Assembly: GCF_900099555.1 (NCBI RefSeq)
Contig: NZ_FMWM01000002.1
Location: forward strand, 372,001-436,000
Origin: Peptoniphilus raoultii
Lineage (GTDB): Bacteria; Bacillota; Clostridia; Tissierellales; Peptoniphilaceae
DNA length: 64,000 bases
Direction of reading: 5' to 3'
The position numbers and the translations under genes are program-made. Positions 1-64,000 of this stretch are shown here, one piece after another. The notes under the pieces are model-generated. The model saw only the letters and a program-made list of their open reading frames with translations. It searched no databases and was not told the origin of the DNA. The number at the start of each line of letters is the position of its first letter. Position 1 is the stretch's first letter.

Positions 1-355
1 ATATAATAATCTCCAGCTGAATTATATCCATTATAAAAAAGCATTACAAATCCAACAAAAGCACTAAATGTTGCACCATAAACTCCTAAAACGGTTGTTG
101 CATATAGCTTTATGGCATCCTCATAAATTTTCTCATTTCTCGCTTCATCTTCACTTATAGTCATTATATAATTCCTTTCATTATCATGACTTATAGTATA
201 ATAATATCGATTATCCCTTAATAAAACATTATTGTTAATATTTAATGGTAAGGGATCAATATTTCTACTTGAGTATGCAAAGGTATTCATAAGGGATAAC
301 AACAAACTTAATACTAATATAAAACTAACTCTTTTTAAACTATCTCTTTTTTCAT
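1..355 (-). pseudogene. Frameshifted exported-protein gene, cut by window edge
   Basis: An ATG at 355-353 has a perfect AGGAGG seven bases upstream, but its frame stops after six codons. One extra A in the A6 run directly after the ATG (347-352 on the plus strand) opens a frame that continues to the window edge. That frame begins with lysines and arginines, then a hydrophobic signal peptide (about residues 9-27), an Asn/Tyr-rich segment and a second hydrophobic stretch near residue 95. The protein is therefore probably exported or membrane-anchored. The family is not recognised. The lesion may be a real inactivation, a slippage-type on/off switch, or a sequencing error in a homopolymer. The ISL3 element sits about 140 bp upstream of the start. 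Confidence 0.55.
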
Positions 356-496
356 AATAACTCCTCCTAAAAATTTTATAAATATTCAAACAGATATTTT
401 TTAATTTCCCAATGGAATCATCTCCTATTTTATATAATTGCAATTAAATTATAGGCATCTCTTTAAAAAATAGCAAGTATTTTGTGATTATATATT

Positions 497-504
497 TAAA
501 AATA
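497..504. repeat. Left target-site duplication of the ISL3 element
   Basis: TAAAAATA directly abuts the left inverted repeat. The identical octamer lies at 1982-1989 abutting the right end. Eight base pairs is the duplication length known for ISL3-family transposition, so the pair marks the insertion boundaries and suggests a fairly recent insertion. Confidence 0.85.
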
Positions 505-528
505 GGCTCTATAATATCTGTTGGGGAG
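505..528 (+). repeat. Left terminal inverted repeat of the IS
   Basis: This end begins GGCTCTAT and ends TTGGGGAG. The two blocks match the right end exactly and the eight bases between them are mostly diverged. Confidence 0.8.
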
Positions 529-549
529 TAAATCTCTAACAGATATTAT
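511..549 (+). other. 12-bp perfect hairpin in the transposase leader
   Basis: ATAATATCTGTT at 511-522 is perfectly complementary to AACAGATATTAT at 538-549, with a 15-nt loop. It overlaps the inside of the left inverted repeat and lies about 65 bp before the ribosome site of the transposase. Such leader hairpins in insertion sequences can block translation of transcripts entering from outside; that role is inferred here. Confidence 0.55.
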
Positions 550-627
550 TATGAAAAAAATTTGCACTTATACGCATTTAATCCTAAACTTAAAATAACA
601 ACAAACAAAGCTAGGAGGTGCATATAA

Positions 628-1806
628 GTGCAAAATAATAATAACATTAATTTGTTAGGTTTTAAAGATGTAGTTTTTGATAGCTTTGACGAGGATAATG
701 ACTTTGTTTATGTTCATGCGTCTGTTAAAAAGATGAATGCTTGTCCTCACTGTGGTTCTAAAAAGATTTGGGTTCATGATCATAGAATTCAAAAGATTAA
801 GGATACTCACATTCGTGGAAAGAAATGTCTTATTCATTTAAAGAAAACAAGGTATGATTGCAAGTCTTGTGGCTGTCGTTTTGAAAGAGAACTTAATTTT
901 ATTGCTAAGGGTCATACTATGACTAATAGACTTGTTTTTGCTATTGTTGCTGAGTTTGATGAGCTCTACTCTATCTCATCTATTGCTAAAAGGTATAATG
1001 TTTCTACTAACACTGTTTTTAGAATTTTAAATTGTTTAAGTGTTTCGAGAGATAAGCTTTCTGAAGTCCTTTGTATAGATGAATTTAAAGGGGATAGTGG
1101 AAATATTAAGTACCAAACATCACTTCTAAATGGAGCTAAACACTCTATCATTAATATTTTACCTACTAGAGATATGAATTTTTTGTTCAGCTACTTTAAA
1201 AAAGTTCCTAACAAGGAGAGACAAGCTGTTAAGTTTTTTGTAAGTGATATGTCTAATACCTTTAAGTCTGTTAAGAATAGGTTCTTTAAGAAGTCTATCC
1301 ATATTGTTGACAGGTATCATTTCATTAGGCAAGTTTCATGGGCTTTGGAGAATGTTAGAAAGAGGATTCAAAAAGATATTTCTTCTAAGCTTAGAAAATA
1401 TTTTAAGAGAAGTAGGAGTCTACTTACAAAGCCTGCTTCTAAGCTAACAACTGATCAAGCTGAAGATGTTTCTCTAATGCTTAATATTAGTGAAGATTTA
1501 AAATTGGCATATAGGTTAAAGGAACTGTTTTACCAATATGTTCTTACTCAACCCAGTAGAGTTAGAGCAGCTAAATCTTTAAGAGAATGGATAAAAAGAG
1601 CCGAAGAATCTAATTTAAGTGAATTTAAATCTTGTATAACTGCTTTTAATAACTGGTTTGATGAAATATGTAATTCTTTTGATTATCCTTGGTCTAATGG
1701 TCCTCTTGAAGGCACACATACTAAGATAAAGACTTTAAAGAGAAATTGCTTTGGTATGAAAAATTTTAATTTATTTAGAAAAAGAATTATGTTTGCTTGT
1801 AAGTAG
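628..1806 (+). CDS. tnp: ISL3-family transposase
   Basis: This 392-residue DDE transposase cuts and joins the ends of the surrounding element. It starts at GTG, with AGGAGG at 613-618 supporting that choice. The N-terminus holds the ISL3 zinc finger, with CPHC at residues 39-42 and a second CKSC pair near residue 78. A helix-turn-helix region follows (about 105-135). Catalytic acidic residues are visible as the Asp of CIDEFKG, the Asp of FVSDMS and the Glu of NGPLEGTHTKIK. Length is normal for the family and the frame is intact, so the element may still be mobile. Confidence 0.93.
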   Translation: MQNNNNINLLGFKDVVFDSFDEDNDFVYVHASVKKMNACPHCGSKKIWVHDHRIQKIKDTHIRGKKCLIHLKKTRYDCKSCGCRFERELNFIAKGHTMTNRLVFAIVAEFDELYSISSIAKRYNVSTNTVFRILNCLSVSRDKLSEVLCIDEFKGDSGNIKYQTSLLNGAKHSIINILPTRDMNFLFSYFKKVPNKERQAVKFFVSDMSNTFKSVKNRFFKKSIHIVDRYHFIRQVSWALENVRKRIQKDISSKLRKYFKRSRSLLTKPASKLTTDQAEDVSLMLNISEDLKLAYRLKELFYQYVLTQPSRVRAAKSLREWIKRAEESNLSEFKSCITAFNNWFDEICNSFDYPWSNGPLEGTHTKIKTLKRNCFGMKNFNLFRKRIMFACK

Positions 1807-1831
1807 TGACAAAAAACAGGAAAAATTTCGC

Positions 1832-1849
1832 AAAACCCCTAGGGGTTTT
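1832..1849 (+). terminator. Palindromic terminator-like hairpin after the transposase
   Basis: AAAACCCC-TA-GGGGTTTT is a perfect palindrome 25 bp after the transposase stop codon and inside the IS. The following bases are only moderately T-rich, so efficiency is uncertain. Confidence 0.5.
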
Positions 1850-1957
1850 ATTTGCTATGTTTATTTTTAGTAGTTTTTTATTTATTTCCCCTTAGGATTA
1901 TTATTTGCCTCTATATATTCATTTTTACATAAAAGAAGAGACCCGATATTATCAAGC

Positions 1958-1981
1958 CTCCCCAATATTTGACATAGAGCC
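1958..1981 (-). repeat. Right terminal inverted repeat of the IS
   Basis: Read on the minus strand it begins GGCTCTAT and ends TTGGGGAG, matching the left end at its outer and inner blocks. Confidence 0.8.
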
Positions 1982-1989
1982 TAAAAATA
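1982..1989. repeat. Right target-site duplication of the ISL3 element
   Basis: TAAAAATA is identical to 497-504 and directly follows the right end of the element. Confidence 0.85.
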
Positions 1990-2229
1990 TCAGTAAAGAA
2001 TGACAAGCCGCAATGGATAGTCCCTCTTTTTTAAATTTTCACGCAATCTAAAAATACATAAATATATATCACATAAATATTTTTATTAAATTTAGATTTT
2101 TTAAAATACTAATTAATGATTTTATAAAAATAGGTCCATTTTTGCTAATCGGATCATGTTGGTTTATATAAATCCACGAAATTCTTTTGCTATCATTTGT
2201 TCTTGACCTATTTTTAGCTATCTATATGT
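1990..2229. other. Intergenic DNA with no gene
   Basis: This AT-rich stretch between the IS and the terminator of the 3D-domain gene has stops in all frames. I see no gene in it. The only clear structure is the inverted repeat at 2126-2215. Confidence 0.6.
2126..2215. repeat. 11-bp perfect inverted repeat bracketing 68 bp
   Basis: AAAAATAGGTC at 2126-2136 is the exact reverse complement of GACCTATTTTT at 2205-2215. The enclosed bases have no open frame of useful length. It could be a degraded miniature mobile element or a structured leftover; no known family was recognised. Confidence 0.4.
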
Positions 2230-2269
2230 AAAAAAAGTAGGTATGATTTTTATTTTTCACACCTACTTT
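2230..2269 (-). terminator. Intrinsic terminator of the 3D-domain gene
   Basis: Read leftward, AAAGTAGGT pairs with ACCTACTTT (plus-strand arms 2234-2242 and 2261-2269), followed by a run of seven T. It lies about 45 bp past the stop codon of the leftward gene. Confidence 0.85.
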
Positions 2270-2313
2270 ATCATCAGTCTGAAAGCAGCCTAATAATCTG
2301 CTTTTCTTTATAA

Positions 2314-3312
2314 TTATTTGTCTAATACATAAACTTTAACAGTTCTTCTGCCAAAATTATTTGAAGTTTCAGAACTTGTAAAGAATAAATCAATTCTATT
2401 TCCCTTAATTGCTCCACCTGTATCTTCTGCAACTGCATAGCCATATGAAGGCCATGAATCTGTGCTTTCAATATATAGTTTTGAGCCTAGGGGAATGACA
2501 TTTGGATCTACTGCAACGGCTCCAACCCTAACTTGGGTTCCTAGGGCTGTTACATTTCCTGCACTATAATCATAGGCTGTTGCTTCCATTGTTATGCATC
2601 TTCCAGATATGTCGCCTTTGGGGCTTTCCTTAACTTCTTTAGTTCCTACTTCTACAATTTCATTAACGGGTTCTTTAATAATACTTGATTCTATTACTTC
2701 TCTTGACTCAAGCTCATCGTTGACATAAGTTTCTTTAATCTTATCTTCTCTTAAGCCATTTTCTCCTTTTGTAATTATATTTTCATTACCTCTTTCAAGA
2801 TCAGAATTTTCTTTAATTGTCTTTTTAAAGACAATTTCACTTTCTTCAGATAGGTTTTCTTCTCTTACTCTTTGAATGGTAATTTCCATATTTACAGCCT
2901 TATCTGTTGCAGTATCAAGGCTTGGATTTACCCTATCCAGCTTACCAACTTTTATGCCTAAATTACTTAAAACCTCGGCAACTGATGCTCCATTAGAAAG
3001 CTTGGTGTAAGATTTTTTTCCATCTAAAATTTTATAAGTCTTAACTTCGGCAATTTTAATTTCCATGCCGTCATAAACTTCATCTTTTTTATCTGTGCTT
3101 AATTCTTCGTTGTCTTTAAGTTTTATATTTTCTTCTTTTAAGACCTCTTCTACAGTTCTTGAATAAGTAAAGATTTCTGTAGCCTCTCCATTTCTAATCA
3201 ATATAATATTTTTACCAAGGATAGTTGAGAAACCCATTGTAAGTAGTGATATAAGAAACATAGCTACTGTAAGGATTTTAAAATAGCTGTTCCTTTTTTT
3301 ATTTTTCTTCAA
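2314..3312 (-). CDS. Cell-wall-associated protein with DUF348, G5 and 3D domains (YabE-like)
   Basis: A 332-residue exported protein. After a basic N-terminus and one hydrophobic segment (about residues 12-32) come two DUF348 ubiquitin-like repeats, a G5-type region and a C-terminal 3D domain. The 3D domain shows its conserved aspartates in AVDPNVIPLG, AEDTGG and NRIDLFF. Relatives such as YabE and resuscitation-promoting-factor-like proteins act on peptidoglycan, and the 3D domain is the lytic-transglycosylase-like part. The TTG at 3312 is the likely start: AGGAGG lies seven bases before it, and the promoter at 3367-3395 would exclude an upstream ATG at 3387. A monocistronic unit is likely. 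Confidence 0.85.
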   Translation of the reverse strand: MKKNKKRNSYFKILTVAMFLISLLTMGFSTILGKNIILIRNGEATEIFTYSRTVEEVLKEENIKLKDNEELSTDKKDEVYDGMEIKIAEVKTYKILDGKKSYTKLSNGASVAEVLSNLGIKVGKLDRVNPSLDTATDKAVNMEITIQRVREENLSEESEIVFKKTIKENSDLERGNENIITKGENGLREDKIKETYVNDELESREVIESSIIKEPVNEIVEVGTKEVKESPKGDISGRCITMEATAYDYSAGNVTALGTQVRVGAVAVDPNVIPLGSKLYIESTDSWPSYGYAVAEDTGGAIKGNRIDLFFTSSETSNNFGRRTVKVYVLDK

Positions 3313-3366
3313 CTTAAAACCTCCTAAATAGTAATTGTTACTATTTTGTAATCTTTTACTTTTATA

Positions 3367-3395
3367 AGTATAAATTATGGAGGCCAACTTGTCAA
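3367..3395 (-). promoter_or_regulatory. SigA-type promoter of the 3D-domain gene
   Basis: Read leftward: TTGACA (plus 3390-3395), 17 bases, TATACT (plus 3367-3372). A consensus -35 and near-consensus -10 at ideal spacing give a leader of about 45-50 nt before the TTG start at 3312. Confidence 0.8.
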
Positions 3396-3459
3396 ATTTT
3401 TTGTAACTCTTTTGTAACCTTTGTCATAATGGGCTTTTCACTCCTTATTTCATTTAATG

Positions 3460-3506
3460 AAAAAAGAAAAGCAAAGGTTTAATCGCTAAAATTAGACATT
3501 TGCTTT
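3460..3506 (-). terminator. Intrinsic terminator of the rnhA-to-NUDIX operon
   Basis: Plus-strand AAAGCAAA (3468-3475) pairs with TTTGCTTT (3499-3506). Read leftward the hairpin is followed by CTTTTTTC. It lies about 30 bp past the NUDIX stop codon. Confidence 0.7.
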
Positions 3507-3537
3507 CCAATATTACAGTTTTGTTACAAATAAATTT

Positions 3538-4170
3538 TTAATTTTTTTCCTGTAAATTCTTTACGAAATTATAGGTCATTTTGGCTGTAAGTCCCCAAAC
3601 TATATTCTTTCCATAGGTATAGAAATAAACTTCTTCATCTGCCCTTTGCCATTTATAATTTTTGCCGCCCATAATTAATTCATAAGGAAAATTATCATCT
3701 CTTAATAAATTTACCTTCATTGTATAACGGCTAGGCTTTTCTTTCATAAAAAATGAAAGGGGAATTGTAAAAATTGATTCAACTTCCCCTGGATAGGGAG
3801 AAATTTTTTCAAAATCAAGATCAAGAAGACCTATGTGGGAATAAATTATTGCCCTATAGGGATTTACTAAGTAGTTGCCTTTTCCTAGGATTTTTATCTT
3901 ATTCCGATCAATTAAAAGTTCCTCACAGCTTTCTCTAATGGCAGCTTCCCTTGGGCTTTCACCTTTTTCAATTTTTCCTCCAGGAAAGGAAACTTCGCCT
4001 GGCTGATTTCTTAAAGTCATGGCTCTATTTTCAAAAAGCAGGTGGGGAGATCCATTAATATTTATAAGGGGAATAAGAAGAGAAAAATAATTTTTAATGT
4101 CTATGGGAAGAGATTTTTTACCTTTTAATTTATTTTCTATTGCTCTTATTTCTTCCTTAAAATTACTCAT
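3538..4170 (-). CDS. NUDIX hydrolase, CoA pyrophosphatase type
   Basis: A 210-residue cytoplasmic hydrolase expected to split coenzyme A or related nucleotide diphosphates into phosphopantetheine and adenosine bisphosphate. The NUDIX box is complete: GGKIEKGESPREAAIRESCEEL, with the Mg-binding glutamates in REXXEE order. Just before it is LRNQPGEVSFPGG, the UPF0035 signature that separates CoA pyrophosphatases (NudL/YeaB) from other NUDIX enzymes. It is the last gene of the leftward rnhA operon, and its ATG overlaps the end of the patatin gene by 8 bp, implying translational coupling. The exact substrate is inferred from the signature. Confidence 0.85.
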   Translation of the reverse strand: MSNFKEEIRAIENKLKGKKSLPIDIKNYFSLLIPLININGSPHLLFENRAMTLRNQPGEVSFPGGKIEKGESPREAAIRESCEELLIDRNKIKILGKGNYLVNPYRAIIYSHIGLLDLDFEKISPYPGEVESIFTIPLSFFMKEKPSRYTMKVNLLRDDNFPYELIMGGKNYKWQRADEEVYFYTYGKNIVWGLTAKMTYNFVKNLQEKN

Positions 4171-5206
4171 TTAAAATTTCTCCTACTAATTCTTCCACAT
4201 CATAAATCCTAAGTTCTTCAATTCTCTTTTTCTTTGCTTCTCTTTCTAAAAGTTTATATAAAATGTCCCTATAGTCATAAAAATCTTTTAAGTTAAATTC
4301 ATCTGCCAAATCAGGTATTAGTTTTTCCACAACATATTTCATTATAAGGCTATTATTTTTCTTTGCCTCATTTTTCAAAAGTTGGTAAATATATTTTAGG
4401 GAGTCCTCTTCAGGGATTTGTCTAATATAATAGTCATCACCTTTAAGACCTTCAATTTCCTTATAAGCATCAAAATAGCCAAGGCGAATAATTTTGTAAC
4501 TTTTGTCAGGATCAAAATCCATAAGTCCGCCTAAAGATTTTTTGGGACTTATTATATATTTTGCATCCTTTAGATTATCTCTTGAAGGTGTGTTTCTAAG
4601 TCTTATAACAATTGGAGTCAGATTTTTTCCTGTTACCATATCAATTGGAGCTTGGGATGCAAAACCCCCATCTAAGTAATATTTTCCATCAAGGGGATAC
4701 ATTTTAAAAATTGGCAGATAACAAGATGCAATAATGTAGTTTTTTAATTTGCCCTCTTCAATATCCTCTGCAAATAATTTTTCAATTTTAAAATCACTTA
4801 AATTTACTGTGCATAGGCCATAGGAAACTTCACTATTTCTTATCTTATCTTCATCGACAAGACTTTCAACAACATCAAATAAAGGTTTTGGAGATATACC
4901 AATGTCAGTAATTTTTCTACCAACTTCCTTTACTTTGTTCTTTATAATTTCAATAAAGTCCTCTTCTTTGAATTTTTTATTTGAAATGGCAATATTTTTA
5001 TTAAAAAATTCAAGATCAAGTGATCTCCAAGCCTTTAAGCACTTGTAAGCATCTCCTCCAGCAAAAAGGGCTGCATTTAAGGCACCAATACTTGTGCCCA
5101 CTATTGCATCAAATTTAAAACCCATTTCTACTAGGGCAAGATAGGCTCCCACTTCGTAAGAACCTCTGGCTCCTCCGCCTTCTAAAACTAAACCGTATTT
5201 TGGCAT
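4163..5206 (-). CDS. Patatin-like phospholipase (RssA-like)
   Basis: A 347-residue serine hydrolase of the patatin family. It shows the glycine-rich oxyanion loop GGGARGSYEVGAY at residue 10, the nucleophile elbow GTSIGALN near residue 40 and the catalytic dyad aspartate in YYLDGGFASQAP near residue 178. There is no signal peptide, so it should act in the cytoplasm on membrane lipids or lysophospholipids. The C-terminal 130 residues are charged and helical. The start codon overlaps the mscL stop by one base, with the NUDIX gene downstream; a membrane-lipid or stress role for the cluster is inference. Confidence 0.88.
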   Translation of the reverse strand: MPKYGLVLEGGGARGSYEVGAYLALVEMGFKFDAIVGTSIGALNAALFAGGDAYKCLKAWRSLDLEFFNKNIAISNKKFKEEDFIEIIKNKVKEVGRKITDIGISPKPLFDVVESLVDEDKIRNSEVSYGLCTVNLSDFKIEKLFAEDIEEGKLKNYIIASCYLPIFKMYPLDGKYYLDGGFASQAPIDMVTGKNLTPIVIRLRNTPSRDNLKDAKYIISPKKSLGGLMDFDPDKSYKIIRLGYFDAYKEIEGLKGDDYYIRQIPEEDSLKYIYQLLKNEAKKNNSLIMKYVVEKLIPDLADEFNLKDFYDYRDILYKLLEREAKKKRIEELRIYDVEELVGEILNE

Positions 5207-5619
5207 TATTTATCTACAATTTCTGAAGTACAGTGAGGGCATCTAGTTGCCTTTACAGGAATTTGACTAAAACAGTAGGGGCAAGTTTTTTCTGTAACTT
5301 CAGGAATTTCTTCCTTTTTAAATTTATTTTGAACTTTTGCAATTTGTTTAATAAAAATAAATATTACAAGTGCAATAATTAAAAAGTCCATTAGGTTTTG
5401 TAAAAAGACTCCATAGGTAACTTCTGCAGTTCCAACTGTTATGCTTAGGCTTTCAAAACTAACTCCGCCAATTAAAATTCCTATTAGGGGCATAAGTATA
5501 TTATCTACTAGAGAGGCAATAATTTTTCCAAAAGCACCTCCAATAATTACACCAACTGCCATGTCAATTACATTTCCTCTTGCTATAAAATCTTTAAACT
5601 CATTTAAAAATTTTTTCAT
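5206..5619 (-). CDS. mscL: Large-conductance mechanosensitive channel with zinc-ribbon tail
   Basis: A 137-residue membrane protein forming the homopentameric emergency valve that opens under hypo-osmotic shock. The N-terminal motif [29 protein letters not shown] and the first helix are typical, followed by a short periplasmic loop and a second helix (about 68-90). Instead of ending in the usual helical bundle alone, the C-terminus carries two CPxC knuckles (CPYC and CPHC) forming a probable zinc ribbon in the cytoplasm. It is cotranscribed with the dCMP deaminase and patatin genes. MscL may be the main such channel here, because the MscS gene at 57215 is broken. Confidence 0.93.
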
Positions 5620-5629
5620 TTTTTTCCTC

Positions 5630-6049
5630 CTAAATTTTTTTTAGGATTATATTATTTTTCTCTAAAAGCTCTAAGCAATAATCATCAACTCTATAGGCCT
5701 CATGATAATAAATAGAAGTTATTCCTGCCTGAATAAGGGCCTTAGTACAGTTAAGACAGGGGAAATGAGTTACATAACATTTTGCTCCCTTAACGGCAAT
5801 CCCTTCTTTGGCACAATATAAAAGAGCGTTAATTTCTGCATGAATTGTGGCAATGCAGTGGCCATCACGCATTCTATGGCCCACATCAATGCAGTGAGGA
5901 TTTCCGGATGCCGTGCCATTATAACCTGTTGAAACAATTCTATTGTCCTTATTTACAAGTACACAGCCCACAAAAGCCCTGTCACAAGTTGATCTTTCAG
6001 CAACGAGCTGTGTAATTTCCATAAAATATTCATTCCACGATTTTCTCAT
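5630..6049 (-). CDS. dCMP deaminase (ComEB-like)
   Basis: A 139-residue zinc-dependent cytidine/deoxycytidylate deaminase that converts dCMP to dUMP, supplying thymidylate synthesis. The zinc site is visible as HAE in TIHAEINAL and PCLNC in [10 protein letters not shown]. The N-terminal [11 protein letters not shown] and the TGYNGTASG loop match the dCMP deaminase/ComEB branch rather than tRNA adenosine deaminase. AAGGAGG precedes the ATG. Its first four bases overlap the stop of the RNase HI gene (ATGA), so the two are translationally coupled. Confidence 0.9.
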
Positions 6050-6639
6050 TTTGCCTCCTTAGCTAGTTTATCAACTAATTCATTATATTTAACGCCGCTG
6101 TGTGACTTCACCTTAATAAAAACCACCTCAAGCTTATCCTTAATTTTTTTATAATAGTCCCTATAAGAAATTGTCGCCTTTTTATTTGCAGTCCAATTTT
6201 CCAAGGGCCATGCGGCTATTCCTTCATAGTCATAATAAAGATAGAGCTTTTTTTTTCCTTTTTCTAAAGCAAAGTCCATAGCTTTTATTGCTCCCCTAAT
6301 TTCACCAAGGACATTTCTCATTGATGAATCTTCCTTATAAAATCTTTTAGAAAAAGAATAATCTTCCCTCTTATTAAAAATATATACCCCATAAGAAAAA
6401 GACTTATCATTATTTCTATAAGATCCGTCAACATAGGCAATAAATTCATCCTCATTAATTTTTAAGTCCTTATTTTCATTTATAAGCCTACTTTCATTAT
6501 TTACAAAATTTTCAGCATCCTCTAAATTTGAAAACTTTTTGTAGACAGAACCCTTAAAACCTATTACTTCTTTTTTGCATTCGTCCCAAGTTTTGTAGAT
6601 GCCAGGATTTTTTCCAATTTTTACTGCATAATAAAACAA
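6046..6639 (-). CDS. rnhA: Ribonuclease HI with N-terminal hybrid-binding domain
   Basis: A 197-residue enzyme that degrades RNA in RNA:DNA hybrids. Residues 1-45 form the viroplasmin-like hybrid-binding domain ([19 protein letters not shown], then [19 protein letters not shown]). The RNase H fold follows with acidic residues in YVDGSYR, GEIRGAI, YDYEGI and [10 protein letters not shown] place the start at TTG 6639 because GGAGG lies five bases upstream and family members begin exactly there (MxYYAVKxGxxPGIY). It is the first gene of a leftward operon through dCMP deaminase, mscL, patatin and NUDIX. Confidence 0.9.
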
Positions 6640-6714
6640 GATAACCTCCAAATATTTATAGTTAATTTTATTATATTCATCTTTCAAATTTTTATTTTAC
6701 CATATTTTATTAAT

Positions 6715-6743
6715 TTGTTTTATAGACTCCTTTATTATATAAT
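6715..6743 (+). promoter_or_regulatory. Promoter of the aldolase gene
   Basis: TTGTTT at 6715-6720, 17 bases, TATAAT at 6738-6743. The -10 is consensus and lies about 23 bp before the ATG at 6766, so the leader is short. Confidence 0.7.
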
Positions 6744-6765
6744 TTACTTAATAATGGAGGGATTT

Positions 6766-7656
6766 ATGAATACTAAACAGTTAGAAAGAATGAAAAATGA
6801 CAAGGGTTTTGTAGCTGCCCTTGACCAAAGCGGCGGTTCTACTCCTAAGGCTCTAAAAAATTATGGCATTGGAGAAGACGCATATTCAAATGAAGAAGAA
6901 ATGTTTAAACTTGTGCACGAAATGAGAAAGAGAATTATCACAAATAGTGCCTTTACAAGTGAAAAAATTTTAGCAGCAATTTTATTTAAGGTTACTATGA
7001 ATTCAAAAGTTGATGATAAATATACTGGAGATTATCTTTGGGAAGAAAAGGGAATTGTCCCATTTTTAAAAGTTGACGAAGGTCTTGATGAAGAAAAAGA
7101 TGGAGTTCAGCTAATGAAGCCCTTTAAACATTTAGATGAACTTTTAGAAAATGCCAGAGAAAGAAATATTTTTGGCACAAAAATGAGATCCCTTATAAGG
7201 GAAAATAATCCTGAAGCAATTAAAAAAATTGTTAGACAGCAATTTGAATATGCTGATAAAATAGGATCTAAGGGATTTGTTCCAATAATTGAACCTGAAA
7301 TTGATATCCATTCCAAGGACAAGGCAGAAATTGAAAAAGTTTTAAAGAAATATTTACTTGAAGAACTTGAAGCCTTTAAATTTGATTATCCTTTAATGTT
7401 TAAATTAAGTCTTCCAGAAGAAGCTAATTTTTATCATGACCTTTATAATTATAAAAATACTATAAGAGTTGTTGCCCTTTCAGGCGGCTATTCAAGAAAA
7501 GATGCAAATGCAAAATTAGCAAAAAATAAAGACCTTATCGCTTCCTATTCAAGAGCCTTAACAGAAGGATTAAATGCTAGTCAAAGTGATGAAGAATTTA
7601 CTAAGACCTTAGATTTTTCTATTGAAGAAAATTACAAGGCTTCTATTGAAGGATAA
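6766..7656 (+). CDS. fda: Fructose-bisphosphate aldolase, class I
   Basis: A 296-residue glycolytic enzyme interconverting fructose 1,6-bisphosphate with glyceraldehyde 3-phosphate and dihydroxyacetone phosphate through a lysine Schiff base. The sequence closely follows the staphylococcal class I aldolase: [21 protein letters not shown] near the N-terminus, [21 protein letters not shown] and [10 protein letters not shown]. Candidate Schiff-base lysines include MFKLSLP. The ATG at 6766 has GGAGGG seven bases upstream. Its own promoter and terminator make it a single-gene unit, divergent from rnhA. Confidence 0.93.
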
Positions 7657-7670
7657 ATTTTTAAAAAAAG

Positions 7671-7700
7671 AAAGCTACGATTTTTTTCGTAGCTTTTTTT
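7671..7700 (+). terminator. Intrinsic terminator after the aldolase gene
   Basis: AAAGCTACGA pairs with TCGTAGCTTT around a short T-rich loop and is followed by a T run. It ends at the 3' end of the convergent leftward operon and may serve both directions. Confidence 0.85.
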
Positions 7701-8328
7701 ATGCTTTTTCTATAGAAACACTTTCTATTAAACCATTATTCGCCTTTAATACTGTATAGATATAGGAATCGTCACTGACAACTTGGTTTACTTCAACGGG
7801 AAGATGATCTCTTTCTAAAAGAGAATATACATATCCTCCCAAGGTATGAAAATCCTTATAGTTAATATTAAAGTTATATTTTTTATTTATCTTTTCTATT
7901 TCTGTAGAAGCAAAAAATTCGTCTTTTTTGCCATTTAATGGACTTTCAAGTTCTATATCCATTAAATATTTTCTTACAAAGAATAAAATTGAAATTGCAA
8001 TTGTTGCCACTAAAAGATCTATCATATTATCAGAATAGACCATCATTTTTCTTGTTATTACAAGTAAAATTAAGTGGACAATATTAGTGTCCCTATGAGC
8101 TGTCATTAAGACTAAAAATTCAACTGCAATTACAAGAATGAGAATGTGAGATAGGACTTTTTGAAATAGGATGTAGGATCTCATTTCATTTGAAACTAAA
8201 ATTTCCCAAAAATACTTAAAAATATCGGGAATGGCAATTATTACCCCAATAATTAAAAGGATTGATATAACTATTTCAAAAATTTTTACAATTTTGTATA
8301 AAAAGCTTACATATTTATTATAGTTCAT
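7699..8328 (-). CDS. PsiE-like membrane protein with CorC/HlyC-type C-terminal domain
   Basis: A 209-residue protein with four predicted membrane segments (about residues 15-33, 50-70, 82-95 and 103-117), including MTAHRDTNIVHLILLVITRKMMVY, typical of the PsiE (phosphate-starvation-inducible E) family. Residues 140-209 read as a transporter-associated CorC/HlyC-type cytoplasmic domain (HTLGGYVYSLLERDHLPVEVN). It is the last gene of the operon running from dnaA through gyrA and sigB, and its ATG overlaps the sigma-factor stop (TAATG) with GGAGG in front. Role unknown; a link to the stress sigma factor is inferred from position only. Confidence 0.7.
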   Translation of the reverse strand: MNYNKYVSFLYKIVKIFEIVISILLIIGVIIAIPDIFKYFWEILVSNEMRSYILFQKVLSHILILVIAVEFLVLMTAHRDTNIVHLILLVITRKMMVYSDNMIDLLVATIAISILFFVRKYLMDIELESPLNGKKDEFFASTEIEKINKKYNFNINYKDFHTLGGYVYSLLERDHLPVEVNQVVSDDSYIYTVLKANNGLIESVSIEKA

Positions 8329-9119
8329 TATACCTCCATTGACTTTTCTATTTCTTTCCTCATTTTTTCTAAAACTTTCTTTTCAATTCTCGAAACTGTC
8401 ATTTGTGATATATTTAATTTTTTTGCTATAACAACTTGAGTCTTTTTATTAAAATATCTATCTATTAAAATTGTCTTTTCTACTTCGTTTAAATCTTCCA
8501 TGGACTTTGTTATAAAGTCCTTAAGTTCAATTTTTTCAAAATATTCTTCCTCTTCTCCAATTAAATCTGCAAAGGATATTTCCTTATCATCATTAGAATC
8601 GTAAACAAGATCAAGGGATTGAGGAGAATAAACTTTTGAAGCCTCCATAGATTCTATAATCTCTTCTTGGCTTGCATTTAAGTAATTTGCAATTTCTTCA
8701 ATAGTTGGAGTTCTTTGATAGGTTTGGGAGAGCTTTGTTTTTGCAAGCATTATTTTTTTAGATAGCTCCTGAATTCTTCTGGGAACTCTAATAGTCCAGC
8801 CCTTGTCCCTAAAATATTTTTTTATTTCTCCAATAATTGTTGGCGTTGCAAAGGATGAAAATTCAAAACCTTTTGTGGGATCATATCTGTCAACGGCATA
8901 GATAAGACCAATTGAAGCGATTTGAAAGATGTCGTCGTAATCTATGCCCCTATTTGTATATTTTTTAGAAAGAATTTCTGCTATATAGAGGTATTCTTCA
9001 ATTAAAATATTTCTAAGATCAGGATCCCTATTTTCATAATATTCATTAAATAATTCTTTTCTCTCTTCTTTTGTAAGTTTTCTATTTAAATTACGATATT
9101 GTTGTATATTCATAAGCAT
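8328..9119 (-). CDS. SigB/SigF-type RNA polymerase sigma factor
   Basis: A 263-residue sigma-70 family protein of the SigB/SigF/SigG group. Region 2 is visible as DYDDIFQIASIGLIYAVDRYDP and FEFSSFATPTIIGEIKKYFRDKGWTIRVPRR, region 3 as LSKKIMLAKTKL..TYQRTPTIEEIANYL, and region 4 ends with the helix-turn-helix QVVIAKKLNISQMTVSRIEKKVLEKMR. The ATG at 9119 overlaps the rsbW-like stop (TGATG). With the preceding antagonist and anti-sigma genes it forms the rsbV-rsbW-sigB (or spoIIAA-AB-sigF) arrangement. No other sporulation genes are seen, so a general-stress role is more likely. Confidence 0.85.
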   Translation of the reverse strand: MLMNIQQYRNLNRKLTKEERKELFNEYYENRDPDLRNILIEEYLYIAEILSKKYTNRGIDYDDIFQIASIGLIYAVDRYDPTKGFEFSSFATPTIIGEIKKYFRDKGWTIRVPRRIQELSKKIMLAKTKLSQTYQRTPTIEEIANYLNASQEEIIESMEASKVYSPQSLDLVYDSNDDKEISFADLIGEEEEYFEKIELKDFITKSMEDLNEVEKTILIDRYFNKKTQVVIAKKLNISQMTVSRIEKKVLEKMRKEIEKSMEV

Positions 9120-9466
9120 CACAAATTTTTAACTATATGGATGCTCATTTCATTAAAATGAGTTTCATCTACAAGACACTTAATTATAGTAAGGGAAAGT
9201 CTTAGGTCATCAAAATTTTCTAAAAGATCTGAATCAATATTTGAAATCTTAATATCAATTTTGTCAGAATCTATAGAAAAATTAATGTTTATTTCCGGAG
9301 ACAGGCAAAGTCCTAAACATATATTAAGACATTCCGTTACTGCTATTTTCATATCCTCTATTTCTTCAATGTCCAGCATTAGGGTATTTAATATTGAGCC
9401 TACAACAAGCCTTACTGATGAAAAATATTTGGCATTATTTGGTATGTTATAAATTATTCTTTCCAT
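9119..9466 (-). CDS. RsbW/SpoIIAB-like anti-sigma factor with degenerate ATP site
   Basis: A 115-residue protein placed between an RsbV-like antagonist and a SigB-like sigma factor, where an anti-sigma kinase is expected. The GHKL fold is recognisable in IEDMKIAVTECLNICLGL (N box) and LRLSLTIIKCLVDET (equivalent of the GMGFxIMxxFMDDV block). However, the DxGxG motif and the glycines of the second ATP motif are absent, the N-box asparagine is displaced by one position, and the protein is about 25-30 residues shorter than usual. It may still hold the sigma factor but probably cannot phosphorylate RsbV. Family assignment rests largely on context. Confidence 0.65.
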   Translation of the reverse strand: MERIIYNIPNNAKYFSSVRLVVGSILNTLMLDIEEIEDMKIAVTECLNICLGLCLSPEININFSIDSDKIDIKISNIDSDLLENFDDLRLSLTIIKCLVDETHFNEMSIHIVKNL

Positions 9467-9781
9467 TTAATCCACCATAATTTCAAAAATCTCATCAAGT
9501 TTTGTTATTTTAAAAAGCTTTAGGATTTGTTTGCTTAAATTTTTTATGGATATTTTTTTATTGTCTTCATTAACAATTTTTAAAAGATAAATTAAAGAAC
9601 CAAGACCAGTGGAATCCATATATTCCAAATTTTTGCAATCTAAAATAATATTCAATTTATTTTCTTCATAGGCACTTTTTACTTCTTCTTTAAATTTTGG
9701 TGTGGAATAGACATCTAATTCTCCAAAAAGACTTAAAATTAATGAGTCTTCTTCTACTTTAGAATCAACTTTAAAATCCAT
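9467..9781 (-). CDS. Anti-sigma factor antagonist (RsbV/SpoIIAA-like STAS protein)
   Basis: A 104-residue single STAS domain. Family members bind and sequester an anti-sigma factor when unphosphorylated, freeing the sigma factor. The loop with the phosphorylatable serine is intact as MDSTGLGSL near residue 57, and the N-terminal strand LFGELDVYSTPKF is typical. AAGGAGG precedes the ATG. The gene begins nine bases after gyrA, so the stress module appears to be read with the gyrase genes. Its stop codon directly abuts the ATG of the rsbW-like gene. Confidence 0.88.
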   Translation of the reverse strand: MDFKVDSKVEEDSLILSLFGELDVYSTPKFKEEVKSAYEENKLNIILDCKNLEYMDSTGLGSLIYLLKIVNEDNKKISIKNLSKQILKLFKITKLDEIFEIMVD

Positions 9782-9790
9782 TTTCCCTCC

Positions 9791-12220
9791 TTAATCGCCA
9801 ATATATTTTGTTATGGCTACTATCTTTGAATCCTTAACATTCATAAGTTTAACACCTTGAGTATTTCTTCCATTTACAGAAATATCTTCAATCAATAATC
9901 TTATAATTATTCCTGAATCAGCTATAAGCATTAGATCATCAGACTTATTTACTATGCGTCCAGCTGTTACAAAACCTGTTTTATTAGTTACTTTATAAGT
10001 TATAAGTCCCTTGCCACCACGGCTTTGAGATCTATATTCTTCAAGTTCTGTCAATTTGCCATAACCATTTTCAGAAACTGTTAGTAAATATTTACCTTCA
10101 TTTGTAAGATCTGATGAAACTATTATATCATCTTTTGAAAGACTTATGGTCTTTACTCCCATAGCATTTCTGCCTGATGGTCTTATTGAATCAATAGGAA
10201 ATCTTATAGCCTTACCATTTTTCGTTACAAGCATAATTTCCTCATCACCCTTAACAATGTGAACTGAAATTAATTGGTCCTTATCTCTTAGGCTTATGCC
10301 TATAAGTCCGTTTTTTCTAATATTTTTAAATTCTTTATTAGACGTTTTCTTAATTAGTCCCTTTTCCGTAATCATTAAAAGATAAAGTTCAGGATCATAT
10401 TCTCTTGAATTAATTACTGATGTTACAAATTCTCCCTTAGAAAGATTTAAAAGATTTACAAGAGCCATGCCCTTTGAACTTCTACTTGCTTCTGGAATTT
10501 CAAAGGCCCTTAAGATATAAACTTTTCCAAGATTTGTAAAGAATAATAGCCTATCGTGAGTTGAAGTTACAAAAAGGTCATTTACAAAGTCATCTTCCTT
10601 TTGAGAAAGAGCAGTAATTCCCTTGCCTCCACGTTTTTGAGGCTTATAAGTTCCTTCAGGCATCCTCTTTATATAGCCCATATTTGTAAGAGTTATAACA
10701 ACATCTTCTTCCTTAATAACGTCTTCAAGTTCAATATCTGATGCGTCAGCTGAAATAACAGTTTTTCTTAAATCTCCATACTTATCTTTTATTTCTAAAA
10801 GTTCAGTTTTTATTAAATCCATTAAAACTGAATTATTTTCAAGAATATTTTTATATCTCTTAATGTCTTCAATTAACTTGTCATATTCACTTTGAAGTTT
10901 TTCTCTTTCAAGTCCTGTTAATCTTCTTAGTCTCATATCAAGAATTGCTTGAGACTGTTCATCTGTTAAGCCAAATTCCTTTAATAATTTTTCCTTAACT
11001 TCGCTATCATCTTTTGACCCTCTAATTATTTTTATAACCTTGTCAATATTATCAAGGGCAATGAAAAGTCCTTCAATAATATGAGCTCTTTTTTCAGCTT
11101 TGTTTAGATCATATTGAGTTCTTCTTGTGATTACTTCAACTTGGTGGTCCACATAATATCTTATAAGCTGTTTTAAATTTAAAACTTTAGGCTCACCATT
11201 AACAAGGGCAAGATTAATTATGCCAAAAGTTACTTCCATTTGAGTTTCCTTGTATAATTTATTTAAAATAACCTGAGCATTAGCATCTCTTTTTAAATCT
11301 ATTATTATTCTTATGCCTCTTTTTGTTGAAGAGTCTGTTATTTTTGTTATACCTTCAATGGTTTTTTCTTTGGTTAGTTCTGCTATTTTCATAACTAAGG
11401 CTGATTTATTTACTTGATAGGGAAGTTCTGTAATAATAATTCTATCCCTATTCTTTTTTGATTCTTCAATTTCACAGACAGCCCTAATTTTTATTTTTCC
11501 CCTGCCTGTCCTGTAGGCCTTATCAATTCCTTCCCTGCCCATAATTTGAGCTCCTGTCGGAAAATCAGGCCCCTTTATTATTTCTTCAAGTTCCTTTATA
11601 GTTACTTCATCATTGTCAATATATTTTACAACACCATCAATAATTTCATTCATATTGTGAGGTGGCATATTCGTTGCCATACCTACTGCAATACCTGATG
11701 ATCCATTTACTAAAAGATTTGGAAATCTTGCAGGCAAAACAACAGGCTCTGTTTGGTCATTATCAAAATTTGGTACAAAATCAACTGTATCCTTATTAAT
11801 ATCCCTTAGCATTTCTTCAGCCATTTTTGTCATTTTAACTTCTGTGTAACGCATGGCTGCAGCACCATCTCCGTCAATATTACCAAAGTTTCCTTGGCCA
11901 TCAACTAGTGGATAACGCATATTAAAATTTTGAGCAAGTCTAACTGTTGCATCATAAATTGAAGAGTCACCATGGGGGTGATACTTACCCATTACATCCC
12001 CAACAAGTCTTGCTGATTTTTTATAGGAGCCATTTGAAGCAAGGCCAAGTTCGCTCATACCATATAAAATTCTTCTGTGAACTGGTTTTAAACCGTCACG
12101 AACATCTGGAAGGGCCCTTGCAACAATTACAGACATTGAATAGTCAAGGTAAGATGACCTCATTTTTTTATTTATATCTACATCAAATATTCCATTTTCA
12201 AATTTTTTTGTGTCAGTCAT
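9791..12220 (-). CDS. gyrA: DNA gyrase subunit A
   Basis: An 809-residue subunit that cuts and rejoins DNA in the A2B2 gyrase. The N-terminal region has [11 protein letters not shown], the quinolone-pocket stretch [15 protein letters not shown] and the catalytic tyrosine in [10 protein letters not shown]. The GyrA box, which distinguishes it from topoisomerase IV ParC, is present as QKRGGKG near residue 545, within the C-terminal beta-pinwheel. The pocket residues Ser and Asp are the usual drug-sensitive ones. AGGAGG precedes the ATG; the gene follows gyrB by eight bases in the leftward operon from oriC. Confidence 0.97.
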
Positions 12221-12228
12221 ACTTCCTC

Positions 12229-15225
<2,997 letters not shown>

Positions 15226-15229
<4 letters not shown>

Positions 15230-15441
15230 TGGTCACCTAATATATATTTATTTCCATTAAACTCCACACAGTCATCCTTATGGAGTTTTTTGCCCCTTTG
15301 GCATTCAATATTTCCATTGACCTTAACTTTTCCATCTTTTATAAAAATTTTTGCCTCGCCTCCGCTATTTACAGCTCCTACAAATTTTAAAAAAGAATCA
15401 AGTTTTATAAAGTCAGAATTTATTTTTACCATCTTTTCCAT
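15226..15441 (-). CDS. yaaA: S4-domain RNA-binding protein YaaA
   Basis: A 71-residue small S4-like protein. The core reads IKLDSFLKFVGAVNSGGEAKIFIKDGKVKVNGNIE with a downstream GKKLHKDD, as in YaaA of Bacillus, whose gene also sits between dnaN and recF. The family binds RNA and has been linked to ribosome assembly; the exact role here is not shown by sequence. It follows the dnaN stop directly and overlaps recF by four bases. Confidence 0.9.
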
Positions 15442-16539
15442 TTAACTTGCCAGCCTTACTGGAAGGACTAAATAAATATAGTCGTCATTTCCATCTTCAT
15501 TAATTATGCAAGGTGTTACTGAATCAAAAAAGTTTAAAAGAATTTTTTCTGTGTCCATTACCTTAATTCCATCTAATATATATTTTGAATTAAAGGCAAT
15601 TCTAAGTTCTTCTTTTGTTTGGGAACATGGAATAATCTCATGAACATTCCCTATTTCAGAATTTGAATCTATAAAAATTTCATTATCTTTAATATTTATT
15701 TCAATTAAATTTGCCTTATCTTCCTTTGCAAGAAGTGATGCCCTTTCAACTGCATTTTGAAAGTCTGATTTTATTACTTCAGCTTTAATTTTATACTTGC
15801 CCTTTAAAAGATTTTCATAGGGGAAAAAATCACCACTTATAAGGCTGGAATAAAATACTGTATCTTCTAAAAGAAAGACTATATGATTGTGAGAAAGTTT
15901 TACCTTTAAATCTTCTTTACCATCTTCTAAAATCTTTACAAGTTCATTAAAAGACCTTGCTGGAACAATTGCTGAACCTTCAAAATCAATAGATTTATAT
16001 AGTTTTTTTATAGCAAGTCTAAAACCATCAAGGGCCACAAAATTTATATAATCCTTTTTAAAGTCAAGGTAAACCCCAGTAAAAGCAATCCTTGTTTCAT
16101 CAAGAGAAACTGCAAAAGAAGTCTTTCTTATGGCTTCTTTTATTTCATTTTTTGTAAAGTTAATGGTCTTGTCTTCCTCAATTTTCGGAAGTTCTGGATA
16201 TTCATCTGCCTTTTGACAAGAAATATTAAATTCAGAACTGCCACATTTTATATTCATATTATAATTTTCTACTTTTATATATACATCATTAGCATTTAAT
16301 TTTCTAATGATGTTTCCAAATAATCTGCCATTAACAACAATTTCTCCTTCTTCTTCTACTAGAGCAGTCATCTTTGAAATAATAGAAATTTCAGTATCTG
16401 TTGCTGTTAAATTTATAAGATTATTATCGCACCTTATAAGTATACCTTCAAGTATTTGCATTGTTGTCCTTGCTGATATTGCTCTTTGTACTATAAAAAT
16501 ATGTTTAGCAAGTTCAGCTCTATTAACTTTTATTTTCAT
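15442..16539 (-). CDS. dnaN: DNA polymerase III beta subunit (sliding clamp)
   Basis: A 365-residue ring-forming clamp that tethers the replicative polymerase to DNA. It starts MKIKVNRAELAKHIFIVQRAIS and ends in a typical clamp C-terminus (YIYLVLPVRL). Internal landmarks include EEGEIVVNGRLFGNIIRKL and GVYLDFKKDYINFVALDGFRLAI. AGGAGG precedes the ATG. The 150 bp between dnaA and dnaN contain DnaA boxes, so expression may be sensitive to DnaA. Confidence 0.96.
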   Translation of the reverse strand: MKIKVNRAELAKHIFIVQRAISARTTMQILEGILIRCDNNLINLTATDTEISIISKMTALVEEEGEIVVNGRLFGNIIRKLNANDVYIKVENYNMNIKCGSSEFNISCQKADEYPELPKIEEDKTINFTKNEIKEAIRKTSFAVSLDETRIAFTGVYLDFKKDYINFVALDGFRLAIKKLYKSIDFEGSAIVPARSFNELVKILEDGKEDLKVKLSHNHIVFLLEDTVFYSSLISGDFFPYENLLKGKYKIKAEVIKSDFQNAVERASLLAKEDKANLIEINIKDNEIFIDSNSEIGNVHEIIPCSQTKEELRIAFNSKYILDGIKVMDTEKILLNFFDSVTPCIINEDGNDDYIYLVLPVRLAS

Positions 16540-16590
16540 TTTCTCTTTTCCTCCTAATAGAGTATATAAAGTAGTAATAGTAGTAGGGCC

Positions 16591-16690
16591 TGTTAATATG
16601 TTGATAAGACCCTAAAATATTTGGGATTATTATTTTATTCACCTTTAATAACTTGTGGATAAGTTTTTAATATATTAAATTTTATCCACT
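16591..16690. promoter_or_regulatory. DnaA-box cluster between dnaA and dnaN (second oriC half)
   Basis: Boxes readable on the minus strand are TTATCAACA at 16599-16607 and TTATCCACA at 16654-16662. On the plus strand TTATCCACT lies at 16682-16690, overlapping the dnaA stop. This matches the bipartite origin layout known from Bacillus, with boxes on both sides of dnaA. It probably assists origin firing and dnaN regulation. Confidence 0.75.
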
Positions 16691-18026
16691 AGGTCTTAAT
16701 TTTATTAATTAGTTCATTTATTTTAATCTTAAAAATTGGATCATCACTCATAGTCTTTTCTATTTTATCATAGGCATGAATAACAGTTGAGTGATCTCTT
16801 CCGCCAAATTCTTCGCCAATTTTTGGTAGTGATAAATCAGTAAGTTCCCTTGTAATATACATGGCAATTTGCCTAGGAAAGGCAATTTGTCTTGTTCTCT
16901 TTTTGGAATTTAAATCTTCTACTGTAATATCATATTCTTTGGACACAACTTTTTTTATAAAATTTGCATTAATAATCTTCTTTTTCTTAGCTTCAAAAAT
17001 ATCATTTAAAACAATGGCAGCATTTTCAGTATTTATTGGGCCTACAGATAGTTTTGAATAGGCTACGACTCGTGAAAGAGCACCCTCTAGCTCTCTAATG
17101 TTACTTTTTACATTTTCTGCAATATAGTTTATTACTTCATCAGAAATTTCAAAACCTTCGGCATCAGCCTTTGATCTTAAAATTGCAATTCTTGTTTCAA
17201 GGTCTGGCTGGCCAATGTCAACAACAAGACCCCAAGCAAATCTTGAAATCAGCCTTTCTTCCAAGGATTTAATTTCCTTTGGAGGTTTATCTGAAGTTAA
17301 AACTATTTGTTTATTTTGCTCATGAAGCTCATTAAAGGTGTGAAAAAATTCCTCTTGAGTTCTATCCTTATCAGCTATAAATTGGATATCATCAATCAGC
17401 AGCAGGTCAACTTTTCTATATTTATTTCTAAATTCTTCATTTTTATTAGTCTGTATTGAATATATAAGTTCGTTTGTAAACTGTTCACTGGTCACATATA
17501 ATATTTTTTTTGATAGATCCTGACTCATAATAAAATTACCAATTGCATGCATTAAGTGAGTCTTTCCAAGACCTACTCCTCCATAGATGAAAAGAGGATT
17601 TGAAAAGGCATTAGATGGATCATCATAATTTTCTGCCACGGCAAGGGATGCTGCATGGGCAAACTCATTACTCTTGCCGACTACAAAACTTTCAAAGGTA
17701 TATTTGGGATTGAGCCTTGATTCATTTGATTCACTTCTCTTAATATTTATAGCAGGTCCTTCGTCTTCATCTTCCGAAATTATGGTGATATCAAAATCAT
17801 AGCCTGAAACGTCAAAAAGTGATTTTTTAATAAGATCTAAATGTCTTTTGTTGTTGGCTAAATAATCCCTAATAAACTTTGAAGGGACGCTAATTATAAT
17901 TTTCTTCTCTTCATAGTCAATAGATTTAGGTATCATTCTTGAAAACCAAGTATTATATGTAACAGATGACATGGATTTTTTTTCTAATTCTTTTAAAAAT
18001 AAATTCCAAATTGTAGAAATTTCCAT
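16689..18026 (-). CDS. dnaA: Chromosomal replication initiator DnaA
   Basis: A 445-residue AAA+ ATPase that binds DnaA boxes and melts oriC. Domain I begins MEISTIWNLFLKELEKK. Domain III has Walker A GGVGLGKTHLM, Walker B LLLIDDIQF and the arginine-finger region ERLISRFAWG. Domain IV ends with the box-reading helix GGRDHSTVIHAYDKI. The ATG at 18026 is preceded by AGGAGG at good spacing; an in-frame ATG 21 bases upstream lies before that ribosome site and is unlikely. It is the first gene of the leftward origin-proximal operon. Confidence 0.97.
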   Translation of the reverse strand: MEISTIWNLFLKELEKKSMSSVTYNTWFSRMIPKSIDYEEKKIIISVPSKFIRDYLANNKRHLDLIKKSLFDVSGYDFDITIISEDEDEGPAINIKRSESNESRLNPKYTFESFVVGKSNEFAHAASLAVAENYDDPSNAFSNPLFIYGGVGLGKTHLMHAIGNFIMSQDLSKKILYVTSEQFTNELIYSIQTNKNEEFRNKYRKVDLLLIDDIQFIADKDRTQEEFFHTFNELHEQNKQIVLTSDKPPKEIKSLEERLISRFAWGLVVDIGQPDLETRIAILRSKADAEGFEISDEVINYIAENVKSNIRELEGALSRVVAYSKLSVGPINTENAAIVLNDIFEAKKKKIINANFIKKVVSKEYDITVEDLNSKKRTRQIAFPRQIAMYITRELTDLSLPKIGEEFGGRDHSTVIHAYDKIEKTMSDDPIFKIKINELINKIKT

Positions 18027-18349
18027 ATCCTTGCCTCCTATTAACATTTTTTGATTTGTGGGTAAAATTTATTTATAACTTTAACCACAAATGTAGATAA
18101 TTTGTTTAAATTATTAACATTTTATGGAAAAAATTTATGTATGGAGAGTAAAAATAAGTAAATTTAAGTAAAAAAACTAATAAAAATAAAGTTGTTAACA
18201 AGTTATAAACAAATTGTTAATAACTTTATTTATCAACAATTTATAAGTTTTAAACAGCATATAAATTTTATCCACATATATTTTAACAAAAAAACCATAA
18301 CTTATCAACAGGTTTAGTTCATATCTAGCATATTTAAAGGTCTATTTTC
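18027..18349. other. oriC: Chromosomal replication origin oriC
   Basis: A very AT-rich gap between divergent dnaA and rpmH, the standard origin position in low-GC Gram-positives. Perfect or near-perfect DnaA boxes are TTATCAACA at 18230-18238, TTATCCACA at 18268-18276 and TTATCAACA at 18302-18310. TTAACCACA at 18081-18089 and the reversed TTACCCACA at 18057-18065 are weaker matches near dnaA. A-rich runs at 18115-18190 are the best candidate unwinding element. Gene strand changes here, with genes pointing away on both sides. Confidence 0.88.
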
Positions 18350-18378
18350 TTGACAAATTGGGGATTTATAAATATAAT
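18350..18378 (+). promoter_or_regulatory. Consensus promoter of rpmH
   Basis: TTGACA at 18350-18355, exactly 17 bases, then TATAAT at 18373-18378. Both hexamers match the housekeeping sigma consensus perfectly, as expected for a ribosomal-protein operon. Confidence 0.92.
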
Positions 18379-18403
18379 TTTAAGGATAGAAAGAGGTGAG
18401 ATT

Positions 18404-18538
18404 ATGAAGAGAACTTTTCAACCAAAAAACAAACAAAGAAAAAGAGAACATGGATTCCGTGCAAGAATGAGAACAAGAGCTGGAAGAAATGTAATTAAAG
18501 CTAGAAGAAGTAAAGGCAGAAAGAGACTATCAGCTTAA
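18404..18538 (+). CDS. rpmH: 50S ribosomal protein L34
   Basis: A 44-residue basic ribosomal protein starting [22 protein letters not shown]. The ATG at 18404 has AGAGGTGAG upstream. In-frame upstream sequence lies over the promoter and cannot be coding. It is first in the rpmH-rnpA-yidD-yidC-jag operon leading away from oriC. Confidence 0.97.
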
Positions 18539-18543
18539 GTAAA

Positions 18544-18882
18544 ATGGATAAGAATTCGTTATTAAAAAAAGACAGTGATTATCAAAGGATTTATAGGGCC
18601 AAAAAAATTTCTTCTTCAAAACTCCTTACACTTTTCACTAAAAAAAATTCTTTAAAGCAAAAGAGGTTTGGTATAACCACTACAAAAAAAGTTGGAAATG
18701 CTGTTAAGAGAAATTTTTTGAGAAGAAGGATGAAAGCTCTTTTAAGGGAAAATTATGATCTTATAGCAAATGCTTATGATTATGTTTTTGTTCTAAAAAA
18801 GGAAGCTGCGTCTGCAAGTTTTGAGGACCTAAAAAAATCTTTTTTTTACGTTTTAAAAAGGCAAAATAAGGTGGTTAAATGA
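18544..18882 (+). CDS. rnpA: Ribonuclease P protein component
   Basis: A 112-residue basic protein that helps the catalytic RNA mature tRNA 5' ends. It starts with [16 protein letters not shown] and contains the RNP motif [23 protein letters not shown]. It begins five bases after rpmH, a conserved arrangement. The RNA subunit gene is not in this window. No strong Shine-Dalgarno is seen, so translation may be coupled to rpmH. Confidence 0.95.
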
Positions 18883-19094
18883 GTAAAATTTGCATACTTT
18901 TAATTATATTTTATCAAAAATTTATTTCTAAATATATATTAGTGGGCAGTCACTGCAGATTTACACCAACTTGTTCCCAATATGCTTACGAGGCCTATAA
19001 AAAATATGGCTTCTTTAAGGGAACTTACCTAACTATTTTGAGAATTTTAAGATGTAATCCATTTCACAAGGGCGGTTACGATCCTCTTATCTAA
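18879..19094 (+). CDS. yidD: Membrane protein insertion efficiency factor YidD
   Basis: A 71-residue protein with an N-terminal hydrophobic or amphipathic helix, the cysteine-containing [21 protein letters not shown], and the ending [13 protein letters not shown]. All are hallmarks of YidD, which assists YidC-dependent membrane insertion. The ATG overlaps the rnpA stop (ATGA). Confidence 0.95.
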
Positions 19095-19109
19095 AAATTT
19101 GGAGGTAAA

Positions 19110-19841
19110 ATGACAAAACCAATAAGTATCGTTTTGGGTATGTTTATCAGAATGGTTTATAATGGCCTTGTAAATATTATGGCTGAACCTGATAGTATTT
19201 CTTTTTATGCCCTATCTATTATTATTACAACTTTAATTTTAAAGTTATTAATTCTTCCAATTACTTTTTCTCAAATGAAAAATCAAAAGAAGATGGCAGA
19301 GCTTCAACCTGAACTTCAAAAGCTCCAAAAGAAATACAAAAACGACCCACAAACTCTTGCGATGAAACAGCAAAAACTTTATAAAGACGCAAATTATAAT
19401 GTCTTAAGTGGATGTCTTCCTTTAATAGTACAATTATTTGTACTAATAGGGTTTTACAGATGTTTTTACGAACCGGTTAAATTTATTTTTACAGAGCCGG
19501 GATTTTATAATTCTATAAACAAGAACTTTTTCTATATTGAAAGTTTGGATCAAATTGACAAGACTATGATTCTTCCCCTACTTGCAGCAGCAACGACATT
19601 TTTGACTTCTTATTTAACGACAAAAACTACAAGTCAAGGACCAGGACAAGATCAAGCAAAGTCCATGATGAATACTATGATGTATATGATGCCTATTATG
19701 ATTTTCTTTATGGGTAGATCGCTACATTCAGAACTTATTTTATATTGGACAGTTTCAAATATCTTTGCAATTTTCCAACAATTATTTGTTAATAGAAGTA
19801 TAAGACAGTCAGCGGAGGAGTCAGATGAAATACGTAATTAA
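19110..19841 (+). CDS. yidC: Membrane protein insertase YidC/Oxa1
   Basis: A 243-residue membrane insertase with five hydrophobic segments: one at the extreme N-terminus, then about residues 30-50, 105-125, 150-170 and 195-225. The conserved first-helix region ends with LKLLILPITFSQMKNQKKMAELQPELQKLQKKYKND, followed by GCLPLIVQLFVLIGFYRCFY. There is no obvious lipobox, as in many short clostridial homologues. GGAGG precedes the ATG. Its 3' end overlaps jag by 17 bases. Confidence 0.94.
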   Translation: MTKPISIVLGMFIRMVYNGLVNIMAEPDSISFYALSIIITTLILKLLILPITFSQMKNQKKMAELQPELQKLQKKYKNDPQTLAMKQQKLYKDANYNVLSGCLPLIVQLFVLIGFYRCFYEPVKFIFTEPGFYNSINKNFFYIESLDQIDKTMILPLLAAATTFLTSYLTTKTTSQGPGQDQAKSMMNTMMYMMPIMIFFMGRSLHSELILYWTVSNIFAIFQQLFVNRSIRQSAEESDEIRN

Positions 19842-20598
19842 AACAGGAAAAAATATTGATGAAGCAGTAAGTGAGGCTCTTAGTGAGTTAAATATTTCAA
19901 GAGATGAAGCAAAAATCGAAGTTCTTGAAGAAGGAACTAAAGGTTTTTTGGGCATAATAGGCAACAAAGAAGCCACAGTAAAAGTTACTAAAATTGAAGA
20001 TTCAACAGAAGATATTTTAAAGGAAATATTTAACGAAGATATTGAAAAAGAGGAGAGCCATGTTGAACCCACGGTTCACACAGAAATTGAAAATAAAGTT
20101 TCACCATCTAAAGAACTTTCTTTAGATGATGAAAATGAAAATATTATAAAAACTGCCAGAGAATTTATAGATAAGATTATAGATTCTCTTGGCTTGGAAG
20201 CTGAGATTGAAGCTATTCTTGAAGAAAATCTTTTAAAGATTAATGTTATGGGAGATGAAAATAAACTTGGAATTATTATTGGTAAAAGGGGAGCAACTCT
20301 TGATTCCATCCAATATATTTTAAATCTTATTGTTAACAAAAAAGCTTCAAGATATATTAAGGTTAGCCTTGACTCCAGCGGTTACAGAGAAAAAAGAAAA
20401 GAAACCTTAGAAGAATTGGCAAATAAAATGGCAGCTAAAGTTTTAAGGACTAACCATTCTATAAGACTTGAACCTATGAATGCTTACGAAAGAAAGATTA
20501 TTCATGAAAGTCTTCAAGATTATGAAGGAATTTTAACTCATTCGGAAGGCAAAGATCCTTTTAGAAAAGTTGTCATTCAAAAAGAAAGAAAGTATTAA
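19825..20598 (+). CDS. jag: RNA-binding protein Jag (KhpB)
   Basis: A 257-residue cytoplasmic RNA-binding protein. Residues 1-50 are the Jag-N domain (MKYVIKTGKNIDEAVSEAL to EEGTKGFLGIIG). An acidic linker follows, then a KH domain with GIIIGKRGATLDSIQYILNLIVN near 150-175 and a C-terminal R3H domain ending THSEGKDPFRKVVI. The KH and R3H domains bind single-stranded RNA; relatives pair with KhpA and affect cell elongation. AGCGGAGGAG precedes the ATG inside yidC. Confidence 0.93.
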   Translation: MKYVIKTGKNIDEAVSEALSELNISRDEAKIEVLEEGTKGFLGIIGNKEATVKVTKIEDSTEDILKEIFNEDIEKEESHVEPTVHTEIENKVSPSKELSLDDENENIIKTAREFIDKIIDSLGLEAEIEAILEENLLKINVMGDENKLGIIIGKRGATLDSIQYILNLIVNKKASRYIKVSLDSSGYREKRKETLEELANKMAAKVLRTNHSIRLEPMNAYERKIIHESLQDYEGILTHSEGKDPFRKVVIQKERKY

Positions 20599-20626
20599 GG
20601 GACTTGGACTTAAGTCCCTTTTTATT
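20597..20626 (+). terminator. Intrinsic terminator between jag and mnmE
   Basis: AAGGGACTT (20597-20605) pairs with AAGTCCCTT (20612-20620) around a 6-nt loop, followed by TTTATTT. It overlaps the jag stop codon and separates the rpmH operon from mnmE. Confidence 0.8.
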
Positions 20627-20638
20627 TGAAGGAGAATT

Positions 20639-22018
20639 ATGGGAACTTATGATACAATAGCTGCCATTTCTACTGCCATTGGCGAAGCTGGAATTTCCAT
20701 TGTGAGAATGAGCGGCGAAGAAGCCCTTAAAATTGCTGATGAAGTTTTTAGGGCAAAAAATAAAAAGACCTTAAAAGAAAGCAAAAATAGGAAATTTGTC
20801 TATGGTCATATTTATGAAGATGGACAAATTATTGACGAAGTTTTGGCAGTTAAAATGCTTGGACCTCACTCCTATAGTGGTGAGGATATTGTTGAAATTC
20901 ACTGCCATGGAGGAATTGTTGCCGTAAGAAGAATTTTAAAGGCTCTTTTAAAAAGAGGAGCAAGGCTTGCAGAAAGAGGCGAATTTACAAAAAGAGCTTT
21001 TCTAAATGGAAGAATTGATCTGACCCAAGCAGAAGCTGTGATAGATTTAATAAAATCAAAAACAGAATCAGCATTTGATATTTCTATGGACCAGTTAAAA
21101 GGCAGCATATCAAGAGAAATTAAAAAAATTGAAGATGAAGTAGTGGGCATGCAGGCTTTAATTGTAGCTAACATAGATTTTCCTGAAGATGAAATCAAAG
21201 ATGCAACTTATAAGGAATTAAAGACAAGATGTGATTCAATTATTGAAAAGATGAAATTTTTGTTAGAAAATTCACAAAAAGCAAAGTTATTAAGGGACGG
21301 AATAAATACAGTAATTTTAGGTAAGCCTAATGTAGGTAAGTCTTCTCTTTTAAATGGCATGCTAAAATATGATAGGGCCATAGTTACTGACATCCCTGGC
21401 ACCACTAGGGATATAATTGAAGATTATATTGATTTAGATGGTCTTTTATTAAAAATAACCGACACGGCAGGGATTCGTGAAACTAAAGATAAGGTGGAAA
21501 AAATTGGAGTTGAAATTGCCAAAGATAAGATTAAGGATGCAGATCTTGTAATCACTCTTTTTGACATTTCAAAGGATTTTAATGATGATGACTATAAAAT
21601 AATAAATTTAATCAAGAATAAAAAGTCTATTATCATAATGAATAAAGATGATTTGGAAGAAAAAGTTACAGATGAGGATATTAAAAAATTAATTGGAAAT
21701 AGAGATTTTCTAAAACTTTCAGTTATTGATCCTAAAAAGATAAAATTAATTGAGGACAAAATTAGAGAAATGTTTTTTGCAGGAGATATTGTCCAAAAGG
21801 ATCAAATTTATATTGATAATATAAGGCATATTAATGCCCTTACAAAGGCTCTAAGTTCTATGGAAGAAACTAAGAAAGACCTGGAAAATGAAATATTTTT
21901 GGATTTAATTGAAGTAAATCTCGAAGAAGTTATTAGTAAATTTTCAGAAATTACAGGCCTTATAACGACTGAAGAAGTTTTAGATAGAGTTTTCAGTGAA
22001 TTTTGTATTGGAAAGTAG
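20639..22018 (+). CDS. mnmE: tRNA modification GTPase MnmE
   Basis: A 459-residue GTPase that, with MnmG, installs aminomethyl groups at wobble uridine 34 of tRNAs. The N-terminal folate-binding domain has [25 protein letters not shown]. The G domain shows [12 protein letters not shown] (G1), TDIPGTTRD (G2), DTAGIRE (G3) and MNKDD (G4). It ends FCIGK, carrying the C-terminal cysteine motif (C-I/L-G-K) required for activity. mnmG begins five bases later. Confidence 0.97.
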
Positions 22019-22023
22019 GTATT

Positions 22024-23931
22024 ATGGCAGAAGTAAAATATTTTGATGCCGGCAGTTATGATACAATTGTTGTCGGTGCAGGCCATGCAGGCAGTGAAGC
22101 TGCTCTTGCATCTGCAAGAATGGGAGCTAAGACTCTCTTATTATGTATAAATTTAAATTCAGTGGTATCTATGAGCTGTAATCCCAATGTTGGTGGGACA
22201 GGAAAGGGTCATTTAGTTAGGGAAATTGATGCTCTTGGTGGAGAAATGGCAAAAAATATAGACAAGACCTTTATCCAGTCAAGAATGCTTAATACTTCAA
22301 AAGGCCCTGCTGTCCACTCCCTTAGAGCTCAAGCGGATAAGAGAAAATACCACGAAGTAATGAAAAGAGTCCTTGAAAATGAAAAAAATTTAGACCTTAA
22401 AGAAGATGAAGCTATAAGAATTTTAAGAGATGGCAATAAAATCACCGGCGTTTTAACAAGAAATGGGGCTCGCTATGGCGCTAAAGCTGTTGTTTTATGT
22501 ACTGGAACCTATTTGAGGGGTAGGATTTATATGGGGGAAGTTAACTATTCTTCTGGCCCTACTGGTTTTGGACCGGCAAATCACCTTTCAAAATCTTTAG
22601 AGGAAGATTTTTCTATGAAACTTATGAGGTTAAAAACGGGGACACCAGCAAGAGTTTTAAGGTCATCAATTGACTTTTCAGGCATGGAAGAGCAAAAAGG
22701 CGACCCACAAGTTACGCCTTTTTCCTTTTTAAATTATGATAAGGATATGGACATAGATCAGGAGCTTTGCTATTTAACGTACACTACAGAAAAGTGTCAC
22801 GAAATTATTAGGAAAAATATTTCTAGGTCTGCCCTATCTCTTGGTGATATTACTGGAAAGGGTCCAAGATACTGCCCGTCAATTGAAGATAAGGTAACGA
22901 GGTTTGAAGACAAAGATTCTCATCAAGTTTTTATAGAACCTGAAGGCTTAACCACTGATGAAATGTATATACAAGGTGTTTCATCATCCCTTCCTGTGGA
23001 GGTTCAAAATAAATTTTATAGGGAAATTCTAGGCCTTGAAAATTGTAAAATTTTAAGACCAGCTTATGCCATAGAATATGATGCAATTGATGCTACTCTT
23101 TTAAAGAGGAGTTTAGAACATATGGATTTTGACGGATTATTTTTTGCAGGTCAAATAAATGGATCATCAGGTTATGAAGAAGCGGCATCTCAAGGTCTTG
23201 TTGCTGGAATTAATGCTGCCTTAAAAGTTCAAGGAAAAGACCCTTGTATTTTAGACAGATCTCAGGCCTATATTGGCGTTTTAATTGATGATTTAGTTAC
23301 AAAGGGAACAAAAGAACCTTATAGAATGATGACGGCAAGATGTGAATATAGATTAACTTTAAGACAGGATAATGCAGATTTAAGATTAACTGAAATTGGA
23401 CGCAAGCTTGGTCTTGTTGATGACGAAAGGTATGAAAAATATCTCTATAGGAAAGAAAATATTGAAAAAGAATTTGAAAGAATTAGATCGATAAAAATCA
23501 ATCCTACAGAAGAAGTAAATAAAAATTTAATGGATTTGGGTTCAACAGACCTAAAAAAGACAATTAGTTTGGCGGAACTTTTAAAAAGGCCGGAGCTAAC
23601 CTATAAAAAACTTGAAACCCTTGACCCTGAAAGGCCTGACTTAAGAAAAGATATAGTAGATAATGTTGAAATAGAAATAAAATATGAAGGCTATATTAAA
23701 AAGCAGGAAATTCAAATTAAACAGTTTAAAAAACTTGAAAATAAAAAACTTGATTTTAATTTAGACTATAAAAAAATTGAAGGTCTAAGGCTGGAGGCTA
23801 GAGAAAAACTTGCAAGAACAAGACCTGAATCCATTGGTCAGGCTATGAGAATTACTGGAGTTTCCCCCGCTGATATAAATGTTTTATTAATTCACCTTGA
23901 ACAGATGAGGAGACAAAATGAACTTAAGTGA
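22024..23931 (+). CDS. mnmG: tRNA modification enzyme MnmG (GidA)
   Basis: A 635-residue FAD-dependent partner of MnmE in wobble-uridine modification. The N-terminal dinucleotide-binding motif is [43 protein letters not shown] follows. Family cysteine-containing motifs appear, for example [12 protein letters not shown], as does [24 protein letters not shown]. The ATG at 22024 ([13 protein letters not shown]) is chosen over an in-frame ATG 21 bases upstream that lies inside mnmE. It overlaps rsmG by 14 bases. Confidence 0.96.
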
Positions 23932-24613
23932 TTATTTTAAAGCTTATAATCTTTCTGAAGAGTATATTTCAGATTTTGAAAAATTTAGAAAGTATCTTTT
24001 ACAATATAATAAAAAGACTAACATTACAAGGATTGAAGATGAAAATGAATTTAATGTAAAGCACTTTTTAGATTCTCTTTCACTTTTCAAAATTGGCTTA
24101 ATAAAAAATGATAGTAAAATTTTAGATCTTGGTACTGGAGGGGGATTTCCAGGAATCCCATTAAAACTATACAATAGAGATTTAGACATTACTCTGGTAG
24201 ATTCTTTAAATAAAAGGATAAAATTTTTGGAAAGTGTTATTGAAGAATTTGCATTAAAAAACATTAGACCTATCCATGGAAGGGCCGAGGAAATGGCAAG
24301 AGATGAAAATTTTAGAGAAAGTTTTGACATAGTAACATCAAGGGCAGTTGCAAGACTTTCGACCCTTTCAGAATACTGTCTTCCTTTCACAAAAGTAGGC
24401 GGATATTTTATTGCCATGAAAGGACCAGAAGCTGCGGAAGAATTAAAAGAAGGAAAAAGAGCTATTAATATTTTAGGAGGACAAGTGGAAGATTTAGTTG
24501 AAATAAAACTCCCCCTAGAAATAACTCACTATCTTTTAATAATTAAAAAAATAAATATGACAGATAAAAAATATCCAAGGGCTGGAGGGAAACCTAAAAA
24601 CAAGCCCTTATAA
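23918..24613 (+). CDS. rsmG: 16S rRNA (guanine-N7) methyltransferase RsmG
   Basis: A 231-residue SAM-dependent methyltransferase acting on G527 of 16S rRNA. The SAM motif is [19 protein letters not shown] near residue 68; [11 protein letters not shown] and [19 protein letters not shown] are also conserved. Loss of this gene in other bacteria gives low-level streptomycin resistance; it is intact here. AGGAGA precedes the ATG inside mnmG. The gene ends the mnmE-mnmG-rsmG unit before the palindromic terminator. Confidence 0.95.
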
Positions 24614-24628
24614 ATTAAAAAAATCAAT

Positions 24629-24650
24629 TGCTCCACGTGGAGCATTTTTT
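24629..24650 (+). terminator. Palindrome serving as terminator and possible parS site
   Basis: TGCTCCACGTGGAGCA (24629-24644) is a perfect 16-bp palindrome followed by TTTTTT, 15 bp after the rsmG stop, so it is a likely intrinsic terminator. It also matches the ParB target form TGTTCCACGTGGAACA except for two symmetric positions, keeping the CACGTG core, and lies about 240 bp before parA-parB. Both readings are possible at once; ParB binding is inferred. Confidence 0.6.
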
Positions 24651-24806
24651 ATTTGTAAGTGAATTAATTATTAAAAATATTTTGAGAAAAAATGGTATAG
24701 AAATAAATTGAACATTTAAACAAAATTTTTAAAATAATAAATTGATTATTTTAATTAACGTCAATAAAGAGGCTAGGATTTAAGATTTATTAAAATTTAT
24801 TTTTAC

Positions 24807-24827
24807 GCTCCACAAGGAGCATTTTTT
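24807..24827 (+). terminator. Second copy of the GCTCC hairpin before parA
   Basis: GCTCC-ACAA-GGAGC followed by ATTTTTTATT repeats the upstream element except for two loop bases. It lies 60-80 bp before the parA start. It could terminate residual read-through or a short RNA from 24651-24806, or be a decayed copy of the parS-like site. Confidence 0.5.
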
Positions 24828-24886
24828 ATTATATATTTAAAAATCTATAAAATTCTGTTATCATATAAATAGAAATGAGGTTTGAA

Positions 24887-25636
24887 ATGGCGAAAGTAAT
24901 TACTGTTTTTAATCAAAAAGGCGGCGTTGGCAAGACTACCACTGTTATTAATTTAAGTCACGGCCTAGCAAAACTAAAGAAAAGAGTATTAATTATTGAT
25001 ATGGATCCACAGGCCAACACCAGTTCAGGCCTTGATCTGAAAGATTATGATTATATGATTTATGACTTCTTAAATTCTAAGGAAAAAAAAGCGGTCTATA
25101 ATACTAAATATAAAAATCTTAGCCTTGTACCTTCAGGCAGCGATTTTGCTGGTGCTGAAATTGAATTTGCAAGAGATGAAAATTGGCAATATAAATTAGA
25201 GGAGGCCCTTGATGAAATTAAGGACTCCTATGACTATGTAATTATTGATTGTCCACCATCCCTTGGCATCTTGTCAATGATGTCATTAATAGCAACAGAT
25301 TCTATTATTGTTCCTGTTCAGTGCGAATATTACGCTTTAGAAGGAGTAAGCCAGCTTATGGACACCATAAATCTTGTTAGAGATAATTTTAATAAAAATT
25401 TAGAAATAGGCGGTGTTTTAATGTGCATGTATGACCCGAGAAATAATTTATCTCAGCAAGTGGCAGAGGAAGTAAAAAAATTTTTTAAGGGAAAAGTTTT
25501 TAAAACAATAATTCCGAGGAACGTTCGATTAGCAGAAGCCCCTTCATTTGGTGTCACAATTTTTGATTATGATTCATCTTCAAAGGGTGCGAAGGCATAT
25601 TTAAAATTAGCTAAGGAAGTTGTAGGTGTAAAATGA
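24887..25636 (+). CDS. parA: Chromosome-partitioning ATPase ParA (Soj)
   Basis: A 249-residue deviant Walker ATPase that works with ParB in origin segregation and DnaA control. The deviant Walker A is KGGVGKTTTVINLSHGLA, the A' motif is VLIIDMDPQANTSSG and Walker B is YDYVIIDCPPSLGILS. The ATG at 24887 (MAKVITVFNQKGG) follows GAGG; an ATG 12 bases earlier overlaps that site. parB overlaps its end by four bases. Confidence 0.95.
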   Translation: MAKVITVFNQKGGVGKTTTVINLSHGLAKLKKRVLIIDMDPQANTSSGLDLKDYDYMIYDFLNSKEKKAVYNTKYKNLSLVPSGSDFAGAEIEFARDENWQYKLEEALDEIKDSYDYVIIDCPPSLGILSMMSLIATDSIIVPVQCEYYALEGVSQLMDTINLVRDNFNKNLEIGGVLMCMYDPRNNLSQQVAEEVKKFFKGKVFKTIIPRNVRLAEAPSFGVTIFDYDSSSKGAKAYLKLAKEVVGVK

Positions 25637-26472
25637 CAAAAAAGAAAGCCTTGGGAAGAGGTCTGGGTAATTTTTTATCAAATAAAAGTGAAATTGATGA
25701 GATTATATATCCCGAAAAAAATATTTTTATGGAAATTAATCTTGAATTAATAATGACCAATGAAAATCAGCCTAGAAAATATTTTGATCAGGAGAGCTTA
25801 AAGGAGCTATCTGAATCCATTAAAAATTATGGAATAATTGAGCCGCTTATCTTAAAAAAAGATGGCGATAAATTTCTAGTAATTTCAGGAGAAAGAAGAT
25901 TTAGGGCTGCAAAACTTGCTGGTCTTGAAAGGGTTCCGGCAATTATTAAGGACATAGAATCTGAAGAGTCAGATAAAATTGCCTTAATAGAAAATATTCA
26001 AAGAGAAGATTTAAACGCTATTGAAGAGGCAAGGTCCTATAAATACTTAATTGAAGAATATAATTTAAGGCAGGAAGACCTTGCAAAGGAAGTAGGCAAA
26101 AGCCGTCAATATATTGGAAATACAATTAGACTTCTAAATTTAGATGAAAGGGTAATTGATTTAATTTTTAAAGGAGATCTTTCTCCATCTCATGGAAAGG
26201 CTCTTTTATCAATAAAGGATAAGGAAAAACAGTTTAGGGAAGCAAAAAAAATTGTAAAAAATTCTATATCAGTTGCAAAAACTGAAAAGTTAAGTAGTAA
26301 AAAAGATCAAGGTATTGATATCTTTACAGAAAACATTAAGGATGAACTCACAAGCTTTTTGGGAACAAAAGTTGTTTTTAAAGGAAGAGGCAAGGTCAAA
26401 AAACTAGAAATAGAATATTACAATGAAGATGATTTACAAAGGATTTGCGATTTAATTTTAGGGAGGATTTAG
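25633..26472 (+). CDS. parB: Chromosome-partitioning protein ParB (Spo0J)
   Basis: A 279-residue CTP-dependent DNA clamp that loads at parS near the origin. The CTP-binding motif is GERRFRAAKLAGLERVPAII, with IENIQREDLNAIEEA after it. The helix-turn-helix region is QEDLAKEVGKSRQYIGNTIRLLNLDERV. A C-terminal dimerisation segment is present. ATGA overlap with parA indicates coupling. Confidence 0.95.
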   Translation: MTKKKALGRGLGNFLSNKSEIDEIIYPEKNIFMEINLELIMTNENQPRKYFDQESLKELSESIKNYGIIEPLILKKDGDKFLVISGERRFRAAKLAGLERVPAIIKDIESEESDKIALIENIQREDLNAIEEARSYKYLIEEYNLRQEDLAKEVGKSRQYIGNTIRLLNLDERVIDLIFKGDLSPSHGKALLSIKDKEKQFREAKKIVKNSISVAKTEKLSSKKDQGIDIFTENIKDELTSFLGTKVVFKGRGKVKKLEIEYYNEDDLQRICDLILGRI

Positions 26473-27360
26473 ATGGCCAGATTCTATAATATGTACTTGG
26501 TGTCAGCATTTACAGATGGCCCCTTTAAGGGAAATTCAACAGGAGTTATAATTGACAAAGGTGATTTAAGCCCAAAAGAAAAACAAAACATTGCTAAAGA
26601 CATAAAACAGCCTGTTTCCGTATTTATAAAGAGGCTGGATACAGGTGTCTATAATACGGAATTTTATACACCTGAAAAGGAAATACAGCTTTGTGGTCAT
26701 GCAACAATGGCAACTTTTTATGCATTAGCAGAAAATGAGTACATTCTTCCTCAGGAAGAAGGCATACAAAAGATAACACAATATACTAAGGCTGGAAAAA
26801 TTAAAGTTGAGCTTGAATATAGGGACAATAAAATCAAGCATATATTTATGACTTTAAAGCTTAGAAATGAAGAAAAAATTAAGGATTTTTCAAAGATTTT
26901 AAATATATTGAATCTTAAAAAGGAAGATGTGGGACTTGAAATTTGCGATTGCTATCCAGAAAAAATTTCAACAGGCCTTGGGGACATTATAATCCCCGTT
27001 AAGAATGAGGAAATATTAAATAAAATTAAGCTAGATATAGATAGGGCTATAGAATTTTCTGAAAGAGAAAATATAATTTCCTTTAATGTCTTTACAACAA
27101 AAGATGGGGAAAATACAACTCAAAGAACCTTCTCTCCAATTATTGGTATGAATGAAGAAATGGGATCAGGAACTTCAACAGCAGCAACAATGTATTATCT
27201 TCACAATAATTTAAGGGAAAAACCTAATATTATCTATTCAAATCAAGGAAAATTTTTGGGAAGAATTTCTAAAATAATTGCTGGATATAATGAAGTTACA
27301 AATGATGTTAAAGTTGGGGGCAGGGCTTATAGCTTTATGAACGGAGTTTTGAAGATATAA
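26473..27360 (+). CDS. PhzF-family isomerase-like protein
   Basis: A 295-residue protein of the PhzF fold related to diaminopimelate epimerase. Two family landmarks are visible, one per half: EIQLCGHATMATFYAL near residue 68 and MGSGTSTAATMYYL near residue 230. The first 20 residues (VSAFTDGPFKGNSTGVII) also fit. PhzF itself isomerises a phenazine precursor, but most bacterial homologues have unknown substrates and no phenazine genes are seen here. It starts directly after the parB stop with GGAGG upstream, so it is cotranscribed with parAB. Confidence 0.82.
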   Translation: MARFYNMYLVSAFTDGPFKGNSTGVIIDKGDLSPKEKQNIAKDIKQPVSVFIKRLDTGVYNTEFYTPEKEIQLCGHATMATFYALAENEYILPQEEGIQKITQYTKAGKIKVELEYRDNKIKHIFMTLKLRNEEKIKDFSKILNILNLKKEDVGLEICDCYPEKISTGLGDIIIPVKNEEILNKIKLDIDRAIEFSERENIISFNVFTTKDGENTTQRTFSPIIGMNEEMGSGTSTAATMYYLHNNLREKPNIIYSNQGKFLGRISKIIAGYNEVTNDVKVGGRAYSFMNGVLKI

Positions 27361-27779
27361 TGAGGAGAAATTCAAAATCTAATAAATTATGGAGAATAGT
27401 TTTAATCCTTTTTTTTGCCTTACTTATAATTGTTGGAACAAGCATTATTTCATCGAGGAATAGCCTGGCAAAAATTAATTTAAGAGAAGTTGAGTATATT
27501 GAAATAATTGCCAGAAAAACAGATGTCATGAAGACAATAAAAAATTCTAAGGAAATAAAGGATATAGCTGGGTCCTTAAATAAATTAAGGGGCAAAAAAA
27601 CCAGCCCCGACTCATCAGTTGATGCGGTTAATTATGTAAATGTTTATTTGGTGACTGGAAAGAAAATTGAATTTGTGAAGGGCGGACAGACTATAAGGGT
27701 AAATAATACCTGGTATTATTTAAATAGGAGAAATTCTGAAATAATTGATAAAATAATTGATAAGTATAATGTATATTGA
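27360..27779 (+). CDS. Small membrane-anchored protein of unknown function
   Basis: A 139-residue protein with a basic N-terminus and one hydrophobic segment (about residues 11-30), so probably a signal-anchor with the rest outside the membrane. The exterior part resembles a small alpha/beta domain (EYIEIIARKTDVMKTIKNSKEI, later FVKGGQTIRVNNTWYYL). I do not recognise the family with confidence. Its ATG overlaps the PhzF stop (TAATG) and a terminator follows, making it the last gene of the parA operon. Confidence 0.7.
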   Translation: MRRNSKSNKLWRIVLILFFALLIIVGTSIISSRNSLAKINLREVEYIEIIARKTDVMKTIKNSKEIKDIAGSLNKLRGKKTSPDSSVDAVNYVNVYLVTGKKIEFVKGGQTIRVNNTWYYLNRRNSEIIDKIIDKYNVY

Positions 27780-27782
27780 AGA

Positions 27783-27825
27783 ATCCCCCAAATCCTAGTT
27801 ACATCAAAGGGTTTAGGGGATTTTT
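27783..27825 (+). terminator. Intrinsic terminator of the parA operon
   Basis: AATCCCCcAAATCC pairs with GGGTTTaGGGGATT around a loop of about 13 nt, followed by TTTAT, directly after the last stop codon of the operon. Confidence 0.8.
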
Positions 27826-27831
27826 ATACCA

Positions 27832-27859
27832 AAAAAAGTATTGCCTAAGATGGACAATA
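27832..27859 (-). terminator. Terminator of the leftward holin-like gene
   Basis: TATTGCCTAAGATGGACAATA can fold into a short stem. Read leftward it is followed by CTTTTTTTGG. It sits ten bases past the stop of the membrane-protein gene. Confidence 0.6.
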
Positions 27860-27868
27860 TTTTTTTTA

Positions 27869-28201
27869 TTACATAGGCCTTTTATCTGCAGGAATGAAAA
27901 TATCAACGATTCCTAAAATAACAGAACCAACAATTGCTCCTAATAAAGTTACTTGGAATCCCTTAATAAATTTTCCTGTTAAAAATAAAATTACAACAGA
28001 AGCTATAAAACCAACAGCTCCTCTTCCAAAAGGTGATGCGTCAATACCGGCAAATTTATTAATTGCCCAGTCTAAAATTCCGATTACAATTGCAGCCATA
28101 ATTGCAGTTCCAAAAGAAGATACAGTAAAGCCACCTGGTAGCCATGAAGCTATTAAAATAGCTAAAGCACTAACTAAAATTTTAATTATTAATTTAATCA
28201 T
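27869..28201 (-). CDS. Four-helix membrane protein, phage-holin-4 superfamily (YvlD-like)
   Basis: A 110-residue, almost wholly hydrophobic protein with four membrane helices (about residues 3-20, 28-48, 60-80 and 85-104). Short conserved pieces are ASWLPGGFTVSSFGTAI, GILDWAINKF and GIVDIFIP. It fits the YvlD-type members of the holin_4_2 family, which are chromosomal proteins and not phage holins. GGAGGG precedes the ATG. It is a single gene, divergent from the next one; function unknown. Confidence 0.78.
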   Translation of the reverse strand: MIKLIIKILVSALAILIASWLPGGFTVSSFGTAIMAAIVIGILDWAINKFAGIDASPFGRGAVGFIASVVILFLTGKFIKGFQVTLLGAIVGSVILGIVDIFIPADKRPM

Positions 28202-28282
28202 TTTTATCCCTCCAATTCTTATTTATCCAAAAAACTAGAATTTTAAACATTTTTTAGTATAATTAATAGATGGAGGGATTTT

Positions 28283-28597
28283 ATGACTTATTTTAAATTT
28301 GAAGTTTTTATACCTAAGGAAAATAGCAAGAAATTAATTGATGAATTAAATAAAAATTCACTTTTAATTGATGGTCCCTATGACTATGTTTTTGCAGCAA
28401 CTGAAGTTCTTGGCCATTTTAGGCCCCTTGAGGACTCTAATCCCTTTATTGGAGAAAAGATGAAAATAGAGGAAGTTAAGGAATTAAAGTTAGAATTTAG
28501 GATAAAAAGTGAAAATAAGGACAAGACCTTTAGAATTATAAAGGAAAATCATCCCTACGAAATACCCGTTATTAATATAATCCCTTTAGAAAATTAA
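28283..28597 (+). CDS. NIF3/CutA-like (YqfO-type) small protein
   Basis: A 104-residue ferredoxin-like domain protein starting YFKFEVFIPKENSKKLIDELN and ending NHPYEIPVINIIPLEN. This is the pattern of the PII/CutA-like domain inserted in NIF3-family proteins such as YqfO; the central YDYVFAATEVLGHFRPLEDSNPFIG also matches. The stand-alone form has no assigned role. GGAGGG precedes the ATG and TATAAT lies about 25 bp before the start. Confidence 0.78.
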   Translation: MTYFKFEVFIPKENSKKLIDELNKNSLLIDGPYDYVFAATEVLGHFRPLEDSNPFIGEKMKIEEVKELKLEFRIKSENKDKTFRIIKENHPYEIPVINIIPLEN

Positions 28598-28657
28598 GAA
28601 AGTTTTTAAGGAGTAATTATATTTTATAATTAGATAGGGAAATTAAAAGGAGATATT

Positions 28658-30130
28658 ATGTGTACAACTATATTAATTGGTAAAAATGCAAGTTATGACG
28701 GTTCAACTATGGTGGCACGTATTGAAGATTCATCCTCAGGTATGTTTAAGGCAAAAAAATTTATCTATGTATCTTCAGAAGATCAAGTAGTTGATTATAA
28801 ATCTGTTAGAACTGACTGCGAAATAAAACTCCCTGAAAAATCTTTTTCTTACACCTGCCTTCCCAATGTAAAAAAATGGAGAGGCGTTTGGGGAGCTTGC
28901 GGAATTAATGAAAAAAATGTTAGCATGACAGCTACAGAAACAATTACAACAAATGAAAGGGTTTTAGGAGCAGATCCACTAGTTGAATATGAAGAAGGAA
29001 TAATTAAAAAGGGAGGGATTGGCGAAGAAGACTTTATTGTTATAGTTCTTCCCTATATTTCATCAGCAAGAGAAGGGGTTGAAAGGCTTGGAAAGTTACT
29101 TGAAGAATATGGAACCTATGAAAGTAATGCCGTTGCCTTCCAAGATGAAAATGAAATTTGGTGGCTTGAATCAATAGGAGGTCATCACTGGATAGCAAAG
29201 AAAGTTCCTGACGACGCATATGTTGTTATGCCAAACCAATTAGGTATTGATGAATTTGACTTTAAAGATGCTTTTTCAAAAAAAGAATCTCATATGTGTT
29301 CAGAAGATTTAAGAGAATTTATTAAGGAAAATCATTTAGATTTAAGCTTAAAGGGAAATTTTAATCCTAGAGAAGCCTTTGGTTCAGATAGTTATGAAGA
29401 CCATGTTTACAACACTCCTCGTGCATGGGTGATGTTAAGATATTTTAACAAAAATACCTATAGTTTTGATGGACCTGATGCGGAATTCAAACCATCTTCT
29501 AATAATCTTCCATGGTCAATGGTTCCTGAAGGAAAAATTACAATTGAAGATGTTAAGACAATCCTTTCAAATCATTATGAAGGAACGCCCTATGATCCCT
29601 ATGGAAGACATGGCCAAGGAGATCAAAGAGGAAAATTTAGGCCAATTGGAATTAATAGAGATGATGTTTTGGCCCTTACACAAATTAGGCCTTATGTTGA
29701 TGAAGAAATTAAGGCCATTGAATGGCTTGCCTTTGGTTCAAATGTTTTTAACGGCTTAATTCCATTTTATACAAATATTTCAAAAACTCCAAAATATCTT
29801 GCAAACACAAGCTTGACACCAACAAGTGAAAATTTTTACTGGGTCAATAGAATTATTGGAGTCCTTTGTGATTCAAACTTTGCCGAAACTCAAGCTTCAA
29901 CGGAAGCTTACCAAATGAAAGTTTTATCAAAGGGGCATGAAATTATTAATAAATATGACAAGGAATTTAAGAAAAATAAAGGAAGTATTAAGGACATTAA
30001 AAAGTTCCTTGAAAAAGCAAATGAAGAAGTTGCAGACTTTACGAAAGAAGCAACCGATAAGTATTTAGACGAGGTTTTATATATAGCATCTCTATATATG
30101 AAAAATTCTTTTTCAAGGTCTGATGCCTAG
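28658..30130 (+). CDS. pepD: C69-family dipeptidase (PepD-like)
   Basis: A 490-residue N-terminal-nucleophile hydrolase that cleaves dipeptides. The mature protein would begin at Cys2 (MCTTILIGKNASYDGSTMVARIEDS), the catalytic residue of family C69, with no propeptide. Other conserved pieces are WGACGINEKNVSMTATETI and ENEIWWLESIGGHHWIAKKVPDDAY. No signal peptide, so cytoplasmic. AAGGAGA precedes the ATG. Its own terminator follows, shared with the convergent tRNA. Confidence 0.92.
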   Translation: MCTTILIGKNASYDGSTMVARIEDSSSGMFKAKKFIYVSSEDQVVDYKSVRTDCEIKLPEKSFSYTCLPNVKKWRGVWGACGINEKNVSMTATETITTNERVLGADPLVEYEEGIIKKGGIGEEDFIVIVLPYISSAREGVERLGKLLEEYGTYESNAVAFQDENEIWWLESIGGHHWIAKKVPDDAYVVMPNQLGIDEFDFKDAFSKKESHMCSEDLREFIKENHLDLSLKGNFNPREAFGSDSYEDHVYNTPRAWVMLRYFNKNTYSFDGPDAEFKPSSNNLPWSMVPEGKITIEDVKTILSNHYEGTPYDPYGRHGQGDQRGKFRPIGINRDDVLALTQIRPYVDEEIKAIEWLAFGSNVFNGLIPFYTNISKTPKYLANTSLTPTSENFYWVNRIIGVLCDSNFAETQASTEAYQMKVLSKGHEIINKYDKEFKKNKGSIKDIKKFLEKANEEVADFTKEATDKYLDEVLYIASLYMKNSFSRSDA

Positions 30131-30146
30131 ATAATATTATATAAAA

Positions 30147-30172
30147 AAACCGGGATTCAAAGTTCCCGGTTT
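30147..30172 (+). terminator. Bidirectional terminator between pepD and tRNA-Arg
   Basis: AAACCGGGA pairs with TCCCGGTTT. T runs occur on both strands, so it can end pepD rightward and the tRNA leftward. It directly abuts the encoded CCA end of the tRNA. Confidence 0.9.
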
Positions 30173-30174
30173 TT

Positions 30175-30251
30175 TGGCGTCCGCGAGAGGAGTCGAACCT
30201 CCGGCCCCACGCTTAGGAGGCGTGTGCTCTATCCAACTGAGCTACGTGGAC
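30175..30251 (-). tRNA. tRNA-Arg (anticodon CCT)
   Basis: A 77-nt cloverleaf including an encoded CCA. The D arm carries AGCTCAGTTGGATAGAGC, the anticodon loop is CTCCTAA in the stem CACGC/GCGTG, giving anticodon CCU (reads AGG), and the T arm has GGTTCGACTCC. The acceptor stem GTCCACG/CGCGGAC pairs except for an A5-C68 mismatch. The discriminator base is G. Confidence 0.95.
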
Positions 30252-30325
30252 ACAGTAAACTTATTTTAAGATAAAAACATTATTATGTCAAGTTTATGTA
30301 AAACTGGCACAATAATGTTTTTCCT

Positions 30326-31684
30326 TTAATTTTTAAATGAATGAATTGGTGGCGGAATTTGTCCGGTTCTGTCAATTAATTTTTTTGAAGAATAAGATCC
30401 AATATCCATTATTGGAGCGTATCCTAAAAGGCCACCAAAATTTGCAGTATCGCCAACTTTTTTGCCATAGACTGGAATTAATCTTGTTGCTGTTGTCTTA
30501 GCATTTATAACTCCAATCGCAGCTTCATCTCCTATAATCGCAGAAATGGTTTCAGCCGGAACATCCCCTGCAATGGCAATCATATCAAGGCCAACTGAAC
30601 AGACACTTGTCATAGCCTCAAGTTTATCTAAATTAATATAGGAATTTGTGGCAGCTTCAATCATACCCTCATCTTCGGAAACTGGAATAAAGGCTCCGCT
30701 TAGGCCACCAACATGAGATGATGCCATAATTCCTCCCTTTTTAACACAGTCATTTAAAAGGGCAAGGGCAAGAGTTGTGCCATGACCGCCAACATGTTCT
30801 ACTCCCATTTCTTCTAAAATTCTTCCGACACTATCTCCAACAGCGGGTGTAGGTGCAAGGGAAAGGTCAATGATGCCAAAGGGAATATTTAATTCTTTTG
30901 CAACTTCCTTGCCAACGAGTTCCCCCATTCTTGTGATTTTAAAAGCAGTTTTTTTAATAGTTTCTGAAACTTCAGTAAAGGATTTATTAGAAATTTTTTT
31001 CAGGGCAGATAAGACAGTTCCAGGGCCTGAAACGCCAATATTAATAGAATTTTCACTTTCAGAAATACCGTGAAAGGCTCCAGCCATAAAGGGATTATCT
31101 TCAATGGCATTTGCAAAGACAACAAGCTTTGTGCAGGCTGAAGAATCAGTATCCCTTGTTAAATAAGCAGCCTTTTTTATGACTTCGCCCATTTTTTTAA
31201 CTGCATCCATATTAATACCAGCTTTTGTGGATCCAACATTTACTGATGCACAGACAAGATCAGTTTCTGTTAAGGCATCAGGGATTGAATCAATTAATAC
31301 TCTGTCATAATTAGTAAAACCTTTTTGGACAAGAGCTGAAAATCCGCCAATAAAATTTATCCCAAGGTCCTTTGCAAGCTTATCTAAAATTTTTGCATAG
31401 GGGACATAAGACTTTTCGCCAGTAGCAGCCCCAATAATTGAAATTGGAGTTACAGAAATTCTATTATTAATTATGGGAATTGCATATTTTCTGGAAACTT
31501 TGTCTGTAAGAGCGGTTAAATTTTCACAGGTCCTTGAAATTTTATCGTAGACTTTTTTTATGGACTTATTAATATCCGAATCAATACAGTCCAAAAGAGA
31601 AATTCCAACAGTTACAGTTCTTATATCCAAAAGTTCATTGTCAAGCATATTGACAGTTTCTAAAATATTATTTCTACTATACAT
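30326..31684 (-). CDS. UPF0210 (DUF711, PFL) family protein
   Basis: A 452-residue cytoplasmic protein of the UPF0210 family. It shows the family stretches [53 protein letters not shown] and [27 protein letters not shown]. No catalytic reaction is established for it. The gene follows the small ACT-domain gene by seven bases; this UPF0237-UPF0210 pair is conserved in many Firmicutes and suggests a regulated enzyme of amino-acid or nucleotide metabolism, which is inference. Confidence 0.88.
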
Positions 31685-31691
31685 AAAAACC

Positions 31692-31961
31692 TCAAATTAT
31701 ATGCATGGCATTAAAAATATCTTCATGCATAACTTTAATTTTAACTTCAATTTCTCTTTCAAGTTCTCCATAATCACGAATCAGGTCATCAAAAGAACCT
31801 GACATTTTACTTATGTCAACAATCATAATCATATTAAAATAGCCATCAATAATAGTTTGATTAATATCAACAATATTTATACCATACTTTACTAGAAGGC
31901 CTGTAGATTTATGGACAATACCAACCTTATCTTTACCAACAATATTAATTACAGCTTTCAT
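31692..31961 (-). CDS. ACT-domain protein (UPF0237, GcvR-like)
   Basis: An 89-residue single ACT domain ([35 protein letters not shown]). Such domains bind amino acids or other small ligands and usually control a partner enzyme. The ATG at 31961 has GGAGG with a 5-base spacer; an ATG 12 bases upstream overlaps that site and is unlikely. It is paired with UPF0210 downstream. Its start lies only about 40 bp past the terminator of the 500-nt RNA region, so that region may be its leader. Confidence 0.9.
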
Positions 31962-31997
31962 AACAACCTCCATTTATATTAGTATAAAATATAAGCT

Positions 31998-32495
31998 CAA
32001 AAAAATAAAGAATGAATAAATTATTATTATAGGCCCTCCCATAATCTTTCATAATCATTCATTCTTTATAAAAACTTTCCAACTTCCATTCCATAAAAAC
32101 TTTTTGGTTCAATCACGCTTCTTATCACCTAATTTACTTTAGACTAAACTGTTATTTATTATATTCCTAAAGACTAGCTTTTATACTATTAATCAAATTT
32201 CTAACTCTCAAAACTTGTAGTCATCAAACTGCTTTCAAAATATAATATTAATTCCAATCTTACTTTACATAATCAATTATTTGTGTTTTTGAAATTTTAT
32301 ATTTGTTTATATTTTTTATCTTTTATCTGAAACTTTATTCTTAGCAATTTAAAATCTAAATCTTCTAAATTTTATCTATATTAAAGTCAAAGACTGATAA
32401 ATTTTTAATGATTTTTTGTATCGGAATGGAATTGTCAAGTTTCATTACCAAGACTATAAACTTTTTATCATACTACTAAGTTAACGCATCTTGGT
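31998..32495 (-). ncRNA. Candidate structured RNA of about 500 nt
   Basis: No protein frame exists on either strand. Read leftward the unit has a consensus promoter at 32502-32530 and a strong intrinsic terminator at 31999-32067. The 5' end would form an 8-bp hairpin stem (plus 32489-32496 with 32446-32453). A second, long-range helix joins the ends: plus GGAATGGAA at 32423-32431 pairs with TTCCATTCC at 32084-32092, extended by AAGTTT (32437-32442) with AAACTT (32072-32077) across an internal loop. This layout, a 5' hairpin, a closing helix over some 330 nt and a 3' terminator, resembles large structured bacterial RNAs. It could instead be the attenuator leader of the ACT gene. No known family recognised. 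Confidence 0.6.
31999..32067 (-). terminator. Intrinsic terminator at the end of the candidate RNA
   Basis: Read leftward, AAAGAATGAAT (plus 32057-32067) pairs perfectly over 11 bp with ATTCATTCTTT (plus 32007-32017), then A and seven T. The loop is long (39 nt) and holds smaller pairings. Only 38 bp separate it from the ACT-gene ATG. Confidence 0.8.
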
Positions 32496-32501
32496 ATTGC
32501 T

Positions 32502-32530
32502 ATTATACCCAATATTTATAAAATAAACAA
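32502..32530 (-). promoter_or_regulatory. Promoter of the candidate RNA
   Basis: Read leftward: TTGTTT (plus 32525-32530), 17 bases, TATAAT (plus 32502-32507) preceded by GGG. Transcription would begin near 32495, exactly where the 5' hairpin starts. Confidence 0.7.
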
Positions 32531-32595
32531 GTTTTTTCAAAAAAATTTAAAAAAATCAAAAAAATTTTTAGATTTGTAAATTATTTTTACATAAT

Positions 32596-33801
32596 TTATT
32601 CTTCGAAGTAAGGAATAAACTTATCTTTTACCTTGTCCCAATCATCTTGTGAAAACTTTAAAAGTTCAAAATTTTTATCTTTTTCCTTAATTTCCTTGGG
32701 ATTTTTATAAAAGTTAAGGGCTATTTTATTATTTTCTCCCTTATGATTTAAAAGACCTGAAATTTTGAAATAATTGCCAGCCTTAAAGTCATAAAAATCT
32801 CCGTCAAAATACCATCCCTTATAGTAAGAAAAAATTTTATGGTCTTTTGGATAATAAGATAGGCTAAATGACCTACCATTTAAAAGAGCATTTATAGTAT
32901 TTCGGTGGTCATAAGTCCTTAAGCGGGCCTTTAAAGAAAGATTGGGAAATTTTATGATTAAGGGATTTTTTAAAGAAATGACATATTTTTCGTCAGATGT
33001 GTAAATTTTTTTAATGTCCTTATTTTTGTCAATGTCCATATAAAAGACTTTTATATTTTCATCAGTCAGATTTTGATTAAAAATATTCAAAAAGTCATCG
33101 GCAAAAGAATAATATCTTTTGGGAAGGCTACCGTCATTTTTTAAAAAGTCTTCAAAATTTTTTAAAAGATTGGTGGAGTCCTTAGTATTAATAATAATTT
33201 GATATTTACCTTCTCCCAACTTTTTAACCCTAGTAGAATTTAAGAATGCTGTCCATTCTTCCCTCAAATATTTTTTTAGTCTTGTTTTTTTATCAAGGGG
33301 ACTCATTGGTGGACTGAGGAAAAAATCATTAGTAAAATCAAAGTTTAAATCCTTGGCAATACTTGTGTTTTTTGCCATGACAGAGGCTGTGTTTCTGTCA
33401 ATATAAAGAGATTTATCCAAAATTTTTGGAAAAGTTAAATAAATATTATTATTTATAATAGTTTCTCCATATTCTCTAGCATCCTCAGGGTTTTCTATTC
33501 TATAATAGGAAAGTTTTTTCTTATTTAAGGGGTCCTCTATAAGGATAAAATTTTTAAAATCATCTCTTCCAACTTTTAAAAATGAAAGGGTGAAAGTTCC
33601 CTTTTCTTCATAGTCCCTAAAGGTCTTTTCTATATCAAGGCCCGGGAAAAATTTTGAAATCTCACGGATTAGGCTGTCATCTAAAGTGTATATGGATTCA
33701 GCAACAATTTTTTTGGGATAGTTTAAATAGGATTTATAAAAAAATCCAAGTCCTAAAAGCATTATTATTAAAATGAAAATATAAAATTTTTTATTTTTCA
33801 T
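32596..33801 (-). CDS. Membrane-anchored extracytoplasmic protein of unknown function
   Basis: A protein of about 401 residues with one hydrophobic N-terminal anchor (FYIFILIIMLLGLGFFY) and a large, lysine-, aspartate- and aromatic-rich exterior part with no cysteines. It is largely beta-strand-like in pattern. No family was recognised. Either ATG 33801 (GGGGAAG upstream) or an ATG 12 bases earlier may be the start. It follows the MATE transporter gene at once and is probably cotranscribed with it. Confidence 0.7.
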   Translation of the reverse strand: MKNKKFYIFILIIMLLGLGFFYKSYLNYPKKIVAESIYTLDDSLIREISKFFPGLDIEKTFRDYEEKGTFTLSFLKVGRDDFKNFILIEDPLNKKKLSYYRIENPEDAREYGETIINNNIYLTFPKILDKSLYIDRNTASVMAKNTSIAKDLNFDFTNDFFLSPPMSPLDKKTRLKKYLREEWTAFLNSTRVKKLGEGKYQIIINTKDSTNLLKNFEDFLKNDGSLPKRYYSFADDFLNIFNQNLTDENIKVFYMDIDKNKDIKKIYTSDEKYVISLKNPLIIKFPNLSLKARLRTYDHRNTINALLNGRSFSLSYYPKDHKIFSYYKGWYFDGDFYDFKAGNYFKISGLLNHKGENNKIALNFYKNPKEIKEKDKNFELLKFSQDDWDKVKDKFIPYFEE

Positions 33802-33816
33802 AGGCTTCCCCATTTT

Positions 33817-35121
33817 TTATTTTATTTTCTCCTTAGCAACATCTAAAATATATTTTTTCATTAGTCCTAGGGAAATAACTGTCGTTATGCCTTCTGAAAT
33901 ACTTAGGACATACCAAATTTTGTCCCCTCCTGAATAAAAATAATATAGGGCCATGACAACAGAAATTAAAATTGGCGTTCTTAGAAGGGATATAATAGAT
34001 GCCACCCTTCCCATGCCAAGACTGGCAAAAAGTGTAACCATAAGCAGGTTTATCCCTATAAAGATAAAAGAAATACAGAAAATTTTTATGGCATTTGCAG
34101 CTTCAATTTGCAGGTTTGGGCTGTCAGATAAAAATAATTGTGTAACATCTACCCTAAATAAATAGGTAAAGATATAGAAAAAAATCGCAATAAGGCTTAC
34201 AAAAACTAGTCCTCTTTTAATAGATTTTTTTATAAGATCATAGGCACCTCTTCCATAATCATAGGAAAATAAAGGAGCAAGACCTTGGCTGACACCAGAC
34301 ATTGTGGACTGGGCAAATACCTGGACATAGGATAAAACAGTAAAAACTATAACCCCATCTTGACCAAAAACTTTTAAAAGGACGTTGTTAAATAAAAATG
34401 TTGTGTAGCCCATAGAAAGTTCAGAAATAGAATCTCCAAAGCCAAGGGTGAGAAGGGTTTTTAATCTTTTAAAATCAACCTTTTTTGTAAAGCGAAGTCT
34501 TCCCTTTTTAAGAATGAAGTGCCTTAGCATTAAAAGAGTTGAAATAACTTGAGAGATGCCAGTTGCAAGACCAGCACCGAAAATTCCCATATTTAAGGGA
34601 ACTATAAATAAATAATCAAGGACAATATTTGAAATGGCAGCCGTCACAACAGAGATCATAGAAATATGCGGATAGCCATCAACTTTTACCAAAACTTCCA
34701 GCTGGTAAGTTACCATAAAAAACACGCCAAAGACTAAAATAATTCCAAGATATTCTAATACAAAATCATGGGTTAGATTATTGGCCCCCAATATATTTGC
34801 GATAGGTTTTAAAAAAATTAAAAGTAAAATTGAGACAATAATTCCCGTTATAGATAAGGACGTAAAGCCCGTTGAAAAAATAATATTAGCTTCATCATAT
34901 TCTCCTTTTCCTAGCCTATATCCAACTCTTGCCTGAGTGCCTACAGAAAATAAGATTCCTAGGGCAAAGAGAAGAGTTACTAAAGGCATGGAAATATTAA
35001 CTGCCGAAAATTCAATTTCACCTATAAAATTTGCTACAAAAAATCCGTCAACCATAGTGTATAATGCATAAACCCATAAAGACATAATTGACGGGAGAGT
35101 AAACTTAAAAAATCGCTTCAT
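33817..35121 (-). CDS. MATE-family efflux transporter
   Basis: A 434-residue membrane protein with twelve predicted helices. MATE transporters expel drugs or metabolites in exchange for sodium or protons. The start MKRFFKFTLPSIMSLWVYALYTMVDGFFVANFIGEIEFSAVNISMPL is typical of this family's first helices, and TGISQVISTLLMLRHF and VSQGLAPLFSYDYGRG mark the two halves. The substrate cannot be told from sequence. It is the first gene of a two-gene unit with the unknown anchored protein. Confidence 0.9.
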   Translation of the reverse strand: MKRFFKFTLPSIMSLWVYALYTMVDGFFVANFIGEIEFSAVNISMPLVTLLFALGILFSVGTQARVGYRLGKGEYDEANIIFSTGFTSLSITGIIVSILLLIFLKPIANILGANNLTHDFVLEYLGIILVFGVFFMVTYQLEVLVKVDGYPHISMISVVTAAISNIVLDYLFIVPLNMGIFGAGLATGISQVISTLLMLRHFILKKGRLRFTKKVDFKRLKTLLTLGFGDSISELSMGYTTFLFNNVLLKVFGQDGVIVFTVLSYVQVFAQSTMSGVSQGLAPLFSYDYGRGAYDLIKKSIKRGLVFVSLIAIFFYIFTYLFRVDVTQLFLSDSPNLQIEAANAIKIFCISFIFIGINLLMVTLFASLGMGRVASIISLLRTPILISVVMALYYFYSGGDKIWYVLSISEGITTVISLGLMKKYILDVAKEKIK

Positions 35122-35284
35122 AATTCACCTTTATTCTAGTATAACATAAGGAAATTTCTTTTCAAATACGGGAAAGGCCTTTAATAAAAATTTATAAGTT
35201 TATTTTTTATTTAGCCTATAAGAAATCAAAAATTGAATTTAAAAATATGATAAAGTCTTAAGAAAACCTATTAAATTATACAAA

Positions 35285-35311
35285 TAAAAAAAGCCGGCTT
35301 TGAGCCGGCTC
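35285..35311 (-). terminator. Intrinsic terminator of the stalk-domain lipoprotein gene
   Basis: Two copies of the self-complementary AGCCGGCT (35292-35299 and 35303-35310) fold over a 3-base loop. Read leftward, TTTTTTTATTTG follows. It lies ten bases past the lipoprotein stop. Confidence 0.9.
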
Positions 35312-35320
35312 TTATTTTAC

Positions 35321-36880
35321 TTATCTAAGAACTGAAAATATAGCTTTTGAAGCATTTTTTGCTGATTCTTCAATTTTTTCGCTTACATTTTCTTTCTTTT
35401 CTTCTACTTTTTTATCATCTGCTTTTGCTTCTTCAAAGGCTTTTTTAGCTTCTGCCAACATTTCTGCTTCAGCTTTTTTAATTTCTTCTGCTAATTTTTC
35501 ATCAGAAATATTGTAGATGTCAACAAGTGAAATAATACCTTGTTTTTCATATTTTACTTTATAGCCAAAAGATTCAGCAACAAATCTTCCAGGCACATAA
35601 GTTTTGTTTTCAATAATTACTGCAGGAGAGTCAAGTTTAACTTCTTTACCATTAACTTTTGCAATGTCTTTGCCAATAGTTAGGATAATTGTATTTTCTC
35701 CTTGTTTTGCAGTAACAACTTTTGACTTTTCGTCATAGGAAACTTTAGATCCTAAAGTTTCAAATAGACTTCTGCAAGGAAGCATTGTTCTGTTATTAAT
35801 AATTTTACCTTCTCCATCGCCAACAATTTTTCCATTAAGTCTTACACTAACAATAGGTTCAATATCGCCCATGAAAAGCTTCATATATTCATCTGTTGTA
35901 AGTTTTTTAACATCAGTAGGAATAGTAACTTTCACACTTTCATCTTTTGTTGTAACAGAATTGATAGTGATGTCATAAGTCATAAGGTCTTTAATACTTA
36001 AATTAACCTTAACTTCTTGAGACACTTTGTCATCTTCAAAAGTTGTCTTTTCAGAAATTTTTGTTCCCTTTAAAAGGTCTTTTAAATCTTTAATAGCCTT
36101 GTCTAAATCTTCTTTTTTATAAGAATCTTTTAATTTTAAAATTTCATCTTTATTTAAAGTTTCCTTTGGCAAATCTAATTTAGTAAGAATTTTTACTAAC
36201 TTATCAGTAGTCTTATCCCAATTTTTAATAATTGAATCAACACCCTTTGATGCATCAGTTAATAAATCATCAGAAGTTGCTTCATAAGAATAAGTATTTC
36301 CACTCACCTTATAGTCTTTAAGAGGTTTGAAATCAGGAAGAGCTGTCTTGTAAAGATCTAATAAATCTGCCTTAAATTCTTCAGAAGCAAGATATTTATA
36401 AGCCTCACCACTTACATTATATTCACTAGGAAGTTCAATATATTTTTCCTTAATGTCTTTAAAGCTTTCACTGTTAATAGTAGTGAAAAGATCTTTATTT
36501 ATAATAATTCTTCCACCGTCAACATACATATCAAAAGATAAGTTATCTCCAAATTTTTGGATTTCCTTAGCTTCTTCTTCTCCCATTTTTGCAATTTCTG
36601 CCTTTAAGCTCTTAAGATCAAGACTTAAATTTATTTGAGCCTTGTCTTGGCCTTCTGAAATTCCTTCAAGTTTTGCAGGAACCTTTAGGTTAATTTTTTG
36701 ACTTTTGTCTTCAGGATTTTGAATCTTGATGTCATAAGTAAGGTCAGCTTTTACTTTTGCACCCTTCCAAGAATTTATCTTAGCTGATGCGTCTAAATAA
36801 GCAGTTGTGTTAGGTGTGCAGGCAACAAGTGATAAAATCATTGCAAACACCATTATTAAACTAATAATTCTTTTTTTCAT
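35321..36880 (-). CDS. Lipoprotein with copper-amine-oxidase-N-like stalk domain
   Basis: A 519-residue exported protein. The signal peptide ends in the lipobox LVAC with the lipidated cysteine at residue 21. Residues 30-320 are a repetitive Lys/Asp-rich beta region of unknown fold. Residues about 335-450 form a stalk domain of the copper amine oxidase N type (SVRLNGKIV, NNRTMLPCRSLFETLGSKVSYD, NKTYVPGRFVAESFGYKV). A charged helical tail of Ala, Glu and Lys follows. Such stalk domains are common cell-surface modules in clostridia, without copper or oxidase function. It has its own promoter and terminator. Confidence 0.85.
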   Translation of the reverse strand: MKKRIISLIMVFAMILSLVACTPNTTAYLDASAKINSWKGAKVKADLTYDIKIQNPEDKSQKINLKVPAKLEGISEGQDKAQINLSLDLKSLKAEIAKMGEEEAKEIQKFGDNLSFDMYVDGGRIIINKDLFTTINSESFKDIKEKYIELPSEYNVSGEAYKYLASEEFKADLLDLYKTALPDFKPLKDYKVSGNTYSYEATSDDLLTDASKGVDSIIKNWDKTTDKLVKILTKLDLPKETLNKDEILKLKDSYKKEDLDKAIKDLKDLLKGTKISEKTTFEDDKVSQEVKVNLSIKDLMTYDITINSVTTKDESVKVTIPTDVKKLTTDEYMKLFMGDIEPIVSVRLNGKIVGDGEGKIINNRTMLPCRSLFETLGSKVSYDEKSKVVTAKQGENTIILTIGKDIAKVNGKEVKLDSPAVIIENKTYVPGRFVAESFGYKVKYEKQGIISLVDIYNISDEKLAEEIKKAEAEMLAEAKKAFEEAKADDKKVEEKKENVSEKIEESAKNASKAIFSVLR

Positions 36881-36906
36881 AATGTCCTCCTTTGTCTAAT
36901 AATTTT

Positions 36907-36935
36907 ATTATATTATGAAAATTTTTAAACTACAA
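36907..36935 (-). promoter_or_regulatory. Promoter of the stalk-domain lipoprotein gene
   Basis: Read leftward: TTGTAG (plus 36930-36935), 17 bases, TATAAT (plus 36907-36912). It gives a leader of about 20 nt before the AGGAGG and ATG. Confidence 0.7.
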
Positions 36936-36997
36936 TTACAATAATATTACAAATTGACTTTCTTTCTAAATAAATTATTAAGAATTCTTAACTCTCC

Positions 36998-37708
36998 TTA
37001 TTTGTCAAAATTTAATTTATTTTTATCAAGCTTACCCCTTTCAGCAGCAGCTTCTAAAATAATTACTGCCCTTGCAGCTGAATTTAAGGAATCAATATTA
37101 AGTCTGTAATTTCCCTCTTCGTCCCTTCCTTTTATAAAAATCCCAACTTTCTTTTTGGCAGTTCCAATGGATTTCATTGTTTCATAGGGGAAATAATAAT
37201 CTCCAACCACTAGGCCCTTGTCATAAAAGCCAACAACAGTTGCGTATCTGTCCCTACCATTTTTAAATGAGCCTTTTGCAAGAACTGTGTAAATATTTGG
37301 ATTTCCATCTTCCTTTATGGGGAAATTTCCATACTGAAGATTAATGATATAAAATACAAAAATTGAAATTAAAATATAGGGGCTTGAAAGATTATAGATA
37401 AGTTTACTTCCCGTATCATAAAGCATATTTGTGAAATAAATATTTACAAAAATAATTATTAGGGTGTATAAAAGTAAATTTATATAATATGTAGCCTTTC
37501 TAATATTTATTCCCGGCAAAGCCAAAATTTTTCTATAAGACTGAAAAATAGAAATGGTTGTGGTTAAGAATAAATAATTGATCATGGTCCACATAAAAAG
37601 ATATACATAAATCATTTCATTTGCATCTTGTTTTTTATAAAAAAAGCCCAAAGCAAAGGGCAAAAAAGCGGATAATAAAATTGTTATAAATGTTTTAGAT
37701 TTTGGCAA
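36998..37708 (-). CDS. Integral membrane protein of unknown function
   Basis: A 236-residue protein with four hydrophobic segments in the N-terminal half (about residues 8-23, 33-50, 68-88 and 104-122) and a soluble C-terminal part (KGLVVGDYYFPYETMKSIGTAKKKVGIFIKG) that may be a PH-like beta domain. Family not recognised. The TTG at 37708 is the likely start because GGAGGG lies five bases upstream; sequence further upstream belongs to the divergent promoter region shared with the hydrolase gene. Confidence 0.7.
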   Translation of the reverse strand: MPKSKTFITILLSAFLPFALGFFYKKQDANEMIYVYLFMWTMINYLFLTTTISIFQSYRKILALPGINIRKATYYINLLLYTLIIIFVNIYFTNMLYDTGSKLIYNLSSPYILISIFVFYIINLQYGNFPIKEDGNPNIYTVLAKGSFKNGRDRYATVVGFYDKGLVVGDYYFPYETMKSIGTAKKKVGIFIKGRDEEGNYRLNIDSLNSAARAVIILEAAAERGKLDKNKLNFDK

Positions 37709-37766
37709 AATATCCCTCCCACAAAAAATTATATCATGTATAATTATTTTAAAAAAGAGGTGTCTT

Positions 37767-38468
37767 ATGAAATTTAATGGTTTTGGACAGAGGACCGGGA
37801 ACAATATTCTCATCGTAAGTCCACTTAATATAGATGAAGAATTAAAAACTAAATTTGAAAAATCCTTTCCTGATTTTTATTTTGTCTATCCAGATTTAAT
37901 AAATAGGGATGAAAAATTTATATCTTTTGAAAGGGATTGTGATTTGATTTATAAATATTTGAGGGACAAGGAACTTTTAGAATTTTATTATGCCCTTTCC
38001 TTTTCCTATGGGGCAAATATTTTAATGGATCTTTTGTCAAGGAGGGCCATAAAAGTAAAAAAAGCCATTTTAGACGGCTATATTAATGTAAAAATAAATT
38101 TAATTATAAGAGAGATTTTAAAGAGAAAATTTGCCTCCTATTCTAAAAAAATTATTGGCGACCAAAATACAATAAATAGGATAAAGAGCCTTTATCCAGG
38201 TATGTATGAAAATATATGCCTTGTGGCAGGAGAAATTGATAAGGAGAGTCTTGAAAATTTTCTAAACTCTATAAATGGCTCAAAATTTCAAAAGATGGAG
38301 GCTGAAAAAATTTTATTTATTTATGGAGACCTTGACCCGTCCTTTAAAAATATTAAAAAATTAAAGGAAAAATATTTGAAAGCAGATTTTATTTCCTTTC
38401 CTGAAACGAAACATAGCGGAGGAATTTTTAAAGATCCAGAGGCTTATTTAAAAATTATTAAGGTTTAG
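37767..38468 (+). CDS. Alpha/beta-hydrolase-like protein
   Basis: A 233-residue cytoplasmic protein with the outline of an alpha/beta hydrolase. The nucleophile elbow reads SFSYGANIL (a Ser-x-Ser-x-Gly version of GxSxG) near residue 78. A candidate acid lies in FIYGDLDPSF near residue 192 and a candidate histidine in ETKHSGG near residue 218. Substrate unknown. AAGAGGTG precedes the ATG. It overlaps the convergent glucosaminidase gene by 11 bases at their 3' ends. Confidence 0.75.
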   Translation: MKFNGFGQRTGNNILIVSPLNIDEELKTKFEKSFPDFYFVYPDLINRDEKFISFERDCDLIYKYLRDKELLEFYYALSFSYGANILMDLLSRRAIKVKKAILDGYINVKINLIIREILKRKFASYSKKIIGDQNTINRIKSLYPGMYENICLVAGEIDKESLENFLNSINGSKFQKMEAEKILFIYGDLDPSFKNIKKLKEKYLKADFISFPETKHSGGIFKDPEAYLKIIKV

Positions 38469-39012
38469 GGCTGTCAAATTGGCCAAGTTCATATTTTTCC
38501 ACAATTGAAATGATTTTATCTGCATAGGAGGGATCAGTTGCATAGCCCCCTTCTTGCAAGGCTCTTGCAGCTTCTCTAAAATCACGAGCCGCCACAACAT
38601 TTTCATATCTCTTAAGGCCAGTAATTAATTTGCCATAATAATTAAAGGAGTCATTTTTAGATAAAAAAGATTTAAAGGGCTCCTTTACTTTCTGGGCCTT
38701 ATTATCTCTTACTTCAGTTGTTTCAAAATAAACGGCATCTTCACTTCCCGCCTTTCCCTTTATGCCAAAATAATTATTATAATTTTGGGAAAGTTCGCTT
38801 TTTCCATAATTGCTTTCAAGTGCAGATTGGGCAAGGACCACAGATGTAAAAAGACCATAACGATCTGAAACGGACTTTGCCAATTCAAGGGTTTCATCTA
38901 AATAAGCCGTTTTATAGTCTTCCTTATCTTCAAATTTTATATTTATTATAAAGACAAGAGTAAAAAATAATAAAATTATAAAAATTAAACATCCACAAGA
39001 TTTTCTAATCAT
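38458..39012 (-). CDS. Membrane-anchored N-acetylglucosaminidase (GH73)
   Basis: A 184-residue cell-wall hydrolase. An N-terminal hydrophobic segment (LIFIILLFFTLVFIINI) anchors or exports it. The GH73 catalytic region shows VVLAQSALESNYGKSELSQNYNNYFGIKG, whose Glu is the likely catalytic acid, and the C-terminal GGYATDPSYADKIISIVEKY. It should cleave peptidoglycan glycan strands during growth or separation. It is divergent from the dacA-like gene, so two wall enzymes share one promoter region. Confidence 0.88.
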   Translation of the reverse strand: MIRKSCGCLIFIILLFFTLVFIINIKFEDKEDYKTAYLDETLELAKSVSDRYGLFTSVVLAQSALESNYGKSELSQNYNNYFGIKGKAGSEDAVYFETTEVRDNKAQKVKEPFKSFLSKNDSFNYYGKLITGLKRYENVVAARDFREAARALQEGGYATDPSYADKIISIVEKYELGQFDSPKP

Positions 39013-39137
39013 ATATACCTCTTTATGATTATAGCATAAGAAAGAAAATTAAATTTTTAAGAAATTCTAAAATTTGGGAATTTCAGCATTTTACAATTAA
39101 TTTCTTATTTGTTAAAATAGAAAAATAGAGGTGGAAA

Positions 39138-40487
39138 ATGAAAAAATCTATTGCTATTCTACTTGCAATTTTATCACTTTTTTTAAATATAAACACATAT
39201 GCTATAAATGAAGGTCAAACTAATCAAAATAATTTACAGGCGGCAAATGAAAATTTAGCAAATCCTGAAAATGAAGAGCCAAAAGAAGTTAGGGATCAAA
39301 ATATTTTAGTTCCAACTAAAGAAGGAGTTCAAAAGGCAACGGCAGCTGAAGCTCAAGAGATTAGAAAGTATGAAAATTATTCTCTTGAAAATCTTACTGC
39401 CTCCTATCTGCTTGGTGATTTTAAGTCCCAAAAAATTTTAAAGGCTTATAATATTGACGAAGTTAGGGCCATGGCTTCAACTTCAAAACTTGTTTCAATT
39501 TTTGTGGTTTTAGATAAAATTTCTGAAGGATCAATTTCAAAAACTGACATAGTTACCATTGATAGAGAATCAGCCCTTCTTGGCGGCTCAACTTTTGAAC
39601 TTAAGGAAAATCAAAATATTTCAGTGGAAGATTTAATAAAGGCATCTATGATAGTTTCAGGAAACGATGCCATAACTGCCCTTGCAAAATATATTTCAGG
39701 TTCAAAAGAGGCATTTGTCGTTTTAATGAATGAAAAATGCAGGAAACTAGGCCTGAAAAATGCCCATATGGTAAACCCAACGGGCTTAACAGATTATGCC
39801 ATTGAAGATTACAATAAGATGACCACAAGGGAGATGTTTATTCTTTCCTGCGAGCTTTTAAAATACCATCCTGAAATTTTAGACTACACAAAAGAAGCCT
39901 TTTTAAAGGACGAAGAGAGAAATTTTTTGGAATATAATACAAATCCTCTTTTGGGAATAATTCCTGAAATTGACGGACTTAAAACTGGATACACCAATGC
40001 TTCAGGAAGGACTGTAATTGAAACTGGCATAAAAAAGGGAGTTAAGGGAAAAACTGCCGATATGAGATTAATTGGAATTTTAACAGGGTCAAGGGGAGAT
40101 TGGCAAAGGTATGTAGCGGCAAGAAGGCTTATGTCAAATGCCTTTGAAGAATATAAATACACTTTAATTGGAGGCACTTCCAAGGCCCTTTCAAATATAA
40201 AAGTTACAGATTCTCAAGATGAAATGGTGCCGGTTTATGCAAAAAAAGAAGATTATGTTCTTGTAAATACAAAGGATTCTATTGAAAAGGATATAAAAAT
40301 AAATCCCAATCTTACAGCCCCAATAGAAACAGGCTCAAGTGTGGGAAAGGTAAAATATTATGCAGGGGGAGAGCTTATTTTTGAAAGTGACTTAATAGTT
40401 AAGGACAAGGTTTATCAAAAGGGTATTCTCCAAAAATTTATAAGAATTTATGAAGAAATTTTTAGAAATATAGAGCTTGCTAAGTAA
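39138..40487 (+). CDS. dacA: D-alanyl-D-alanine carboxypeptidase (DacA/DacF type)
   Basis: A 449-residue penicillin-binding protein of family S11 that trims the terminal D-alanine of peptidoglycan stem peptides. A signal peptide ends near ANAYA-like TYA (residue 22). Catalytic motifs are STSK (MASTSKLVS, near residue 115), SGN (IVSGNDAI) and KTG (DGLKTGYT). An acidic low-complexity segment separates signal and catalytic domain. The C-terminus ends in an amphipathic helix that should hold it to the membrane. AGAGGTGG precedes the ATG. Confidence 0.92.
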   Translation: MKKSIAILLAILSLFLNINTYAINEGQTNQNNLQAANENLANPENEEPKEVRDQNILVPTKEGVQKATAAEAQEIRKYENYSLENLTASYLLGDFKSQKILKAYNIDEVRAMASTSKLVSIFVVLDKISEGSISKTDIVTIDRESALLGGSTFELKENQNISVEDLIKASMIVSGNDAITALAKYISGSKEAFVVLMNEKCRKLGLKNAHMVNPTGLTDYAIEDYNKMTTREMFILSCELLKYHPEILDYTKEAFLKDEERNFLEYNTNPLLGIIPEIDGLKTGYTNASGRTVIETGIKKGVKGKTADMRLIGILTGSRGDWQRYVAARRLMSNAFEEYKYTLIGGTSKALSNIKVTDSQDEMVPVYAKKEDYVLVNTKDSIEKDIKINPNLTAPIETGSSVGKVKYYAGGELIFESDLIVKDKVYQKGILQKFIRIYEEIFRNIELAK

Positions 40488-40620
40488 ATATAAAGAAAAG
40501 CTGTATACAAATGAAATGCTGCCTTCAAATGATTTATTTTAAATAAAAGGCTGCTGGCAAATTAATAAAAAAATTCAAAGATTATATGCCAATAAAAATT
40601 TTATTCAAAAATATAAAAAT

Positions 40621-40662
40621 CAACCATCACATAGGAAAAATCCTAAGTGATGGTTTTTTAAT
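40621..40662. terminator. Bidirectional terminator between dacA and the flavo-diiron gene
   Basis: AACCATCAC-A-TAGGA pairs with TCCTA-A-GTGATGGTT around AAAA. Rightward it is followed by TTTTTTAATT and leftward by GATTTTTAT. It lies between convergent genes. The 130 bp before it (40488-40620) hold nothing recognisable. Confidence 0.85.
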
Positions 40663-40671
40663 TAACCTTTA

Positions 40672-41877
40672 TTATTCTTCAGCTAAAATCTTTGCTGCCA
40701 TTTCCTTTCCGAGTTCAATTAATTCTTCAAGGTCTTCCCTTGTTGCAGAGCCCTTAATTTCAGGCTGTCTTTCCAAAACATTATATTTTCCATCTTCCAT
40801 ATATTTTTTAAGAGTTTTTAAGGCTCCTCCTGACCAAGAGTAGGAACCAAAAATACCCCAATAGTTTTTCTTCATCCTTTGGTGAGAAATTTCAGTTAAT
40901 AAAAAGTTCATTGGTGGGAATAAGGAATTGTCATAGGAACAAGATCCTAAAATTACGCCCTTATATCTCCAAGTGTCTGCCAATAGATAAGAAAGAGGAG
41001 TTTTTGTTACATCCCTAATTTTAACATTATCAAGGCCTCCTTTCACAAGACCTTTTGCAACTGCTTCAGCCATTCTTTCTGTGTTTCCGTACATTGAACC
41101 ATAAATTACAACGCAGCCTTTAACGGTTTCTTGCTTGGCAAGAGAAATGTAAAGGTCTAAAATCTTTTTGGGATTTTTTCTCCAAATTGTGCCGTGAACT
41201 GTGCAAATAAGTTCTATGTCAAGCTCTTTAAGTCTTGTTAATGCCTTTAGGGCTTGTGTTGCATATTTTCCAACAATATTTACAAAATATCTTGCAGCTT
41301 CTTCTAAGTACAGTTTATCAAATTGAACTTGGTCGTCAAAAAGGCCGCCATCTAAAGTTCCAAAGCCTCCAAAAATGTCTTGTGAAAACAAGGTTTTTGT
41401 TGATGCTTCATAAGTAACCATAGATTCTGGCCAATGAACCATTGGTGTAGTATAAAAATCAAATTCCCTATCGCCAATTTTTAAGTGGTCGCCATCTTTT
41501 ACAACCTTAACATTTTCTGTTATGCCATAAAAATTTTTAAGCATATCTACAGCCTTTGGCGAAACAATTATTTCCACGTCAGGATAAAGCTCTAAAATTG
41601 AAGGAAGGGATGATGAATGGTCAGGTTCCAAGTGATTCATAATAATGTAATCAGGCTTATCATCTCCTAAAATTTCTTTGATTTTTTCAATATATACAGA
41701 AACTGTATTCACCTTAACAAGGTCAATAATAATATTTTTTTCTCCCTTTACAAGAAAAGAATTATAGGCTACTCCATTGGGAAGTGGCCACATTCCTTCA
41801 AAAAGTGAAGTTTGTCTGTCATTGGTGCCGATATAATAAATATCATCTTTTATTAAAGCTGTTACTAAATTTTCCAT
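40672..41877 (-). CDS. Flavo-diiron protein (FprA/NorV-type oxygen or NO reductase)
   Basis: A 401-residue cytoplasmic A-type flavoprotein that reduces dioxygen to water or nitric oxide to nitrous oxide, protecting anaerobes. The N-terminal metallo-beta-lactamase-like domain carries iron ligands in NHLEPDHSSSLP, MVHWPESM and TVHGTIWRKNP. Residues from about 255 are a flavodoxin domain starting VVIYGSMYGNTERMAEAVAKGL. There is no rubredoxin fusion, so a separate electron donor is needed. It is the last gene of the TtcA-Nim-FprA operon. Confidence 0.93.
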   Translation of the reverse strand: MENLVTALIKDDIYYIGTNDRQTSLFEGMWPLPNGVAYNSFLVKGEKNIIIDLVKVNTVSVYIEKIKEILGDDKPDYIIMNHLEPDHSSSLPSILELYPDVEIIVSPKAVDMLKNFYGITENVKVVKDGDHLKIGDREFDFYTTPMVHWPESMVTYEASTKTLFSQDIFGGFGTLDGGLFDDQVQFDKLYLEEAARYFVNIVGKYATQALKALTRLKELDIELICTVHGTIWRKNPKKILDLYISLAKQETVKGCVVIYGSMYGNTERMAEAVAKGLVKGGLDNVKIRDVTKTPLSYLLADTWRYKGVILGSCSYDNSLFPPMNFLLTEISHQRMKKNYWGIFGSYSWSGGALKTLKKYMEDGKYNVLERQPEIKGSATREDLEELIELGKEMAAKILAEE

Positions 41878-41887
41878 AATTACTCCT

Positions 41888-42361
41888 TTACTTTTTAATA
41901 TTTGACTTACCAGAAATTTCCTTAATATCTAAAGAATAAACATTTGTATACTTATTTATTTGATCAAAATATTTATCCATAGCTTCTTGGCTTGTATAAT
42001 TTTCCGAAAGCTTTTCTGTAAAAATTTTATGGACTCTATCCTTTTCTTCGCCCTCTAAAATTCTTACAGTGCCAAAGGCCATTACACTTTTGTATTTTGT
42101 TGTAAATTCTTTAGGTTTGAAATCATTTGTTTCAACAACAGTTATTGAAGCAGGAGTTTCCTCCTTAAAAACTCTTGCCTTGTGGCCCTCCAAGGCTCCG
42201 TGAAATATAATTTTTCCCTCAAAAAGCAAATAATTTAGAGGTAGACTTTGCGGATATCCGTCTTCTCCAACAAAGGCGAGATGGCAAAAATTATTTTCTT
42301 CCAATATTTTGTAAGAGTCCTTCTCCTCTAAAAGCCTTTCTTTTCTTCTCATAGGTACCAT
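41888..42361 (-). CDS. Pyridoxamine-phosphate-oxidase-like flavoprotein (Nim family)
   Basis: A 157-residue FMN-binding split-barrel protein. It begins MVPMRRKERLLEEKDSYKILEENNFCHLAFVGEDGYPQSLPLNYLLFEGKIIFHGALEGHKARVF, the usual pattern of the Nim/YwdJ-like group, whose members include nitroimidazole reductases. GGGGG lies seven bases before the first ATG. Cotranscription with the flavo-diiron gene suggests a redox role; conferring nitroimidazole resistance cannot be read from sequence. Confidence 0.85.
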   Translation of the reverse strand: MVPMRRKERLLEEKDSYKILEENNFCHLAFVGEDGYPQSLPLNYLLFEGKIIFHGALEGHKARVFKEETPASITVVETNDFKPKEFTTKYKSVMAFGTVRILEGEEKDRVHKIFTEKLSENYTSQEAMDKYFDQINKYTNVYSLDIKEISGKSNIKK

Positions 42362-42382
42362 AAAAATCCCCCTTATATTTTA

Positions 42383-43219
42383 TTAATAGAAGTCAAGGAA
42401 AGAGTGTTTCCCCTCCCCGTCTTTAAATCCAAGAATTTGTCCCATATTTACATTTTCACTAGATCTTAAAATATTTATGTCTGCATTGGGATTTTCTTCT
42501 TTTAAAAGGTCTACAAGTTTTTTTACATAATATCTCTTGTTGCCAGACCTTTTTTTTGTAACGGTGCAGGCACAGTCAAGAGCCTTTAAGCCAGTGGAAT
42601 TCATAAATCTTATAATTGCTTCTTCTTCAACTAAATACATGGGCCTAATAAGTTCAAGACCTTCAAAATTTTTGGACTTTAATTTAGGCATCATAGTTTT
42701 AAAATCGCCCGCAAAGACAATATTAAGTAAAATAGTTTCTATAACATCATTAAAATGGTGACCAAGGGCAAGTTTATTGCAGCCAAGTTCCTTAGCTTTG
42801 GCATATAAATTACCCCTTCTCATCCTTGCGCACATATAGCAAGGAGAGCCTTCCTTTGAAAGTTTTTCAGCCACAGAAAAGACATCAGAATCATGAATTT
42901 TTACTGGAATTCCAAGCTTTTCGCAATTAAATTTTAAACTGTCCAAATTTTCCTTAGCATAACCTGGATTCATGGCAATAAATTCCAGAGAAAAATCCAT
43001 TTGTCTATGCCTTTTTAGTTCCTGCATTAATTTTGCAAGAGTTAAAGAATCCTTGCCGCCTGAAATGGCAACAGCAATTTTATCTCCATCTTCAACTAAC
43101 TTATATTCTTTTATAGCCTTAATGAATTTTTTAAAAATGTCCCTTCTATAAGTTTTAATTATAGATCTTTCTATATCTTTTATATTTTTAATTTCTTTTT
43201 CTTCCATATAATCAATCAT
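42383..43219 (-). CDS. TtcA-family tRNA 2-thiolation protein
   Basis: A 278-residue ATP pyrophosphatase. The PP-loop is AVAISGGKDSLTLAKLM near residue 48. A CxxC pair, CYMCARMRRGNLY, follows near residue 120 and CAC appears at DCACTVTKKRSGNKR, matching the TtcA cysteines that hold an iron-sulfur cluster. TtcA makes 2-thiocytidine at tRNA position 32, but firmicute homologues may act elsewhere. The start may be 43219 or an ATG 12 bases later; neither has a strong ribosome site. It heads the leftward operon with the two flavoprotein genes. Confidence 0.85.
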   Translation of the reverse strand: MIDYMEEKEIKNIKDIERSIIKTYRRDIFKKFIKAIKEYKLVEDGDKIAVAISGGKDSLTLAKLMQELKRHRQMDFSLEFIAMNPGYAKENLDSLKFNCEKLGIPVKIHDSDVFSVAEKLSKEGSPCYMCARMRRGNLYAKAKELGCNKLALGHHFNDVIETILLNIVFAGDFKTMMPKLKSKNFEGLELIRPMYLVEEEAIIRFMNSTGLKALDCACTVTKKRSGNKRYYVKKLVDLLKEENPNADINILRSSENVNMGQILGFKDGEGKHSFLDFY

Positions 43220-43377
43220 ACCAATCTATTTTAATTATATCACATTAATATTTTAACTTTTATAAAATATAGTTTAAAAAAATAAGATTTCATAATTTGT
43301 CCAAATTTTCTATAAAAGCAAATCTTGTGTTATAATTAAATTAGCATATTAAAAAATAAGAAGGTATTAAAAAAATT

Positions 43378-44835
43378 ATGAACAAGTACAACATTGAAAA
43401 AAACTTCACCCTTTTAGCCGATTTTTATGAATTAACAATGGCAAATGGATATTTTAAGGAAGGGATGGGAGAAAAGACTGTTTACTTTGAAATGTTCTTT
43501 AGAGATGTGCCAGACAACGGTACATATGCAATCATAGTAGGTCTTGAACAGCTTATAGAATATTTTGAAGATCTTCATTTTTCAGAAGAGGACATTGAAT
43601 TTTTAAGAGGCAAGGGAATTTTTTCTGAAGACTTCTTAGATTATTTAAGAGACTTTAAATTTGAATGTGATGTTTGGGCAATGCCAGAAGGAACTATAGC
43701 TTTCCCTCAAGAACCTCTTGTTGTTGTAAAGGGGCCGGCAATTCAAGCTCAAATGCTGGAAACTATGGTGCTGCTCACAATTAATCATCAATCAATGATT
43801 GCAACAAAGGCAAATAGAATTGTTAAGGCTGCAAATGGAAGACCTGTTTCTGAATTTGGTTCTAGAAGAGCTCAAGGCTATTCAGGAGCAAATTTAGGAG
43901 CAAGAGCTGCCTACATTGGTGGAGTAATTGGCACAGCAAATACTTTAGCGGACAAGATGTTTGGAGTTCCAGCAGTTGGAACTATGGCCCATTCTTGGGT
44001 TCAAATGTTTGACACAGAACTTGATGCTTTTAAGGCTTTTGCAAGAGTTTATCCAGATAGTTGCTATTTACTTGTGGATACTTATGACACTTTAAAAAGC
44101 GGTGTTCCTAATGCCATTAAAACTTTTGATGAGGAAGTTGTCCCAAAAGGTTTTAGACCTAAGGGCATAAGAATTGACTCAGGAGATATTGCCTATTTAT
44201 CAAAAAAAGCAAGAAAAATGCTTGATGATGCTGGATATAAAGATGTAACAATTATGGCATCAAATTCTCTTGATGAATTTACCATTAAAAATATTTTAAA
44301 CCAAGGGGCAAGAGTTGATTCTTTTGGAGTTGGCGAAAGATTAATAACTTCAAAATCATCACCTGTTTTTGGGGGAGTTTATAAATTAACTGCCATTGAA
44401 GGTGAAGATGGAAAAATTATTCCTAAGATCAAAATTTCTGAAAATGTAACAAAAATTACTACACCAGGCTTTAAGGATGTCTATAGATTTTATGACAAAG
44501 ATTCTAACAAGGCCATTGCCGATGTTGTTGGCTTAAAGGATGAAGAAATTCCTGAAGGTTCTTATGAAATTTTCCATCCAATTTATACATGGAAGAGAAA
44601 AACTCTTAAAAATTACTACACCAAAAAACTTTTAGTACAAATTTATGACAAGGGAGAATTGGTTTATGACTTGCCAAGCCTTGATCAAGTTAGGGATAAG
44701 GCTAAGGAAGAATTAAGTCTACTTTGGGATGAAATTACAAGAATTGATAACCCAACAGAATATATTGTGGACTTATCTGAAGATTTATGGACTATAAGAG
44801 ATAGTCTTTTAAAGAAGTACGGCAAAAATCAATAA
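43378..44835 (+). CDS. pncB: Nicotinate phosphoribosyltransferase
   Basis: A 485-residue enzyme of NAD salvage joining nicotinate and PRPP to give nicotinate mononucleotide. Landmarks are NFTLLADFYELTMANGYF, VSEFGSRRAQGYSGANLGARAAYIGG, the candidate phosphorylated histidine in VGTMAHSWVQMF, and IRIDSGDIAYLSKKAR. Length fits the long bacterial type. TATAAT with an extended TG lies about 45 bp before the ATG. It appears to head a rightward unit through 48471. Confidence 0.93.
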   Translation: MNKYNIEKNFTLLADFYELTMANGYFKEGMGEKTVYFEMFFRDVPDNGTYAIIVGLEQLIEYFEDLHFSEEDIEFLRGKGIFSEDFLDYLRDFKFECDVWAMPEGTIAFPQEPLVVVKGPAIQAQMLETMVLLTINHQSMIATKANRIVKAANGRPVSEFGSRRAQGYSGANLGARAAYIGGVIGTANTLADKMFGVPAVGTMAHSWVQMFDTELDAFKAFARVYPDSCYLLVDTYDTLKSGVPNAIKTFDEEVVPKGFRPKGIRIDSGDIAYLSKKARKMLDDAGYKDVTIMASNSLDEFTIKNILNQGARVDSFGVGERLITSKSSPVFGGVYKLTAIEGEDGKIIPKIKISENVTKITTPGFKDVYRFYDKDSNKAIADVVGLKDEEIPEGSYEIFHPIYTWKRKTLKNYYTKKLLVQIYDKGELVYDLPSLDQVRDKAKEELSLLWDEITRIDNPTEYIVDLSEDLWTIRDSLLKKYGKNQ

Positions 44836-44870
44836 TTTTTCTTAGGGAGAAGAAAGAGAAGGGGAGAAAT

Positions 44871-45737
44871 ATGCAATATTATGGAAATGTTTTTAGACCG
44901 CCAAGCGAGGCCAGATCATTAATAATTCAAGCAACAATAGGATGTGCTCACAATAAATGTACCTTTTGTTACATGTATAAGGATGAAAATTTTGTAATTA
45001 GACCACTGGAGGATATAAAAAAAGATTTAATAGAAATGAGTGCATATGGCTCTTATTGGAGGAGAATTTTTTTAGCAGATGGCGATGCCTTAGTTTTGAA
45101 AACTAAAGACTTGTTAGAGATCCTTAAGACAATAAAAGAGTACTATCCCAATATTGAAAGAGTTGCATCCTATGCAACAGCAGGAGATATTAATAGAAAA
45201 TCTATTGAAGAATTAAAACTTTTAAAGGAAAACGGCCTTGATATGCTTTATATAGGATTTGAATCTGGTGATGATGAGATTTTAAGAGATGTTCAAAAAA
45301 ATCTCACAACAAAAGATTATATAGAGGCCATGAAAAAATGTAAGGAAGTTGGATTTATAACTTCAATAACAATAATTGCGGGCCTTGGTGGAGTTGAAAA
45401 AATGAAGCAAAATGCCATTGGAACTGCAAATATTATTTCAAAGACAAGTCCTGATTTTGTGGGATACTTAACTATGAGAATATATAGAAACACGCCCCTA
45501 TATAATGACTATATGTCTGGAAAATTTACTATGCCAAATCCTGAAGAGATTCTTCAAGAAATGAAAATATTTTTGGAACATGTGGATTCAGAAGGCACGG
45601 TTTTTAGGTCAAATCACGCATCAAATTATATACTTTTAGCAGGAACTTTAAATGAAGATAGGGAAGATTTAATAAGGGCAATTGATCAGACGACTAAAAA
45701 GAAGTCTTATGTACCTGATGCCCTAAGGGGGTTCTAG
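44871..45737 (+). CDS. Radical SAM protein
   Basis: A 288-residue radical S-adenosylmethionine enzyme. The cluster motif is GCAHNKCTFCYMY (CX4CX2C), used in a common Elp3/HemN-like subgroup whose members start YYGNVFRPPSEARSLIIQ. The barrel shows YIGFESGDDEIL and TSITIIAGLGG. No extra cysteine cluster or SPASM domain is present, and the substrate is unknown. AGGGGAG precedes the ATG; it follows pncB by 35 bp. Confidence 0.9.
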   Translation: MQYYGNVFRPPSEARSLIIQATIGCAHNKCTFCYMYKDENFVIRPLEDIKKDLIEMSAYGSYWRRIFLADGDALVLKTKDLLEILKTIKEYYPNIERVASYATAGDINRKSIEELKLLKENGLDMLYIGFESGDDEILRDVQKNLTTKDYIEAMKKCKEVGFITSITIIAGLGGVEKMKQNAIGTANIISKTSPDFVGYLTMRIYRNTPLYNDYMSGKFTMPNPEEILQEMKIFLEHVDSEGTVFRSNHASNYILLAGTLNEDREDLIRAIDQTTKKKSYVPDALRGF

Positions 45738-45744
45738 GAGGCTT

Positions 45745-46605
45745 ATGAAAGTTTATAGATATAATTTAAAGGAAGAAGATTTTAAATCATTTATAAAATC
45801 GGGCCTAATCTATTTAAAGGCCAAAAAAACTTCAAAAGATATAGAAGAACTTAAGGAATATTTAAGGGAAGAAGGATATAAGGAAGGGGTCCTAAAGGGT
45901 CTTATCTCAGGATTTTCAAATATTTCTAAAAATGATTATATTTGGCTTAGGTCAGGAAAAGTTTATGCCCTTGCAAAGGCTGAAGATTCCTTTGACTTTA
46001 AAGATGGTCTTGAAATAAAAGCTCAAATTTATTTAATAGATTTAAAAGAAGTTCCAGAAAGTGTAATCTTATCCATTAAGGGACCAAAATTTATTAGCCT
46101 TAAGGGTTCGGAAATCTATGAAAAATCAGAATTAATTTTTAACAATCAGTCTTATGTGTATATAGATTCTGGCCAAATTACCATAACTAATGATGAAGAT
46201 TCATTAAAAGAAGAATATAAGAAAGCAAAAAATGAACTTTCTCCCATGCTTAGGGGAAAAAATGAACTTGCCCTCTATAAAAATGATGAAGATATAAAAA
46301 TAACTTATAGAAAAAATCCTCATAAAAAAAGAGAAAGGGATAAGTCCAAGGACTTTGAACTGATTTTGGAAATGTCTTCCGATTCATCTGATTTTAATAA
46401 AGACAGCAAGGATAAAAAAGATGATCATAAAAACTTGCCCCAAATTATTAATGATTTTAATAAGGAAATGGAATCAAGCTTTTACGGGGACTTTTTTAAA
46501 AAACAAGCAAGCTTTTATTTCAATATGACGAATTTTTATTTTAAGGAAATGCTGAATATAAATGAGAAAGTTTGGAAGGAATATCTCAAATTATTTAAAA
46601 AATGA
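45745..46605 (+). CDS. Unknown soluble protein, highly charged middle region
   Basis: A 286-residue protein with no signal peptide or membrane segment. The N-terminal 160 residues look like a folded alpha/beta domain (FIKSGLIYLKAKKTSKDIEELKEYLR). Residues 190-235 are a Lys/Asp/Ser-rich, probably disordered linker, and the C-terminus is an aromatic helical stretch (YGDFFKKQASFYFNMTNFYFKEML). No family recognised. Eight bases separate it from the radical SAM gene and it overlaps the HAD-like gene by four, so it is part of the same operon. Confidence 0.75.
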   Translation: MKVYRYNLKEEDFKSFIKSGLIYLKAKKTSKDIEELKEYLREEGYKEGVLKGLISGFSNISKNDYIWLRSGKVYALAKAEDSFDFKDGLEIKAQIYLIDLKEVPESVILSIKGPKFISLKGSEIYEKSELIFNNQSYVYIDSGQITITNDEDSLKEEYKKAKNELSPMLRGKNELALYKNDEDIKITYRKNPHKKRERDKSKDFELILEMSSDSSDFNKDSKDKKDDHKNLPQIINDFNKEMESSFYGDFFKKQASFYFNMTNFYFKEMLNINEKVWKEYLKLFKK

Positions 46606-47237
46606 AGATAATTTTAAATTTAGAAAATAACATTATAGACCCCACAAGGGGCATGGTTAAAGGACTTAAAATAGCTTCTTCAATGATGGGAAGGGAAATT
46701 ACAGATGATAAATTTTTCCTTCCTTTCTTAGAAAAAGGAATTGTAAAAACCGCCATGGAAATTTTTAATATGAAAGAAATTGAAGCGAGGGCTTTCAACA
46801 AATGGTATGTTGATTTTTATAATAGGGTTGGCAAAAAAGAAACTGACATTTACCACGGAATAGGTGAATTTTTAGAAAAACTTTATAAGGATAATGACCT
46901 CTATGTAATTTCAAATCTTTTGAACCTACATGTGGGCCAAATTTTAAAAATGCAGAATCTTGAAAAATATTTTAAAGGATATCAAGGCATAAATTTAAAT
47001 AAAAGCCCCCAAAATAAATTTGAAGTTTTAACAAGCTTAATTTATGAGCTTTCAAAAGAAGAAGAGAATCAAAAAATTATAATAATTTCGGGAGATGGAG
47101 AAGATATTAATCTTTCAAGCGAACTTAATTTAATAGGCATCTTTACTGGAGAAGCAGATAAAACTTGTAGCTATATGTATAAGGCTGAAGAGCTTAGTGA
47201 AATAGAAGAAATTTTGGAGAAAATAAAAAATGAATGA
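46602..47237 (+). CDS. HAD-fold protein lacking the catalytic aspartates
   Basis: A 211-residue protein shaped like a haloacid-dehalogenase phosphatase. It has a motif I position at the N-terminus, a helical cap, motif II in DLYVISNLLNLH near residue 104, and motif IV in IIISGDGEDINL near residue 165. Motif I, normally DxDGT, reads LNLENNIID, so both aspartates are replaced (Asn and Glu). It is probably not a phosphatase and may bind ligand or protein. Its first bases overlap the previous gene and its last overlap the transporter gene. Confidence 0.65.
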   Translation: MKIILNLENNIIDPTRGMVKGLKIASSMMGREITDDKFFLPFLEKGIVKTAMEIFNMKEIEARAFNKWYVDFYNRVGKKETDIYHGIGEFLEKLYKDNDLYVISNLLNLHVGQILKMQNLEKYFKGYQGINLNKSPQNKFEVLTSLIYELSKEEENQKIIIISGDGEDINLSSELNLIGIFTGEADKTCSYMYKAEELSEIEEILEKIKNE

Positions 47238-48471
47238 GTCTGAAGAAAGAAAAAATTCTCATGAAAGCGAGTTAAGAAAAAAATTAAATTTTAAGGAAGT
47301 ATTTTTTAGCAATGATGTTTATAAAAAACTTTTTCTAATGTTTTTTGCCTTGGCTTTTGTTTGCTATCTATTTCTAAACCAAAAAAGCCTTTATGGATTT
47401 TTTGTAAGACTTTTGGGGATTTTATTCCCCTTTATTTTAGGGGCAGCCTTTGCCTTCATAATAAAAATACTTTTAAATTTTTATGAAGAGAAACTTTTAA
47501 ATAAGATTAAGAATAAAAAATTTCAGAAATTTAAGAGGAGCATTTCCATACTTCTTTCATTTATGACCATATTTTTAATGTTCTTTTTAATATTGTCAAT
47601 AGTTGTGCCCCAATGTATCGATTCTTTTGCCCAATTGCAACAGTCACTTCCTTCGCTTGTACAAAAGGCAATTGATAAAACACGTGAAGTTCCATATTTA
47701 AATGAATATTCAGACAAACTACAAAAAAATTATGATTCTCTTTCATGGTCAAATATTTTTAAAAGAGTTAGGGATTTTGTGACTAATGATTCAGATAAAA
47801 CTATAATAAACTCAACATTTAAACAAGCCTTTGGAGCGGCTTCTAACATTTTAGGTGGCTTTGTAAACTTTGTTTTGGCCCTAATATCTGCAGTCTATAT
47901 TTTGTCATCAAAGGAAACATTAGAATATCAATTTAAAAAAATAATATTTGCAGTCTTTCCTCCAAAAGTTTCTGAAAAAACCCTACACGTTTTTACCTTA
48001 TTACACGATAATTTTGAAGGATTTGTAAAGGGACAAGTAATTGACTCTACAGTTTTAGCCGTCATAATGTTTGCGATTTGTTTTATAACAGGGATGCCAA
48101 ATGCCATAACCCTTGCCGTATTAGTTGGAGTTACTAATTTAATTCCAATAATCGGGCCCTTTATTGGAGGAGCAGTAGGTTTTATATTAATTGTAATTGA
48201 AAATTCAACAAAAGCTTTTATATTTATTTTAATAGTATTTATAATGCAACAATTGGAATCAAATTTTATTTATCCAAGACTTGTTGGCGGAGCAGTTGGA
48301 CTTCCAGCCCTTTGGACTCTTGTTGCAATAACTGTTGGTGGATCACTTTTTGGAGTTGTGGGAATGTGGATTTTTATTCCATTAATATCTACAATTTATA
48401 CCCTACTTGCCGAATACACGACCTACAAATTAAATAAAAAATCCATAAAGCTCGAAAAGAAAAAAATATAA
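47230..48471 (+). CDS. AI-2E/PerM-family membrane protein
   Basis: A 413-residue membrane protein with about eight helices, including the family signature VLVGVTNLIPIIGPFIGGAVGF and the C-terminal LVGGAVGLPALWTLVAITVGGSLFGVVGMWIFIPL. Family members export AI-2-like signals or act as sodium/proton antiporters or permeases; the substrate cannot be told. Cytoplasmic N-terminal residues are charged. It overlaps the HAD-like gene by eight bases and ends the pncB-led run. Confidence 0.9.
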   Translation: MNESEERKNSHESELRKKLNFKEVFFSNDVYKKLFLMFFALAFVCYLFLNQKSLYGFFVRLLGILFPFILGAAFAFIIKILLNFYEEKLLNKIKNKKFQKFKRSISILLSFMTIFLMFFLILSIVVPQCIDSFAQLQQSLPSLVQKAIDKTREVPYLNEYSDKLQKNYDSLSWSNIFKRVRDFVTNDSDKTIINSTFKQAFGAASNILGGFVNFVLALISAVYILSSKETLEYQFKKIIFAVFPPKVSEKTLHVFTLLHDNFEGFVKGQVIDSTVLAVIMFAICFITGMPNAITLAVLVGVTNLIPIIGPFIGGAVGFILIVIENSTKAFIFILIVFIMQQLESNFIYPRLVGGAVGLPALWTLVAITVGGSLFGVVGMWIFIPLISTIYTLLAEYTTYKLNKKSIKLEKKKI

Positions 48472-48567
48472 AAATTTCAAAAATTTTTTTAAAACATTGC
48501 TAAGATAATAGCAAATAGTGATAGAACCAGTTTAGTTTAAAAATAATGAATGTTGGAGGAATTATTT

Positions 48568-50856
48568 ATGAAAAAATATACTACAAGGCTTTTTGCAGTT
48601 TTACCTGCCGCATTAATGCTGCTGCCACTTACAAGCATGGATGCATATGCAGAATTTAGCAATAATGAAATTAAGGCTTGTGATTTGGTAAAAATTGCAA
48701 GTAAAAATTCATTAGCTAAGGAATATGTAAACTTAAATACAAAAGAGAATATTTTACATAATAATAAGTTTACTTTAAAAGTAGAAACAGATGCTAAAAA
48801 TTCTACTAGAAGCTATTTTTTTGTTGGAGTAGACAAAGGAATGCGTTTTAATGCTTTTGCAGAAAAAAATGATATAGATTTAGAAGATGTTAAAAAGAAA
48901 GCAAAAGAAGAAGTTGATAAGCTTGAGAATCTTAGTCAAGAACAAAGGGATACTTTAAAAGATGAAATAAATAGCAAAACAAGTGAAAAAGATATTAATA
49001 AAGTAGTTAAAAAAGGAAAATTACAAGATAAGAAAATAGAGGCAACAAAGAAAGTTGATAATTTAAAAAATCTTACTGATAAACAAAAGGCAGACCATAA
49101 ACATCAAATAAGCATTAAAGACAATGAAACAAGTGTAAATGATGAATTATATAAAGCTGAAGTGCAGGATTTGAAAGAAGAATATAAGAAAAATATTGAA
49201 AAAATGGAGTTTTTAACTAGGGAACAAAAAGAATATTATAAAAAACAAATAGATAAAGAAACAAGCAAAATAGGTGTTAACGGAGTATATAATGTTGCGA
49301 GCGGTGCTAATGATGGTGCAAAAGTACTGAAAGAAACACAAGAAAAGGCAAAAGATACTATTGAAAAATTAACATATCTTGCAAAAGATAAAAAAGAATC
49401 TTATAAATCTGACATTGACAATGCAGGCACAGTATATGGGGTTGAACAAATATTAGCTAGGGCAAAAAAGGAAGACAAAAAAGCAAAAGAAGAAAAAGAA
49501 ACTAAAGAAAAAGAAGAAGCTGCGAAAAAAGAAGCCGAAGTAAAAAAACTACAAGAAGCAAAAGCCAATGCAAAAGAAGAAATTAGCGGCTTAAAATATC
49601 TTGAAAATAAAGAAACATATACAAAACAAATTACAGAAGCCACAGAGATTTCTAGAGTTAATGAAATATTAGTTAAGGCAAGAGAAGAAAATAACACTGC
49701 AAAAGAAAAAGCTGAAAGAGAGCAAAAAGAAAAAGAAGAACTACAAGAAGCAAAAGCCAATGCAAAAGAAGAAATTAGCGGCTTAAAATATCTTGAAAAT
49801 AAAGAAACATATACAAAACAAATTACAGAAGCCACAGAAATTTCTAAAGTTAATGAAATATTAGTTAAGGCAAGAGAAGAAAATAATACTGCAAAAGAAA
49901 AAGCTGAAAAAGAGCAAAAAGAAAAAGAAGAAGCTGCGAAAAAAGAAGCCGAAGCAAAAAAACTACAAGAAGCAAAGGCCAAAGCAAAAGAAGAAATAAG
50001 TAAACTAGAAGATCTAGGCGACGAAAAGCAAAGCTTTATAGATAAAGTGGAATTAGCAAAAACAGAGGAAGCTGTTCAGACAATAACAGAAGAAGCAAAA
50101 ACAAAAGCAGCAGAAAAGAAAGTAAATCCTAAGCCAAAGGATAAGGAGCCGCAAATAATTATTCCTTCAAGAAGGGATAATGACTTTAGGATTAGCCATA
50201 GCCATTCAAAAACCTATCCTGTTAAAACAGGTGCAATAATTATGGCAAAGGAAAATTCTAAGGAGAGTCCACAAAATGTAATAGACAACAAACTGGGAAA
50301 AAAAGCAGAAGATAAAATTGTCTACAAGGATATAAAAGGACACTGGGCTGAAAGACAAATAAAATATGCACTAGAACAAAACTACTTTAAGGATATAGTA
50401 AAGGGAAATGATTTTAAACCAAATGAAAAAATAACAAGGGCAGAATTTGTAACGATCCTTGGAAGAAGAGCGGGAATTGACCCTTCAACATTTGAACTTA
50501 AAAAATTCAAGGATGTAGATAGCAAAAAATATTATAGTCTTTATATTGCTTGGGCCCTTGAAAATAAAATAGTCTTTGGAATAGATGAGGACACCTTTGC
50601 ACCAGATAAGGAAATGACAAGAGAAGAAATGGCAGCTTTTCTTGTAAGATTTAAAGATCTAATAAACTTAAATCTTAAAGAAGAAAAAGAAGGTAAAAAC
50701 TTTAAGGATGCGAAAGAAATTTCAACTTGGGCAAAAGATTCTGTAGAAAAGCTATCAAAGTTAAATATAATTGAAGGCATGGGCGATGGGAAATTTAGTC
50801 CAAAGACAAATTTAACAAGAGCACAAATAGCAAGTGTTATTGATAAAATTAAATAA
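48568..50856 (+). CDS. SLH-anchored surface protein with repeated three-helix (GA-like) modules
   Basis: A 762-residue surface protein. A signal peptide ends at DAYA (about residue 30). After a short domain come about seven modules of 45-65 residues with the pattern AKEEIxxLxxLxxxxxxxYxxQI, then VxxILxxA. These resemble the albumin-binding GA or related three-helix modules of Gram-positive surface proteins; modules five and six are nearly identical. Coiled KEKEEAAKKEAE spacers lie between. The C-terminus has three S-layer-homology domains beginning YKDIKGHWAERQI, FKDVDSKKYYSLYIAWAL and FKDAKEISTWAKDSV. SLH domains bind pyruvylated wall polymer, so no sortase motif is needed. ATG 48568 has GGAGG upstream. 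Host-protein binding is inference. Confidence 0.88.
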   Translation: MKKYTTRLFAVLPAALMLLPLTSMDAYAEFSNNEIKACDLVKIASKNSLAKEYVNLNTKENILHNNKFTLKVETDAKNSTRSYFFVGVDKGMRFNAFAEKNDIDLEDVKKKAKEEVDKLENLSQEQRDTLKDEINSKTSEKDINKVVKKGKLQDKKIEATKKVDNLKNLTDKQKADHKHQISIKDNETSVNDELYKAEVQDLKEEYKKNIEKMEFLTREQKEYYKKQIDKETSKIGVNGVYNVASGANDGAKVLKETQEKAKDTIEKLTYLAKDKKESYKSDIDNAGTVYGVEQILARAKKEDKKAKEEKETKEKEEAAKKEAEVKKLQEAKANAKEEISGLKYLENKETYTKQITEATEISRVNEILVKAREENNTAKEKAEREQKEKEELQEAKANAKEEISGLKYLENKETYTKQITEATEISKVNEILVKAREENNTAKEKAEKEQKEKEEAAKKEAEAKKLQEAKAKAKEEISKLEDLGDEKQSFIDKVELAKTEEAVQTITEEAKTKAAEKKVNPKPKDKEPQIIIPSRRDNDFRISHSHSKTYPVKTGAIIMAKENSKESPQNVIDNKLGKKAEDKIVYKDIKGHWAERQIKYALEQNYFKDIVKGNDFKPNEKITRAEFVTILGRRAGIDPSTFELKKFKDVDSKKYYSLYIAWALENKIVFGIDEDTFAPDKEMTREEMAAFLVRFKDLINLNLKEEKEGKNFKDAKEISTWAKDSVEKLSKLNIIEGMGDGKFSPKTNLTRAQIASVIDKIK
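49549..49932 (+). repeat. Tandem 192-bp repeat inside the surface-protein gene
   Basis: Units 49549-49740 and 49741-49932 differ at only about four positions by eye and encode modules of 64 residues each. A related GCTGCGAAAAAAGAAGCC spacer occurs at 49519 and again at 49933. The near identity points to recent duplication and possible length variation between strains. Confidence 0.9.
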
Positions 50857-50882
50857 GAAGCTTAAAATTCTTAAGAAGAATT

Positions 50883-50919
50883 CGGTGAGAAATTTTAAAT
50901 TTCGCACCGTTTCTTTTTT
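50883..50919 (+). terminator. Intrinsic terminator after the surface-protein gene
   Basis: CGGTGAGAAATTT pairs with AAATTTCGCACCG (one internal mismatch) around a single-base apex region, followed by TTTCTTTTTT. It lies 27 bp past the stop codon. Confidence 0.85.
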
Positions 50920-51067
50920 AAAAATTTTTAAATTATAGGACATAAAAATTTCACATAAATTTATTAGGTTTTATCCTTTAAAAACTGTAAAATATATGGG
51001 TATGATTAAAGTATTTCTATGAAAAGGCCCTAAGTTCTGTTACAATATGAATTAATAAGGTGGATAT

Positions 51068-52207
51068 ATGATAAGAAATAATAAAAATTTCAAAAAAAGT
51101 GCAAATTATAGGCAAAAAATTAGTGCAAGGGCATCTTTTTTAGGTCTTTTGTCCAATCTTTTTTTAGCTTTTATAAAGCTTATAATTTATCTTTTCACTC
51201 ATTCTATGTCCATTTTATCTGAAGCTATAAATAATATTACTGACTGTGCATCTTCAATAATTTCTATAGTCGGAATAAAATTTGCTCAAAAGCCAAAAGA
51301 TGAAGTTCATCCCTATGGTCATGGGCGGATTGAATATTTAATAACTCTTGTTGTAAGCGGGATGGTTCTCGTTGTAGGACTAAGTTTTGCCTATACTTCA
51401 TTTTTCAAAATTATTCATCCTGTTTCAATTAATTATCCCCTTTACACCCAGATTTTGCTTGCTATTTCCATAATTGTTAAAATTTGGCAGCAACATTTTT
51501 ATTTAAGGGAGTCAAAAAAAATTAATTCCACAACACTTAAGGCTCAGGCTGAAGATGCTAGATCTGATGTTTTGATTTCACTTGTAGTTCTTTTGGGAGT
51601 TATTGTAGAAAAATATTTTGCCTACAAGGTCGATGGTTTTGTCGGTTTTGCTGTGGCAATTTTTATTGTTTTTAATGCCATAAGACTTATTTTTGAAACT
51701 ATTTCAATTTTAATAGGCAGGGGTTTAAATGAGGAGCTGAAAAGGGAAATTGTTTCAAAAGTTTCAGCCTATGAAGGGATTTCTAATGTACATTCTATTA
51801 TTGTTACAGATTTTGGTCCTGAAAATGTCATTGTAATTATTGATGTGGAGATTGCCTATAATTTAAATCTTGAAGAGGTCCATAATATTATTGATAAGGT
51901 GGAAAGAGAAGTTTCAGAACTTTTGGGAATAAGACTTATTATTCACACTGATCCTCATGGATCTTCTAGTGAAATGATTGAAAATATAAGGAAAAGATTA
52001 AATTTAATTATTAGAGAAAATTCAAATCTCTATTCTGCCTATGATATAGTTAGGGATGGAGATCACATTCATGTAGATTTAACATATAATGCAAGAGAGA
52101 TAAAAGATGATATGGCAAAGGGGGAACTAAAAGAAACTGTAATTGAAGAGTTAAAAGAATATTTTCCTGACTACAAATTTGTAATTAGGCTCAATGCAGT
52201 TTTTTAA
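51068..52207 (+). CDS. Cation diffusion facilitator (CDF) metal transporter
   Basis: A 379-residue membrane protein of the CDF family, which exports Zn, Mn or Fe by proton antiport. Six helices span about residues 25-220. Metal-site candidates are the aspartates in NNITDCASS and the HPYGHGRIEYL and AEDARSDVLISL motifs. The cytoplasmic C-terminal domain (VSAYEGISNVHSIIVTDFGPENVIVIIDVEI) is long, with an additional 90 residues beyond the usual end. It begins the CDF-TrkA-TrkH-TrkA-Ung unit, with the next start five bases past its stop. Confidence 0.9.
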   Translation: MIRNNKNFKKSANYRQKISARASFLGLLSNLFLAFIKLIIYLFTHSMSILSEAINNITDCASSIISIVGIKFAQKPKDEVHPYGHGRIEYLITLVVSGMVLVVGLSFAYTSFFKIIHPVSINYPLYTQILLAISIIVKIWQQHFYLRESKKINSTTLKAQAEDARSDVLISLVVLLGVIVEKYFAYKVDGFVGFAVAIFIVFNAIRLIFETISILIGRGLNEELKREIVSKVSAYEGISNVHSIIVTDFGPENVIVIIDVEIAYNLNLEEVHNIIDKVEREVSELLGIRLIIHTDPHGSSSEMIENIRKRLNLIIRENSNLYSAYDIVRDGDHIHVDLTYNAREIKDDMAKGELKETVIEELKEYFPDYKFVIRLNAVF

Positions 52208-52211
52208 TATT

Positions 52212-53603
52212 ATGAAAGCACTTATAGTTGGCGCCGGAAAATTAGGCTTTAAACTTGCCGGCTCCCTTTTAACTGAGGGATACGAAATTTATGTTGTTGA
52301 TAACAATGAAGATGTAATTGAAAATGTGTCTAATGTTTTAGATGTTTTTACTGTCTGTGCCAATGCTCTTGACTTTGGCGTTTTAAAGGAACTTGATATT
52401 TCAACATTTGACGTTGTAATTTCCACAACAACAAATGACGAAGCAAATGTAATTTTATGCTCCATTTCTAAAAAACTTGGGGCAAAATATTCTATAGCAA
52501 GAGTAAGGGACCCTGAATATAGAAGATATTTGGATTTTATGTCAAGTGAACTTGAAATAGATAAAATAATTAACCCCGACTATACAACAGCCAAGGTCAT
52601 TGACAAATACCTCTTAAAAAAATATCAGCTATATGCTGATGAACTTGCAGGGGGCAAAGTTAAACTTGTGGAGTTTAATATTGCCCAAGATCTAGAATTT
52701 GTTGGCAGAAAATTAATTGACCTTAGTGCCTTTAAGGGTCTTCTTGTTGCTGCAATTTCAAGAGAAGGAAGGGCCATTGTCCCAAATGGGATGACGGAAC
52801 TAAAAAATGATGATGTAATTTTACTTGCGGGCACGGCGGAAGATATTGAAAAATTTGACAGAAATTATTCAGGGATTAATAAGGTTAAAAATGTAAGAAA
52901 AGTTATGATCCTTGGAGGGGGAAAAGTTGGTTTTTATCTTGCCAGCCTCCTAATAAATGAAGGAATTGAAGTTACAGTAATAGAAATAAATAAAAATAAA
53001 TGTTTAAATATAAAGGAAAAACTCCCAGCAGTTGAAGTGATTAATGGTGACGGAACTGACATCAATCTTTTGGAAGAAGAAATGTTTCATACCTTTGATG
53101 CCTATGTGGCGGCAACAGGAATTGATGAAGCAAATCTTTTGATGAGCCTTGTTGTTAAAAGAGCAGGCCTTTATAAGTCAGTTGCAAAAATTTCAAGGAC
53201 AAATTATGACGGTATCATTGACAAATTAAATATTGATGCAGTTTTTAATACATCCTATATTACAGCTTCCGAAATTTTAAAGGTAATAAGAGGTAGTGAT
53301 ACTCAGGCAGTTTCCCTACTTTTAAATGGTCAAGTGGAATGTAATGAATTTATTGTTAAAAAGGGGCAAATTGTCTGTGGAAAGGCCCTAAAGGATTTGG
53401 ACTTACCTTCAGGAGTTTTATTTATTGCAGTAATTAGGGGCGATGAAACTTATGTGCCAAATGGTTTAACTGTCCTTAAAGAAGGCGATAGAGCTGTAGT
53501 TTTTGCTACAAAAAAAGAAGTTAATGCTATGAGAAAATTATTTAGACACGAATCATTTTTTCAAGATGTTGTAGATATAATTAGAGGAAATAATGAAAAT
53601 TAA
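52212..53603 (+). CDS. trkA: Potassium uptake regulator TrkA (two RCK domains)
   Basis: A 463-residue peripheral subunit gating the TrkH channel in response to nucleotides. Two RCK halves are present: GAGKLGFKLAGSLLTEGYEIYVVDNN at the N-terminus and GGGKVGFYLASLLINEGIEVTVIEIN near residue 237, each followed by an RCK-C domain. Both dinucleotide motifs are intact. ATG 52212 is preferred to one 18 bases upstream inside the CDF gene. trkH starts ten bases later. Confidence 0.93.
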   Translation: MKALIVGAGKLGFKLAGSLLTEGYEIYVVDNNEDVIENVSNVLDVFTVCANALDFGVLKELDISTFDVVISTTTNDEANVILCSISKKLGAKYSIARVRDPEYRRYLDFMSSELEIDKIINPDYTTAKVIDKYLLKKYQLYADELAGGKVKLVEFNIAQDLEFVGRKLIDLSAFKGLLVAAISREGRAIVPNGMTELKNDDVILLAGTAEDIEKFDRNYSGINKVKNVRKVMILGGGKVGFYLASLLINEGIEVTVIEINKNKCLNIKEKLPAVEVINGDGTDINLLEEEMFHTFDAYVAATGIDEANLLMSLVVKRAGLYKSVAKISRTNYDGIIDKLNIDAVFNTSYITASEILKVIRGSDTQAVSLLLNGQVECNEFIVKKGQIVCGKALKDLDLPSGVLFIAVIRGDETYVPNGLTVLKEGDRAVVFATKKEVNAMRKLFRHESFFQDVVDIIRGNNEN

Positions 53604-53612
53604 GGTGAATAG

Positions 53613-55058
53613 ATGAATCATTATTTAATTGCCAAAATAATTGGCTTAATCTTAATAATTGAAGCGGTTTTTATGCTGCCATCACTAATAATTGCCCTTT
53701 ATATGGGGGACGGTTCTGCTAGGGGCTTTATCTTTACAATTATTATTTTAATTCTTGTGGGTCTAGCAACCAGATTTATTGAAACAAAACATAAAAATCT
53801 TGCACCAGCTGATGGACTTGTTATTGTTAGCTATGCCTGGATTTCAGTTTCAATTTTTGGGGCCCTTCCCCTTATGGTTGATATGAATATGTCCTTTGCA
53901 GATTCATTTTTTGAAATAGTTTCAGGCTTCACAACAACAGGAGCAACAGTTATTTCAAATATAGAGTCATTTCCAAAATCCCTTATCCTTTGGAGGAGCG
54001 TTACCCATTGGATTGGCGGCATGGGAATTTTAGTTTTTACAGTTTCCCTACTTCCAAAACTTGGGATTAGGGGTTTTCAAATTTTTAAAAAAGAATCACC
54101 AGGTCCCGTTAAGGGAAAAATTGACTCCACAATTGCAGATACGGCAAAAAAATTATATTTAATTTATATTGTTATAACTTTTGCCTTATTTGTTTTATTA
54201 TTTGTAGCAGGTATGAATCCATTTGATTCAATTGTTCATACTCTTGGAGTTGTGGGAACTGGCGGATTTTCGTCAAAAAACGATTCGATAACGTCTTATT
54301 CCACACCAATTGTATTTATAATGTCCGTATTTATGTTCCTTTGCGGCAATAACTTTTCAATTTATTATTCTCTTTACAAAAAAAGATTTAAGGAAATTAT
54401 AACTAACGAAGAATTAAGGCTTTATATAATATTAATTTTTGGTGCCATATTTTTAATTAGCCTTGACCTATATAAAAATGGATATTCAAATCCCTTTGAT
54501 TCCTTTAGAGATGCAACATTTCAGGTAACATCCATTGCATCAACATCAGGTTTTGTATCAAAGGATTTTGACATTTGGCCTTCATTTTCAAAATATATTT
54601 TATTTGTCCTAATGTTTATTGGTTCCTGTGCTGGTTCAACAGCAGGCGGACTTAAGGTTATAAGAATTGTTGTTTTAGTAAAATCGATTAAAAGAGAGAT
54701 AAGAAGAGTAGTCCATCCTAGGGCCGTTCTACCAATTTCTTTAAATGGCAGAATATTAAGTGAAGAACTTGTCCAAGGAATTAATGGATTTTTTGGAATT
54801 TATGTTATGGTCTTTGTCTTTTCTGTTGGACTTATAACCCTAACGGGAGTTGATCTTGTGTCATCTATGTCTTCAGTTGCAACAATGCTTTCAAATGTAG
54901 GTCCTGGATTTGCAGCAGTAGGCCCAACAAGAAATTTTGCCGACTTTAACAATTTTTATAAATTATATTTCAGCTTTTTAATGCTACTTGGAAGGCTTGA
55001 ATTTTTCACAATTCTTGCCTTATTCTCAAGAAAGAAATATTTGAAGGAGATAAAATAA
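53613..55058 (+). CDS. trkH: Potassium channel/transporter TrkH
   Basis: A 481-residue membrane protein with four M1-P-M2 repeats. Pore loops with selectivity glycines are seen in SGFTTTGATVI, GVVGTGGFSSKND, ASTSGFVSKDF and LSNVGPGFAAVGP. WIGGMGILVFTVSLLPKLG and GSCAGSTAGGLKVIRIVVL are also typical. It forms the membrane part of a potassium uptake system with the flanking TrkA proteins. It lies between two trkA genes with gaps of nine and three bases. Confidence 0.95.
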   Translation: MNHYLIAKIIGLILIIEAVFMLPSLIIALYMGDGSARGFIFTIIILILVGLATRFIETKHKNLAPADGLVIVSYAWISVSIFGALPLMVDMNMSFADSFFEIVSGFTTTGATVISNIESFPKSLILWRSVTHWIGGMGILVFTVSLLPKLGIRGFQIFKKESPGPVKGKIDSTIADTAKKLYLIYIVITFALFVLLFVAGMNPFDSIVHTLGVVGTGGFSSKNDSITSYSTPIVFIMSVFMFLCGNNFSIYYSLYKKRFKEIITNEELRLYIILIFGAIFLISLDLYKNGYSNPFDSFRDATFQVTSIASTSGFVSKDFDIWPSFSKYILFVLMFIGSCAGSTAGGLKVIRIVVLVKSIKREIRRVVHPRAVLPISLNGRILSEELVQGINGFFGIYVMVFVFSVGLITLTGVDLVSSMSSVATMLSNVGPGFAAVGPTRNFADFNNFYKLYFSFLMLLGRLEFFTILALFSRKKYLKEIK

Positions 55059-55061
55059 GCC

Positions 55062-56426
55062 ATGAAAATTTTAATAATAGGGTCCGGAAGAGTGGGTTCA
55101 AAAGTTATTGAGACCCTATCTTATGAAAATTTTGACATAGATGTAATAGATAAGGACCCCCAAGATTATGAATTTTTAAAAAGTTCTAGGATCAATGTCA
55201 AAAGTATGGATATTTTAGAGGATGACAATTTAAAGGACCTTGACTTTAGAGAGTATGACTATGTTTTGGCAATAACTGATCAAGACAAGACCAATCTTTT
55301 AATTGCAAGTGTAGCTAGAAATTTTCCTGTTAAAACTTTTGTAAGGCTTAATCAAATTGATTCTTTAAATGAAATAGAATATTTAAAGGATTCTTTAAAT
55401 ATTGATGAAGTTTTAAATCCCTATTATGAAATTGGCAAGTATCTCACCAATATTATTGGCCACACAAATTATTATAAGGCCGATTATTTTGGCAAGGATA
55501 AAATTGAAGTTGCAGGCCACCTTGTGGATATGGACAAGGAATTTGAAAATATGGCCCTTGAAGACATTGGATCACTTGCCACAATTCTTGTTGTTGCAAT
55601 TTTAAGAGGTCCGAAACTTTTTACACCAAATGGAAAAACTGTCCTTGAAAGAGGCGACTACCTATATTTAATGGGTCTTTCTAGAGATATAAAAAATTTC
55701 AAGATGAGTCATTTTATGATAAAAAAATCCATAAGCAATAGGAACGTTACAGTTATTGGTGGAGATTTAATTGTAAATCAAATAATTTCAAAAATTGAAG
55801 ATATAAATTTAAAAATTATTGAAGAGGATGTAAAAAAAGCAAATTTCTTTAGAAATAAAATCCCCTCTGCCTTTGTTGTAAATAAATCCTTTAGAGAAAA
55901 AAATCTTTTAGTAGATGAGGGTTTGAAAGAATCTAGTATTTTTGTTGTTATGTCAAAAAATGATGAGCTAAATATTGTTCTTTCCCTTATGGCGAAAAAT
56001 CTTGGAGTTAAAAAAACTGTTGTTGTCTTAAAAGATGATATCTATACTGGGATGATTGATTCACTAGGTCTTTATGCCCATATTGAGCCAACAACCCTAA
56101 TTGCCAGCCAAATTATAAATAAAATTTCTAAGGAAACAAAAATTTCCGTAAACTTTATTTTTGGAGGTCTTGCTCAGGTTTTTGAAATTGCAATTTCTGA
56201 CAATTTCCCAGCCGTTGGTAAAGCCTTAAAGGATTTAGAAATTCCCAAGGGCATTATTATTGGCGGAATAATTAGAAAAGATGGCCTTGCCATAATACCA
56301 AGGGGCAATTCTAAAATTGAAAATGGAGATAGACTTGTAATCTTTGCGACAAATGAAAAGAGAAAGGACCTTATAAAATTTATTGATCCCAATTATAGGG
56401 CACCTTTTTTCCATATTTTTTCTTAG
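55062..56426 (+). CDS. Second TrkA-family protein, C-terminal Rossmann motif degenerate
   Basis: A 454-residue homologue of TrkA. The first half keeps the nucleotide motif GSGRVGSKVIETLSYENFDIDVID. The second half reads VTVIGGDLIVNQIISKIED and lacks GxGxxG, so it may not bind nucleotide there. RCK-C domains follow each half. It may form a mixed gating ring with the neighbouring TrkA, or be specialised for another signal; this is inference. It starts three bases after trkH. Confidence 0.85.
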   Translation: MKILIIGSGRVGSKVIETLSYENFDIDVIDKDPQDYEFLKSSRINVKSMDILEDDNLKDLDFREYDYVLAITDQDKTNLLIASVARNFPVKTFVRLNQIDSLNEIEYLKDSLNIDEVLNPYYEIGKYLTNIIGHTNYYKADYFGKDKIEVAGHLVDMDKEFENMALEDIGSLATILVVAILRGPKLFTPNGKTVLERGDYLYLMGLSRDIKNFKMSHFMIKKSISNRNVTVIGGDLIVNQIISKIEDINLKIIEEDVKKANFFRNKIPSAFVVNKSFREKNLLVDEGLKESSIFVVMSKNDELNIVLSLMAKNLGVKKTVVVLKDDIYTGMIDSLGLYAHIEPTTLIASQIINKISKETKISVNFIFGGLAQVFEIAISDNFPAVGKALKDLEIPKGIIIGGIIRKDGLAIIPRGNSKIENGDRLVIFATNEKRKDLIKFIDPNYRAPFFHIFS

Positions 56427-56434
56427 GAGAACTT

Positions 56435-57103
56435 ATGAATTTTTTAAAAAATGACTGGACTGATCTTTTGAAAGATGAATTTCAAAAGCCCTATTACATA
56501 AATTTGAGAAAATTATTAATTTATGAATATAAAAATTTTGAAATCTATCCCAAGGCAGAGGATATTTTTAATGCCTTTAATTATACTGCCTTTAAGGATT
56601 TAAAAATTTTAATTTTAGGTCAAGATCCCTATCATAATCCTGGTCAGGCTCATGGTCTTGCATTTTCTGTAAATAGGGGCGTGAAAATCCCTCCATCTCT
56701 TGAAAATATTTATAAGGAGCTGCATGATGATTTGGGATGCTTAGTTCCAAAAACTGGCTATTTAAAATCGTGGACAGATGATGGGATTATGCTTTTGAAT
56801 ACCACTCTAACAGTTAGAAAAAATATGCCCATGAGCCACTCCAAAATAGGCTGGGAATTTTTTACGGATAGGGTAATTGAAATAATTAATGAGAAAAAAG
56901 AGCCTGTTGTCTTTATACTATGGGGGGGGCACGCAAGATCCAAGAAAAAGTTTATAACAAATAAAAGGCACCTAGTCATTGAAGGACCTCATCCTTCACC
57001 TCTTTCAGCTTACAGGGGATTTTTTGGTTCAAAACCTTTTTCAAGGGCCAATAAGTTTTTAGAAGAAAATGGAATAAGCTCGCCAAGTTGGCAAATAAAA
57101 TAA
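56435..57103 (+). CDS. ung: Uracil-DNA glycosylase, family 1
   Basis: A 222-residue repair enzyme that removes uracil from DNA. Motif A is ILGQDPYHNPGQAHGLAFSV (Asp is the catalytic base), then LLNTTLTV, and motif B is GPHPSPLSAYRGFFG with the catalytic histidine. AGGAGA precedes the ATG. It ends the transport operon; a terminator follows. Confidence 0.95.
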   Translation: MNFLKNDWTDLLKDEFQKPYYINLRKLLIYEYKNFEIYPKAEDIFNAFNYTAFKDLKILILGQDPYHNPGQAHGLAFSVNRGVKIPPSLENIYKELHDDLGCLVPKTGYLKSWTDDGIMLLNTTLTVRKNMPMSHSKIGWEFFTDRVIEIINEKKEPVVFILWGGHARSKKKFITNKRHLVIEGPHPSPLSAYRGFFGSKPFSRANKFLEENGISSPSWQIK

Positions 57104-57109
57104 TTTTTT

Positions 57110-57133
57110 AAAGATCCTTAGGGGTCTTTTTTT
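57110..57133 (+). terminator. Intrinsic terminator after ung
   Basis: AAGATCC (57111-57117) pairs with GGGTCTT (57122-57128) over a TTAG loop, followed by TTTTTAT. Confidence 0.75.
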
Positions 57134-57214
57134 ATAGAAATTTTTAAATTATTAAAAAATTTAGCCCATGAAATATGATAAACTATTATTATAATAAATT
57201 TAAAGGAGATTAAT

Positions 57215-58113
57215 TTGTCTAATTATTTAAGATATTTAGAGGAAGGCGTTGAAAACTACGAAGCCTTTATTGCTCAATTAATCCAGTCCATAATAATTGT
57301 TTTTGTAGGCTATTTAATAGGCCTTTTAATAAAATTTGCAGCCCACAAAATTTTTTCTAAGGAAAAAATTGCCAATAAAATTACAAGAATAACAAGGGCA
57401 ATTTTAAGTCTTATTATCCTTTCTCTTGTGGCCTTTACTTGATTTAAGGATTTAAAGGCTTTTGCCATTATCTTTGGTCTTTTTTTAGTTTTTTTCACCT
57501 TAGCTTTAAAGAATATGGTCGTGGATATTATGGCATATTTTTACACATCTATTCGCCATCCCTTTTACATGGGAGATTTTATTGAAGTTAAGAAAATAAG
57601 GGCGAGGTTGTGGATATGGACATTTTTCAGTTTAATTTTTTGGAACTTGGAGGCATTGTGGACTCTCTTTCGCCAACGAGCAGATACATTAGTCTTACCA
57701 ACAGATATATTTTTGAAAAGACCCTTATAAATTATTCTCGTGGCGACCTATTTCTTATTCAGGAAACCTATATTTTAGTTGATTTTAATGAGGATATGGA
57801 AAAGGTAATGAAAATTGCTGGCAAGGTTGCCTATGAAAAGCAAAATTTAATTATTGAAGGATATAGGCAAGATGATAAGGCAGAAAAACTTGAAAAGTTT
57901 GCCAAAAAATTAGAACTTACAGATTATGAAGTCAAGGCCATAATCAGAAGGTAAATTAAAGCCAACGGTTTTAGAATTTATATCCAGTATTTTACATCAT
58001 ATAAGGATACGGGAAAAAATAAGATGATTTTTGAAAATGTCCTTTTTGATGCCTTTGCAGGAGCGGGAATTAAAATGCCAGTGCCCCAATATTTAAGGAT
58101 TGAAAAGGAATAA
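57215..58113 (+). pseudogene. mscS: Broken small-conductance mechanosensitive channel (MscS)
   Basis: A TTG start with AAGGAG upstream opens a frame with MscS-like helices. It stops at an in-frame TGA (57440-57442), then continues in the same frame with FKDLKAFAIIFGLFLVFFTLALKN and the pore-helix region HPFYMGDFIEV. A frameshift near 57597-57600 moves the reading to GEVVDMDIFQFNFLELGG, the start of the beta domain. A third lesion, TAA at 57952-57954, precedes the remaining 50 codons ending at 58113. Three independent lesions make a functional product unlikely. The intact mscL at 5206 could cover osmotic protection. Confidence 0.88.
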
Positions 58114-58136
58114 ATAAATTCCATTTGGAGGTTAAT

Positions 58137-59630
58137 ATGAGTATTTTTTTAGGAAAAGGAAAGGAAAAATATTATTTAAGAGGAGATAAATTAAATCAGC
58201 ATGGAATAATTGCAGGAGCAACGGGAAGCGGCAAAACTGTTACCTTAAAAGTTTTGTGCGAAGAGCTTTCAGATATGGGAGTTCCAACTTTTGTAAGTGA
58301 TGTGAAGGGTGATCTCTCAAATATTTCTAAGGTGGGAGAAAATAATGAGAATGTTGAAAAGAGAGTAAAAAATCTTGACCTTGAAAATTTTGATTTTAAA
58401 TCCTATCCCACAAATATTTGGGATGTCTATGGAGAGAAAGGCATTAAACTTAGGGTTTCGTTATCAGAACTTGGCCCTCTTCTTTTGTCCCAAGTTTTAG
58501 ATTTAAATGAAACCCAAGAGGGAATAATTAATATTATTTTTAAATACTGTGATGAAAATGGCCTGCTTTTAATTGACCTTAAAGATTTGAACCAATTAAT
58601 TGATTATATCAATGAAAAAAGGGAGGAGCTTTCAAAAAAATATGGTAACATCACTTCATCTTCCCTATCAGCCATTAAAAGAAAACTTTTGCTTTTGGAA
58701 GAAGAAGGAGGCAATGAATTTTTTGGAGAACCATCTTGCAACGTTATGGATTTTATTGCTACAAACTCCGAAGGCAGGGGCTATGTAAATATTTTAAATT
58801 CAAAAAAACTTATAAATTCTCCAAGACTTTATTCAATTTTTTTGATTTATTTATTTTCAGAACTTTTTGAAAAGCTGCCAGAAATTGGAAATCCTGAAAA
58901 GCCTAGAATAGTATTTTTCTTTGACGAAGCTCATCTTCTTTTTAAAAATATTTCCAAGGCTCTAATGGAAAAAATCACTCAGGTTGTAAGGCTTATTAGG
59001 TCCAAGGGCGTGGGCATATTTTTCATAAGCCAAAGTCCTCTTGACCTTCCTGATGAAATTTCATCTCAGCTTGCCACAAAGATTATTCATCAGCTAAGAG
59101 CCTTTTCTCCAAAGGAAGTTAAAAATTTAAAAGATGTTGCTGGAAGTTTAAGAAAAAATCAAGATTTAAATACTGAAGAAGAACTGCAAAATCTAGGAAC
59201 GGGATTTGCCCTTGTCCAAAGTCTTGATGAAAATGGGATTCCCCTTCCCCTAGAAAAAGTTATAATTCGTCCGCCTCATTCTTCCTTTAAGCTATTAACT
59301 GATGATGAGATGACAGTCATTTTTAAAAATTCAAATCTCTATGGCAAATATTTTGAAGGCCTTGATAGAATTTCAGCCTTTGAAGTTTTAAGCGAAAAAA
59401 TTAGGCAAGAAAATGCGGCCCTTGAAAAGGCAAAAAAAGCTGAAGAAGAGAAAAAATTAAGGGAAAAGGAAGAAAAGGAAAGGGAGAAAGCAGAAAGAGC
59501 CTTAGAAAAAAAGAGGTCTAAGGATTTGCGTTATGTAAATAAGGGCATAGATTCTATGCTTGGAACAATAACAAGGACAATTGGCAGAGAAATAGCAAGG
59601 GGGATTTTAGGCTCTCTTAGGAAAAGATAA
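58137..59630 (+). CDS. HerA-like ATPase (DUF853 / YjgR type)
   Basis: A 497-residue cytoplasmic P-loop ATPase of the HerA/FtsK superfamily. Walker A is GATGSGKTVTLKVLCEEL, Walker B is RIVFFFDEAHLLF with FFISQSPLDLPDEISSQLATKIIHQLRAFSPKE after it, as in DUF853 proteins. The C-terminus has a charged coiled coil (QENAALEKAKKAEEEKKLREKEEKE, here longer than 20 residues as a whole) and a short basic tail. The biological role of the family is not established. ATG 58137 follows GGAGG. Confidence 0.85.
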   Translation: MSIFLGKGKEKYYLRGDKLNQHGIIAGATGSGKTVTLKVLCEELSDMGVPTFVSDVKGDLSNISKVGENNENVEKRVKNLDLENFDFKSYPTNIWDVYGEKGIKLRVSLSELGPLLLSQVLDLNETQEGIINIIFKYCDENGLLLIDLKDLNQLIDYINEKREELSKKYGNITSSSLSAIKRKLLLLEEEGGNEFFGEPSCNVMDFIATNSEGRGYVNILNSKKLINSPRLYSIFLIYLFSELFEKLPEIGNPEKPRIVFFFDEAHLLFKNISKALMEKITQVVRLIRSKGVGIFFISQSPLDLPDEISSQLATKIIHQLRAFSPKEVKNLKDVAGSLRKNQDLNTEEELQNLGTGFALVQSLDENGIPLPLEKVIIRPPHSSFKLLTDDEMTVIFKNSNLYGKYFEGLDRISAFEVLSEKIRQENAALEKAKKAEEEKKLREKEEKEREKAERALEKKRSKDLRYVNKGIDSMLGTITRTIGREIARGILGSLRKR

Positions 59631-59658
59631 AAAAGATGAATTAAATTTTTCAAATTTC

Positions 59659-59715
59659 AAAATAAAAAGGGGACAGTCCATACTTTACAAGTAAAAGTAA
59701 GGAAGGTCCCCTTTA
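59659..59715 (-). terminator. Terminator of the serC-serA-DUF1015 operon
   Basis: Read leftward, AAAGGGGAC pairs with GTCCCCTTT, with a second stem (TACTTTTAC with GTAAAGTA) inside, followed by TTATTTTG. It lies between convergent genes and may also stop the HerA-like transcript. Confidence 0.7.
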
Positions 59716-59741
59716 AAATGCTATAAATTTTTATCTATTAT

Positions 59742-60971
59742 TTAAATTTCATGGATAAAAATCCCAGACCTTAGTTTTGGTTCAAACCAAGTAGATTTTG
59801 GAGGCATAACAAGGCCACTATCAGCCACTTTTAAAAGCTCGTCCATAGATGTTGGATAAAGGGCAAAGGCAACTTTCATATCTTCCCTTGTCCTTTTTTC
59901 AAGTTCGTCAAGCCCCCTAATTCCGCCAACAAAATCAATTCTCTTGTCAGTTCTAGGATCTTTAATTCCAAGAATGGGGTCAAGCAAATTATTTTGAAGA
60001 ATTGAAACGTCAAGGGACAAAACGGGATCATCTTCTATAAAATCTTCCTTAATTTTTAATTTATAGGAAACACCTTCAAGATACATAGAAAATTCACCTT
60101 TTTTTGCAGGCTTAATCATTTTATCGCCCATCTTTTGCAAGCAAAATTTTTTACAAATCTTTTCTAAAAATTCATTCACAGAAAGGGAATTTAAGTCCTT
60201 TACCAGCCTATTATAATCTAAAATATTTAGCTGCTTTTGAGGGAAACAAACACCTAAAAAATAATTAAATTCTGCATCAGGATCATAGGAAGAATTTTCC
60301 GCTCTTCTTTTAAGGCAGACATTTAAGGCTGACTGACACCTGTGGTGGCCATCGGCAATATATAAATTTTTAATATCTTTAAAGGCAGAAATAATTTCAT
60401 CTGACTTTTCAATACTAACTTTCCAAACTCTGTGCCTAACTCCGTCATCGGATATAAAATCTCCGTAAGGCTCTTTTTGACTTTCAGCTTTCATTAAATT
60501 TTCAAGCTTTTCATTTTCTTTAAAGGCAAGAAAAACAGGACCGGTGTGGGCATTTAATTTTTCTATGTGCTTTGTCCTATCCTCTTCCTTATCCTTTCTT
60601 GTAAATTCGTGACGTTTTATGATTCCCTTTTGGTAGTCATCAGCTGAAAGGCAGCATACAAGGCCAAGTTGACTTTTTTCATTCATTGTCAGCTCGTAAA
60701 GATAAAGTCTTTTCTCTTTATCTTTTTCATAGGATCTTTCCTTTAAAATTTTAAAATTTTCCAGGGCCTTTTCATAAATTTTAGGGTCATTTTCTGAGGT
60801 TTCTTCATTTATTGTGGCAAGGGGCAGGTCAACAGACAAAAAGGAAAGGGGATTTTTTACAATTTCACTTTTTCCTTCATCTATAGAAAAAACGTCATAG
60901 GGAAGGGCAGATATCGTCTTTAAAAATTCTTTTTTTGGCATAAGACTTTCAAATTTTTTAAATTTTACCAT
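59742..60971 (-). CDS. DUF1015 family protein, candidate serine-phosphate enzyme
   Basis: A 409-residue cytoplasmic protein of the DUF1015 family. Family blocks are HEFTRKDKEEDRTKH, LNAHTGPVFLAF and YIADGHHRCQSAL near residue 210. The DGHHR block resembles the ParB/sulfiredoxin-like motif of free-serine kinases such as SbnI and archaeal SerK. It follows serA by seven bases, and no serB is seen in the operon. A role in the serine/phosphoserine step is therefore suggested by motif and context, but not established. Confidence 0.8.
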   Translation of the reverse strand: MVKFKKFESLMPKKEFLKTISALPYDVFSIDEGKSEIVKNPLSFLSVDLPLATINEETSENDPKIYEKALENFKILKERSYEKDKEKRLYLYELTMNEKSQLGLVCCLSADDYQKGIIKRHEFTRKDKEEDRTKHIEKLNAHTGPVFLAFKENEKLENLMKAESQKEPYGDFISDDGVRHRVWKVSIEKSDEIISAFKDIKNLYIADGHHRCQSALNVCLKRRAENSSYDPDAEFNYFLGVCFPQKQLNILDYNRLVKDLNSLSVNEFLEKICKKFCLQKMGDKMIKPAKKGEFSMYLEGVSYKLKIKEDFIEDDPVLSLDVSILQNNLLDPILGIKDPRTDKRIDFVGGIRGLDELEKRTREDMKVAFALYPTSMDELLKVADSGLVMPPKSTWFEPKLRSGIFIHEI

Positions 60972-60978
60972 AAGTCAC

Positions 60979-62145
60979 CTACTTTATTAGCCTAACTCTT
61001 GTAACGCCGTCAATGGCATTAAGTTTATGTCTTAGAGATTCTTTTACTTCTGAATCAATATCAATCATAGTATAGGCCCAGCCATTTCTATGGTTATTTA
61101 TTAGATTTGAAATGTTAATCTCTTCTTCTGCAATAATATTTGTAATTTGTCCAAGCATATTGGGAATATTTTTGTGAGCAACAGTAATCCTGTGGATTGA
61201 CTTGCAAATGCCCATGTCAGAGGCGGGATAGTTGACAGAATTTTTTATGTTTCCATTTTTTAAGTAGTCCATCATTTGCCTTACAGCCATGGATGCTGAA
61301 TTTTCTTCAGATTCAGGGCTTGATGCGCCAAGGTGAGGAATATTAATTGTGTTTTTCATAGCTAAAGTTTCCCTGCTTGGGAAGTCGCAAATATATTTAT
61401 TTATTTGGTCTTTTTCGAGTTTTTCTTTTAAGGCTTCTAGGTCTACAAGGCCGCCACGGGCAAGGTTTATTAAAGTCATTTGTGGTTTGGCGAGGTCAAG
61501 AAGTTCTTTATTAATAATATTCTTGGTCCCTTCATTATAGGGAACGTGGATCGTAATAAAATCGCAAATTTTCATTAGGTCTTCAAGTTTTTCAAGGTAA
61601 GTTACATTTGTGTCAAGCCTAAGGGCGCCTCGCAAAGTTATGAAAGGGTCGTAACCATAAACATCCATGCCAAGGCTTACTCCCATTTCAGCAACAAGCT
61701 GACCAACGGCACCAAGGCCAATAACACCAAGCTTTTTGCCCCTAAGTTCTGATCCGACAAAGGCCTTTTTTCCTGCTTCAACTTCCTTTTCAATTTCATC
61801 ACTCTTGGTATTTTTTACCCAGGCCATAGCTTCTAAAAATTTTCTTGTTCCTAAAAGGAGGGCAAATAAAACTTCTTCCTTTACTGCATTTGCATTGGCA
61901 CCAGGAGAATTGCAAACAATAATTCCAAGTTCTGAACATTTTTCTATGGGAATATTATTTGTCCCTGACCCTGCCCTTGCAACCATTCTTGTGTTTTTTG
62001 AAAAATTATAGTCATGCATTTTTGCGGACCTAACAAGAATTGCATCAGGCTCTTCAATATCGGGGCCAAAGATAAAATCATCATCAAAAAGGTCAAGACC
62101 CTTGTCTGAAATATTATTTAAAGTTTTTATTTTATAAATTGCCAT
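60979..62145 (-). CDS. serA: D-3-phosphoglycerate dehydrogenase
   Basis: A 388-residue NAD-dependent enzyme catalysing the first step of serine synthesis. The Rossmann motif is KLGVIGLGAVGQLVAEMGVSLGMDVYGYD; catalytic Arg, Glu and His lie in NLARGGLVD, the FPSRETLAM region and IPHLGASSPESEENSA. A C-terminal ACT domain (ITVAHKNIPNMLGQITNIIAEEEINISNL) probably gives serine feedback control. ATG 62145 follows AAGGAG at seven bases. It overlaps the serC end by 14 bases. Confidence 0.94.
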   Translation of the reverse strand: MAIYKIKTLNNISDKGLDLFDDDFIFGPDIEEPDAILVRSAKMHDYNFSKNTRMVARAGSGTNNIPIEKCSELGIIVCNSPGANANAVKEEVLFALLLGTRKFLEAMAWVKNTKSDEIEKEVEAGKKAFVGSELRGKKLGVIGLGAVGQLVAEMGVSLGMDVYGYDPFITLRGALRLDTNVTYLEKLEDLMKICDFITIHVPYNEGTKNIINKELLDLAKPQMTLINLARGGLVDLEALKEKLEKDQINKYICDFPSRETLAMKNTINIPHLGASSPESEENSASMAVRQMMDYLKNGNIKNSVNYPASDMGICKSIHRITVAHKNIPNMLGQITNIIAEEEINISNLINNHRNGWAYTMIDIDSEVKESLRHKLNAIDGVTRVRLIK

Positions 62146-63229
62146 TTTTATGCTCCTTTTCAAAATCCTCCATATAATTTATAAGCGCTTTTACGCCATC
62201 TATGGTCATGGAATTATAAATACTTGCCCTCATACCGCCAACAGACCTATGACCCTTTAAATTTTCAAGGCCTCTATCTTTCGCTCCCTCTACAAATTTT
62301 TCGTCAAGGTCCTTTGAACCTGTAACAAAAGTTACATTCATAAGTGATCTATCTTCTTTATTCACTGGATTTGTGAAAATTTTTGAATTATCTATATAAT
62401 CATATAAAAGTTTTGCCTTTTCTTCATTTTTCTTTTGAAATTCTAAAATTCCGCCATTATCTTCCAAATATTTGGCAACAAGACCGCACATATAAATATT
62501 AAAACAGGGCGGAGTGTTATAAATTGAATCTTTAGAAATATGGGTCCTATAATCAAGCATAGTTGGCAGGTCATTACGGTCTTCCAAAGTTCCCTTTCTA
62601 ATTAATACAATAACAACTCCTGCTGGGCCAAGATTTTTTTGAACTCCTGCAAAAATTAAATCGAATTTGTTAAAGTCATAGACTTCAGACAAAATATTTG
62701 AAGACATATCGGCAACGAGAAGGGGTTTCAGATTTTCCGGTATTAAATCCGGACTAATTCTAGTTCCGTAAATTGTATTATTTGTGCAAAGATACAAAAA
62801 TTTTGTTCTTGGGTCTAAATTATCTAAATTAATTTCAGGTATATAGGAAAAATTTTTATCTTCAGAGCTGGCAAGTTTTTGAGTATTAAAAAATCTAGTC
62901 CCTTCATCATAGGCTTTTTTGGCCCAAGAACCGGTAACTAGATAGGATCCCACTTCATCACCCTTTAAGAAATTTAAGGGCACCATATAAAATTGAAGAC
63001 TTCCGCCAGCTTGCAAAAATAAAATGTCGTAATCATCTCCAAGACCCATCAAATGTTTAATTCTCTCTCCTACTTCTTCCTGAATTTTTTTATAGGAGGA
63101 AGATCGATGACTCATTTCCATAACTGACATTCCGCTCCCCTTATAATTCAACAAATCTCTTTTTGCTTCTTCCAGAACATCTAGGGGTAATTGAGATGGA
63201 CCGGCAGCAAAATTATAAATCCTATTCAT
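62132..63229 (-). CDS. serC: Phosphoserine aminotransferase
   Basis: A 365-residue PLP enzyme converting 3-phosphohydroxypyruvate and glutamate to phosphoserine and 2-oxoglutarate. It begins NRIYNFAAGPSQLPLDVLEEAKRDL; the PLP lysine lies in FAGVQKNLGPAGV, and GHRSVGGMRASIYNSM near the C-terminus binds phosphate. GGAGG precedes the ATG. It heads the leftward serC-serA-DUF1015 operon. Confidence 0.95.
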   Translation of the reverse strand: MNRIYNFAAGPSQLPLDVLEEAKRDLLNYKGSGMSVMEMSHRSSSYKKIQEEVGERIKHLMGLGDDYDILFLQAGGSLQFYMVPLNFLKGDEVGSYLVTGSWAKKAYDEGTRFFNTQKLASSEDKNFSYIPEINLDNLDPRTKFLYLCTNNTIYGTRISPDLIPENLKPLLVADMSSNILSEVYDFNKFDLIFAGVQKNLGPAGVVIVLIRKGTLEDRNDLPTMLDYRTHISKDSIYNTPPCFNIYMCGLVAKYLEDNGGILEFQKKNEEKAKLLYDYIDNSKIFTNPVNKEDRSLMNVTFVTGSKDLDEKFVEGAKDRGLENLKGHRSVGGMRASIYNSMTIDGVKALINYMEDFEKEHKNGNL

Positions 63230-63284
63230 TTCTTCCTCCTTTAATAAACTATTAATTTAACATAGTAAAATACTAGATTTTTAT

Positions 63285-63313
63285 ATTATAGTTCAGGATT
63301 TATAAATATGCAA
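63285..63313 (-). promoter_or_regulatory. Promoter of the serC operon
   Basis: Read leftward: TTGCAT (plus 63308-63313), 17 bases, TATAAT (plus 63285-63290). It leaves a leader of about 50 nt; no T-box or riboswitch is visible in it. Confidence 0.75.
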
Positions 63314-63393
63314 GTCTAAATACAAAATTTTGCTAGAAATTTACATATTTTTGGGCGGAAATTTTTCCTGGCATAGTTTTTATTAATTTTAAA

Positions 63394-63828
63394 TTATTCA
63401 TTTTTAATTCTTCTTCTCAAAAAATAAAGGCCCGAAAGGGAAAGAGCAGATCCAAGGCCGCTATAAGAAAAGCCTATAAAACTATGGGATAAAAGATTAG
63501 AAGCTCTAAGGCCTATGCCAGATGCCATCATAAAAATCATTACAAGATATGATTTAAGGTCAAAAAAAGTCCAAAAGGGTTTGAAATCATCCTTAGAATT
63601 TAAAATTCTTTTTGTATGTTTTTTTGCCATAGTAAGAAACATAAATCCAAAGGCAGCAAAGGTGCAAATGGAAAGGAAGGGCCAAAGAAAATTTATGGAG
63701 ATTTTCCCGTAAGAAATTAAGCCCAGCCTTAAAACGTTAAAACCAGCCATAGACCACACAAGGCCAGCAATGGTTAAAAGATTTTTTTTAGGTACCATAT
63801 ATAATTTTTTAATATTAAACTTTTGCAT
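63394..63828 (-). CDS. Small integral membrane protein of unknown function
   Basis: A 144-residue protein with four hydrophobic segments (about residues 17-36, 46-66, 90-104 and 118-134). No recognised family motif. Its start lies two bases after the stop of the partial upstream membrane-protein gene, so the two are probably cotranscribed. Confidence 0.7.
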   Translation of the reverse strand: MQKFNIKKLYMVPKKNLLTIAGLVWSMAGFNVLRLGLISYGKISINFLWPFLSICTFAAFGFMFLTMAKKHTKRILNSKDDFKPFWTFFDLKSYLVMIFMMASGIGLRASNLLSHSFIGFSYSGLGSALSLSGLYFLRRRIKNE

Positions 63829-63830
63829 AT

Positions 63831-64000
63831 CTAACTTCTCTTTTTAAAAGCTTTAGCACAAGCCAAATTATTCCGAATCCAAGCATAAGGTGACCAATTC
63901 CTGCAAGCCCTGACAAAGCACTGTCTGGAAATATAATTATACTGGGAGAAGTTATTGTATAAATTCCTCTTAAGATTAAGGAAATTATAGTCCATGTAAG
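63831..64000 (-). CDS. C-terminal part of a membrane protein (cut by window edge)
   Basis: About 55 residues remain, ending in a hydrophobic helix and a basic tail (GLAGIGHLMLGFGIIWLVLKAFKKRS). The frame is open from the right window edge to TAG at 63831-63833. The protein is probably a partner of the 144-residue membrane protein encoded next; family unknown. Confidence 0.65.
   Translation of the reverse strand, partial: YMDYNFLNLKRNLYNNFSQYNYISRQCFVRACRNWSPYAWIRNNLACAKAFKKRS

Follow-up and report, generated by a model that had tools for sequence, protein, structure and literature searches.

A family of structured RNA genes in Peptoniphilus and relatives with a long-range helix between the 5' end and a putatively translated terminal mini-ORF

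About 500 nt on the minus strand of the Peptoniphilus raoultii genome separate a protein gene without Pfam match (32596-33813, minus strand) on the upstream side from a downstream gene for an ACT-domain protein (31692-31973, minus strand), which is followed by a DUF711 protein gene. What kind of RNA is encoded there, and what does its long-range fold do? The original prediction saw an unassigned, structured, stand-alone RNA with a helix tying its 5' and 3' ends together. Coordinates below refer to the window, i.e., the whole 64,000-nt stretch of DNA that was analysed. The features of the locus, all on the minus strand, are:

32525-32530, minus strand: -35 element TTGTTT, from the sequence (family consensus TGTTTA)
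32502-32507, minus strand: -10 element TATAAT within GGGTATAAT, from the sequence (promoter visible in most relatives)
31999-32496, minus strand: predicted transcript of ~498 nt, from promoter, terminator and fold (z -4.66), with the start placed by the -10 element
32446-32496, minus strand: P1, 5' terminal hairpin of 9 bp (32496-32488 with 32454-32446), from the fold
32422-32443, minus strand: 5' strand of the long-range helix P2, GAAACTTGACAATTCCATTCCG; of the 850 nt upstream, this segment forms the best duplex with the ORF tail (z -5.7)
32194-32217, minus strand: internal hairpin CAAGTTT[TGAGAGTTAG]AAATTTG, from the alignment of relatives; local form of a hairpin with a UUA(A)GAGUNGG loop
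32124-32130, minus strand: Shine-Dalgarno (SD) sequence AGGTGAT, 7 nt 5' of the start codon, from the sequence
32066-32116, minus strand: putative mini-ORF with GTG start, 16 codons (MIEPKSFYGMEVGKFL, then stop), from comparison of relatives
32071-32093, minus strand: 3' strand of P2 in the ORF tail, with core GGAATGGAA at 32092-32084 (codons 9-11)
31999-32068, minus strand: intrinsic terminator, its stem starting at the mini-ORF stop codon, from the sequence

A stand-alone RNA gene and its relatives

The predicted gene boundaries are well supported by their signals. The predicted promoter is present on the minus strand, with TTGTTT (32530-32525) and TATAAT (32507-32502) separated by a 17-nt spacer; among 39 relatives, the -35 consensus TGTTTA recurs in 30 (18.6 expected) and GGGTAT, in the -10 region, in 26 (2.6 expected). 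The terminator stem comprises the predicted 11 bp, AAAGAATGAAT (32067-32057) with ATTCATTCTTT (32017-32007), and a single A precedes the run of seven T (32005-31999). At the predicted start site, the expected 5' stem has 9 bp in our fold rather than 8 bp, and most relatives have a P1-like hairpin of changed sequence that starts at their predicted 5' end. The whole ~500-nt strand, terminator included, folds at -102.7 kcal/mol, compared with -77.6 ± 5.4 kcal/mol for 100 shuffles (z -4.66).

A DNA search of relatives returned a conserved block of ~70 nt from the 3' part of the RNA within the same genus, and the extracted relatives are complete units with promoter, hairpin, TGACAATTCCATCC, GGATGGAATTG and terminator. 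Covariance model R1 detected one copy per genome in 14 of 14 Peptoniphilus-group species examined and gave weak matches in two further genera. Sequence model R2, which represents the mini-ORF part, and pattern searches added many more Peptoniphilaceae genera and a second family of the order. Homology across these two families is well supported by a common layout, in which promoter and 5' hairpin are followed by an exposed strong SD, a start codon (GTG, ATG or TTG), the residues M-I-E-P-K, a tail that varies and a stop directly next to the terminator. Many Peptoniphilaceae members also have the hairpin with the UUA(A)GAGUNGG loop.

The homologous RNAs are roughly 370 to 940 nt long, and this variation occurs without loss of P2. 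Tandem A/G-rich repeats lengthen the spacer before the SD in three members (L040, L042, L178), and another (L002, 1197-1738) contains ~230 nt extra. Some genomes carry two copies (L128/L129, L130/L175 and L131/L177 in g56; L157/L173 in g24; L139/L184 in g59); paired copies lie 2.1 kb apart in G087 and 16 kb apart in G147, each with a different P2 helix.

The genes flanking the RNA differ from lineage to lineage and are often convergent, and the RNA is therefore a free-standing gene; for the same reason, we rejected an attenuator of a downstream gene. By eye, several genera (L037, L045, L046) have a gene for a tadA-like deaminase next to the RNA, and the second family (L192-L195) has feoB/feoC-like genes there; these neighbourhoods are possible ancestral positions.

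Searches of genome contigs yielded real matches only in Peptoniphilaceae, with contigs of P. vaginalis and P. harei identifying the genus as Peptoniphilus, and in one Tissierellia MAG; matches in Alistipes, Marinobacter and the like were rejected, as they lacked the partner helix. When the exact MIEPK codon pattern was sought in 391 genomes of the class, all fetched matches from outside the order lacked the combination of mini-ORF and terminator, and genomes without a match may carry members whose MIEPK has changed. A blastn search of plasmids returned no homologue, and seven matches in viral contigs were chance matches without the family layout. Rfam cmscan, run on the window at the gathering score and on the region plus 24 related loci at a permissive E-value, gave only chance matches for the RNA, in agreement with its prediction as an unmatched RNA; neither the window nor the relatives tested matched OLE, ROOL, GOLLD, raiA, 6S or RNase P. 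The sole Rfam or ARAGORN match within the window is a tRNA-Arg(CCT) gene (30175-30251, minus strand). The literature search found no paper on MIEPK or on small RNAs of these genera. In the best reading, the RNA belongs to a new family that spans the order and is absent from Rfam.

The terminal mini-ORF

Both strands of the locus had been described as lacking an open frame. Nevertheless, 32116-32066 holds a 16-codon ORF that is preceded by an SD and falls below ordinary length cut-offs, and the long-range helix has its 3' strand inside this overlooked ORF. Across the family, the ORF comprises 11-18 codons (MIEPK...) at the 3' end of the RNA, and an alignment of diverged copies leaves a 3' core of SD, start and GTG ATT GAA CCA AAA ....

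The coding pattern of the ORF is well supported. In 21 distinct relatives, frame 0 contains no stop in 252 codons, while the other two frames contain 45 and 17; the absence of stops from the variable codons 6-8 alone has a probability of ~0.002, and each of the 21 ORFs ends in a stop at the base of the terminator stem. Among 61 distinct ORFs, the start is GTG in 54, ATG in five and TTG in two, codon 2 is ATT or ATA (ACA in two), codon 4 is CCA or CCT (TTA in one) and Ser at codon 6 is written AGT or TCA. Moreover, the SD:anti-SD duplex averages -10.35 kcal/mol in the family versus -2.93 kcal/mol in control windows. Start swaps, synonymous changes and a strong SD are marks of translation and, because the frame-specific openness and the placement of the stop point the same way, we read the ORF as putatively translated, with strong support from this comparison. 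The part of the RNA that is conserved best thus looks translated, being a mini-ORF complete with start, stop and ribosome-binding site, and "structured mRNA" or "dual-function RNA" fits the feature better than "plain non-coding RNA".

GTG initiates 54 of the 61 ORFs (32114-32116 in the window) despite the AT-rich genomes. This preference suggests that weak initiation has been selected or that GUGAU is constrained as RNA.

One might suppose that the MIEPK... peptide is the product and that the RNA is a long structured leader that only controls its expression. Codons 1-5 are indeed conserved at the amino-acid level, with synonymous changes and start-codon swaps, but beyond codon 8 the residues are highly variable and track the base pairing. 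The peptide tail appears to have no conservation beyond what pairing imposes, which makes any function of the peptide putative, and MIEPK itself could in part be conserved as RNA sequence. The peptides are polar (mean GRAVY -0.52, maximum 0.23). We consider a micropeptide gene of this kind an unlikely explanation.

A long-range helix in fixed register

The perfect 9-bp match between 32431-32423 and 32092-32084 and its extension past an internal loop were confirmed. In 63 relatives, we searched for the best duplex of the ORF tail within 850 nt upstream, with shuffled tails and tails from other genera as controls. The best partner beats shuffled tails at a z of -2 or below in about 60 of the 63 relatives (z -5.7 for the window P2 alone), and mostly sits shortly 3' of the promoter. 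Native duplexes average -26.0 kcal/mol versus -17.2 kcal/mol with foreign tails; in 46 of 63 relatives, the native tail outperforms each of the ten foreign ones, while in 17 it is matched by at least one, partly as several genera share CATCCAAC. Taking the best duplex at each locus introduces a selection into these statistics, for which the shuffled and foreign tails are the only controls. P2 is weak in the g22 members (L164, L165).

P2 has a median length of 18 bp in the 63 relatives, and its strands lie 180-740 nt apart. Its first pair falls at ORF nucleotide 22-24 in 51 of the 63, which makes a fixed register well supported. While the window pairs TTCCATTCC with GGAATGGAA, other lineages use unrelated sequences (CCATCCTAT/ATAGGATGG, GATCATCC/GGATGATC, CCCACTGGCACAG/CTGTGCCAGTGGG, CCTAGCAGCGCAGC/GCTGCGCTGCTAGG); L193 forms a P2 of ~20 bp, CTTTGACAACTGCATCCAAC with GTTGGAGCAGTTGTTCAAAG, with one bulge per strand. 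Pairs were counted directly from the duplexes, as a MAFFT alignment of the P2 strands lost register, and every helix position samples all four Watson-Crick types plus G-U. The check for covariation that accompanied the original prediction thus found the helix kept by compensatory change across many genera. Together with the homologues, this strongly supports the earlier view that the locus is a stand-alone gene for a structured, unassigned RNA whose 5'-3' helix is genuine.

Because sequences turn over while P2 pairing and its start near nucleotide 22-24 persist, what is inherited appears to be the pairing and its distance from the start, rather than the sequence or the peptide tail. Likewise, the P2 5' strand appears too variable across lineages for a conserved mRNA target. 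The commonest P2 5' strand (32422-32431 in the window, and relatives with CATCCAAC) contains ATCCAAC, which is not universal in the family and is complementary to GGUUGGAU, a stretch that precedes the anti-SD at the 16S rRNA 3' end. A frameshift site was rejected, since the sequence 5' of P2 contains no conserved slippery heptamer.

In 60 of 63 relatives, less pairing is predicted at the ribosome-binding site than in the remainder of the RNA. The stretch 5' of the SD contains 8% C, compared with 14% in the downstream flank, and this low C content may keep the SD free.

Taking these observations together, we think it probable that the RNA is a translation-gated conformational switch, a self-locked mRNA or dual-function RNA whose 5' end pairs with the second half of its terminal mini-ORF. 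In the closed RNA, the ribosome-binding site would be exposed in the loop enclosed by P2, and a ribosome would initiate at the (usually GTG) start. An initiating ribosome covers ~15 nt past the start codon and, as P2 begins near +23, the leading edge would therefore meet the helix after two to three codons. Finishing the ORF would melt P2 and free the 5' segment of the RNA, so that translation and folding would be coupled, and P2 could re-form afterwards. The freed 5' segment, the product peptide and ribosome occupancy are candidate outputs of the opened or closed state.

A related proposal takes the paused ribosome itself as the output, with the RNA acting as a ribosome-binding decoy or sensor of the translation state in which P2 halts the ribosome after fMet-Ile-Glu-Pro-Lys. 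The P2 start fixed near +23, the very strong SD and the conserved codons, which are exactly those read ahead of P2, would suit such a device; ribosomes can unwind helices of this length, however, which makes the proposal improbable to us. For the switch that we prefer, a further step can be suggested only tentatively: the family may represent a new class of RNA device, with a 5' end antisense to its own mini-ORF, a constant ruler of ~22 nt and complementarity as the only inherited element, in which passage beyond fMIEPK would be the opening or timing signal of a translation sensor or ribosome-capturing RNA.

These findings add an order-wide RNA gene family that is present in every Peptoniphilus-group species examined, and such species are common human commensals. 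Annotation overlooks the family twice, as the ORF is below gene-caller length and the RNA is missing from Rfam. The helix is kept through near-total sequence turnover, and the structure is therefore unusually certain ahead of experiment; the constant distance from start codon to helix makes coupling of translation and folding directly testable by point mutants.

Comparison with known systems

A close structural parallel is found in the hok and aapA mRNAs, which encode a small ORF and whose 5' and 3' ends pair in a conserved manner (PMC6733600). Our RNA shares this conserved long-distance pairing, and the hok/aapA messages likewise close over their full length through a 5'-3' helix that covaries (PMC6733600); our RNA could accordingly be a type I toxin message, silenced by end pairing and countered by an antisense RNA, and the few genomes with two paralogues, each with its own lock, would fit. 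In hok/Sok and aapA/IsoA, however, the pairing hides the SD, which is predicted to be accessible here, and the product is a hydrophobic membrane toxin, in contrast to a polar peptide of 11-18 residues with a freely varying tail. A further difference is that P2 involves the coding tail and keeps a constant spacing to the start. Moreover, whereas hok/aapA have an antisense RNA partner, comparison of relatives revealed no antisense promoter at a conserved offset over the ORF. A toxin-antitoxin system thus seems a doubtful identity for this family.

OLE, ROOL and GOLLD are of the same size class and are likewise stand-alone structured RNAs of poorly understood function (PMC12286853). The original prediction had placed the locus among such ornate non-coding RNAs, to which length, promoter, terminator and extensive fold would conform, with the ORF an accident. 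This assignment finds no support: the RNA has no match to their models in the window or the relatives tested and is defined by one long-range helix of variable sequence, while frame-specific openness, start swaps, SD and stop placement make its most conserved part look translated. A purely non-coding RNA is thus very unlikely. The idea that P2 is no RNA helix but the inverted repeat at the termini of a mobile element (MITE) can practically be dismissed: two complementary segments do lie 180-740 nt apart, but the genome holds a single full-length copy, promoter and terminator lie outside the repeat, the register to the start codon is fixed and G-U wobbles occur among the pairs.

Like tmRNA, the RNA is structured, at least ~350 nt long and equipped with a short ORF. 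Unlike tmRNA, it possesses a start codon with an SD, as well as a terminator; ARAGORN detected no tmRNA in the window and no tRNA-like domain. We rejected this identity, as the true tmRNA is encoded separately, RF00023 matching another locus in all 14 genomes (G000:C1:258446-258797 in this one).

Staphylococcal RNAIII, a dual-function RNA of the agr locus, encodes the amphipathic delta-hemolysin in its 5' part. The Peptoniphilus RNA resembles it as a stand-alone, highly structured RNA of ~500 nt with a small ORF, but its ORF stands at the other end, with only the terminator after it, and the two peptides are unrelated. Finally, leader-peptide attenuators such as trp and erm couple translation of a short ORF to RNA folding. 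The Peptoniphilus RNA differs in lacking a constant regulated gene 3' of its terminator, but shares with them the short ORF and, as we propose, the coupling of translation to folding.
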